Shown here one piece after another: positions 1 through 45,277 of a DNA stretch of 45,277 bases. The DNA lies in NCBI GenBank assembly GCA_021814695.1, contig JAKAHY010000001.1, forward strand, positions 1 through 45,277. The letters run 5' to 3'. A model generated the notes under the pieces. It worked only from the letters and a program-made list of their open reading frames with translations. It was not told the origin of the DNA and searched no databases. Position 1 is the first letter of the stretch. The number at the start of each line of letters is the position of its first letter. Source of the DNA: a bacterium. Its GTDB lineage: Bacteria > Patescibacteriota > Minisyncoccia > UBA6257 > JAGOQP01. Position numbers and translations under genes: made by a program.

Positions 1-1
1 C

Positions 2-127
2 CAAATTATTTTGTGCCACATATCGGGCAGAATGCGCATTCACTATATTAAGGTGATGCCGGGAGACAGGGTAACTGTGCGCTTAAGTCCCGATGGAACG
101 CGGGGCATTATTATGAAACGATTATAA
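2..127 (+). CDS. infA: translation initiation factor IF-1, C-terminal part (5' truncated by window)
   Basis: Frame-2 translation ...[36 protein letters not shown] matches the IF-1 C-terminus; followed directly by rpmJ. Confidence 0.9.
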
Positions 128-129
128 CA

Positions 130-243
130 ATGAAAGTAAGAGCATCGGTAAAAAAAGTTTGTAAGCATTGCAAGACCGTCCGAAGAGAAGGACGCGTATT
201 TGTCATTTGCAAGAATCCTAAACATAAACAACGTCAGGGTTAA
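130..243 (+). CDS. rpmJ: 50S ribosomal protein L36
   Basis: [37 protein letters not shown], 37 aa with zinc-ribbon C/H residues; below the ORF-track size cutoff. Confidence 0.95.
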
Positions 244-274
244 TTACCGGCGACTAATTACTAATTACTATTTT

Positions 275-658
275 ATGCGTTTACTTGGTATAAATATTCC
301 GGATAATAAGAGAATGGATATCGCATTGCGATATTTTTACGGTATCGGTCCGGGATTGTCTTTGGTTATTTTGAAACATACAAAAATTGATCCGACCAAA
401 CGGGCCAAAGATCTGACTCCGGAAGAATCAAACCGCATTAAGGAATTTGTTGAAAAAAATTATAAAATAGAAGGCGAGTTGCGCCAGGTAGTGAGAGGAA
501 ACATTTCCCGGTTGAGGGATATCGGTTCCTATCGCGGAGCCAGACATTCCAGAAAATTGCCGGTAAGAGGCCAAAGGACAAAAACCAATTCCAGAACTGT
601 CAGAGGAAATGCCAGAAAGACAGTCGGAAGCGGTAAGAGAAAAGTTGAACTGAAATAA
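275..658 (+). CDS. rpsM: 30S ribosomal protein S13
   Basis: MRLLGINIPDNKRMDIALRYFYGIG...; start chosen at 275 inside the 200..658 ORF. Confidence 0.95.
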   Translation: MRLLGINIPDNKRMDIALRYFYGIGPGLSLVILKHTKIDPTKRAKDLTPEESNRIKEFVEKNYKIEGELRQVVRGNISRLRDIGSYRGARHSRKLPVRGQRTKTNSRTVRGNARKTVGSGKRKVELK

Positions 659-659
659 T

Positions 660-1094
660 ATGGGGAAGAAAAAAGTTATTCAAAAATCAGGCGACGCCAA
701 CGTTGAAGAGAAAGTTAAAGCTGCCGGAGGCAGTGGGGCGTCAAAAAAAATAGAAAACGGAAACGTCTACGTTAACGCTTCTTACAACAACACCGTGATT
801 ACGGTAACCGATTCCAACGGAAACGTGGTTGCCTGGTCTTCTGCCGGAACACTCGGATTTTCTGGACCAAAGAAGGCGACTCCGTTCGCATCTTCTAAGG
901 TTGTTGCCGCTTTGGCGGAAAAAATGAAAAAAACCGGACCTTTCAACCTTAATATAATAGTGAAAGGAGTCGGATCGGGACGTGACTCGGCCATCAGAAC
1001 TTTTGCCGCTCAGGGATTTAATATCCTTTCGGTAAAGGACGCGACGCCGATTCCGCACAACGGTCCACGGCCGCCGAAAGTTCGCAGAGTTTAA
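660..1094 (+). CDS. rpsK: 30S ribosomal protein S11
   Basis: NVYVNASYNNTVITVTDSNGNVVAWSSAGTLGFSGPKKATPFAS... and the PHNGPRPPKVRRV end. Confidence 0.97.
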   Translation: MGKKKVIQKSGDANVEEKVKAAGGSGASKKIENGNVYVNASYNNTVITVTDSNGNVVAWSSAGTLGFSGPKKATPFASSKVVAALAEKMKKTGPFNLNIIVKGVGSGRDSAIRTFAAQGFNILSVKDATPIPHNGPRPPKVRRV

Positions 1095-1136
1095 ATTTTT
1101 TACTAATTACTAATTACTGATTATTAGTTACTATCC

Positions 1137-1760
1137 ATGAGATTAATTAAATCAAAAGAAAAAAAGGAGCGTTCATTGGGAGCCAAACTCGGACTCAAGG
1201 CTCATCGTTGCAATTCTCCGAAATGTGCGATGGTGCGGCGCCCGAACAGGCCCGGTATGCACACGAGGCCTTCCAGAGGAGGCTCGGAATTTAAGTTGCA
1301 ACTTGCCGAGAAACAGAAAATCAGATACAGCTACGGTCTTTCGGAAAAACAGATGAAACAAACCGTAACCGGAGCGATCGCCAATAAGAAAACCGGCTCG
1401 GTCTCGGATCAGATTGTAAAAAAATTGGAAACAAGATTGGACAACGTAGTTTACAGGCTTGGATTTGCTCCTTCCAGAATTATGGCCCGTCAGCTTATCG
1501 GACACGGTCATTTTATGGTGAACGGCAGAAAAGTTAATATCTGTTCCTTTGCCACCAAACCCGGAGATGTTATTACGATAAAAGAATCAAGCAAACCGAT
1601 GGTTCTGTTTAAAGATTTAAACAATGTTCTGAAAGGCGATAATCCGGAGAATTGGCTTACCAGAAACATTCCTAAACTTGAAGGAACAATGAAATCGTTT
1701 CCGGATAACGTAGAAATGCCGTTCGATATAAACATGGTTATCGACTTCTATTCCCGTTAA
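1137..1760 (+). CDS. rpsD: 30S ribosomal protein S4
   Basis: S4 N-terminal and S4 RNA-binding domain (RLDNVVYRLGFAPSRIMARQLIGHGHFMVNGRKVNI). Confidence 0.97.
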   Translation: MRLIKSKEKKERSLGAKLGLKAHRCNSPKCAMVRRPNRPGMHTRPSRGGSEFKLQLAEKQKIRYSYGLSEKQMKQTVTGAIANKKTGSVSDQIVKKLETRLDNVVYRLGFAPSRIMARQLIGHGHFMVNGRKVNICSFATKPGDVITIKESSKPMVLFKDLNNVLKGDNPENWLTRNIPKLEGTMKSFPDNVEMPFDINMVIDFYSR

Positions 1761-1803
1761 TTTATCACTTTATACTTTAAATTATTAAATCTATACTTTA
1801 TCT

Positions 1804-2562
1804 ATGGAATACACATTTTTAAGTAAGAACGTAGCGGTCAAAAAAGTTTCCGAAACCGCATCAAAGGGCGAGTTTGAAATTACGGGCCTTTATACCGGTT
1901 ACGGCATCACTCTTGGAAATGCTCTGCGAAGAGCGCTTCTTTCGTCTTTGCCGGGAGCAGCCGTTACCCAGGTTAAAATAAAAGGAGCTAAACACGAATT
2001 TTCCACTATCGATAATATTTTGGAAGATGTCGTTGAAATAACTCTCAATCTTAAGAAAGTCAGATTTGCTTTTAACGCCGACGAGCCTCAGGTCTTAACT
2101 CTTAAAAAGAAAGGGGAGGGGGTAGTAACTGCCGGAGACATCAAAGGCAATGCTCAGGTAGAAGTAGTTAATCCGGAACAGCATATAGCCACCATCACAT
2201 CCAAGAGCGGAGATTTCGAAATGGAATTGACCGTAGAAAAGGGACTGGGATATTCGCCGGTTGAGAGCCGAAAACAGGAAAAACTTTCCATCGGAACGAT
2301 TGCCATAGACGCCATCTTTACTCCGGTTGTTAGTGTTAATTTCGAAGTTGCCAACATGCGCGTCGGAGACAGAACCGATTATAACCGTTTGCTTTTGACT
2401 ATTGATACCGACGGCACCGTCAGCCCGTCACGCGCTTTGCACAAAGCGGCTAATATCTTAAAGGATCACCTCGAAGTCGTTTCCAATGTCGAAGTCAGCG
2501 AAGATTTCGGAGGCAAAAAAGAAAAAGAGCCGGCAAAGAAAGCAACCAAAAAATCCAAATAA
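1804..2562 (+). CDS. rpoA: DNA-directed RNA polymerase subunit alpha (NTD only, Lys-rich tail)
   Basis: GLYTGYGITLGNALRRALLSSLPGAAVT alpha-NTD motif; 252 aa, no recognisable alpha-CTD. Confidence 0.96.
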   Translation: MEYTFLSKNVAVKKVSETASKGEFEITGLYTGYGITLGNALRRALLSSLPGAAVTQVKIKGAKHEFSTIDNILEDVVEITLNLKKVRFAFNADEPQVLTLKKKGEGVVTAGDIKGNAQVEVVNPEQHIATITSKSGDFEMELTVEKGLGYSPVESRKQEKLSIGTIAIDAIFTPVVSVNFEVANMRVGDRTDYNRLLLTIDTDGTVSPSRALHKAANILKDHLEVVSNVEVSEDFGGKKEKEPAKKATKKSK

Positions 2563-2564
2563 GT

Positions 2565-2915
2565 ATGCGCCACCAGAAAGAAGGAAGAAAATTTCATAGG
2601 AAAACGGGACAACGTGCGGCTTTCTTAAAAAGCCTGCTTTCGAATTTGATTTTGAAAGGCAAAATAGAGACCACCGAGGCCCGCGCCAAGGAAATCAAAC
2701 AGAGAGTCGAAAAACTTGTTACTGTGGCAAAAAAACAGAACATCGCTTCTTTGAGAATCTTGATTTCCAGAGTTTCCAAAAAGCCGGCTTTCAAGCTTTA
2801 CTACGATATCGCTCCCAAATATGCCGACCGAAAAGGCGGATATGTCAGGATCATTAAACTTGGTAAAAGGAGAGTCGGAGACGCCTCCACTATAAACCTT
2901 GTTGAATTTGTTTAG
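2565..2915 (+). CDS. rplQ: 50S ribosomal protein L17
   Basis: MRHQKEGRKFHRKTGQRAAFLKSLLSNLI... L17 signature. Confidence 0.97.
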   Translation: MRHQKEGRKFHRKTGQRAAFLKSLLSNLILKGKIETTEARAKEIKQRVEKLVTVAKKQNIASLRILISRVSKKPAFKLYYDIAPKYADRKGGYVRIIKLGKRRVGDASTINLVEFV

Positions 2916-2962
2916 TATTGCTTACTAATGACTAGTTACTATTTACTAATTTACTGATTAAC

Positions 2963-3175
2963 ATGGCATTATTTCCCAAAATAAAAAAGATTTTAGAACA
3001 GCAGGAAGTTTGTGTACTTTCTAAGGCTGGGAATCCCGAATATGTGGTTATGAAGTGGGACGGATTCCAAAAAATAAAGAACAACGGGGATCAATTGGCA
3101 AAGCTTCAGGCTCAAGTCGAGGCCGAAAGCGAAGAAGAAAATTACGATATTGACATCAATAAAATTCCCGTTTAA
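2963..3175 (+). CDS. small protein with weak Phd/YefM-like resemblance, function unknown
   Basis: 70 aa; VCVLSKAGNPEYVVMKWDGFQKI resembles the antitoxin beta-hairpin; no partner toxin adjacent. Confidence 0.65.
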   Translation: MALFPKIKKILEQQEVCVLSKAGNPEYVVMKWDGFQKIKNNGDQLAKLQAQVEAESEEENYDIDINKIPV

Positions 3176-3315
3176 TATAAATTCTACCGATATACTTGTT
3201 GGATATAAAGATATGAGTGGATATATGTCGTAGGTCAACTATATATATCTGTTTGTATCGCAAGGCATATTCGGAGTTTGTATAGGTCAGTAATAATTAA
3301 TAATTAATAAAAAAT

Positions 3316-4515
3316 ATGGCAGAAAAAGCAAAATTCGAGCGCACCAAGCCACACGTGAATGTCGGAACCATCGGCCACGTTGATCATGGAAAGACCACGT
3401 TGACTGCTGCGATCATGCACGTCCTTAAGCTCAAAGGGCTTATCGACAAGGAAGAGAACGTCGATCAAATTGACAATGCGCCGGAAGAAAAGGCTCGCGG
3501 AATAACTATCGCGTTGCACCACTCCGAGTATCAGACCGAAAAGCGCCACTACGCGCACATCGATGCTCCGGGACACGCCGACTACATCAAAAACATGATT
3601 ACCGGTGCGGCCCAGATGGATGGAGCTGTACTTGTTGTTGCGGCTACCGATGGCCCGATGCCTCAGACAAGAGAACACGTTCTTTTGGCTCATCAGGTTG
3701 AAGTGCCCCGCTTGGTTGTCTTTTTGAACAAAGTTGACCAGGTAAGCGACCCCGAACTTATTGATTTAGTTGAATCCGAAGTCAGAGAGTTGCTCAAGAA
3801 ATATCAGTTCCCGGGAGATGAAGTTCCGGTAATCCGCGGCTCAGCCCTCAAGGCATTGGAAGCCAAAACATTGGATGATCCGGCCGTCAAACCGATTGAA
3901 GAATTATTGAAAGCTTTGGATGAATACATCCCAGAGCCTGTTCGCCAGACAGACAAGCCGTTCCTTATGCCGATTGAAGATATCTTCTCAATCGAAGGAC
4001 GCGGAACTGTCGTTACCGGAAAAATCGACCGCGGTATCGTTAAAGTTAACGACGAAATCGAAGTTGTCGGACTTAGGCCCACAGCTAAGACCGTTGTTAC
4101 CGGAATCGAAATGTTCCAGAAGATGTTGGACGAAGGAAGAGCCGGAGACAATGTCGGTATTCTTTTGAGAGGTCTCAAAAAAGAGGATGTCGAGCGCGGC
4201 CAGGTTATTGCCAAGCCGGGTTCAATTACTCCTCACACCGAATTTGAAGCTCAGGTTTATATTTTGACCAAAGAGGAAGGAGGCCGTCACACGCCGTTCT
4301 TCAAAGGCTACAAGCCGCAGTTCTATCTTAGAACCACGGATGTTACCGGAGAAGTTGAACTTCCTGCAGGAACCGAAATGGTTATGCCCGGCGACACAAT
4401 AACTTTTGTCGTTAAGCTTATTGCTCCGGTTGCTTTGGAAGAAACCCAGAAATTCGCTATCCGCGAAGGCGGCAAAACCGTCGGTGCCGGTACTATCACA
4501 AAAATCATCAAATAA
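3316..4515 (+). CDS. tuf: elongation factor Tu
   Basis: [47 protein letters not shown] motifs; 399 aa. Confidence 0.99.
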
Positions 4516-4548
4516 TCTGACTGTATCAGATAAAACCAGCACATTATA

Positions 4549-4875
4549 ATGGCTAAAAAAGTAGAAGAAAAAAATAAAGTCAGATTGAAAATAAAGTCGT
4601 ACGATCATCGCCTGATTGATACCTCAACCAAGCAGATTATCGACACGGCCATCAGAAACGGAGCCGAAGTCATCGGTCCGATACCCCTTCCTACGGAGTT
4701 TCGGAAATACACGGTGAACCGCTCCACCTTTGTGCACAAAAATTCCCGCGAACAGTTTGAAATGCGGGTTCACAAAAGGTTGATTGAGATTCTAAACCCG
4801 GGACAAAAAATTATTGAGGCGCTTTCAAACCTCAACTTGCCATCGGGAGTAGACGTAGAAATAAGATTAGAGTAA
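4549..4875 (+). CDS. rpsJ: 30S ribosomal protein S10
   Basis: [70 protein letters not shown]. Confidence 0.98.
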
Positions 4876-4880
4876 AAGGA

Positions 4881-4910
4881 CAAACCCCTGCTTAAGAAAG
4901 CAGGGGTTTG
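4881..4910 (+). terminator. stem-loop after rpsJ, no clear T-tract
   Basis: CAAACCCCTGCT-taagaa-AGCAGGGGTTTG, 12 bp perfect stem. Confidence 0.65.
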
Positions 4911-4921
4911 AGTTAGGATAT

Positions 4922-5905
4922 ATGACTGAGGTTGTTAATAAGAACATAACCACTAAAAAAATTTTGTTTTTGATAGTGGAATTAGCGGCATTTATTGCTG
5001 CGTTGATTGCAATATATAGTTTTATAAATAGACCCTTGCCTCACGTCTCTTACATAATAACTAATGAAGTAAATGTTTTTGATATAAACAAGAAAGTCCA
5101 AGATCTCAAAATTTATTTTAAAAATGAAGATCTTGGCCAGCAGGGTCTTAATTTAAAAATATACACAATAAGAGTTCAGAATGATGGCGACACAGGCGTT
5201 CGCTTAGAGGATTATGATCCAAAAGATAACTGGGGCATTAGGATTGATGGGGGTAAAATAATCGAGAGTAGATTAACTGGCGCAAGTTCAGACTATATAT
5301 CTAAATACATCAACCCTAAATTACTTGCAGACCAAAACATATATTTTAATCAGATACTATTTGATAAAAATGCATATTTTGATATAGATATCCTGGTTCT
5401 TCTAGGCCAAAACATTTCTCCTAACTTCATTCATTTTGGTAAAATTGCTGGCATAAATGATGATTCATATGTTATACCTCAGTTAGAAAAAGGGAATCAA
5501 TCATTTTTGGAAAAAATATTCTACGGGAACCCTATTTTGATAGCGACAAGATTTATTGTTGACGTACTCATTCTCATTTTATTGATTGTAATAGTGGGAC
5601 TTATAATTAGTGGAATTTCTTTTTTGAAAAGAAGACGTCGAATACATATGGTTGATAAATATAAAAGTACAAACTCTGTATTTATCGATAATACTCTAGA
5701 ATATATTTTTGATTTATATATTGAAGATGGCGCCAAGGCATTGCTAAGGGCGATAAAAGAACCTAAGAATGCTGTTATCTTGTTGCCATATGAATATCCC
5801 GAAAGTAAACATTATCAAACGCGCTATAATATCAGAAACAATGAAAGTATTCGCAATGATTTTTTGGATAAAGCGGTGAAATTTATTGAATTCTTAAATA
5901 AATAG
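4922..5905 (+). CDS. hypothetical two-TM membrane protein
   Basis: 327 aa; hydrophobic segments near residues 15-35 and 210-235 followed by KRRRR. Confidence 0.8.
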   Translation: MTEVVNKNITTKKILFLIVELAAFIAALIAIYSFINRPLPHVSYIITNEVNVFDINKKVQDLKIYFKNEDLGQQGLNLKIYTIRVQNDGDTGVRLEDYDPKDNWGIRIDGGKIIESRLTGASSDYISKYINPKLLADQNIYFNQILFDKNAYFDIDILVLLGQNISPNFIHFGKIAGINDDSYVIPQLEKGNQSFLEKIFYGNPILIATRFIVDVLILILLIVIVGLIISGISFLKRRRRIHMVDKYKSTNSVFIDNTLEYIFDLYIEDGAKALLRAIKEPKNAVILLPYEYPESKHYQTRYNIRNNESIRNDFLDKAVKFIEFLNK

Positions 5906-5913
5906 AATACAGC

Positions 5914-6114
5914 CCGTTCGGAGGCGGGAGAGAAATAAAAATAAAAAAGGACTTCGTTTCACGAGGTCTTTTGTTGTCCGTGTTCTGTCCACCTTAGCTC
6001 ACGATCTTGAATTAAGGTGGACATTGGTTCTAAGTCATAAATACAAATAAATTCATCCGGTTCGGAGGCGGGGGAGAAATAAAAAGGACTTCGTTTCTCG
6101 AGGTCTTTTTGTTT
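5914..6114 (+). repeat. two direct repeat units (about 5914-5975 and 6060-6114), each ending in a terminator-like hairpin
   Basis: cgttcggaggcgggagagaaataaaa...aaggacttcgtttcacgaggtctttt versus ggttcggaggcgggggagaaataaaaaggacttcgtttctcgaggtcttttt. Confidence 0.8.
5986..6023. repeat. palindromic repeat copy 1
   Basis: TGTCCACCTTAGCTCA...TGAATTAAGGTGGACA, two mismatches in 16 bp. Confidence 0.85.
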
Positions 6115-6173
6115 GGCGGATTTTGATTTTGTAATAAAAGGTGTAAAATTGTTTCAGAACTTGAGGTGGTTAA

Positions 6174-6416
6174 ATGGCTAGAAATCTGAACGATCGCGAC
6201 AGAGCTATTACGGATTGGGTTAAGGAAAATCATCCTGAACTGACCAAAGCATTGGAACAGATTATGGATTCCGAGGGTGCTTTCCTGCCGTTTTTCAGGC
6301 CGTTTAGGACTCTTTATCTTATGCTGCAAATCGGTTTTGATGCCGGCCGTAAATTTCAGCGTGACAATCCCGATGCTTCGGATGATATGGACGAAGACGA
6401 TTTTACCTGTGCTTGA
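6174..6416 (+). CDS. hypothetical small acidic-tailed protein
   Basis: 80 aa; strong SD (GAGGTGG) 6 nt before ATG; TTGATT/TAAAAT promoter-like elements upstream. Confidence 0.75.
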   Translation: MARNLNDRDRAITDWVKENHPELTKALEQIMDSEGAFLPFFRPFRTLYLMLQIGFDAGRKFQRDNPDASDDMDEDDFTCA

Positions 6417-6498
6417 TTTCCGCCAAACGGCGGTTTTTTGTTTATCGTTGTTTTTTGTTTATCCCCGCTGATTTTTACCAATCCTGTCATTTTTCATC

Positions 6499-6547
6499 TG
6501 TCCACCTTATTTCACGTTCTCGTTACTCTCGTGAAATAAGGTGGACA
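6499..6547. repeat. palindromic repeat copy 2
   Basis: TGTCCACCTTATTTCACG / CGTGAAATAAGGTGGACA, 18 bp perfect stem. Confidence 0.9.
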
Positions 6548-6575
6548 AGAAGATTGCGCTCGGCCAGGAGGTTTT

Positions 6576-6603
6576 TTGACTTTGTTTATTATTGTGATAT
6601 AAA
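6576..6603 (+). promoter_or_regulatory. sigma70-type promoter
   Basis: TTGACT -16 nt- TATAAA, immediately downstream of a T-run. Confidence 0.65.
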
Positions 6604-6629
6604 CATTTCAGTTGTTTGAAGGAAAAAGA

Positions 6630-6959
6630 ATGCCCAGCAGTCCAAGTGAAAAGCTTTTCTCCGGAACGCCGATTGCTTTTGGTGGATTGTCGAATGAGAA
6701 AGAATTGGCCGAGATTTGCCCCGATGAATTCAAGAAGAATAATCCATGGTCAACTTTGGCCATGAACCTATTTTTTGAGGGTGGCAAAATCGGTCACTGG
6801 AAGTTCAAGTCCAGCGATCGGGCAACTTGCGGAAGGCAATTGTCTTGTTTCAGTGCATTGCTTGGAACTTTTGACATTCCGCATGAGGATAAAGAGGCTG
6901 TTGCCGGATGGATGCTTTCGGAAATGCTCCAGGAACTTCCTGAGTATATCTGTAAATAG
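6630..6959 (+). CDS. hypothetical protein
   Basis: 109 aa from ATG 6630, SD GAAGGA 6 nt upstream (track starts at a TTG, 6612). Confidence 0.75.
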   Translation: MPSSPSEKLFSGTPIAFGGLSNEKELAEICPDEFKKNNPWSTLAMNLFFEGGKIGHWKFKSSDRATCGRQLSCFSALLGTFDIPHEDKEAVAGWMLSEMLQELPEYICK

Positions 6960-6992
6960 TTAACGCCGCATGGTCCGCCCAGCGGTTTTTTG

Positions 6993-7021
6993 TTGACTAT
7001 TTTATTGTTCGGCATTATAAA
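6993..7021 (+). promoter_or_regulatory. sigma70-type promoter
   Basis: TTGACT -17 nt- TATAAA just after the T-tract gcggttttttg. Confidence 0.7.
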
Positions 7022-7048
7022 TATCTTAGTTGTTTGGTGGAGGTAGAA

Positions 7049-7201
7049 ATGGCCCCGTTCTTGTTCTGGGCCGCAATCATTCTGGCTACTATTACCAGCA
7101 TCAATGCTCTCAGGGGCAATGAGGAGATAAAACGCTTTTTTGTCGCTTTGCCATTCATTTTGCTTCTGGCTGCGGCAGTAGCCAAGTACCTTGGGTTGTA
7201 A
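7049..7201 (+). CDS. small two-TM membrane protein
   Basis: MAPFLFWAAIILATITSINALRGNEEIKRFFVALPFILLLAAAVAKYLGL, 50 aa; SD GGTGGAGG; own promoter; below the ORF-track cutoff. Confidence 0.75.
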   Translation: MAPFLFWAAIILATITSINALRGNEEIKRFFVALPFILLLAAAVAKYLGL

Positions 7202-7241
7202 CCGTTTGGATTTTCCGGCGGTTTTTTGTTGCTTTGAACCT

Positions 7242-7279
7242 TGTCCACCTTAGCTCACGGTCGTGAGCTAAGGTGGACA
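7242..7279. repeat. palindromic repeat copy 3
   Basis: TGTCCACCTTAGCTCACG gt CGTGAGCTAAGGTGGACA, 18 bp perfect arms. Confidence 0.9.
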
Positions 7280-7345
7280 CAAAGATTTTGATTTTAAATA
7301 TGTCTTTAAGGAAAATAAACAGGAATTCTGATAAAATATATTTCT

Positions 7346-8245
7346 ATGCAGTGGATAATATTTGCAATAATCGCTCCAGCGCTTTATGCGGTATCAACTT
7401 ATTTCGATAAGTTTCTCATTTCCAAAAGGGTAAAAGACCCTATGCTTTTGACTATAATTACCGGAATAACGGTATTTTTGGGAGCGTTTTTAATTTTTTT
7501 GTTTAATGGTTTTGGTACCATTCCTTACTGGCAGATTTTGATGCTGATTGGAGCGGGGATTATGAGTGAGATTGCGCTGATTCCTTATTACAAAGCGATG
7601 TCTCTTGACGATGCTTCAAGGATAATTCCTTTATTTCAGATGGTCCCTGTTTTGGTGCTGATATTTTCTTATTTATTTTTGGGAGAGATGCTTTCATTAG
7701 GCCAGTTCGGGGGATTTGTTTTAATTTTGACTGGGGGATTTATGCTTTCGCTCCGTGAATTAAACTTAAAAATATTTAAGTTTCGCCCTGCAATCGGATA
7801 TGTCGCCCTGACGGCTCTTTTTTATGCCATTCCGGCTATAGTTTTTAAATATGTTGTAATTACTCAAAATTTTTGGGAAACGATGGCATATACTTTTGCC
7901 GGAACTTTTGTCGGCTCCGTTTTATTGTTTTGGGTTTATATAAAAAGATTTCTTGTTCAGTTTAAAGAAATATCGGCCGGAACATGGTTAGTTGTTGGTT
8001 CAAACGAGTTGATATATTTTTTCGGGAACGTGTCCAGATTTTATGCCGTTTCACTGGGGCCGATTGCCTTAGTTTCGGTTATTGGCGGAACGACTCCGTT
8101 TTTCGTTTTGTTGTTCGGATTGGTTCTTTCGCTCTGGTTTCCTTACATAGTTAAAGAGGATATTTCGAAATCCACAATCGGTCTAAAAATATTGGCAACT
8201 ATCTTTATATTTTTAGGCGCTTGGCTAATCGGATTCGGGGGATGA
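7346..8245 (+). CDS. EamA/DMT-superfamily transporter
   Basis: 299 aa, about 10 hydrophobic segments in two EamA-like halves. Confidence 0.85.
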   Translation: MQWIIFAIIAPALYAVSTYFDKFLISKRVKDPMLLTIITGITVFLGAFLIFLFNGFGTIPYWQILMLIGAGIMSEIALIPYYKAMSLDDASRIIPLFQMVPVLVLIFSYLFLGEMLSLGQFGGFVLILTGGFMLSLRELNLKIFKFRPAIGYVALTALFYAIPAIVFKYVVITQNFWETMAYTFAGTFVGSVLLFWVYIKRFLVQFKEISAGTWLVVGSNELIYFFGNVSRFYAVSLGPIALVSVIGGTTPFFVLLFGLVLSLWFPYIVKEDISKSTIGLKILATIFIFLGAWLIGFGG

Positions 8246-8306
8246 TCTTGGGAGAATTGTAAGCTCTCGTTAATACTGTTTTGTCTTATACGAGCGGTTT
8301 TTTGTA

Positions 8307-8335
8307 TTGACAATAACCAATAAATATGCTATTAT
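8307..8335 (+). promoter_or_regulatory. sigma70-type promoter for the GC-rich island
   Basis: TTGACA -17 nt- TATTAT after gagcggttttttg. Confidence 0.75.
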
Positions 8336-8370
8336 ATTCCAGTTAAAGTATAAGTACATTGATACTGTTT

Positions 8371-8428
8371 GGCTGCATTTTTAAGAAAGTCTCAGGCGCA
8401 ATTTCCTGATTTTTTTAAAAATGCAGCC
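8371..8428 (+). promoter_or_regulatory. nested 5'-UTR hairpin
   Basis: GGCTGCATTTTTAA / TTAAAAATGCAGCC (14 bp) enclosing TCAGG / CCTGA. Confidence 0.65.
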
Positions 8429-8467
8429 GAATACAAGAGCTGCAGAAACCAACGAAAGGGGGATTGT

Positions 8468-8836
8468 ATGAAGCAGGCAGTCGGAGGCGTAGTCATCGCA
8501 ATCCTGGCAGTCCTGGCGCTCACCTGGATCGCGCAGGGGAACGACTTTTTCCTCTACAGGGCGTTCGCGCCCAAGTACGAGCAGGTGCGCCGCGAGACCT
8601 TCGAGCAGTCGAAGGCCTACAGGCAGGGGATGGTGCAGGAACTGCAGAACATGCAGTTCCAGTACGAACAGGCCGATCCGGCCCACAGGCAGGCGTTGGC
8701 CAGCATCATCCTTCACCGCGTGGCAGATGTCGACGGATGCTGTCCCGAGATCATTCCGCCCGACCTGCGCGCCTTCATCGACAAGCTGAAGGCGGAGAGA
8801 ACCCAGACCCAGTCCAGACCGTCGTGGGAGAAGTAG
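8468..8836 (+). CDS. hypothetical membrane-anchored protein (GC-rich island gene 1)
   Basis: MKQAVGGVVIAILAVLALTWIAQGNDFFLYRAFAPKYEQVRRETFEQSKAY...; SD AAGGGGG; N-terminal TM. Confidence 0.85.
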   Translation: MKQAVGGVVIAILAVLALTWIAQGNDFFLYRAFAPKYEQVRRETFEQSKAYRQGMVQELQNMQFQYEQADPAHRQALASIILHRVADVDGCCPEIIPPDLRAFIDKLKAERTQTQSRPSWEK

Positions 8837-8870
8837 TAACGAAGCGAGAGAAAGAGAAAGGGGAAAAGAG

Positions 8871-9407
8871 ATGAAGAGAATTCTGGCCGTTCCGTTCGCT
8901 GTGCTCGTCGTGATGGTTTTCACGATGGGCAACACCGGTTGCGACGAGAGACCCACGAGCGACAAGATCCAGCGGCAACAGCAGGAAGTTCTGCTGAAGG
9001 AGGCGACATCGCAGGTAGGAATGCCTGCGATCAAGAACTTCCGGGAGCGCAAGCTTCTGAAGGACATCTTCGAGCTTCGGGACCAGGATGGGCTGGTCAC
9101 CTACACCTACGTGTACAACGACATGAAGGGGTGTGCCGTCTTCCTGGGCGATTCGGTCGGGTATGGGATTCCGTATGCGACCCAGTTCACGAGCCCAGAG
9201 CGCCCGGCAGGATCCTGGGAAGCGCCCATGCAAGGCAACATCGCGCTACCCCAAGCAGACCCCAACGGTCTCTTCTCGCCGGCTTCGGCCGAAGGCACCT
9301 GGGTCCTGCTCAAGGACCCGCACGGGCCGGACGTGAAGCCGATCTACGTTGAGCCCCGTGTCATCGTGTCGCCCTTCAAGCTTGCCGATAGCGTGGTCTG
9401 CAAGTAG
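8871..9407 (+). CDS. predicted lipoprotein (GC-rich island gene 2)
   Basis: Signal peptide with lipobox-like MGNTGCDE; SD AAAGGGG; 178 aa. Confidence 0.85.
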   Translation: MKRILAVPFAVLVVMVFTMGNTGCDERPTSDKIQRQQQEVLLKEATSQVGMPAIKNFRERKLLKDIFELRDQDGLVTYTYVYNDMKGCAVFLGDSVGYGIPYATQFTSPERPAGSWEAPMQGNIALPQADPNGLFSPASAEGTWVLLKDPHGPDVKPIYVEPRVIVSPFKLADSVVCK

Positions 9408-9439
9408 TCGGTCGGCAGCTCTCGAACATTTCAGCACTC

Positions 9440-9466
9440 GGCTGGGGGAAACCTCAGCCCTTTTTT
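9440..9466 (+). terminator. intrinsic terminator of the GC-rich island
   Basis: GGCTGGGG-ggaaa-CCTCAGCC followed by cTTTTTT. Confidence 0.8.
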
Positions 9467-9522
9467 ATTTACAATTTTTGTATAATCGGCTATAAATCAA
9501 TCAGTTCGTTGGAGGATAATCA

Positions 9523-9750
9523 ATGCCAAGAGAGGTGGGAAATGTATTTGGAAATATTTTGGGGCGCGTCAGGGTAATGATTAAGATTTATGGTATTGAC
9601 GAGGAACACGAAGCCGAAGTTGTCGAAGTTGATTTCAACGGAAAACCGACATCGGTGTTTGTCACAGATAGTCTGGTGTGGAGAAAGCTTAATATCGACG
9701 ACTTTGAATTGATATCCGAAATTTCAAATCCAAATGAGGTAATAAATTAA
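9523..9750 (+). CDS. hypothetical small protein
   Basis: 75 aa; SD TTGGAGG; followed by its own terminator. Confidence 0.75.
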   Translation: MPREVGNVFGNILGRVRVMIKIYGIDEEHEAEVVEVDFNGKPTSVFVTDSLVWRKLNIDDFELISEISNPNEVIN

Positions 9751-9795
9751 CGGCAGAAGCCGTTTTTTTGACATAAAAAATTATTCGGGTATTAT
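9749..9795 (+). promoter_or_regulatory. terminator fused to the promoter of the next gene
   Basis: AACGGC-agaa-GCCGTTTTTTT then TTGACA (9768-9773, sharing two T's with the T-tract) -16 nt- TATTAT. Confidence 0.8.
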
Positions 9796-9828
9796 ATCTT
9801 CAGCTGTTTTAAAAGGGGAGAAAACGTG

Positions 9829-10476
9829 ATGACAAAAAGGAAGTACTGGGCCATTGGACTGATTTTGTTTGCCGTGTTTTTTGTTGGTCTTCGTATGCAA
9901 AGCTTGCATCACGGGGGATGGTGGCTCCTGATTTCTTTGGTCGCCGTGGTTGCGGTATTCATTCACTCATTCAGATATTTGCGCCAGATAGTGGACGCTC
10001 AGGCGAAGTCGGACGGATCCCATCTAAAGTTTCTGGAAATAATGAAAGAAATTGAAAAAGAAAGAAGGATTCAGGATTCTACGTGGGGCAGAGAATTTGA
10101 CGACAAAAATACTTCCGATGACTGGGCTGCATATATTATTAAATATGCAACCGGCGAGAGACATTTGCCTGAAACGTCGGAACAGTTCCGTAATAATATG
10201 ATTCAGACCGCTGCTCTTGCCGTCGCCGCCATTGAATCGGTTGACCGGGGTAGTTGCAAAGTACGTTCGGTCAGTGAAGCTACCGACGGTTACAGTTTCG
10301 TCGCGCTTCTTGGTTATGAGGCCGGTCAGGGAATTTGCTGGCCTTTTGACAGGCATCAGTTTATGACCGCAGTCGGGCGTTGTTCTGTAATATGTAAAAA
10401 CATCCTTGAACTTTATCATGAAGCGCACGATTTTACTCCCAAGCACCTTGATGTCCCGCCCGTTAAGGGTGATTGA
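9829..10476 (+). CDS. hypothetical protein with N-terminal TM hairpin
   Basis: 215-216 aa (GTG 9826 or ATG 9829); SD AAGGGGAG. Confidence 0.8.
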   Translation: MTKRKYWAIGLILFAVFFVGLRMQSLHHGGWWLLISLVAVVAVFIHSFRYLRQIVDAQAKSDGSHLKFLEIMKEIEKERRIQDSTWGREFDDKNTSDDWAAYIIKYATGERHLPETSEQFRNNMIQTAALAVAAIESVDRGSCKVRSVSEATDGYSFVALLGYEAGQGICWPFDRHQFMTAVGRCSVICKNILELYHEAHDFTPKHLDVPPVKGD

Positions 10477-10664
10477 AGCAGGTCGTGATTGGGCCTGTTT
10501 TTTATTGCCTTTTTCACAGATTACGGATTGACCCCGCACTTTTGAAATACATTTTCAATGTTTTAACTTTTATCAATAATTTATCTGTGTTAACTAATTT
10601 TTGGGTTAATTCAATATATGATTAATACTTGGCTTAAAAAGCCGGTATTCCACAAGGTGCGGGA

Positions 10665-10762
10665 TTGACATCAAATGGCCTTTTTGCTACATTTATTTCA
10701 CACAAAAAATTGGTTGCTTTCCATGAAGCGGCCATCCGCTTAATTGCGGATACGGCTTTTTT
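10665..10762 (+). promoter_or_regulatory. promoter and leader with intrinsic-terminator-like hairpin before rplC
   Basis: TTGACA(10665)-17-TACATT; ATCCGC-ttaatt-GCGGAT stem then TTTTTT, ending 35 nt before the rplC ATG. Confidence 0.6.
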
Positions 10763-10796
10763 ATATGGAGATACCAGAAAATAGAATAATGAAAAC

Positions 10797-11405
10797 ATGC
10801 CGTTTCTAATAGGAAGAAAAATAAAAATGGATCAGATGTGGGATGAACAGGGAAATGTAAATCCTATGACCGTCATTAGCGCCGGTCCGGTTGTGATTAC
10901 CCAAATAAAAAATAAAGAGAAGGACGGATATGAATCATTTCAGGCGGGCTATGATAATTCGGCAAAACATATTTCAAAAGCACTCGCAGGACATCTTAAA
11001 GATCTTGGCAAATTCCGGCACATCAAAGAATTCAAGAAAATAGATGAGAAAGAAAGTTATCAGATTGGTGATACGATTGACGTTTCGGCATTTGCTAAGG
11101 GTGACAGAGTAACAATCGTCGGCTATGAAAAGGGCCGCGGTTTTCAGGGAGTCGTAAAGCGCCACGGTTTTCATGGAGGACCCAAAACTCATGGACAAAA
11201 GAACAGGCATCGCGCTCCGGGTTCTTTGGGACCGACAGCGCCTCAACGCGTTGTGAAAGGGAAGAAAATGGCCGGACGTATGGGGAATGAAAGAGTTACT
11301 CTCAGAAAAGTGCTCGTTTTGGGCATAGATAAAGAAAAAAATCTGCTTATGATCAGAGGCTCGGTTCCCGGTAATGCCAAAAATATCCTATTGATTCAAA
11401 AATAA
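10797..11405 (+). CDS. rplC: 50S ribosomal protein L3
   Basis: GFQGVVKRHGFHGGPKTHGQKNRHRAPGSLGPTAPQRVVKGKKMAGRMG. Confidence 0.97.
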   Translation: MPFLIGRKIKMDQMWDEQGNVNPMTVISAGPVVITQIKNKEKDGYESFQAGYDNSAKHISKALAGHLKDLGKFRHIKEFKKIDEKESYQIGDTIDVSAFAKGDRVTIVGYEKGRGFQGVVKRHGFHGGPKTHGQKNRHRAPGSLGPTAPQRVVKGKKMAGRMGNERVTLRKVLVLGIDKEKNLLMIRGSVPGNAKNILLIQK

Positions 11406-11406
11406 T

Positions 11407-12042
11407 ATGATGAAAGTTGCCGTATACAATTTAGACAAAAAAGAAGTCGGAACCATAGACGTTCCCGACAAGATTTTTGGCACTAAATGGATTCCGGACC
11501 TGGTTCATCAAGCTCTGGTGGTTCAAGGCGCCAATTCACGCAATATTGTGGCTCATACCAAAAATCGTGGAGAGGTCAGAGGAGGAGGTAAAAAACCTTG
11601 GAAACAAAAGGGTACCGGACGTGCCCGCCACGGTTCAATTCGATCACCTTTGTGGAGAGGGGGCGGAGTCACTTTTGGTCCCAGAAAAGAAAGAATTTTT
11701 GAGAGAAAAATAAACAAAAAAATGCGCTTCACCGCGGTTCTTTCCGTGCTTTCAAACAAGTTTGCCTCAAAAGATGTTACGATTGTGGACGGATTTTCAT
11801 CCGCGGCAAAAACAAAAGAATTTTCCAAGAGCATAAAGAATATCTTGACTCCGAAAACCAATACTACTTTTATTTTTTCCGAAAAGAACAAGGGGCTCAA
11901 TAAAGCAGCCAGAAATATTCCCAAAGTTGAAACTATTTCGCCAAAATCTTTGAACGTTTACGATTTGTTGTGGCCTAAAAATATCGTAATCGAAAAAGAT
12001 GCGATTGCCGAAATCAGTGGTCATTATAAAAATTTGAAATAA
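11407..12042 (+). CDS. rplD: 50S ribosomal protein L4
   Basis: NRGEVRGGGKKPWKQKGTGRARHGSIRSPLWRGGGVTFGP. Confidence 0.97.
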   Translation: MMKVAVYNLDKKEVGTIDVPDKIFGTKWIPDLVHQALVVQGANSRNIVAHTKNRGEVRGGGKKPWKQKGTGRARHGSIRSPLWRGGGVTFGPRKERIFERKINKKMRFTAVLSVLSNKFASKDVTIVDGFSSAAKTKEFSKSIKNILTPKTNTTFIFSEKNKGLNKAARNIPKVETISPKSLNVYDLLWPKNIVIEKDAIAEISGHYKNLK

Positions 12043-12050
12043 ATACGAAT

Positions 12051-12443
12051 ATGGCATTGTTTACCAAAAAAACCGCCGATGAAAAGAAAGTTAAGACTCA
12101 AAAAAATGAGCCCGTGTTGGCGCATCCCGGTGCAAAATCATCCGGCGCAAACAACCCTAAGAATTTTGAAATCAGAATACAAAAGCCTTTGGTTAGCGAA
12201 AAGGCAATGATGCTTGCGGAAAATAACACATATATTTTTATGGTTAATCCGAGAATAAATAAATCCGAAATAAAAAAAGAAATAGAACATATCTATAATG
12301 TTGATGTTGTCAAAGTGAATACCGGAAAAATATCGAAAGAACCCACGAGTTTCCGAGGGATTTCCTCTTCAAAATCGGTTGGAATAAAAAAAGCGATGGT
12401 CACCGTGAAGAAAGGACAAAAGATAGAAATTTTCAATAAATAA
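12051..12443 (+). CDS. rplW: 50S ribosomal protein L23
   Basis: KPLVSEKAMMLAENNTYIFMVNPRINKSEIKKEIEHIYNVDVVKVNT. Confidence 0.95.
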   Translation: MALFTKKTADEKKVKTQKNEPVLAHPGAKSSGANNPKNFEIRIQKPLVSEKAMMLAENNTYIFMVNPRINKSEIKKEIEHIYNVDVVKVNTGKISKEPTSFRGISSSKSVGIKKAMVTVKKGQKIEIFNK

Positions 12444-12457
12444 GAATAACCAGATAT

Positions 12458-13282
12458 ATGAAACAATATTCTCCGACAACTCCATCCAGAAGGCATATGA
12501 CCACCGTTGACTACGGTGTGATTACCCATTCAAAACCGCTTAAATCACTCACTACCAGGATCAAAAGCCATTCTGGAAGAAACAGCCAGGGGAGAGTTAC
12601 CGTTCGTCATCAGGGGGGTGGAAACAAAAAGCTTTATCGTTTGGTTGATTTTAAACAGCACGAATTTAATATTCCCGCAAAAGTGGAGGGTATAGAATAT
12701 GATCCGTATCGCACGGCTTTCATTGCTCGTATCGTATATTCCAACGGAAAAAGAAGTTATATATTGGCGACAAATACGATGAAAATCGGAGACCAATTGA
12801 TAACATCCGAAAAAGCTTCCATAAAAGACGGGAACAGAATGATGCTTAAGAATATTCCGGTGGGTTATATGGTGCATAATGTAGAACTTTCTGCCGGAAG
12901 AGGCGGACAGATTATCCGTTCTGCCGGAAATTATGCCGAAATTTTGGCTCATGACTCCGGATTTACAACGTTAAAAATGCCTTCAGGTGAAGTCAGAAAA
13001 GTAATGTCCAACAACTATGCTTCTTTGGGACAGATTTCCAACCCGGATTACGCACTTACGACGGGGGGAAAGGCCGGTCATTCAAGGTGGCTTGGAATCA
13101 GGCCGACTGTTAGAGGTTCGGCTATGAATCCAGTTGACCATCCTTATGGAGGAGGTGAGGGTAAGGCTCAGAGAGGAACCCGCAGACCAAAGACGTTGTG
13201 GGGCAAGATTACCGGAGGAAGAAAAACCAGAAATAAAAATAAATATTCTTCAAGGCTGATTGTCAGCAGAAGGAAAAAATAA
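12458..13282 (+). CDS. rplB: 50S ribosomal protein L2
   Basis: [27 protein letters not shown]...[30 protein letters not shown]. Confidence 0.98.
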
Positions 13283-13290
13283 TTTATACT

Positions 13291-13608
13291 ATGAGTAGAA
13301 GTTCAAAAAAAGGTCCGTATTTGGATCCAAAACTGATGAAGAAAGTAGCCTCTCAAAAACCCGAAGCCGGGCCAATTAAAACATGGGCTCGTGATTGTGA
13401 TATATCTCCGGAAATGGTTGGTTACACGTTTTCTGTCCATAACGGAAAATTATTTATTGACGTTAGAGTAAGCGAAGAAATGATCGGCCATAAACTCGGT
13501 GAATTTTCGCCGACAAGAAAGTTTGTAAAACACGGAGGAAAGATGCAGCGTGAGCTTGAAAAAGGCGGTGCGGGAGCACCGGCAGCGGCTCCGGCTCCTA
13601 AAAAATAA
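13291..13608 (+). CDS. rpsS: 30S ribosomal protein S19, Ala/Pro-rich C-terminal extension
   Basis: [19 protein letters not shown]...[21 protein letters not shown]. Confidence 0.97.
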
Positions 13609-13613
13609 TCCAT

Positions 13614-14189
13614 ATGGAAAAGAAATCAGAACAAAAAAAGAATCGGGAAAATAAGATGCAGGCTCAGGCTATTCTGCGCTATCTTAGGATTGCTCCGAGA
13701 AAGATGCGTCTTGTTGCCAACATCATCAAACGTAAGCCGGTCAATGAAGCCGAGGCTCAGCTTATGCTCCATGCCAGGCGCGCAGCTCAGCCGATTCTGA
13801 AACTTTTGCGTTCGGCTATCGCCAATGCCAAGAATAAGAAAATGGACGTTACAAAACTTTTTGTATCCGATGTTCGCGTCGACCAAGGACCCATGCTTAA
13901 GCGTTGGATGCCCAGGGCTCAAGGACGCGCCACTCCTATCCATAAAAATACGAGCCATGTCATTATTGTCTTGCAAGAAGGCGAAAAATCAGTACAATCC
14001 AGATTCGTTACCGAAACAAAGAAAGTTAAAAAAGAAAAGAAGGAAAAGGCTCATGAACATGCTCACGAGCACGAACACGAAGCCGAAGAGCCGAAAACCA
14101 AGCCGGTAAAAGAGCCGGAGTTGAAAAAAGAAACCAAAGCTCCTCAAAAAGGATTCGTTCAAAAAATGTTTAGAAGAAAATCAGTATAA
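13614..14189 (+). CDS. rplV: 50S ribosomal protein L22 with charged/His-rich C-terminal extension
   Basis: ILRYLRIAPRKMRLVANIIKRKPVNEAEAQL...; tail KAHEHAHEHEHEAEEPKTKPVKEP. ATG 13656 is an alternative start. Confidence 0.95.
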   Translation: MEKKSEQKKNRENKMQAQAILRYLRIAPRKMRLVANIIKRKPVNEAEAQLMLHARRAAQPILKLLRSAIANAKNKKMDVTKLFVSDVRVDQGPMLKRWMPRAQGRATPIHKNTSHVIIVLQEGEKSVQSRFVTETKKVKKEKKEKAHEHAHEHEHEAEEPKTKPVKEPELKKETKAPQKGFVQKMFRRKSV

Positions 14190-14191
14190 AT

Positions 14192-14872
14192 ATGGCACAA
14201 AAGATAAAACCGGTATCATTTCGAACAGGAATAATAAAAGACTGGGAATCAAGATGGCTCCCCAAGCATTTTAAATTCGGCAAACTTTTGCAGGAGGATT
14301 ATTTGATTCGCACTATAATAAAGGAAAAAATAGGACAAGCGGGAATCGATTCTATTATTATAGAAAAAGCCTCCAACGCTTATCGCATAACGGTTAGAGT
14401 ATCGAAACCGGGGCTTGTTATCGGACGTGGAGGTAAGGGAGTAGAAGAGCTTACAAAATTGATAGAATCTAAGCTCGCCGCTTCAAGACGGGACAGAAAA
14501 ATAAAAGAGAAGGTTGTCTTGGCGCTCAACGTAGAAGAAATAAAACGCTACGATGTTTCGGCGGCGGTTACCGCTCAGAATATCGCCTGGGATTTGGAAA
14601 AACGTATGCCATTCAGACGGACTATTAAGAGATATCTGGAGAGATTAATGCAGAATCGTGACGTAAAGGGAGCAAAATTAAGAGTTTCGGGACGTCTTGA
14701 CGGAGCCGAAATCGCCAGAACCGAAAAATTATCTACAGGAACTTTGCCGCTTCAAACGTTGCGGGCAAACATAGATTATGCCGAAGCGACCGCTTACACG
14801 ACTTACGGAACTATCGGAATAAAAGTCTGGATAAATAAAGGAGAAACATTTTCAAAAGAATTGATTAAATAA
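14192..14872 (+). CDS. rpsC: 30S ribosomal protein S3
   Basis: KPGLVIGRGGKGVEELTKLIESKL; GRLDGAEIARTEKLSTGTLPLQTLRANIDYAEATAYTTYGTIGIKVWI. Confidence 0.98.
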   Translation: MAQKIKPVSFRTGIIKDWESRWLPKHFKFGKLLQEDYLIRTIIKEKIGQAGIDSIIIEKASNAYRITVRVSKPGLVIGRGGKGVEELTKLIESKLAASRRDRKIKEKVVLALNVEEIKRYDVSAAVTAQNIAWDLEKRMPFRRTIKRYLERLMQNRDVKGAKLRVSGRLDGAEIARTEKLSTGTLPLQTLRANIDYAEATAYTTYGTIGIKVWINKGETFSKELIK

Positions 14873-14880
14873 CCAAAAGT

Positions 14881-15291
14881 ATGTTGCAGCCCAAGAAAAT
14901 GAAACATCGCAAGTGGCAGAAAGGAAGGTCTCGCAAGAGGCTTGTTGAAACGCGCGGATTGGATCTCAATTTCGGGAGTTTCGGACTGCAGGCAACGAGT
15001 TCTTCGTATATTAATTCAAAGCAAATCGAGGCCGCCAGAAAAGCTATTTCTCATTTTACAAAGCGTGGAGGAAAAGTTTGGATAAGAATTTTTCCGGATA
15101 AACCAATTACCCAAAGACCGCCCGAATTGACCATGGGTGGAGGAAAAGGAGCGGTTGACCACTACGCTTTTCCGGTAAAACCGGGAAGAATACTTTTTGA
15201 AATAGACGGACTTCCCAAAAAAATAGCAGTAGAAGCGATGGAAAAGGCCGGCCATAAATTACCGGTTAGAACCAGAGTAGTCGAAAAATAA
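14881..15291 (+). CDS. rplP: 50S ribosomal protein L16
   Basis: MLQPKKMKHRKWQKGR...GKVWIRIFPDKPITQRPPELTMGGGKGAVDHYAFPVKPGRILFE. Confidence 0.97.
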   Translation: MLQPKKMKHRKWQKGRSRKRLVETRGLDLNFGSFGLQATSSSYINSKQIEAARKAISHFTKRGGKVWIRIFPDKPITQRPPELTMGGGKGAVDHYAFPVKPGRILFEIDGLPKKIAVEAMEKAGHKLPVRTRVVEK

Positions 15292-15295
15292 ATTT

Positions 15296-15499
15296 ATGAA
15301 GAAAGACAAGGTCAAAGAATTAAGAGTTAAATCCGCTGATGAGCTTAAGCTGCTCTCGGAATCCATCAAAGAAAAGCTTGAGCATCTTAAATTCGATTTA
15401 AAATCCGGTAAGACTGCGGCCATCAAAGATATCAGAAGCCTTAAAAAAGAAATCGCCGTTATTTTAACGATAGTCAAAGAATATGAATCCAAAAAATAA
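15296..15499 (+). CDS. rpmC: 50S ribosomal protein L29
   Basis: 67 aa L29-like helical protein in its syntenic position. Confidence 0.88.
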   Translation: MKKDKVKELRVKSADELKLLSESIKEKLEHLKFDLKSGKTAAIKDIRSLKKEIAVILTIVKEYESKK

Positions 15500-15797
15500 T
15501 ACAATCAAAAAAAGGCAGCTTACGGGAACTGTCGTTTCGGAAAAAATGAATAAGACCAGAGTGGTCTCGGTTGAGCGCCTTAGAAAACATGCCCGATACG
15601 ATAAGTTTTATAAAGTCACAACCAGATTTAAAGCGCATGACGAAAGCAATCAGTATAAAGTCGGAGATAAGGTTGTTATGGAAGAATCGCGGCCGATGTC
15701 CCGAGACAAGCGCTGGGCGATCGTTAAATTGGTAGAGCGCCCCAAAATTGATAAAGTCGAAGCGACTGCGGAAGAACAAGCCGAAGTAAAAGAATAA
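15483..15797 (+). CDS. rpsQ: 30S ribosomal protein S17
   Basis: KRQLTGTVVSEKMNKTRVVSVERLRKHARYDKFYKVTTRFKAHDESNQYKVGDKVVMEESRPMSRDKRW. Confidence 0.96.
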   Translation: MNPKNNTIKKRQLTGTVVSEKMNKTRVVSVERLRKHARYDKFYKVTTRFKAHDESNQYKVGDKVVMEESRPMSRDKRWAIVKLVERPKIDKVEATAEEQAEVKE

Positions 15798-15798
15798 T

Positions 15799-16167
15799 AT
15801 GATACAAGAAAGAAGCATTTTAAAAGTAGCCGATAATTCGGGCGCAAAGATTGTCCGCGTATTCCGCGTTCTTGGGGGAACCAAACGCCGTTATGCTCAG
15901 ATAGGGGACATAGTTGTTGCTTCTGTCCAGGTTGCCGAGCCGAGAAAAGCGATTCAAAAAAAAGATATAGTAAAAGCGGTTATTGTCAGACAGAGGAACG
16001 TATATCGGAGGAAGGACGGTTCATATGTCAGGTTTGATGAAAATTCAGCCGTTCTGGTTGATGCCAAAAACGAACCGCGTTCCACCCGTATATTCGGACC
16101 CATCCCCAGAGAAATGAAAGAAAGGGGATTTGAAAAAATAGCCACAATGGCCGAAGAAATTGTTTAA
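15799..16167 (+). CDS. rplN: 50S ribosomal protein L14
   Basis: MIQERSILKVADNSGAKIVRVFRVLGG...GSYVRFDENSAVLVD. Confidence 0.98.
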   Translation: MIQERSILKVADNSGAKIVRVFRVLGGTKRRYAQIGDIVVASVQVAEPRKAIQKKDIVKAVIVRQRNVYRRKDGSYVRFDENSAVLVDAKNEPRSTRIFGPIPREMKERGFEKIATMAEEIV

Positions 16168-16168
16168 T

Positions 16169-16483
16169 ATGAATAATATTTCAATCAAAAAAAACGATAC
16201 AGTCAAAATAATTTCCGGGAAAGATAAGGGAAAAACCGGAAAAGTGCTTAAAGTAATTCCGCTATCCAAAAGAGCGGTAGTTGAGGGTATAAATTTGTAT
16301 AAAAAACACGTAAGGCCCAAAACCGAAAACGAAAAAGGACAAGTTATAACCGTCCCACGCTCTTTGCATATTTCAAACATTCAACTCGTTTGTCCTTCTT
16401 GCGGAAAACCGACTCGCATAGGCTATACGATTGAAAGTAAAATAAAGACGCGTATCTGTAAAAAGTGCAAGTCAAGAATATAA
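16169..16483 (+). CDS. rplX: 50S ribosomal protein L24
   Basis: KKNDTVKIISGKDKGKTGKVLKVIP; C-terminal CxxC zinc motif pair; ATG at 16169. Confidence 0.95.
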   Translation: MNNISIKKNDTVKIISGKDKGKTGKVLKVIPLSKRAVVEGINLYKKHVRPKTENEKGQVITVPRSLHISNIQLVCPSCGKPTRIGYTIESKIKTRICKKCKSRI

Positions 16484-16487
16484 ATTT

Positions 16488-17060
16488 ATGAAACAGGGAT
16501 ATAAAGAACAATACGAAAATAAAGTCCTGCCCGAGATTCAGAAGGAGCTTAATATAAAAAATAAGCTTGCCGCTCCGCGTCTTGAAAAGGTGGTTGTTAA
16601 TATCGGACTGGGCCGTGCAAGCCAAGCGGCTAATTTCCGGGATAAAATTTTTCCAGAAATAGTCAAAGAAATGATGACCATAACCGGACAGAAGCCGTCT
16701 TCACGAGGAGCCAAACAATCAATCTCCGGATTCAAACTTCGCGAAGGAGAAATTATCGGTCTTAAGACTACTCTTCGCGGCGCCAGAATGTATGATTTTA
16801 TCAATAAGCTGGTCAAAATAGTTTATCCTCGTGTAAGAGATTTTCGAGGAATAGACTTGAAAAATGTCGATGAACGCGGTAATTTAAACCTTGGCTTTAA
16901 GGATCATTATGTTTTTGCCGAAACCAGCCAGGAAACATCGACTGTGGATTTTGGCCTGCAAGTAACGCTTGTATGCAATGCCAAAAAGAGAGAAGACGCG
17001 CTGGCATTGTACAGACACGTAGGATTTCTATTTAAAGCCCCTAAGGCATCTAAAAAATAA
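16488..17060 (+). CDS. rplE: 50S ribosomal protein L5
   Basis: APRLEKVVVNIGLGRA...GQKPSSRGAKQSISGFKLREGEIIGLKTTLRG. Confidence 0.97.
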   Translation: MKQGYKEQYENKVLPEIQKELNIKNKLAAPRLEKVVVNIGLGRASQAANFRDKIFPEIVKEMMTITGQKPSSRGAKQSISGFKLREGEIIGLKTTLRGARMYDFINKLVKIVYPRVRDFRGIDLKNVDERGNLNLGFKDHYVFAETSQETSTVDFGLQVTLVCNAKKREDALALYRHVGFLFKAPKASKK

Positions 17061-17069
17061 GAATAAAAT

Positions 17070-17255
17070 ATGGCCAAGCAATCAGTTATAGCTAGATCAA
17101 AAAAGACCCCTAAATTTTCCACTCGAGCGGTAAGGCGATGTTTTCGTTGTGGAAGAAAGCACGGATTTATGAGGGACTTTGAATTGTGCCGTATTTGTTT
17201 CAGAGAAATGGCTTCCAAAGGACAGATTCCGGGAGTAAAAAAATCATCTTGGTAA
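17070..17255 (+). CDS. rpsZ: 30S ribosomal protein S14 type Z
   Basis: [39 protein letters not shown]. Confidence 0.97.
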
Positions 17256-17257
17256 AT

Positions 17258-17638
17258 ATGTATACAAATCTTCTTACCCAAATTAAAAATGCGCAAGCAG
17301 TGAAAAAAGAGCGAGTCAAAACGCCTTATTCCGCAATGGATGAAAAAGTTCTTGAAATTTTAGCATCTTCGCATTTTATTTCCGGATTCGAAAAGAAAGG
17401 AAGAAATCCGAAAAAATATCTTGAATCAACACTTTTATATAAAAACGGATCACCGGCCATAACGGAAGTTAAATTTGTCAGCTCTCCCTCAAGACACATA
17501 TACAAAAAATATTCGCAGTTGCGGACGGTAAAACAAGGGTATGGAATCTCCGTAATTTCGACTTCAAAAGGATTGATGACGGATGCTGATGCCCGCAAAG
17601 GTAAAGTCGGTGGGGAAGTATTATTTAATATTTGGTAA
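17258..17638 (+). CDS. rpsH: 30S ribosomal protein S8
   Basis: MYTNLLTQIKNAQAV...GYGISVISTSKGLMTDADARKGKVGGEVLFNIW; start at 17258. Confidence 0.96.
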   Translation: MYTNLLTQIKNAQAVKKERVKTPYSAMDEKVLEILASSHFISGFEKKGRNPKKYLESTLLYKNGSPAITEVKFVSSPSRHIYKKYSQLRTVKQGYGISVISTSKGLMTDADARKGKVGGEVLFNIW

Positions 17639-17645
17639 ATAAAAT

Positions 17646-18194
17646 ATGTCTAGACTTGGAAAACAACCTATCACACTTCCTTCCGGAGTAACTCTTCAGA
17701 TATCGGGAAACTTGATAACTGTCACCGGACCAAAAGGAAAAATCGACGTCCCTAAACTGGACGGAGTTTCGGTTATGATCACGGACAATATTGTTAGTCT
17801 TACTCCCGAAAACAACATCAAACAGACTCAAATGAACTGGGGCACTCTTTGGTCGCACTTAACCAATGCCGTTACCGGAGTGACCGAAGGTTTTACAAAA
17901 ACATTGGAAATTGAAGGAGTCGGTTTTAAGGTGTCGCTTGAAGGAAAAGAATTGGTATTGAAAGTCGGTTTCTCGCATTTGGTAAGATTTGCTATTCCTG
18001 ATGGAATTAACATAACCGTAGAAAAGAATAAAATTGTAGTTAGCGGAATAGAAAAACAGAAAGTAGGACATGTCGCGGCCAGTATCAGAAAGATTAAAGA
18101 ACCGGAACCTTATCTTGGTAAGGGAATCCATTATGAAAACGAAGTAATCCGCAGAAAGGCAGGTAAGAAGGCCGGCGCAACAGCCACAAAATAA
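17646..18194 (+). CDS. rplF: 50S ribosomal protein L6
   Basis: MSRLGKQPITLPSGV...KEPEPYLGKGIHYENEVIRRKAGKKAG. Confidence 0.98.
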   Translation: MSRLGKQPITLPSGVTLQISGNLITVTGPKGKIDVPKLDGVSVMITDNIVSLTPENNIKQTQMNWGTLWSHLTNAVTGVTEGFTKTLEIEGVGFKVSLEGKELVLKVGFSHLVRFAIPDGINITVEKNKIVVSGIEKQKVGHVAASIRKIKEPEPYLGKGIHYENEVIRRKAGKKAGATATK

Positions 18195-18196
18195 TT

Positions 18197-18556
18197 ATGA
18201 ACAGCAGAAAGAAATTACATCAAATTCACGCCAAACGCGCACGTCGGGTAAGATCGACTATTTTGGGTACGGCCCAAAGGCCGCGCTTGTCTGTGTTTAA
18301 AAGCAATAAGTTCATTTACGTTCAGTTAATCGACGATTCAATCCAAAAAACCATTGCCAGCGCATCTACTCGGATGAAAGAAGATAAGACGAAATCAAAC
18401 AATTCCGAAAAAGTTGTAAAATTGGGAGCGGCGATAGCCAAAAAGGCTGCCGAAAAGAAGATTGTTAAAGCGATATTTGACAGAGGCCGTTACAAATATC
18501 ACGGAATTATAAAATCTCTGGTTCAGGAAGTAAGGAAAAATGGATTAAGTATATAA
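18197..18556 (+). CDS. rplR: 50S ribosomal protein L18
   Basis: RARRVRSTILGTAQRPRLSVFKSNKFIYVQLIDD...FDRGRYKYHGIIKSL. Confidence 0.96.
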   Translation: MNSRKKLHQIHAKRARRVRSTILGTAQRPRLSVFKSNKFIYVQLIDDSIQKTIASASTRMKEDKTKSNNSEKVVKLGAAIAKKAAEKKIVKAIFDRGRYKYHGIIKSLVQEVRKNGLSI

Positions 18557-18560
18557 AATT

Positions 18561-19040
18561 ATGGCATTTCAAAGACAAGGACATAGAGACGGTAAATTTA
18601 TCCCCAAGAAAAGCGAATATAAGGAAAAGACGCTTGATTTAAGGCGTGTTACTCGTGTTGTGGCGGGTGGTAAGCGTTTTTCATTCCGCTGCACTCTCGT
18701 TATGGGAGATGAGCGTGGAACCGTAGCTGTGGGAATCGCCAAAGGCGTGGATGTCGCTCAGGCTATAGACAAAGCAAGAAACGACGCCAAGAAAAATATT
18801 TTGAAAGTGCCTTTAAAGGGAACCACTTTGGCTCATGAGGTTACCGCAAAGTTCAGTGCTGCTCGGGTAATCATAAAACCGGCTCAAAAGGGCTCAGGAC
18901 TTAAAGCCGGTGGCGCCGTTCGAACGGTTCTGCTGATGGCCGGAATCAAGGACGCTTCGGCAAAATGTCTCGGAAGAACGAAAAATAAATTAACCAACGC
19001 ATTGGCTACAATTGAGGCCTTAAAAAAAATAAAAGCTTAG
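18561..19040 (+). CDS. rpsE: 30S ribosomal protein S5
   Basis: RVTRVVAGGKRFSFRCTLVMGDERGTVAVGIAKGVDVAQAI. Confidence 0.97.
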   Translation: MAFQRQGHRDGKFIPKKSEYKEKTLDLRRVTRVVAGGKRFSFRCTLVMGDERGTVAVGIAKGVDVAQAIDKARNDAKKNILKVPLKGTTLAHEVTAKFSAARVIIKPAQKGSGLKAGGAVRTVLLMAGIKDASAKCLGRTKNKLTNALATIEALKKIKA

Positions 19041-19044
19041 TATT

Positions 19045-19467
19045 ATGCAAATTCACGACTTAAAACCCAATACCTCAAGAAAGGGAATCAAAAGAATCGG
19101 ACGAGGAGGAAAACGCGGAACCTATTCGGGAAAAGGACAAAAGGGACAGAAATCCAGAGCCGGACACAAAATCAGGCCGGCATTGCGCGACACCATAATC
19201 CGGACTCCAAAACTTAAGGGATATCACAACAAGCCCAAAAGCGAAAAGACGCTGGTTTTGAATTTGAATGATTTGAACAAGATTACCGAACAAAAAATAG
19301 ACAGAGCCGCTCTGGAAAACAGAAAACTTATAAGAAAATCGGTGAAATACGTTAAAATTGTCGGTGATGGAGAAATTAAGGGAGTAAAGAATTTAGTCGG
19401 CATTGACGTGTCGGCATCGGCAAAAAAGAAAATCGAAGCCGCAGGAGGTTCCGTGACTTCAAAATAG
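19045..19467 (+). CDS. rplO: 50S ribosomal protein L15
   Basis: MQIHDLKPNTSRKGIKRIGRGGKRGTYSGKGQKGQKSRAG. Confidence 0.97.
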   Translation: MQIHDLKPNTSRKGIKRIGRGGKRGTYSGKGQKGQKSRAGHKIRPALRDTIIRTPKLKGYHNKPKSEKTLVLNLNDLNKITEQKIDRAALENRKLIRKSVKYVKIVGDGEIKGVKNLVGIDVSASAKKKIEAAGGSVTSK

Positions 19468-19471
19468 GCGT

Positions 19472-20743
19472 ATGTCTAAAATACTTCAACTTTTCAAAAT
19501 TAAGGATTTACGTTCAAGAATATTGATCGTTTCTCTTTGGTTGGTGGTTTTTAGAATACTTGCCGCCATTCCTATTCCGGATGTGGATATTTCACGTCTT
19601 AAAAATTTCTTTGCAGGAAACCAGCTTTTTGGTTTTTTGAATATATTTTCGGGAGGAGGACTGTCCAATCTTTCCATAGCGATGCTTGCGGTCGGTCCTT
19701 ACATTACTGCGACTATTATCATGCAGCTTTTGACTATGATATTTCCCAGACTTAAGGAGATATATTATGAAGAAGGAGCTGTGGGAAGGGCAAAGTTCAA
19801 CCGGATTTCAAAATATCTTACGGTGCCTTTGGCTTTCACTTCCGGTTACGGTTTTTTGAATCTTTTGATGTCTCAGGGCGTTATCAGAAATTTGGGAGCC
19901 GCTCAGCTTATACAAGAATCTCTCATAATAACCGCCGGCTCGATGGTTCTTACGTGGATAGGGGATTTGATAAGCGAACAGAATATCGGAAACGGAATTT
20001 CTCTTTTGATTTTTGCCGGTATAGTCAGCCGATTGCCGGTTGAGATACAGCAGGCAGTCGTTTCCTTTGATGTTGCAGCTCTTACCAGTTATGTGATTTT
20101 CGGACTATTGGCGGTAGTTGTTATCGCGGGCGTTGTTTATATCAATGAAGGAGAGCGTAAAGTCGGAATAACTTATGCAAAAAGGGTCCGGGGCAATAAA
20201 ATGTACGGCGGAGTTACCAGTTATCTTCCTCTGAAGGTTAACCAGGCGGGAGTTATTCCTATTATTTTCGCAATCTCGGTGCTTTTGTTTCCTCAGTTTT
20301 TTGCCCAGGCATCGGCTATTTTCTCCAAAAGCTTTTCTTTGAAAGCAACCGCGTTAGTTTCCAATCTGTTCAATAACCAGTATATTTATGCCGGATTTTA
20401 TTTTGTGTTGGTTGTTTTGTTTACTTATTTTTACACCGCAATTACTTTTGATCCGAAAGAAATTTCAAAAAATCTTCAGCGATCGGGGGGATTTATTTTG
20501 GGGATCAGGCCGGGAGAAAATACATCAACTTATCTTGCTAAAATAATCACCAGAATCACTTTGTGGGGAGCCATCTTTCTTGGTTTGGTCGCAATATTGC
20601 CTAACATAACCAGAATAGTTACCGGCATTACCATATTCTCTTTGGGAGGTACGGCGTTGCTCATCGTTGTTTCGGTTGCGCTTGAAGTTTTGAGACAAAT
20701 AAATTCTCAGTTGATAATGAGGGAGTATGAGGGATTCGAGTAG
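19472..20743 (+). CDS. secY: preprotein translocase subunit SecY
   Basis: Ten-TM SecY; NGISLLIFAGIVSRLP, YINEGERKVGITYAKRVRG, YLPLKVNQAGVIPIIFA. Confidence 0.98.
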   Translation: MSKILQLFKIKDLRSRILIVSLWLVVFRILAAIPIPDVDISRLKNFFAGNQLFGFLNIFSGGGLSNLSIAMLAVGPYITATIIMQLLTMIFPRLKEIYYEEGAVGRAKFNRISKYLTVPLAFTSGYGFLNLLMSQGVIRNLGAAQLIQESLIITAGSMVLTWIGDLISEQNIGNGISLLIFAGIVSRLPVEIQQAVVSFDVAALTSYVIFGLLAVVVIAGVVYINEGERKVGITYAKRVRGNKMYGGVTSYLPLKVNQAGVIPIIFAISVLLFPQFFAQASAIFSKSFSLKATALVSNLFNNQYIYAGFYFVLVVLFTYFYTAITFDPKEISKNLQRSGGFILGIRPGENTSTYLAKIITRITLWGAIFLGLVAILPNITRIVTGITIFSLGGTALLIVVSVALEVLRQINSQLIMREYEGFE

Positions 20744-20773
20744 GCATTCGCAAATATCTTTGCGCGCTCAGCC

Positions 20774-20925
20774 GAGTCCTCGCTTCGCTGCGGAGGCTTC
20801 GCTTGCAAAATATTTGCTCACTAAGAGTTGGGGACGGAAAATTGGCTAATCGCCAATTTTTTAACACTCAACCTCGTCCTCGCTTCGCTGCGGGGGTTTC
20901 GTGTCCAAGATATTCACTCACTAAG
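20774..20925 (+). repeat. degenerate direct repeat pair downstream of secY
   Basis: cGAGTCCTCGCTTCGCTGCGGAGGCTTCGcttgcaaaatatttgCTCACTAAG versus cCTCGTCCTCGCTTCGCTGCGGGGGTTTCGtgtccaagatattcaCTCACTAAG. Confidence 0.75.
20838..20862 (+). terminator. terminator of the S10-spc-secY operon
   Basis: AAAATTGGC-taatc-GCCAATTTTTT. Confidence 0.75.
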
Positions 20926-21016
20926 GGGTGGAGAGAACGAGTTTCGCGCTAAAAGATATTTACTTGTGGAGTTGAGGGTACAGAAAATTGGTTAAGGGCC
21001 AATTTTCTATAATTTA

Positions 21017-21045
21017 AATAACCGCTCTAAGCGGTTATTGTTTTA
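21017..21045. terminator. terminator shared by convergent genes
   Basis: AATAACCGCT-cta-AGCGGTTATT, T-rich flank; lies directly 3' of the minus-strand ORF. Confidence 0.7.
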
Positions 21046-21318
21046 TTATTGAGGGAGCTTGAAAAAACAAGTAGATGTGTCTGTGCTAATTCCAAATTCT
21101 ATATTAGCCACGATTTTACCTTCATCTAGTAGTCTATTAATTGCCTCAAGTAATTCTATTGGCAGAAAACTTATGCATGACTGCTCTAGTCTTAAGGAAA
21201 TATCTTTAAATCTCGGATGTTTATCGGTTGCTAGTTTGTCTTGTTCTTCTAAGATACTAATTATCATCTCGTCAAATTCCGAAGCCGATATTCCTTGTGG
21301 TCTGGTTTTGACAGCCAT
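21046..21318 (-). CDS. hypothetical protein
   Basis: MAVKTRPQGISASEFDEMIISILEEQ..., 90 aa; minus-strand SD CCGGAG before ATG at 21318. Confidence 0.7.
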   Translation of the reverse strand: MAVKTRPQGISASEFDEMIISILEEQDKLATDKHPRFKDISLRLEQSCISFLPIELLEAINRLLDEGKIVANIEFGISTDTSTCFFKLPQ

Positions 21319-21463
21319 ATTTTCTCCGGTGAGTTCTGTAATTAAACATACGCTTCCGTCGGATGATGTCAATTACTAATGTTTTTGCATTTATATCCAC
21401 CCCTGAATATTTCAGGGAAATTAAGAAGTATGGATTGGCCACAAACTTAGTCCTGTTATTATA

Positions 21464-21492
21464 TTGACGAGAATTAAATAGAATGATATAAA
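21464..21492 (+). promoter_or_regulatory. sigma70-type promoter
   Basis: TTGACG -17 nt- TATAAA upstream of the 21541 ORF. Confidence 0.7.
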
Positions 21493-21540
21493 ATCATCAG
21501 TATCAAACATAGTTGAAAACCAGAAAGGGGGCCCAAAAGC

Positions 21541-21933
21541 ATGAGTGAGCGTCAAAAAGCATTACTTTGGAGAATTCCGCTTGCAGCAGCTGTTGTATTT
21601 GGTTTGACTTTCTATTTTGTTCCAGGTATGGATAACAGGTTTTTTACTGTTGCGAGCATGGCTTTGTTTGCTTTTAATATGATTGTTGTGGATATTGTTA
21701 CCGAAAAAGATAGATGCTATTATGATAAACGATTTGGGGCCGGAAGTTTCTGCGCTATAATTCCTGTTGTGTTTGTTGTCAGTTTTGCTTTGGGGGCTGT
21801 AGTTGCTTTGTTTGCGGTATTGCCGTTAACCCATAGTCTGCTTTGGATGCTTGTCTTTGGTTCGGTAACTCCTTATGCGGTACTGGTATTGTTTGCGCTT
21901 TTCTACCTCACTTTTGCTTTTGATAAAAGGTAG
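21541..21933 (+). CDS. hypothetical four-TM membrane protein
   Basis: 130 aa hydrophobic; SD AAAGGGGG. Confidence 0.75.
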   Translation: MSERQKALLWRIPLAAAVVFGLTFYFVPGMDNRFFTVASMALFAFNMIVVDIVTEKDRCYYDKRFGAGSFCAIIPVVFVVSFALGAVVALFAVLPLTHSLLWMLVFGSVTPYAVLVLFALFYLTFAFDKR

Positions 21934-22016
21934 CGGTTGCTCTTTGTTGTGTTCATCTCCGGTTTTGCCGGAGATTTTTTGTGGAATATTTTTATCACTT
22001 GGAGTAGAATATTTTT

Positions 22017-22736
22017 ATGTCAAAAACCAAATTCAGAGCAAACAGAAAGGTTGTTTTTGTTATGGGTCCTCCCGGTTCCGGAAAAGGAACTCAGGCGGAA
22101 CTTATTGCGGATAAATTCGATTTTTTTCACTTTGATACCGGACGTGTTTTGGAGGGTATTTGGCACGATCCCAAAAGGCAGAAAGACCCGATTGTAAGGC
22201 GCGAGCGGGTACTTTTTGATACCGGGAAACTGAATACTCCTTCAGTGGTATTAAAAATGATGAAAGAGAAAATAAAGGAGCTGGCCGAAATTGGAGAGAG
22301 CTTGGTATTTAGTGGTTCTCCCCGGACATTTTTTGAGGCCTTTGGTGATTCTAAAAATACAGGACTAATAGAAACTCTGGAAAAACTTTATGGCAAAAAA
22401 AATATCACGGTTTTGCTTTTGAAAGTGGATTCAAAAAAAGCGATTGCCAGAAACGTGGGTAGAATGATCTGTTCTGTCTGCGGGATGCAGCTTTTGAGCG
22501 TGCTTAAAGTTAAACAAACACGCTGTCCGTTTTGTGGCGGAGAATTGAGGAAGCGGACTTTGGATAAGCCGGAAGTGATGGTGGTCCGCCTTCAGGAATT
22601 TGCCAACAGAACCGAACCGATTCTGAAAGAATTGAAAAAAAGAAAATTCATTATTCACGGCATCAACGCGAATGTTTTGCCGTACGAAGTGTTCGAAAAA
22701 ATAAAATCGGTAATAAATGATTCTTTTAAAAAGTGA
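22017..22736 (+). CDS. adk: adenylate kinase
   Basis: VVFVMGPPGSGKGTQAELIADKF; zinc lid CSVCGMQLLSVLKVKQTRCPFCGGEL. Confidence 0.9.
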   Translation: MSKTKFRANRKVVFVMGPPGSGKGTQAELIADKFDFFHFDTGRVLEGIWHDPKRQKDPIVRRERVLFDTGKLNTPSVVLKMMKEKIKELAEIGESLVFSGSPRTFFEAFGDSKNTGLIETLEKLYGKKNITVLLLKVDSKKAIARNVGRMICSVCGMQLLSVLKVKQTRCPFCGGELRKRTLDKPEVMVVRLQEFANRTEPILKELKKRKFIIHGINANVLPYEVFEKIKSVINDSFKK

Positions 22737-23475
22737 AAGTGAAATAGAAATTCTTGGTCAATCGGGAAAAATTCTTTCCGGAATTTTGAAAACGCTTGAA
22801 AAAAAAGCGGTTCCCGGAGTGAATATTCTGGAGCTTGAGCAGATTGCCAGGAAAATGGCGAAAGACGCCGGAGCAAGGCCGTCCTTTTTGGGTTATCAGC
22901 CGGAAGGGGCCGACAAGCCGTACCCGGCCGCAATTTGCGCTTCGGTCAACGAAGTTGTTGTCCATGGAATTCCGACGGATTACATTTTGCGTTCAGGCGA
23001 CGTTATAAAAATCGATATGGGAATTGTTTACGAGGGAATGTGCACCGATTCGGCGGTTACCGTCGGAATAGGGAAAACCTCTCCCGAAGCAAGGAAACTC
23101 ATCGCTTCGACAAAAAAAGCCCTAGAAGAGGCAATTTTGGCGGTTAAAAGGGGCCATCACATAGGAGATATCGGGTATGCGGTCGAAAAAAGGGCGAAAA
23201 AAGACGGATTTAAAATCCTCAAAGGATTAACGGGACACGGCGTCGGTTATGAGGTTCATGAAGATCCGGTGGTCTTAAATTACGGAAAAAAGGGGACGGG
23301 TCCGGAAATTAAAGAAGGAATGGTTATTGCAATCGAGCCGATGTTTTCCGTTTCTACTGAACAGATAATTCAGAATAAAGACGAGAGTTATTCTTCTGCC
23401 GATGGAAGTTTGACGGCTCAATTTGAACATACCGTTGCCGTCACAAAAAATGGAGTAATCGTTTTAACCAGATGA
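22717..23475 (+). CDS. map: type I methionine aminopeptidase
   Basis: AICASVNEVVVHGIP, VIKIDMGIVYEGMCTDSAVTV, GHGVGYEVHEDPVV, AIEPMFS. Confidence 0.96.
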   Translation: MILLKSESEIEILGQSGKILSGILKTLEKKAVPGVNILELEQIARKMAKDAGARPSFLGYQPEGADKPYPAAICASVNEVVVHGIPTDYILRSGDVIKIDMGIVYEGMCTDSAVTVGIGKTSPEARKLIASTKKALEEAILAVKRGHHIGDIGYAVEKRAKKDGFKILKGLTGHGVGYEVHEDPVVLNYGKKGTGPEIKEGMVIAIEPMFSVSTEQIIQNKDESYSSADGSLTAQFEHTVAVTKNGVIVLTR

Positions 23476-24344
23476 GTGATTCTCCAGAAATAGCAAAAAC
23501 TTCCGATATCCGCAAAAGCGCCAGAGAATATATTATTAAAAAATATAGATGGCTTTTGGTAGTGTCGGGGGTTATGGGATTGGCTGCGGTTTTATTTTAC
23601 ATTTTATTTAAAGATGAAAACTTTCTCGGTCTTTTGTATGTTCCGGTAATAATTTTGACAATTCTTTATATATTTGAAATCGGGCGTTTAAGAAAGCGGA
23701 TGTTTGAAGATTTTGCTAAAAATCATGGGTATGCTTTCAGCGCACACAAAGAAAAAGATTTCGGAGATGGTTCACTATTTCTAGGCGGAAAAAATAAATC
23801 AGTTTCAGAATTTATATCGGGTGTGTTGGAAAATATTCCCGTAGAATTTTTTAACTTTGATTTTATTGTCGAAAGGACGGATTCCAAAGGACAAAGGACC
23901 AAGGAACACCATAATTTTTTTGTTATTGATATGGACCTGGGAACCGTGACCCCGTCTATTTTGTTAAGATACAAAGGATCAAACACCGTTCCAAAAGTTT
24001 ATTTTGGACGCGCGGACGTCAGATTGGAGGGGCAAATGGGCGATATTTATGACTTGGAAGTGGAAAAAGAATTTGAGATCGAGGCTCTTCAGATATTTTC
24101 ACCCGATATTATGCAGGAGATACTCTCGGTTATTGAGCGGCCGGAAAAACCGAAATTAAACGTAGAATTTTATGGGAATCACGCAATAGTTTTTATTGAG
24201 GGGGAAATAAACAATCCCGACCTTCTGGAGAGTGTTTATAATATGTCCTCGGATCTGGCAAAACACTGGGCTCCTTTGATGGTAAGAATAAAAGGCAGCG
24301 TGGAGGCGTTGAGGGCGCAATTTTCCGGCAAGCAACCGTCTTAA
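23472..24344 (+). CDS. hypothetical two-TM membrane protein
   Basis: 290 aa; two adjacent N-terminal TMs; overlaps the map stop (ATGA). Confidence 0.8.
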   Translation: MSDSPEIAKTSDIRKSAREYIIKKYRWLLVVSGVMGLAAVLFYILFKDENFLGLLYVPVIILTILYIFEIGRLRKRMFEDFAKNHGYAFSAHKEKDFGDGSLFLGGKNKSVSEFISGVLENIPVEFFNFDFIVERTDSKGQRTKEHHNFFVIDMDLGTVTPSILLRYKGSNTVPKVYFGRADVRLEGQMGDIYDLEVEKEFEIEALQIFSPDIMQEILSVIERPEKPKLNVEFYGNHAIVFIEGEINNPDLLESVYNMSSDLAKHWAPLMVRIKGSVEALRAQFSGKQPS

Positions 24345-24361
24345 ATTCGGAGTATTAAAAT

Positions 24362-24377
24362 CCCGCGAAATCGCGGG
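24362..24377. terminator. bidirectional terminator hairpin
   Basis: CCCGCG-aaat-CGCGGG between convergent genes. Confidence 0.65.
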
Positions 24378-24626
24378 TTAGAGAACGTGTGAAACGTCGA
24401 GTACAAAAGTGGCTGCGGCGACGGGAATAGTGAATTCTCCGAGGAATACGCCGGCGATAGCACAGGGGACGAAAGGAGCGTGAACCGCTTCTTTTTTGAT
24501 CTTGGTTCCCCAGAAGTTAACGGTGTATTGGGTGCAAATGCCTCCCAGGAGGATATTCAAAGCAAAAATCAGAACTACGCATCCGCACACACCACTGCCG
24601 TCACCACCACGCGGTTTCTCAAACAT
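24378..24626 (-). CDS. small membrane protein
   Basis: 82 aa; minus-strand SD CGGAG; hydrophobic. Confidence 0.65.
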   Translation of the reverse strand: MFEKPRGGDGSGVCGCVVLIFALNILLGGICTQYTVNFWGTKIKKEAVHAPFVPCAIAGVFLGEFTIPVAAATFVLDVSHVL

Positions 24627-24776
24627 ACTTGTCTCCGTTGTTTTTACTTACAATAGAATACTAATAAATAGTCAATATGTCAATCCTATTGAGTGTTTTT
24701 AATCAAAAATATGCAATTGAATTAATTACAATAAAATAAGTAAATTTTGTGTTATAATGAGATCAATAAATTAAAG

Positions 24777-26042
24777 ATGAATTACACTCAACTGCTTGCT
24801 TCGATAGAAAATTTTAATCCGATACCCATATTTACTTCGGTTATTTCGACGTTTTCTTTGCAGGATGGTTTGGATATTTTTTTGACCGCAATGATAATCG
24901 GCGGTTTTTTGTATTTGTTCAAGAAAACAAAAACTACTTCGATTGTTGTTACCAGCATTGTCGGATTTATATTACTTTATCTTATTGCCGTCTGGTTGGA
25001 TTTGTACACTATTTTGAGCATCATAAACGTTATTATCGGAGGAATTATCGTTATTCTGGTTATAGTTTTTCAAAAAGAATTGAGACGTTTTGTTGAGTGG
25101 ATAAATATCAGCTCTATAAGAAAAAGATTTAAAAAAGGAAAAGAGAGTGTTGCAAATATTGAATCGGGCGTTATTCATACTATAGTTTCCTCGGCTTTTA
25201 TAATGGCCAAGAGAAAGATGGGGGGGATTATAGTTCTGCCGGGAAAGGAATCAATCGACTCTTTTGTTTCGGGGGGTTTTGAGCTTGATGGAAAAGTATC
25301 CGAACCTCTTTTATTGAGTATTTTTGATACATCCACTCCGGGGCATGACGGCGCCGTAATTATAGACCAGGATATCATTAAAAGATTCGGAGTTGTTTTG
25401 CCATTATCCGAGCGTGATGATTATGAAAAGCTTAAACATCTTGGAACGCGCCATCGTTCGTCTCTTGGGCTTTCCGAAAGAACAGATGCTTTATGTATTG
25501 TCATATCCGAAGAAAAAAAGAGAGTGTCGATTGCCTTTGACGGCGCAATCGAATCGGTTGAAACTCCCGAAGAACTGGAAAAGAAATTAAGCGCATTTCT
25601 TAATTTGGCGGAAACAGACGTGTCTTTGTCTAAAATTAAATTCGCCAAATCTATCGGGGTTATCAAAAAAAACTATAAGGAAGCAATTATAGCCCTTATT
25701 TTATCTTTTGTTCTGTGGATGATAGTAAGTTTTCCTCATGCCGGAATTATACAAAAGCAGTTTTTGGCCCCTGTGGTATTTAGCAATCTTCCGACAAATG
25801 CCACCATAGAAAAGCTGACTTCGCCTCAGGTTACGGTGCTTTTGTCCGGATCGGAGAGAGACTTCCAGTTTGTAAGCGATGACAGCGTAAAAGCTCTTAT
25901 TGATTTAACGGATTCTGTAGCAAACGGCCAAACAAAATACGTTCTCATTCATTTAACGCGGTCCAACATCCAATTTCCTTCAAACCTGACGTTTATTAAA
26001 GTCGGTCCGGCCCAAGTTGAATTTAAATTGGTATTCAATTAA
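24777..26042 (+). CDS. CdaA-type diadenylate cyclase fused to YbbR-like (CdaR) region
   Basis: Three N-terminal TMs, DAC motifs GHDGAVII and GTRHRSSLGLSERTDAL, then a TM and a YbbR-like beta-rich segment. Confidence 0.88.
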   Translation: MNYTQLLASIENFNPIPIFTSVISTFSLQDGLDIFLTAMIIGGFLYLFKKTKTTSIVVTSIVGFILLYLIAVWLDLYTILSIINVIIGGIIVILVIVFQKELRRFVEWINISSIRKRFKKGKESVANIESGVIHTIVSSAFIMAKRKMGGIIVLPGKESIDSFVSGGFELDGKVSEPLLLSIFDTSTPGHDGAVIIDQDIIKRFGVVLPLSERDDYEKLKHLGTRHRSSLGLSERTDALCIVISEEKKRVSIAFDGAIESVETPEELEKKLSAFLNLAETDVSLSKIKFAKSIGVIKKNYKEAIIALILSFVLWMIVSFPHAGIIQKQFLAPVVFSNLPTNATIEKLTSPQVTVLLSGSERDFQFVSDDSVKALIDLTDSVANGQTKYVLIHLTRSNIQFPSNLTFIKVGPAQVEFKLVFN

Positions 26043-26064
26043 ATAATAAAATAAACTATTTTAT

Positions 26065-26814
26065 ATGGCACAAAAACCATTCTTGTCGGTAATTATTCCG
26101 GCATACAATGAAGCAAAACGTTTACCGTTGACTCTGATCGATATGGATAAGCATCTTTCCAAAACGCCTTTTGATTATGAAATAATTGTTGTGGACAATA
26201 ATTCTAAAGATTCTACCAAAGAAATAGCGTCAAGATTTTCGGGAATAATGAAAAACATCCGGGTTATAGAGTGCCGGACTCAAGGTAAAGGCGCAGCCGT
26301 AAGAAAAGGAATGATGGAAGCCAAGGGGCAAATAAGATTATTCTCGGACGCGGATAACTCCGTTTCTGTAGATCAATTTTTGAAAATGCAGCATTTATTT
26401 CGCGAGGGCTACGACGTTGTTATCGGGTCAAGGGATGCTAAGGGTGCAAAAATGGAACCTCCTCAGCCTTGGTACAGAGTATTTCTCGGAAATATGGGGA
26501 ATATTTTTATAAGAATTATGCTTTTGAAGGGAATTAAAGATACTCAGTGCGGGTTTAAGGCATTTTCCGACAGATCGGCCGAGAAAATATTTCCGCTGGC
26601 CACAATTAATGGGTGGGGGTTTGATGTTGAAATCCTTTCTTTGGCAAAAATGTTCGGATATAAAATAATGGAAATGCCGGTTATTTGGGTTAATAGCGCG
26701 GGTTCAAAAGTAAAGCCGACCGCTTACATAAACGTATTGCTTGAGGTCGTTAAAATTAAGTTGAGAATGATGAAAGGGTTTTATCAGAAGAAACAAGGCA
26801 GTGTTTCGGCCTAG
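26065..26814 (+). CDS. GT2 family glycosyltransferase (dolichyl-phosphate glucosyl/mannosyltransferase-like)
   Basis: LSVIIPAYNEAKRLPLTL...EIIVVDNNSKDSTKE...DADNSV...DTQCGFKAFS. Confidence 0.92.
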   Translation: MAQKPFLSVIIPAYNEAKRLPLTLIDMDKHLSKTPFDYEIIVVDNNSKDSTKEIASRFSGIMKNIRVIECRTQGKGAAVRKGMMEAKGQIRLFSDADNSVSVDQFLKMQHLFREGYDVVIGSRDAKGAKMEPPQPWYRVFLGNMGNIFIRIMLLKGIKDTQCGFKAFSDRSAEKIFPLATINGWGFDVEILSLAKMFGYKIMEMPVIWVNSAGSKVKPTAYINVLLEVVKIKLRMMKGFYQKKQGSVSA

Positions 26815-26951
26815 CTTTGACTTTATGGCAGAAATTGATATATTTGTTATCTGTATAACAAGCAATAAATTACCAATTAGAATTAATAAAATAATAGAGC
26901 TCGCAGGACTTCTTGATAAAAACAAGGGGAAATCATCGGCTCAAACCGGAT

Positions 26952-27416
26952 ATGGCAGAACAATTTTTAAGTAGAGAGAAGGTTGATGAGTTAAAAAAGA
27001 GGCTAAAAGAGCTTCAAACAACCAAGCGTTTTGAGATAGCCGAAAGGCTCAAGAGAGCAAAAGAGCATGGGGATTTGTCGGAAAATTTCGAATACGCTCA
27101 GGCCAAAGAAGATCAGGATAAATTAGAAAGAGAGATTTTTGACCTTGAGATACTGCTGAAAAACGCCAGAATTATCACAAAACCCAAGAGTAAAAACGTC
27201 GTCAATGTCGGACTTGCGGTGACGATAAAATCAAAGGGAAAAGAAGAAGTGACATATACCATTGTCGGTTCGCAGGATTCCGATCCTGCCCAAAACAAGA
27301 TTTCCAACCTTTCTCCAATAGGCAGAGCGCTTATCGGTAAAAAGGCGGGAGATGTTGTAAGGGTAAAAACTCCCAAAGGAGAAGAAGTGGAATATGAAAT
27401 AATCAATATTGAATAA
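26952..27416 (+). CDS. greA: transcription elongation factor GreA
   Basis: ERLKRAKEHGDLSENFEYAQAKEDQDKLEREI; SPIGRALIGKKAGDVVRVKTPKG. Confidence 0.93.
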   Translation: MAEQFLSREKVDELKKRLKELQTTKRFEIAERLKRAKEHGDLSENFEYAQAKEDQDKLEREIFDLEILLKNARIITKPKSKNVVNVGLAVTIKSKGKEEVTYTIVGSQDSDPAQNKISNLSPIGRALIGKKAGDVVRVKTPKGEEVEYEIINIE

Positions 27417-27422
27417 CAGACA

Positions 27423-27448
27423 AAGGAAGCTTAAAAAGCTTCCTTTTT
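27423..27448 (+). terminator. greA terminator
   Basis: AAGGAAGCTT-aaa-AAGCTTCCTTTTT. Confidence 0.85.
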
Positions 27449-27516
27449 GTTGTATTGTATAAAATTGATTAAGCGGGGCTTTTCAAAGGCTCTGTTTTTG
27501 TTTTATACTTAACAAT

Positions 27517-28965
27517 ATGATTGATGAAATAATTTCCGAAAGAAAGCGGAAATTGGAACATCTTAAAGAACACGGAATTGACCCTTATCCGGTGGAATCC
27601 AAACGAACCTCAACAATAGGCTCTTTTTTGGATGCGTTCCCGTCAAATTTGAAATCCGGTAAAAAGGCGTTCCTTGTCGGAAGAATCAGGGGGTTGCGCG
27701 ATCAGGGGAAAATTTTGTTTATTGACCTGGAGGATGCATTCGGAAGAATTCAGGTAATTTTAAAGAAAGACGACATAAAGGATTTTGATCTATTCAAAAA
27801 GACTTTGGATATAGGTGATTTTATTCAGATAAGCGGCAAGGCGCTTATTACCAAGTCGGGCCAAAAAAGCGTTGCCGCATACACGGTGAAAATTCTTTCA
27901 AAGTCATTGCGTCCGATTCCGGGGGAATTTTACGGAATAGAAAATACCGAGTTAAAATTGCGCCAAAGGTACCTTGATTCTTTGCTGAACAAGGACGTGC
28001 GCGAAATGTTTTCCAAAAAAACCGCATTTTGGAAATCAGTCAGAAAATATTTGGATAATGACGGATTTTTAGAGGTTGAAACCCCAGTCCTTGAAATGAC
28101 TCCGGGAGGAGCCGATGCCGAACCATTTTCTACCCATTACAATGCTTTGGACGAAGATTATTATCTCAGGATTTCTTTGGAAATAGCACTTAAAAAAATG
28201 CTTGTTGGGGGATTTGAGAAAATTTATGAAGTCGGAAGGATTTTCAGAAACGAGGGAATTGATGCCGAACACCTTCAGGATTATACACAATGTGAGTTTT
28301 ATTGGGCCTACTCAGATTATGAGGAGCTCATGAAATTTGTGGAAAAATTCTTCAAAAAAGTCATTAAGGAAACAGTCGGAACACTGACAACAGAATGGCG
28401 CGGAACAAAAATTAACTGGAGTAAAAAGTGGAAGGTAATTGATTATTGTGCCGAGTTTAAAAAGAAAACCGGAATTGACCCCGTTGCTGCATCTGTTGAA
28501 CAACTTTATAAAAAGGCGACAGAATTGAAGCTTTCTCCCGAGCGCGGATTAAACAAAGGAAGGTTAATCGACTTGATATATAAAAAAACTATCCGTCCGG
28601 AATTGATCCAGCCTTCATTTCTTATAAATCCTCCGGCAGAGCTGGTGCCACTAGCGAAGAGAATGCCAAATAATCCCGGCGCAGTTGAGAGAATGCAGGT
28701 GGTTGCTTGCGGAACCGAACTTGGAAACGGATTTTCGGAGGCTAATGACCCGATTGATCAAAGAGCGCGTTTTGAGGAGCAAATGAAGCTTCGCGATAAA
28801 GGAGATAAGGAGGCTCAGCGTCTTGATGAAGAATTTCTGGAGGCTTTGGAATATGGAATGCCGCCAGCGGCGGGCTTTGGATTTTCCGAGAGGCTATTTG
28901 CAATATTGATGGACAAACCGATAAGAGAAATCGTGTTTTTTCCGGCAATGAAGAGGCAAAAATGA
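27517..28965 (+). CDS. lysS: lysyl-tRNA synthetase, class II
   Basis: RQRYLDSLLN..., FLEVETPVLEMTPGGADAEPFSTHYNALDEDYYLRIS, GFGFSERLFAILMDKPIREIVFFPAM. Confidence 0.96.
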   Translation: MIDEIISERKRKLEHLKEHGIDPYPVESKRTSTIGSFLDAFPSNLKSGKKAFLVGRIRGLRDQGKILFIDLEDAFGRIQVILKKDDIKDFDLFKKTLDIGDFIQISGKALITKSGQKSVAAYTVKILSKSLRPIPGEFYGIENTELKLRQRYLDSLLNKDVREMFSKKTAFWKSVRKYLDNDGFLEVETPVLEMTPGGADAEPFSTHYNALDEDYYLRISLEIALKKMLVGGFEKIYEVGRIFRNEGIDAEHLQDYTQCEFYWAYSDYEELMKFVEKFFKKVIKETVGTLTTEWRGTKINWSKKWKVIDYCAEFKKKTGIDPVAASVEQLYKKATELKLSPERGLNKGRLIDLIYKKTIRPELIQPSFLINPPAELVPLAKRMPNNPGAVERMQVVACGTELGNGFSEANDPIDQRARFEEQMKLRDKGDKEAQRLDEEFLEALEYGMPPAAGFGFSERLFAILMDKPIREIVFFPAMKRQK

Positions 28966-29804
28966 TCGATTATTATCAAAATCGTCGCCAAGAAGAAAGA
29001 CGGGCTCGACACCATAAAATTGCAGCCGTTTTTTTCGGACTCGTTATAATACTTATTCTGGCCGGATTATATTGGCTGATGCATTCCCAAATTCTGGAGA
29101 TAAGGGGATTTGCCGTAAATGTTAACAATCAAGACGAGGGATTAAAAAAGAGTGTGGAACAGATATTTTATTCCGAATTGGGGGATGAGGCTCTTTCAAA
29201 AATATTCACAAACAACAAAAATATATTGATCGCGGATATTTATAAAAAATCGATAATGTCCGATATTCAAAAAGATTTGCCTCTAATCAAGAATGTTTCA
29301 ATTGATGCAAATATTTTTGGACGGGATATTTCAATAGAAGTTCAAACCCGGGAGCATTATGCAATATGGTGTACCGGTAATATCAATTCTTCATCTTCAA
29401 GCTCCAGCTCCGATATTAGTTTTCCCGAATGTTTCTGGTTTGATAGAACGGGTTTTGTTTTTGACAACGCTCCCAGCACCGAGGGCCAGCTGATTTATAA
29501 AGTATTGGATTTTTCGGGAGAGGCGGTCTCTATAGGGAATTCTATTCTTCCGAATGATGAGTCCGGTAATTTGGTAAAAATGTTCAATTTGTTGGATTCT
29601 GTCGGTATTTCTTACAGAACTCTCTATTTAAAAGACCGACAACTCGAAGAAGTGACCAGCGACAGAAACAGATCTCCTGTTTTTTACTTCAGCTTACGCA
29701 ATGATCCGTCGTATGCTTTGCACGCGCTTCAGACATTAGGAAGCGAACTGAATAAACTTCAATATATAGATTTACGCATTCCAAACAGAATCTATTATAG
29801 GTAA
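28962..29804 (+). CDS. FtsQ/DivIB-like POTRA membrane protein
   Basis: Short cytosolic N-terminus, one TM, POTRA-like segment (LPLIKNVSIDANIFGRDISIEVQTREHYAIWC); 8-Ser run. Confidence 0.65.
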   Translation: MIDYYQNRRQEERRARHHKIAAVFFGLVIILILAGLYWLMHSQILEIRGFAVNVNNQDEGLKKSVEQIFYSELGDEALSKIFTNNKNILIADIYKKSIMSDIQKDLPLIKNVSIDANIFGRDISIEVQTREHYAIWCTGNINSSSSSSSSDISFPECFWFDRTGFVFDNAPSTEGQLIYKVLDFSGEAVSIGNSILPNDESGNLVKMFNLLDSVGISYRTLYLKDRQLEEVTSDRNRSPVFYFSLRNDPSYALHALQTLGSELNKLQYIDLRIPNRIYYR

Positions 29805-29806
29805 TT

Positions 29807-31753
29807 TTATTTGAGTCTATAAATAAAGATCGATGTTCCGGCTCTGGCGTAAGGCCCTATCGTTAACCACGGATATGTATCCGCTTGGTTTGCCACATAT
29901 CCTTCCGAAGGCGTGGCTTTTGCCGATTCTATTGTATTTGCCGAAATCGCTATCCAATTTATGCCTTGATCGGCCGGATTTCCTTTGGATGACCACCATG
30001 GAACGGCCTTGTTTCCAAGATAGTAACTGATATCACCTCCGCCGAAATAATCTACGGCGATTTTGTCTATGTGATTTTCTTCAACATAAGTTTTGAGGCG
30101 TTTAAGGTCCTGGCCCCAGTCGTAATTAGAGTCAGTGACGTGTTTATATCCGTTCCATACGCCTCCGCCGACTTCGTTAAAATATGACAGAAAATACGGA
30201 TAAGATATTATCACTTCTACTATCAGCCACAATGCCAGAAAGAGCACAATTATTGTTTTTAACGAACGGTTCAATAAATTTTTAAATGCCAGGGATATTT
30301 TTGCATACCAAAACTGTTGGTCATATATGCTGTCATTACTAAACCATTTCTTAAGAGAGAAGGTCGCCAGGATGTACATAAATGGAATTGTCGGCAAAAT
30401 GTGCCTAAAGCCGATGTTGAGAGTAGTGTGCATACTGTAGAGCCAGTAAAGTATAACCGTTGTCAGCATCATAAATATCCCGAAATTTGCGGATAAATAT
30501 GAAGAAATCAGATTTCGGCGGTGTTCTCTGGCATGAATAGAAAATCTCTTTAGGGCGAGGAATAATCCGATGCTAATGAGTATCAATGAGGGGAGAGTTT
30601 CTTTGAGCAGATAGATAACCGGGAAATAATACCACCAGCCATGGCCTCCGATTTGTCCCAGAAAGTAAGACGTATTGCCTCCGGCAGCTCTTTGAATAAC
30701 CATGAGTATTCCAAGCATATAATGCCCTATGGAACGGAATATCGGACTTGAGGACATCCAAATATCAATATCTGCCAGACAACGCATTCCTAGGCCATGA
30801 GGAGGGCATTTCTGCCACGTAGGATCGAAACCTCCTCCAAACGAGACTAGTATATTAGTGGTATCGGACTGCTGTCTTTGAATGGGGTAGTTTAGGGTGA
30901 AAAGTCCATAAATCATCCAAACCAGAATGTATCCGATAAGAAATATCAGGATTAAAGAAACAAAATGCTTCCACAGAATTTTAAAAGATTCTTTTGAAAA
31001 TATTTTATTTTGAGATTCTCTGGACTTGAGCCACCAATGGACAAGCATAAAAATAATAAAGAACGGCACCAGGAGAACTGTTGAAAATTTAAGAACTTGG
31101 GAAATTCCGAATACAATTCCCGCAATCCAGAGTTTTTTCTTGGAAGGTGAATCTAAATATGAGCTGTAGGCAAACAAGGCGATAAAAAATCCTAGAGCTG
31201 CACCGATATCCGTGGTGACATAATGGCCATGAGCTAATATGTTTGGAGAAAGTCCCGTAAACAGGGCGGGTAGTAAAGCCCACAATGGCCCCATAAGGCG
31301 TCTGGACCACCAATAAACAAACAATACAAGAAGAAGGGTGAGAATTATAGGAAATATTCTAGCTAAAAATAAAATAGTGTCGGCATTGCCGTCGTTTACT
31401 TTATAAATGAACTGGTTTCCGGAATCCCACTGGCCGTTAATATCGGTTTGCCAGGCCGTGCTTTGTAATGGAAAATTGAGGTTGAGCAGAAGAAGAGGAA
31501 GTGCCGCCAAAGCTTTTACCAATGGAGGATGCTCGGGATTAAGCCTGTAATCCAGATACCGATCATAACTATATCCTGCCGGAATGTGAGCCAGTTCATC
31601 CATTACCGCCGATTCTTGCGAAGATGCGCTTAGCATCAAGCCTGCCGATACGGCGATAATAACCACCAGAAGCCCTGCGCTTATTTTATTCAAAAAAGGC
31701 TTTTTATTATCGACCGTTTGCGCGCTCATCATTCCGGACAACAACGTTTGCAT
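29807..31753 (-). CDS. GT39/PMT-like multi-TM glycosyltransferase
   Basis: 648 aa; MDELAHIPAGYSYDRYLDYRLNPEHPPLVKALAALPLL acidic-loop motif; about 10-12 TMs. Confidence 0.85.
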   Translation of the reverse strand: MQTLLSGMMSAQTVDNKKPFLNKISAGLLVVIIAVSAGLMLSASSQESAVMDELAHIPAGYSYDRYLDYRLNPEHPPLVKALAALPLLLLNLNFPLQSTAWQTDINGQWDSGNQFIYKVNDGNADTILFLARIFPIILTLLLVLFVYWWSRRLMGPLWALLPALFTGLSPNILAHGHYVTTDIGAALGFFIALFAYSSYLDSPSKKKLWIAGIVFGISQVLKFSTVLLVPFFIIFMLVHWWLKSRESQNKIFSKESFKILWKHFVSLILIFLIGYILVWMIYGLFTLNYPIQRQQSDTTNILVSFGGGFDPTWQKCPPHGLGMRCLADIDIWMSSSPIFRSIGHYMLGILMVIQRAAGGNTSYFLGQIGGHGWWYYFPVIYLLKETLPSLILISIGLFLALKRFSIHAREHRRNLISSYLSANFGIFMMLTTVILYWLYSMHTTLNIGFRHILPTIPFMYILATFSLKKWFSNDSIYDQQFWYAKISLAFKNLLNRSLKTIIVLFLALWLIVEVIISYPYFLSYFNEVGGGVWNGYKHVTDSNYDWGQDLKRLKTYVEENHIDKIAVDYFGGGDISYYLGNKAVPWWSSKGNPADQGINWIAISANTIESAKATPSEGYVANQADTYPWLTIGPYARAGTSIFIYRLK

Positions 31754-31899
31754 ATTTAATAATATTTATTTAATTATTTATTTTTATGGTTAATACTAAC
31801 AAACAAAAGAGGATACAACATGAGAATTTACTCCTGATATGCGTTTACGTGTATAATTATACTACATTCCGGGAGATTAGTTGATCGGATATTGTAAAA

Positions 31900-32256
31900 A
31901 TGATACTACCTTCTTATTCTTCTTATTATTGGACTCAGCACGCCAAAGCCAAAATGGCTTATTACAAGTTGTCCGAAAATCGCGTTCGGAGGGTTATTAA
32001 AAGTCCGCTGAGAATTGAGGAGGGGGTTGCGCCCGATACGATTGCATATATGCAGCCGGTTTCTTATAAAACCAGAAATGGCCAAAAGATTTGGAGCCAG
32101 GAGTTATGGGTAATGATTGCCCAAGATAATAAAAAAGATGCAAAGCATAAGATACGGGTTATTTCGGCCTGGAGATATCCCGGAATGACCAAACCGCAGG
32201 CAGCTCTTCCGAAGGCGATTTTGGATGAAATATCTCAAGCACTTGAAACAATTTGA
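31900..32256 (+). CDS. DUF4258-like (RelE-fold-like) small protein
   Basis: WTQHAKAKMAYYKLSENRVRRVIKSPLRIEEG...KIRVISAWRYPG. Confidence 0.6.
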   Translation: MILPSYSSYYWTQHAKAKMAYYKLSENRVRRVIKSPLRIEEGVAPDTIAYMQPVSYKTRNGQKIWSQELWVMIAQDNKKDAKHKIRVISAWRYPGMTKPQAALPKAILDEISQALETI

Positions 32257-32338
32257 CGGTTACATCGTTTTGATATGTACGATAATCAAATCAAATAATG
32301 AATATCAGATTAATTACAATAAAAAAGCATTATTTTAC

Positions 32339-32449
32339 TCACCTCGGAGTCCTTTTGCCCAGGTGATGTTTTGGCTGAATAATATAAACTAAAAACATCA
32401 AAAAATCCCCTAGGCAAGATGGCGCCGGGGGATTTTTAGCGCCATCTTG
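32339..32449 (+). ncRNA. candidate structured leader: four stems, the last two mutually exclusive
   Basis: TCACCT/AGGTGA (32339/32361); TGATGTTTT/AAAACATCA (32364/32392); AAAAATCCCC/GGGGATTTTT (32401/32428); CAAGATGGCGC/GCGCCATCTTG (32415/32439). Confidence 0.6.
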
Positions 32450-32564
32450 TATTAGTACTTTGACAATATTAAATAATCAAAATTGTTGCGCGGCTTTCTT
32501 GACTCTGAAACAAAAACGGCAGCACGGACAGCCTGGCAGAACCCAGGAGAGAGGAGTTCCTAAT

Positions 32565-32879
32565 ATGATAGCTCAAACACCTGAAGTCCACGGAATTATT
32601 TCATCTCTAATTCTCTTGATTCCGATATTTGGATTTTCTACTAATTCCATATGTGGGGGCGGTTCCCGATTTTCTAGAAATGAAAGTGATAAGCCAAAAG
32701 ATAATCAGAATGAGATTGACGAAATTAAAAAGGAGATTGAGTTTATTGGAGGAAAAATTAGTGGCATTCAGCAGCGCTATGGGATATTTGATGAGTATAT
32801 GCGCGACTCACTGGATTCTTTATATGAAAAATATAATCAACTCAAAGATAAATTGGCGAAGTTGCTGAGGAAACAATAA
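32565..32879 (+). CDS. small protein, candidate RiPP precursor
   Basis: 104 aa from ATG 32565, SD AGAGAGGAG; stop overlaps the rSAM start (TAATG). Confidence 0.6.
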   Translation: MIAQTPEVHGIISSLILLIPIFGFSTNSICGGGSRFSRNESDKPKDNQNEIDEIKKEIEFIGGKISGIQQRYGIFDEYMRDSLDSLYEKYNQLKDKLAKLLRKQ

Positions 32880-33835
32880 TGAATGGGCCGAAATTTGCTT
32901 CCTGGGAATCAACGTTGAGATGCGATCTTAAATGTATCCATTGCGGATTATGTGCCGGGCCTGAATGTACAAATCTTCGCGGCCCGGAGCTTTCCACCGA
33001 GGAGGCTAAAGGAATGTTTGATCAGCTGGTCTCTCTTGGGGTGTCGAATTTGGTTATTTCCGGAGGAGAATTCACGACTCGTGGCGATTGTAAAGAACTT
33101 CTTGCCTTAGCTCTTGAACGGTTTGTGATGGTTCGCCAAATAAGCAACGGACTTTACGGAAAATATTTCTTTAAGCGGTTTGAGCCTATGGATAACTTGA
33201 ATCGTTATATTCTGTCTCTAAGCCTGGATGGCCTTGAACGAACACACGATGCAATAAGAAAAATGAGCGGTTCGTTTTGGCGGGTTATTGAAATATTAAA
33301 TGCAGATTCTCCAATCCAGAGGACGGTTATTACTACAGTTATGAGGGAAAATTTTCAGGAATTGGAAGATGTGTTCCAATTACTTATGAAATTATCTGTT
33401 CCGGTGTGGGCGATTCAATTAGGACTGCCGGAGGGAAGGATGAGCTCGGCTTCATTTATCGGTGAGGAAAAAATTAGAAGATTGGCTGATACGATTCTTG
33501 ATTGGCAAATGCGGGCCGAAGATGTTATGGAAGTCATTCCCGACGATTGTTTCGGCTATAGGCATTTAATGCGTTTCAAAAACCACTGGAAAGGATGCCA
33601 AGCGGGTAAAAATTTAATCACAATCCTTTCCAACGGCGATGTCACCGGATGCCCGACAACGTTTCATTCAATATGCGGCAATATTCGTGAAAATACATTG
33701 GAAGAAATTTGGAATGGGGATAAGATGAATAATTTCCGTTCCGAACTCCCAAGATGTTCTTCCTGCGACAATAAAATATGCCAAGGAGGATGCCGGGCAG
33801 TTAATCACGTATTCGGAAAACAATTTTGTTTTTAG
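32879..33835 (+). CDS. radical SAM/SPASM domain protein
   Basis: CDLKCIHC (CxxxCxxC), ISGGEFT; C-terminal SPASM Cys pattern GCQAGKNLITILSNGDVTGCPT...CSSCDNKICQGGCRA. Confidence 0.92.
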   Translation: MNGPKFASWESTLRCDLKCIHCGLCAGPECTNLRGPELSTEEAKGMFDQLVSLGVSNLVISGGEFTTRGDCKELLALALERFVMVRQISNGLYGKYFFKRFEPMDNLNRYILSLSLDGLERTHDAIRKMSGSFWRVIEILNADSPIQRTVITTVMRENFQELEDVFQLLMKLSVPVWAIQLGLPEGRMSSASFIGEEKIRRLADTILDWQMRAEDVMEVIPDDCFGYRHLMRFKNHWKGCQAGKNLITILSNGDVTGCPTTFHSICGNIRENTLEEIWNGDKMNNFRSELPRCSSCDNKICQGGCRAVNHVFGKQFCF

Positions 33836-33837
33836 GT

Positions 33838-33862
33838 GAGGCGGAAATATCCGCCTCTTTTT
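33838..33862 (+). terminator. terminator of the rSAM cassette
   Basis: GAGGCGG-aaatat-CCGCCTCTTTTT. Confidence 0.85.
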
Positions 33863-33903
33863 ATAATTTGATAAAATCGGTTGGTGATGATTAAATGAAT
33901 AAT

Positions 33904-35091
33904 ATGGCAAAAGACAATTTATCGGAAAAAATAGACGAAATTTTAAGCCGGGGAGTAAATGAGGTTATTGATCAAAAGCACCTCAAGGAAAAGCTTCTTA
34001 GCGGAAAAAAATTGAGAATAAAGCTTGGAATAGACCCGACTAGCCCCAATTTGCATTTAGGACGTTCGGTGGCGTTTTTGAAACTGCGTGATTTTCAGGA
34101 GTTGGGCCATCAAATAGTACTTATTATCGGAGATTTCACCGGAGTAATCGGAGACACATCTGACAAGGAAAGTGAGAGGCCGATGCTTGATGATGAGACT
34201 ATCAAAGCCAATATGAAAACTTATGCCGAACAGGCGGGAAAAATTTTAGATATAAAAAAGGTGGAACTCCATCGTAATTCGGAATGGCTTGCAAAACTGA
34301 CTTATAAAGACATTGCAAAGCAAGCGGATATGTTTTCATTGTCGGAGTTTATCGCCAGAGAAAATATAGCCAAAAGAATTAAAGCCCAAAAACGGGTATC
34401 GTTGCGGGAAGTTTTATATCCTCTGATGCAGGGTTATGATAGCGTAGAAATAAAATCGGACGTTGAACTTGGAGGAACTGACCAGAGATTTAATTTGCTT
34501 GCCGGTCGGGAAATCCAGAGCCATTATAAGCAGGAACCGCAGGATATTATGATGCTAAACCTCATTGAGGGCCTTGATGGCCGGAAAATGAGCTCCAGTT
34601 GGGGCAATACCGTCAATTTGACTGATGCTCCCAATGACATATTCGGTAAAATTATGAAGGTGGGAGATTCGTTGATTATTAAATATTTTATTCATTGCAC
34701 GCGAGTGCCGATGGAAAAAGTAAAAGAATACGAAAAACGTCTTAAAAAAGGAGACAATCCGCGCGACGTCAAAATGGATTTGGCGCGTGAAATTACTTCT
34801 ATGTATTGGGGCTCAAAAAAAGCCGATGAGGCACAAAAGTTTTTTGTAATGGCATTCCAAAAACACGAAATACCCGAAAACATTCCGGAAATAAAAGCTA
34901 AAAAGGGAGTAACTTATTTTGATGTGCTTGCTGAATCCGGCCAATTTAGTAGCAAGTCAGAAATTTCCAGGCTATTTGAGCAGGGCGCTGTAAATATGCT
35001 TGAACCCGAAGAAAAGAATATCGGCAGAGAAGATAAAGTTGAGGGAGGAACTATCAAGGTTGGAAAGACTAAATTTTTCAGAATTAAATAA
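33904..35091 (+). CDS. tyrS: tyrosyl-tRNA synthetase
   Basis: LGIDPTSPNLHLGRSVAFLKLRDFQELGH (HIGH-like), KMSSSWGN (KMSKS-like), C-terminal S4 domain. Confidence 0.95.
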   Translation: MAKDNLSEKIDEILSRGVNEVIDQKHLKEKLLSGKKLRIKLGIDPTSPNLHLGRSVAFLKLRDFQELGHQIVLIIGDFTGVIGDTSDKESERPMLDDETIKANMKTYAEQAGKILDIKKVELHRNSEWLAKLTYKDIAKQADMFSLSEFIARENIAKRIKAQKRVSLREVLYPLMQGYDSVEIKSDVELGGTDQRFNLLAGREIQSHYKQEPQDIMMLNLIEGLDGRKMSSSWGNTVNLTDAPNDIFGKIMKVGDSLIIKYFIHCTRVPMEKVKEYEKRLKKGDNPRDVKMDLAREITSMYWGSKKADEAQKFFVMAFQKHEIPENIPEIKAKKGVTYFDVLAESGQFSSKSEISRLFEQGAVNMLEPEEKNIGREDKVEGGTIKVGKTKFFRIK

Positions 35092-35170
35092 TATCTTGTC
35101 GGGTTGTTTGACAGATAGGGGCTAATTTTCTAATCTTTTCACAGAACAACACAACTTACAGGAGGCTGAC

Positions 35171-37003
35171 GTGAAGCGGACGGTTCTGATTCCGGCCATT
35201 TTTGTCGTTCTTACTCTAGGACTTGCTCTCAATGTGAGTGCTAAAGTTTCTTATTGGAAGGCGGATGAAGTCAAAGCCGGCATGAAAGGATACGGATACA
35301 CGGTCTTTAACGGACATGATCGGGAAAAGTTCTATTTCAGGGTAACGGGACTTCAGGATACGGACAAAGGTGTCCAGTTCCTGGTTTCTGTTTGGAAAGA
35401 CGTCAAAGGCAAGGCCGTTCCGTTCAATATCGCATCGGGAATGTCCGGATCTCCGCTCTATATCAATGGAAAGCTTGCCGCGGCAATTGCTTCCGGATGG
35501 GAAACTGCGACCTCCGAGGGGACGGCCAGACCATTCCAGTTTATGTACGACGAAGCGGAACGCGCTATGCGTTTTCGTTCCATGTATCATGGAATTAAGC
35601 GCACGTTTTTCGACTCGATGTATTCGAATAACAGGAGATTGGGACCCGGATCCAGTATCAAAATAGGATATGTTACGGGTGACCAGGCGCTTTCGGATTA
35701 TTCCATGGGAACCGTTACGGCAGTTGACGAAGAAGACGGGACTATATTTGCGCTGGGACATACTCTTAGTACATCTTTCCGGAAAGACGCACCCAACGGA
35801 CCGGTATCGTACACGGCGTGGGAAGGCGGCGTAGCCGGGACTGTGAACGATGTCGGAGAAAAGGTTCCCGCATGGGATGCGACAAAGGGGGAACGCGCGC
35901 GGATTTGGTTTAACGGAGTTCACGGAGTTTACGGAACTTTAGACGAAATTGCCGAAGAAATTCCGTTTGTTATCGAGCTTGAGTCTTCGGGATATCATAA
36001 AAAAATCGAGTTGGGGATTCCTTATGGTACGACAACTTTGGGTTTTGCCCAGGTGGCAGTCGAGCGTTTTCTCGATACGTACGTGGAATCACTCGGAGAA
36101 ATTACCGTAGACGTCGATGGTTTTATAGACCTTGACGGCGGTCAGAAAATTCCGATTACCGAAAGATTTTCCCATTCAACTCTCGATTCGGATCCGTTCT
36201 CGAGTATTTTTCTCAAGAGAACCTATTTTTTCGGAAGTTTTTCCCAGATTCTTCTTGCCGACAACCACATAAGGTTTTCTGGATTGAAACTGATGTTCCG
36301 CGTGCAGCCATTGGGTCCGATTCTTACAATCCACAATGTCGTCGTTTTAAAACGGGTTGTAGCTCCCGGGGAGTTGTTGAACGTTGCCGTTCAGATTACC
36401 GAAAAAGGCAATCTCAAGACATCAGCCCGCAGATATGAACCTGTGATTTCCATCCCTATACCGGAAGATACAATTCCGGGTAATGGAAGGGTGATTGTAG
36501 AAACGGGAGAAAAATTCGTTAACAGAACGCAAGAAGCGGTATTACCGCCGGCAAATATTAACGGTCTTGTCAGAAACATTGTCCTCAACAACAGAAATAA
36601 CGCATCTTTTTACATTACGATTCTTGTGCCAAACAAAAGAGACGGGGTAAAAATGGATCGTATTGAAAAAGAAAACAAGGGCGATGTATGGCGCAAGCTT
36701 GGACCGGGTGAAACTCTCTTTGGCGGGTCTTGGAACGCACTGTCACCAATATGTATGGCGGCGCCATTGCCGGATGCAGTTATCATTTCCGATGACGACT
36801 CTGGTCGATACGGAATCAATTTTCAAATCGAACCGGTTCGGCGTACGGACTTTGGTCCGCTCGTCGATATCTTTCAATGGGTATTCTGGACCGTAGCAGC
36901 TTTCATGTTTCTTCTGTTTTCCAATTTCGTAGCCACAAAATATCATCGGCAGATTGACGGATTATGGGAGCGTGTTTCGCGAAAACTTCGGGGACTTAAG
37001 TAA
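35171..37003 (+). CDS. SpoIVB (S55)-like serine peptidase domain protein, signal peptide and C-terminal TM
   Basis: GTG start with SD AGGAGG; IASGMSGSPLYINGKLAAAIASG; FALGHTL. Confidence 0.7.
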   Translation: MKRTVLIPAIFVVLTLGLALNVSAKVSYWKADEVKAGMKGYGYTVFNGHDREKFYFRVTGLQDTDKGVQFLVSVWKDVKGKAVPFNIASGMSGSPLYINGKLAAAIASGWETATSEGTARPFQFMYDEAERAMRFRSMYHGIKRTFFDSMYSNNRRLGPGSSIKIGYVTGDQALSDYSMGTVTAVDEEDGTIFALGHTLSTSFRKDAPNGPVSYTAWEGGVAGTVNDVGEKVPAWDATKGERARIWFNGVHGVYGTLDEIAEEIPFVIELESSGYHKKIELGIPYGTTTLGFAQVAVERFLDTYVESLGEITVDVDGFIDLDGGQKIPITERFSHSTLDSDPFSSIFLKRTYFFGSFSQILLADNHIRFSGLKLMFRVQPLGPILTIHNVVVLKRVVAPGELLNVAVQITEKGNLKTSARRYEPVISIPIPEDTIPGNGRVIVETGEKFVNRTQEAVLPPANINGLVRNIVLNNRNNASFYITILVPNKRDGVKMDRIEKENKGDVWRKLGPGETLFGGSWNALSPICMAAPLPDAVIISDDDSGRYGINFQIEPVRRTDFGPLVDIFQWVFWTVAAFMFLLFSNFVATKYHRQIDGLWERVSRKLRGLK

Positions 37004-37037
37004 CTGTAAGAAAATATCAGGATGTTCGTTGGTGCCC

Positions 37038-37058
37038 GCCATTGGGGCATCTTTTTTA
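37038..37058 (+). terminator. terminator after the S55-like gene
   Basis: TGCCCgccattgGGGCA followed by tcTTTTTT. Confidence 0.7.
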
Positions 37059-37103
37059 TAGTCTCATTTACAAAAGGCCTTATTTTGGAATAAACTGACT
37101 ACT

Positions 37104-38114
37104 ATGAAATTAAGCATCGGAATTGTCGGGTTGCCGAACGTAGGGAAATCAACGCTATTTAAGGCGCTCACTAAAAACGATATTTTAATAGCCAATTATC
37201 CGTTTGCTACAATCGACCCGAATGTGGGAGTTGTGGCCGTGCCTGACGAACGGTTGGATATCCTGGAAAAATTAAGTAAGTCGGCAAAAAAGATTCCGGC
37301 CGTCGTTGAATTTTATGACATTGCCGGACTCGTGAAGGGAGCAAGCGAAGGACAGGGACTTGGAAACCAGTTTTTGTCGCATATCAGGGAAACGGATGCA
37401 GTTGTACAGGTAGTGCGTTGTTTCGGGGCCGGTGAAGTCATTCACGTTGAAAACACGATAGATCCTTCACGTGATATTGATACCATCAATACCGAACTTG
37501 CGTTGCGGGATTTGGATACTGTCCAAAAAAGAATCGGAAAACTGGAAGGTGAAGCGAGAACGGGAGATAAATCCAAAATAAAAGAATTGGAGCTGATAAG
37601 ACAACTGGAAAAACAGCTTTCGGAAAACAAACCGTTGTATTTTCTTGGAAAAGAGATTACCGACAATCCTGTAGTAAAATCGCTTAATCTTTTGACCGCA
37701 AAACCTCAGATATTTTTATTAAACGGAAAACCGGAAGACGTGTCACAGGAGATAAAAAAAAGAATAAATGAAGATCTCAAGGCCGAATATATAATTTCCG
37801 ATTTAGGAGTTGAGCCGGATTTGGCTGGATTGATAAAAAAGGCCTATGAAATCTTGAATCTGATAAGCTTTTTTACTACCGGTGAAGACGAGACCCGAGC
37901 CTGGACTATAATCAACGGCTGGAAAGCTCCTCAAGCAGCCGGAACCATCCATACGGATTTTGAAAATAAGTTTATAAGGGCAGAAGTGGTGTTTTGGAAA
38001 GATTTGGCCGATGCCGGAGGTTGGCCGCAAGCAAAACAAAAAGGCAAGATTCGATTGGAGGGAAAAGATTATGTTGTTAAGGACGGCGATGTTATGGTTA
38101 TCAGGCACGGATAA
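37104..38114 (+). CDS. ychF: redox-regulated/Obg-like ATPase YchF
   Basis: GIVGLPNVGKSTLFKALT; NYPFATIDPNVGVV; DIAGLVKGASEGQGLGNQFL. Confidence 0.97.
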   Translation: MKLSIGIVGLPNVGKSTLFKALTKNDILIANYPFATIDPNVGVVAVPDERLDILEKLSKSAKKIPAVVEFYDIAGLVKGASEGQGLGNQFLSHIRETDAVVQVVRCFGAGEVIHVENTIDPSRDIDTINTELALRDLDTVQKRIGKLEGEARTGDKSKIKELELIRQLEKQLSENKPLYFLGKEITDNPVVKSLNLLTAKPQIFLLNGKPEDVSQEIKKRINEDLKAEYIISDLGVEPDLAGLIKKAYEILNLISFFTTGEDETRAWTIINGWKAPQAAGTIHTDFENKFIRAEVVFWKDLADAGGWPQAKQKGKIRLEGKDYVVKDGDVMVIRHG

Positions 38115-38147
38115 AATTATAAAAAATAAGACCTATATTAATAGACT

Positions 38148-38441
38148 ATGGAAAAACTATCGGGATTTGGAAAACGTTTTACCGGTATGGCGGAAATAGA
38201 TCCCAAATATGATAATGATGAGCTTAGCCGGTACGAGATAGAAATATTAAAATCTTTTAAAGCCGGAGATTCGGTTGTCTTTAAACTTGAAGATGGGACT
38301 GTTGAGGATGGATGGATTTACTCCAGAACGGCATATAACGACAAAGATCAACTGACGGTTGTCGTTATGAACGAAAAAGACAGGGGCCAGCAAAAATATG
38401 TACGGCCAAAGAAATTTTTGGAATGGCAGAAAGGATTATAA
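38148..38441 (+). CDS. hypothetical protein
   Basis: 97 aa ORF in good context after ychF. Confidence 0.7.
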   Translation: MEKLSGFGKRFTGMAEIDPKYDNDELSRYEIEILKSFKAGDSVVFKLEDGTVEDGWIYSRTAYNDKDQLTVVVMNEKDRGQQKYVRPKKFLEWQKGL

Positions 38442-38457
38442 CAAAACCGCTTTTTTA

Positions 38458-39993
38458 TTAACTTTTTTGTTCCGGTTCCAAATAAAATATGATTGCGTTT
38501 TTGTCGGTGATTGAGGGCTCCTTATCCGGAGATATATAGTGTATGTTTTTTTCCGCCTGCTTATCGGCAGTGAATGTGTCGGTAATAAACATTATTGTCT
38601 GAGAAGGCATGGGAATTCCTCTGACCAAAACTCCTCCGGCATTTACAACGACATACTTGGGTATTACGGGTGATATGGCATTCAGTTGCCTCCCTATCTC
38701 AACATATTTTTGGTCAAACGCATCGGCAACATTGGGATTTTGAGCCCAAAGAACAAAATATTGGCAATATACCTGAACCATCAGGCTAATTCCGATAATT
38801 ACCAGAGAAACATAAAGCGCCTTGGGTCTGATGCGGTCGGAAATGGACGAGATAACATCAAAGGCTCCCATACCGGCCAGCATAAACACGGGCGGAACCA
38901 TTAGTAATGAACGCAATGCATGGGGGATTCCTTCGTCGGAAATTACAACCGGAAGCATTGCAACGGCAATCCAAATAATACTTATAATCCATAAAACATC
39001 CTGATCTTCATGATGGATTTTTTTTATCATTCTTCGGAACATTTGGACGGCCCCCGAAATAATTCCGATAATGAAAAATATTCCTACAAACCAATAAATC
39101 TCGGGTGACCCGGAATAATTATGGCGCCAGTTGCCGTCTCCGCGGATATCAAACATCCCGATTGTTTTTGCTACATTACTCAAAAGATTGTAAATAGGGT
39201 GTGGCGTTGAGAAAATAGAAAGCTGTGATGTCCGTCCGAAAAAATCACCGGGGTTTTTCAGGAAATAAATTCCCAGCGGTGAAAATACCGCAAGCGAAAC
39301 TAAAACGAAAACAACAAACGACAAGATTATTTTTTTTGAATTAGGTCTGTACAAAAACCAATATAAAGCATAGATAAAAATCATAATTATGGGGGTGGCC
39401 CTATAAGCTATGTAAGAGTGCATTCCAAGGCCATAAACCGCTCCGGCTAGAGCGCTTATCCAAAGCAATGTTTTTGTTTTAATTTCCGGTTCTCTGAGTT
39501 TTTCGAGGGCGCAGATTATCAGGTATGCGCCCCAAATCATAAATGCGGGCGCCATTATGGCGCGGAAGCCTATTCTGGAAAAATTAATATGCCAGAAACT
39601 GGTGGCTGTAAAAAACGCCGATAAAAAAGCCAGAAAATCGGCATACAAATGGCGCTTGAATATTTTTTTAACAAAAAGATATATTCCAATAACCGTCAGA
39701 ATGCCGAAAAAGGCGCTCAACGACCTTAAAACCCAAGGTTCGTTGGCGTTGGAAATTTTAAGAAAAAGCGCCTGAATGTTTATAAATAATCCTTCGCGGC
39801 CATTGTTTTCCGGATAAAATACTTTGTAATTTCCGGTACTGGCGGCCTCAAGGGCGTTATTGCCGTTGATGGCTTCGTCGGGATACAGTCCCGGTGGCGT
39901 TGTGCCTAAATTGAAGAAGCGAAAGAAGATTGCTATAATTATTACAATAATCAGTCCGTATCTGGAGAAGAAGGAAAAAAATTTTTCATTCAT
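38458..39993 (-). CDS. multi-TM glycosyltransferase (GT39/GT83-like)
   Basis: 511 aa; GLYPDEAINGNNALEA...FYPENNGREGLFINIQALFL; many TMs. Confidence 0.8.
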   Translation of the reverse strand: MNEKFFSFFSRYGLIIVIIIAIFFRFFNLGTTPPGLYPDEAINGNNALEAASTGNYKVFYPENNGREGLFINIQALFLKISNANEPWVLRSLSAFFGILTVIGIYLFVKKIFKRHLYADFLAFLSAFFTATSFWHINFSRIGFRAIMAPAFMIWGAYLIICALEKLREPEIKTKTLLWISALAGAVYGLGMHSYIAYRATPIIMIFIYALYWFLYRPNSKKIILSFVVFVLVSLAVFSPLGIYFLKNPGDFFGRTSQLSIFSTPHPIYNLLSNVAKTIGMFDIRGDGNWRHNYSGSPEIYWFVGIFFIIGIISGAVQMFRRMIKKIHHEDQDVLWIISIIWIAVAMLPVVISDEGIPHALRSLLMVPPVFMLAGMGAFDVISSISDRIRPKALYVSLVIIGISLMVQVYCQYFVLWAQNPNVADAFDQKYVEIGRQLNAISPVIPKYVVVNAGGVLVRGIPMPSQTIMFITDTFTADKQAEKNIHYISPDKEPSITDKNAIIFYLEPEQKS

Positions 39994-39998
39994 AATAT

Positions 39999-40394
39999 AT
40001 GGATCAAAATATAATTCATAATATCAATTATCCCGAATTGGCTCAAGAAGTTAAAGAACGCAAGGAAAAAGCGCCGGAAGTTTCGCACAAAGAAATTGTT
40101 TCTACAATAATCGCCGAAAAAAGAACACAATTTCAACCAACGCCTCAGGCTCCGTCTCCGATTGCTCCACAGCCTCAAGCCGCGGATAAACCTGGAGTTC
40201 TTCCGGCTTATGCCCAAAAGGAAGACCCGGCGGTAAAAAACGTGATTGAACATCTTGTTACTCTTACACTGCAGAAGGGTATAGATGAGGGTATAACCTA
40301 CGCCCAAAAGGAAGACCCGTTCATTTTGGATACATATCACGATGCTTTGTCGGATGTATTACTCGATGAAATGAAAAAAAGGAAACTTTTGTAA
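39999..40394 (+). CDS. hypothetical protein with duplicated YAQKEDP motif
   Basis: 131 aa; abuts the TraD-like gene. Confidence 0.75.
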   Translation: MDQNIIHNINYPELAQEVKERKEKAPEVSHKEIVSTIIAEKRTQFQPTPQAPSPIAPQPQAADKPGVLPAYAQKEDPAVKNVIEHLVTLTLQKGIDEGITYAQKEDPFILDTYHDALSDVLLDEMKKRKLL

Positions 40395-40396
40395 AG

Positions 40397-42778
40397 ATGC
40401 AGAGCATATTAATAACAGCCAGTATCGTTGTTGCCTTAGCCGCTATTGTCGGTACTTTTTGGTACATATTAAGAAGCCAAAGGCGGGAGAGAATCCGAAA
40501 GTCTCTTAATTCAAAATTATTGCTCATCCGTCTTCCTCAACAGCAGATGACCTCCAAGGAAGGACAGAAAGCAACCGGTGTTGCCGGCTTTAAGGACGAA
40601 ATCAATATGTCCGAACAGCTTTTTAGTATTTTGACTTCCGGCAAAGAAGCGGTGACGTTTGAGGTGGCGGTTCATCACGTCGGAGAAGAAATTCATTTTT
40701 ATGTTTCGGTTCCGGAAAAAATGGTTCAGTTTGTCAGCCGTCAAATTGAGGGATTGTTTAAAGATGCTCAAGTTACTCCGATTTCGGAATACAATATTTT
40801 CCAACCCAACGGAATTAATGCGGGTTTTTATTTAGCGCAGGACAACCATTATGCTTTGCCCCTAAGAACTTATCTTGAATCGGAAATAGATACTTTTTCT
40901 CCGATAGTCAGCGGACTTTCCAAAATAAGCGAAATCGGAGAAGGCGCAGCGCTGCAGATAATAATCAAACCGGCTCCGGAAAATTACAAAAAGACTATTT
41001 TTTCTATTATTAACGAACTCAGAAAAGGTGAGCCATTCAAAAAAGTTGCTTCAAAATATTTTATAAACATCAAAGCTTGGGGAGATCTGCTTAAGGAACC
41101 GAAACCGGAGGATAAAAATAAGCCATCAATAGTGGATGAGGAATCCATAAAATCCCTTGAGAAAAAAGTTTCAAAGCCGTTGGTAAAGGTGAATTTCAGA
41201 GTTTTAATCTCGTCACTTAACCAATTTCAGACTGAAATGCTTTTGGATTCTATCGGAGGCTCCTTTGGCCAATTTGAAGCTCCTCTAAAAAATAAGCTGA
41301 AAATAGTTAAAATTAAGAATTTTCAGAAATTTGCCTACCAATTTTCGTTCCGTGAATACGACGAATCCCAGACGATGATATTAAACACCGAAGAGCTGGC
41401 GGGCCTGTTTCATTTACCGACAACCTCAACTCTTTCTCCCAAAATAAAGTGGATTAAATCCAAAGAATCGCCTCCGCCGGCCGATCTGCCGGCAAATGGT
41501 ACACCTATCGGAGAAAGCGTTTTTAGGGGTGAAATTAAACCGGTTTACATAGGTGAAGATGACAGAAGAAGGCATGTATATACCATCGGTCAGACGGGCG
41601 TCGGTAAAACATCGATGATGATAAACATGATTCTTGACGATATTAAAAAAGGCAAGGGTGTCTGTTATATCGATCCGCACGGAGATGCTATAGATACGAT
41701 ATCGGGGCTTATTCCCAAAGAAAGGCTAAATGACGTCATTCTTTTTGATCCGGGATATACAAAAAAACCGCTGGGGTTAAACATGCTTGAATACGATTTT
41801 GATCGCCCGGAGGAAAAGACGTTTATTGTAAATGAAATCCAAGGGATTTTTAACCGACTGTTTTTGGCCGAGACTATGGGCCCGATGTTCGAGCAGTATA
41901 TGAGAAATGCTCTGCTGCTTTTAATGGAAGATGCCAAAAACGAACCGGCCACTTTTATAGAAGTGCCCAGAATCTTTACCGATGAAGACTTTCGCCAGAG
42001 AAAAATAGAACGCATTACCAATCCGGTTGTTATAGACTTTTGGACAAAAGAAGCGGTTAAAGTTGGAGGAGAAGCGTCGCTTGCGAATATGGCTCCTTAT
42101 ATCACTTCCAAATTCAACAATTTTATTGCCAACGATTATATGCGGCCAATTATCGGACAGGCGAAATCCGCATTTAATTTCAGGCAGGTTATGGATGAAG
42201 GTAAAATTCTTCTGGTTAATCTTTCCAAGGGGAAAATAGGGGATATCAACGCCAATCTTTTGGGAATGATTATAACCGGCAAGCTTTTGATGTCCGCTTT
42301 GTCCCGGGTGGACATTGAGCAATCCAAACGGCGCGATTTTTATCTTTATATCGATGAGTTCCAAAACTTTACCACCGATTCCATCTCCACGATTCTTTCC
42401 GAGGCCCGCAAATACAGATTGAATCTGACGATAGCCCACCAATTTATTGCCCAGTTGGACGAGAAAATCAGGGATTCGGTATTTGGTAACGTCGGCTCAA
42501 TGGTCGCATTCAGAGTAGGAGCGCAAGACGCCGAATTTTTGATAAAACAGTTTGAGCCGATATTTTCGCAATCGGACTTGATGAATATCGATAACTTTAA
42601 TGCTTATGCCAAGATACTCATAAATAATCAAACGTCGCGTCCGTTTAATATCCGCATGGTCAGATATCCGGCTGCGGATATCTCACTGACTCAACATGTA
42701 AAGGAATTATCATTTACTAAATTCGGTCGTGACAGAGAAGAGGTGGAAAAAGAAATTCTTACTAGCCTTAGATCTTAA
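40397..42778 (+). CDS. type IV secretion/conjugation TraD/TraG-like ATPase (DUF87-like)
   Basis: TIGQTGVGKTSMM Walker A; CYIDPHGD; LYIDEFQNF Walker B; SEARKYRLNLTIAHQF; N-terminal TM. Confidence 0.88.
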   Translation: MQSILITASIVVALAAIVGTFWYILRSQRRERIRKSLNSKLLLIRLPQQQMTSKEGQKATGVAGFKDEINMSEQLFSILTSGKEAVTFEVAVHHVGEEIHFYVSVPEKMVQFVSRQIEGLFKDAQVTPISEYNIFQPNGINAGFYLAQDNHYALPLRTYLESEIDTFSPIVSGLSKISEIGEGAALQIIIKPAPENYKKTIFSIINELRKGEPFKKVASKYFINIKAWGDLLKEPKPEDKNKPSIVDEESIKSLEKKVSKPLVKVNFRVLISSLNQFQTEMLLDSIGGSFGQFEAPLKNKLKIVKIKNFQKFAYQFSFREYDESQTMILNTEELAGLFHLPTTSTLSPKIKWIKSKESPPPADLPANGTPIGESVFRGEIKPVYIGEDDRRRHVYTIGQTGVGKTSMMINMILDDIKKGKGVCYIDPHGDAIDTISGLIPKERLNDVILFDPGYTKKPLGLNMLEYDFDRPEEKTFIVNEIQGIFNRLFLAETMGPMFEQYMRNALLLLMEDAKNEPATFIEVPRIFTDEDFRQRKIERITNPVVIDFWTKEAVKVGGEASLANMAPYITSKFNNFIANDYMRPIIGQAKSAFNFRQVMDEGKILLVNLSKGKIGDINANLLGMIITGKLLMSALSRVDIEQSKRRDFYLYIDEFQNFTTDSISTILSEARKYRLNLTIAHQFIAQLDEKIRDSVFGNVGSMVAFRVGAQDAEFLIKQFEPIFSQSDLMNIDNFNAYAKILINNQTSRPFNIRMVRYPAADISLTQHVKELSFTKFGRDREEVEKEILTSLRS

Positions 42779-42779
42779 T

Positions 42780-43118
42780 ATGTGGATTGTCCCATTGTCG
42801 TTGCTGATTGCATTCGAAATATTTGCCGATATCTTAGCAAAAGAATGGTCTCTAAAATCCAGGCCAATTTTTTGGATAGGCGCGATTGTGGCATATATAA
42901 TCGCCAATTCTTTTTGGCTATATGCTATAAAAAACGGTTCAGGACTAGCCAGAGGAGCCACTATATTTTCGGTAGCTTCAGCCATATTTGCCATTATTAT
43001 TGGAGCGATTTTTTACAGAGAAAACATTACCCAGATTCAATGGATTGGTATGTTTGTAGGTGTTATGGCGCTCATTCTTATATTTTGGACTGACTTGCAA
43101 AATGTATTTTTTTCTTGA
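42780..43118 (+). CDS. four-TM SMR/EamA-like small transporter
   Basis: 112 aa; IFSVASAIFAIIIGAIFYRENITQIQWIGMFVGVMALILI. Confidence 0.75.
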   Translation: MWIVPLSLLIAFEIFADILAKEWSLKSRPIFWIGAIVAYIIANSFWLYAIKNGSGLARGATIFSVASAIFAIIIGAIFYRENITQIQWIGMFVGVMALILIFWTDLQNVFFS

Positions 43119-43152
43119 TTTTTTATCGGTTTGAAAGTAAAGTTTTATCGTT

Positions 43153-43225
43153 GCCAATGTAGCTCAGCTGGTAGAGCAACGCTTTCGTAAAGCGTGGGTC
43201 GCCGGTTCGATTCCGGCCATTGGCT
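43153..43225 (+). tRNA. tRNA-Thr (anticodon CGU)
   Basis: GCCAATG...CATTGGC acceptor, ACGCT-TTCGTAA-AGCGT anticodon arm, GCCGG-TTCGATT-CCGGC T arm; no encoded CCA. Confidence 0.95.
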
Positions 43226-43387
43226 CAAAGATTAAATATAAATAAGTCAGTAAGCGGCACAAAATGCCGCTTACTTTACTTTTTTTCGTGATTTCAAGCC
43301 AGCAGTGATTAGGGAATAAATTATTCACAAAATTTGGCGTTGTGTAATTGTAAAAATAATTGTTTTCTGGAAATACAAATTGCATTA

Positions 43388-43416
43388 TTGATATAAGCTG
43401 ATTTGTGTATTATTAT
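43388..43416 (+). promoter_or_regulatory. sigma70-type promoter
   Basis: TTGATA -17 nt- TATTAT. Confidence 0.65.
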
Positions 43417-43449
43417 ATTTTTCGGAACTCAAAACAGAAGGGAGATGGC

Positions 43450-43626
43450 ATGACAAAGACTGCAAAACTGGTTTATGTGTGGACGGGATGGGTGTTGGCG
43501 GCTTATGTCGCCTGGACCAGAACCGAAAGCGCTGATATTTTAATCGGCATGGTCGGCATCGGTCTAATATTCGGATTTTTGGCATCCCTAGACATTATCA
43601 GGGAGGTCGAGAGCGGTTTGCAGTGA
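43450..43626 (+). CDS. small two-TM membrane protein
   Basis: 58 aa from ATG 43450, SD AAGGGAG; MTKTAKLVYVWTGWVLAAYVAWTR... Confidence 0.7.
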   Translation: MTKTAKLVYVWTGWVLAAYVAWTRTESADILIGMVGIGLIFGFLASLDIIREVESGLQ

Positions 43627-43665
43627 ACCGCTCATTTTTTACTTAATTTTGTGTATAATAAATCA

Positions 43666-43698
43666 AATATGCTTCAAAAAGAGTACGAAATAAAAGTT
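43666..43698 (+). repeat. 33-bp direct repeat copy 1 (duplicated prfB 5' end)
   Basis: AATATGCTTCAAAAAGAGTACGAAATAAAAGTT. Confidence 0.97.
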
Positions 43699-44718
43699 GT
43701 TGGAGAAAGTCGGGAGCCGGAGGAAAAATCTACAGAAACTGCCGATAGTTTTGGGGTGGAAACGATTGATAGTTCAGAATCAGAGAGTGTTCTTGAAAAA
43801 ACTGAAATACACGGGGGTGAGTTTATGGGAAAAACTTTGACTACGGATGTGTTTAAGAGTGAAGGGATGACCCCAAAATATAAAATCCGCATTGGTGACT
43901 CCGTGATTTATTTGCCGTCTTCAGCATATGATCTAGGACGCGGCCGAATTGCGATTATAGGATATGTAAAAAAAGACGGAGTAATAACTGCGCGCTCATA
44001 TTATCGAAGCAATTCTCAAGGGGTGTGGCGTTATCTTCCGGATTACAGAATGGGTGGTGATAGCGATGTGCGTTGGTATGGCAAGGGATATGGCGAAGAA
44101 AGCATTACATTGCCGGCTATGTTACAAAAAGCTCTTTCGGACATTACATCCAGTGGTAATTTGGTTTCGGAACCCAAAGAAAATCCGAATTATATTTTTG
44201 CCGGAACTGCAAATCAAATTGGGTTGGGAGGTGATTATTATAAAGAAATTGATAGAGAGCCGAAAAAGTTAGACAGAAAATTATATACTGATAATAATTA
44301 TGGGAGAAAGATGCGTCCAGAGAACATCGTTTTGACAGCAGAACAATCTCCAGATTTTTCCAGACTCCTGATGAGTTGGAAGCAAAAAACGAATATTTAC
44401 GGAGATATATCAGTTGAGGCTTTTCCATCTAAAGACGGAAAGCTTATGTTTATGTTTTGTAAGGATTCTGATGGAAGGATTTGGATAGGAGGAATTGAAG
44501 ATAACAGTAAAATACAATCAACTGGACTAAGAAAATCATGGATAAGCGACGTGGATTTGATGACTCCCGCTTACGAATATCCTCAGCAGGATGGAGGGTA
44601 TGGAAATGTATTGATGAGAAACGGCCACTATGTGGATATGTCTGAAAACTATTTAAATAAAATCCCCGTCATTCGGGAATATGCCGAATATAATGCCAAG
44701 CGACAAGAAAAGTCATAA
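43669..44718 (+). CDS. hypothetical protein starting with the prfB N-terminal decapeptide
   Basis: MLQKEYEIKV|VGESREPEEKS...; -10 TATAAT at 43654-43659, 9 nt before the ATG. Confidence 0.8.
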   Translation: MLQKEYEIKVVGESREPEEKSTETADSFGVETIDSSESESVLEKTEIHGGEFMGKTLTTDVFKSEGMTPKYKIRIGDSVIYLPSSAYDLGRGRIAIIGYVKKDGVITARSYYRSNSQGVWRYLPDYRMGGDSDVRWYGKGYGEESITLPAMLQKALSDITSSGNLVSEPKENPNYIFAGTANQIGLGGDYYKEIDREPKKLDRKLYTDNNYGRKMRPENIVLTAEQSPDFSRLLMSWKQKTNIYGDISVEAFPSKDGKLMFMFCKDSDGRIWIGGIEDNSKIQSTGLRKSWISDVDLMTPAYEYPQQDGGYGNVLMRNGHYVDMSENYLNKIPVIREYAEYNAKRQEKS

Positions 44719-44736
44719 ATTGAAAATTAGTACAAG

Positions 44737-44769
44737 AATATGCTTCAAAAAGAGTACGAAATAAAAGTT
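44737..44769 (+). repeat. 33-bp direct repeat copy 2 (native prfB 5' end)
   Basis: Identical to 43666..43698. Confidence 0.97.
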
Positions 44770-45277
44770 AACGAGCTTACAGAACGCCTCCGACAGCTAG
44801 GGGGCTGGCTTTGACGTAGAAACAAAGCAAAATCGAATAAAAGAAATTGAAGTGCTTTTGCAGGACTCCGATTTTTGGAAGAACAAAGATATTGCCGAGG
44901 CGACCATGAAGGAAATGGGAGAAACTCAAAATCTTTTGGGCAGCTACTTTGATGCCAAAAAAGCGCTTTATAAATTATCGGAAAATATTGAGAACGTAAA
45001 CGACGATGCTTATTATGGCGTAGAAAGAGCCGTGCGCCAGCTTGAAATAAAAAGGTTATTTTCCGGAAAGTGGGACAAAAACAACGCCATCGTTTCCATT
45101 TATGCCGGAGCCGGAGGCCAGGATGCTGCCGATTGGGTGCACATGCTTTATTTAATGTATGAAAAATATTCCCAAAATCAGGGATGGAAAGTAAATACAA
45201 TCGACAGCACCGAAGAAGAATATCAGTCCAAAACAGGAAGGCGACCTTTGAAAAACATAACTTTCGAGATTGAAGGC
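44740..45277 (+). CDS. prfB: peptide chain release factor 2, +1 programmed frameshift at 44809-44815, 3' truncated by window
   Basis: Zero frame MLQKEYEIKVNELTERLRQLGGWL-TGA (44812); +1 frame DVETKQNRIKEIEVLLQDSDFWKNKDIAEATMKEM...IYAGAGGQDAADWVHMLYLMYEKY. Confidence 0.95.

Follow-up and report, generated by a model that had tools for sequence, protein, structure and literature searches.

A probable transcription attenuator in front of a radical-SAM cassette

We conclude that the DNA upstream of a small-protein and radical-SAM gene pair very probably encodes a ribosome-mediated transcription attenuator of the trp/phe type. Computation reveals a short leader ORF, two competing RNA structures whose balance depends on the position of the ribosome, and a layout conserved at other copies of the cassette. 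The locus lies in the window, by which we mean the whole 45,277-nucleotide stretch that was analysed, and the 748-kb genome to which it belongs contains the element once. An earlier note had proposed an RNA switch or attenuator before the cassette, a proposal supported by the competing antiterminator and terminator folds and by the layout kept at the cassette copies; what it had missed is the leader ORF, along with the strongest alternative structure, in which 32339-32363 pairs with 32409-32432. The locus contains the following features.

32259..32286, +: putative promoter GTTACA-16-GATAAT (consensus scan, 9/12 matches, weak -35); the -10 box ends 11 nt before the leader ATG
32298..32366, +: leader ORF of 22 codons, MNIRLITIKKHYFTHLGVLLPR then stop; unannotated, no Shine-Dalgarno sequence, position and length as in the leader ORFs of the homologous leaders L042, L043 and L044
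32328-32336, +: candidate control codons His11-Tyr12-Phe13, within the leader ORF
32339..32366, +: 1:2-type hairpin UCACCUCGG/CCCAGGUGA, located within the last part of the leader ORF (stem search, centroid fold)
32339..32363, +: antiterminator 5' strand, supplied by the last part of the leader ORF; its partner in the MFE structure is 32409-32432
32364..32400, +: antiterminator-capping hairpin, 9 bp (arms 32364-32372/32392-32400)
32409..32432, +: antiterminator 3' strand, overlapping the 5' arm, loop and G-rich 3' arm of the terminator
32401..32437, +: intrinsic terminator AAAAAUCCCCU.GGC/GCCGGGGGAUUUUU, 14 bp with bulged A32412, loop AAGAUGGC and U5; an extension of the hairpin called stem A in the earlier note
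32415..32449, +: stem B, perfect 11 bp (arms 32415-32425/32439-32449)
32565..32879, +: small protein, 104 aa, with the motif FSTNSICGGGSRFS (alignment); possibly the peptide on which the enzyme acts
32879..33835, +: radical-SAM/SPASM protein, 318 aa (Pfam Radical_SAM 7.9e-13, SPASM 5.2e-13)
33838..33857, +: terminator hairpin after the radical-SAM gene and before tyrS

In the mechanism that we propose, transcription would start just upstream of the short ORF, with almost no 5' UTR, and the leader is presumably both transcribed and translated. A ribosome reaching the leader stop codon would cover the end of the ORF, whereupon the extended stem A would form and transcription would end near 32437. 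If the ribosome is instead arrested early, within the first half of the ORF and no further than about codon 12 in the His11-Tyr12-Phe13 run, the ORF end would stay free to pair with the 5' arm and loop of the terminator, and RNA polymerase would continue into the small-protein and radical-SAM genes. We infer that a poorly charged aromatic (or histidine) tRNA provides the signal.

Competing structures and ribosome position

The antiterminator duplex has a predicted energy of -30.4 kcal/mol (z -5.9), and none of 3000 shuffles gave one as good. When the RNA is folded up to the U-run, the antiterminator fold around the capping hairpin is adopted by the free RNA (-35.2 kcal/mol) and also under a mask representing a ribosome stalled at His11 (-34.6 kcal/mol); with the mask past Phe13, or with the ribosome at the stop codon, the terminator forms with a probability of 0.999 to 1.0. 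Tyr12 is the tipping point at equilibrium, the terminator probability there being 0.60 with the mask used. As the free RNA favours the antiterminator, the model predicts that the switch is ON without translation unless the 1:2 hairpin forms first.

Taken against what is expected of an attenuator, the window holds a short ORF (32298-32366) that overlaps the 5' strand of the antiterminator, an intrinsic terminator (-19.9 kcal/mol, U5) before the structural genes, and an antiterminator that excludes this terminator and is stable beyond chance. Control codons for one amino acid are clear in the relatives, and the window leader has only His-Tyr-Phe (Tyr n=1, Phe n=1). No Rfam leader or riboswitch family was found in the window at the gathering threshold, a tRNA being the sole match.

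Leaders of the other cassette copies

Three further known copies of the cassette (genomes G193, G188 and G106), whose radical-SAM proteins are about 55-59% identical, each have a promoter, leader ORF, antiterminator and terminator at similar spacing, and all switch the same way in folding. The leader ORFs of the four cassettes comprise 21-25 codons and are near-leaderless, starting about 6-16 nt after the -10 box; the terminator U-run ends 118-140 nt from the ATG across the cassette leaders, and the relatives' promoters are of the TTGACA type and lie in the same place. Aromatic clusters are conspicuous in the other three: YFFGFAY, YFFGFTY and YWYFNY. Between L042 and L043, third-position changes leave the residues of the aromatic codons (Tyr, Phe) intact, and the RNA strand downstream of them is nearly identical but read in a different frame. 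The earlier note had looked to covariation in homologous leaders: the antiterminator has four compensatory pairs among three sequences, and stem B is absent from L042, L043 and L044. In most leaders compared, a single A.C mismatch (C.A in the window) occurs where the antiterminator meets the 5' arm of the terminator.

Related leaders across the order and the nature of the signal

We built a covariance model, R1, from the leaders L042, L043 and L072, that is, from two cassette leaders and one unrelated leader; it covers the RNA from the antiterminator strand onward, with the aromatic codons outside it. The model gave no match to the window leader at E<=1, and the similarity of the window copy to these leaders is architectural, not one of sequence. 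Low-scoring DNA matches to the L043 leader are leaders that share its design and stand in front of other genes, namely L072, which precedes a different radical-SAM protein, and L067, which precedes a gene without a Pfam match. L067 and L173 are orthologous leaders with a conserved YRNHT, found before a 308-aa protein in two genomes of one genus; the protein downstream of L067 has neither a Pfam nor an NCBIfam match.

When the complete genome of the window was scanned for such structures, the window leader and one more were picked, and the same scan of reversed sequence gave no match. The second hit, L092 (G000 C13, about 15352-15200, minus strand), is a second leader-type attenuator in that genome and stands before a GNAT acetyltransferase gene; the covariance model also scores this leader, already found by the separate scan. 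For the window leader the scan chose a wrong-frame TTG ORF, giving a z of about -3.5, borderline for the cut-off, and for this reason the leader is dropped at a stricter one; the right ORF gives z -5.9. In a second, single-contig genome the scan found a WW leader (L143). L143 and L170 are Trp-Trp leaders that each precede a small Cys-rich protein, and L168 (minus strand), whose end reads ...DRLHHHNPIQIRRGLS and which is followed by a strong terminator, may be a leader of the His type.

Further leaders of the same design within the order were found with the covariance model. L176 is a WW leader upstream of a trpD-like gene, which lies about 1 kb away with other ORFs between and is presumably co-transcribed with it; L177 and L181 are YFSFYFF leaders, each upstream of a PfkB-kinase gene with a weakly DAHP-synthase-like gene next in line; L171 has TYWFSF and L182 has VVVIGLSLILL. 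The weak matches L178, L179 and L180 were set aside, no leader of the same design being seen there. The order as a whole has related switches whose leaders carry aromatic, Trp, Phe or branched-chain codons. Ten independent leaders contain 16 tandem aromatic pairs where 4.8 are expected (0 of 3000 shuffles) and, since the model excludes the aromatic codons, this excess is independent support for amino acid sensing.

The main rival keeps the same leader switch and makes its signal general translation stress, such as ribosome-targeting antibiotics or poor initiation, as in erm- and ABC-F-type leaders. It would suit an antiterminator formed by the free RNA and by any early stall, a window leader that is not rich in one amino acid, and a leader class with some accessory genes among its targets, such as the GNAT acetyltransferase gene after L092; however, the significant enrichment of tandem aromatic codons and the trpD-like gene behind one WW leader argue against it, and we consider it rather unlikely. 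Amino acid-specific attenuation is the reading that we prefer, and for the window leader that specificity would rest on its relatives. For what the window copy senses, His11, Tyr12 and Phe13 are the candidates, with translation stress as the alternative; the leader has only His-Tyr-Phe at codons 11-13, where the fold tips.

Stems A and B

The earlier note had described two overlapping hairpins preceded by two further stems, and all four are present. Stem A (32401-32410/32428-32437, 10 bp) and stem B (32415-32425/32439-32449, 11 bp) are perfect; the upstream stems, 32339-32347/32358-32366 (8 of 9 paired) and 32364-32372/32392-32400 (9 bp), have 32364-32366 in common and correspond to the 1:2 hairpin and the antiterminator-capping hairpin, which bears out the suggestion of a larger folded leader. 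The terminator-like character assigned to stem A also holds, in that, extended to 14 bp with one bulged A, it is the intrinsic terminator at 32401-32437 (-19.9 kcal/mol, z -4.15, as stable in 0 of 200 shuffles). Stem B alone reaches -20.9 kcal/mol (z -4.68, as stable in 0 of 200 shuffles); of 20,000 shuffled versions of the downstream DNA, 7 contained an 11-nt perfect complement like the 3' arm of B, and perfect hairpins of 11 bp or more (GC 5 or more, spacer no longer than about 20) occur at five loci in the window, B included. The stems exceed chance. Full A and full B are indeed mutually exclusive, and we rejected an A/B pseudoknot, the loops being too short. A repeat or mobile-element end was likewise rejected, there being no other significant copy in the window's genome. 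Elsewhere in the window, three hairpin copies with TGTCCACCTTA...TAAGGTGGACA ends lie at 5986-6023, 6499-6547 and 7242-7279 with small ORFs between them, and no further copies occur elsewhere in the genome.

Stem A might instead be a plain, possibly bidirectional, terminator of the DUF4258-like gene, with everything else coincidence. It does lie 145 nt downstream of that gene and resembles a good terminator hairpin on either strand; we nevertheless find this reading improbable, given that 3000 shuffles never reached the antiterminator, that the layout travels with the cassette and that relatives without the cassette show, by eye, no comparable hairpin directly after the DUF4258-like gene. Even less credible is the two-state switch between A and B that the earlier note had envisaged, here taken as perhaps ligand-controlled and without a leader peptide: the two stems are perfect, overlapping and mutually exclusive and the B arm is rare by chance, but the 3' arm of B is transcribed only after A and the U-run are complete, B is missing from the three homologous leaders, a far stronger competitor lies upstream and Rfam gave no match at the gathering threshold.

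Because of this order of transcription stem B cannot prevent termination in cis and is unable to act as an antiterminator. It can have no bearing on whether its own transcript terminates and would close only in read-through RNA, where, for RNA extending to 32600, it is the predicted ground state (probability 0.9).

The cassette and its distribution

Same-family relatives have a mannosyltransferase-like gene (-), a DUF4258-like gene (+) and tyrS (+), and in most of them the DUF4258-like gene and tyrS sit side by side; in the window these two are about 1.6 kb apart, the interval consisting of the leader, the 104-aa ORF and the radical-SAM/SPASM gene. Copies of the cassette occur in 4 of 245 genomes of the order (the window and three others) and, in samples of 387 class and 382 phylum genomes, in the window's own genome only; a pattern-based scan of 85,462 species genomes returned the same three copies and otherwise only distant radical-SAM proteins (<=35% identity).

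A small protein with [FY]ST[NS]S[IL][TC]G[GA]GS precedes the enzyme in every copy (4/4) and was found in 4 of the 245 genomes, always beside the radical-SAM gene. The arrangement by which RiPP radical-SAM maturases are recognised, with a conserved small peptide encoded invariably next to a SPASM radical-SAM gene, is present in 4 of 4 cases; compared with named maturase families, the protein reached no NCBIfam equivalog cut-off. From sequence, the small protein is a candidate substrate that the enzyme would modify. We rejected a viral origin, no viral contig encoding the radical-SAM protein having been found, and a defence role, viperin profiles matching weakly (3.5e-5) and the SPASM domain and peptide not fitting it. 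We also rejected tyrS as the regulated gene: in relatives it neighbours the DUF4258-like gene without a cassette, the other cassettes are not beside it, and a terminator separates it from the radical-SAM gene. The window tyrS (33895-35091) is 65-72% identical to some family members and only 41% identical to its syntenic counterparts in the two genomes of the same genus, a pattern suggestive of xenologous replacement.

Relation to known systems and significance

The trp, phe and his operon attenuators of Proteobacteria (Trp_leader, Phe_leader and His_leader type) have a leader ORF with control codons and 1:2, antiterminator and terminator structures, among which ribosome position decides. The window element resembles them in its short leader ORF with candidate control codons, its three structures and an outcome set by ribosome position; it differs in its near-leaderless ORF, the lack of an Rfam match at the gathering threshold, a radical-SAM/small-protein target instead of a biosynthetic operon, and a host that is probably Patescibacteria-like, to judge by the size and gene complement of the genome. 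In Actinobacteria, comparative analysis has uncovered RNA elements of amino acid metabolism, leader peptides included (PMC1262725); lineage and targets differ here. Antibiotic-inducible leaders, for example tylosin-dependent ones, let ribosome stalling in a short ORF decide downstream expression (PMC6851288), as we propose here; our leaders are enriched in aromatic codons and have no antibiotic-resistance gene downstream.

The mechanism is that of a classical amino acid attenuator; within the reach of the tools used and the literature searched, what is new is the lineage, the target (radical-SAM/small-peptide) and the use of leader ORFs that are near-leaderless. The literature searched yielded no report of leader-peptide attenuation in this bacterial group, an absence that is weak evidence. 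Little is known of gene regulation in reduced, probably host-dependent bacteria (PMC11665869). A switch whose control codons can be read from the sequence is a directly testable sensor, and it hints at the conditions under which an uncharacterised peptide-modifying cassette is expressed. Tentatively, we hypothesize that ribosome-mediated, amino acid-specific attenuators form a family in use throughout this order of small-genome, probably patescibacterial, bacteria and that here it may tie a radical-SAM-modified peptide to the supply of aromatic amino acids, for instance for signalling or scavenging when the host supplies too little.
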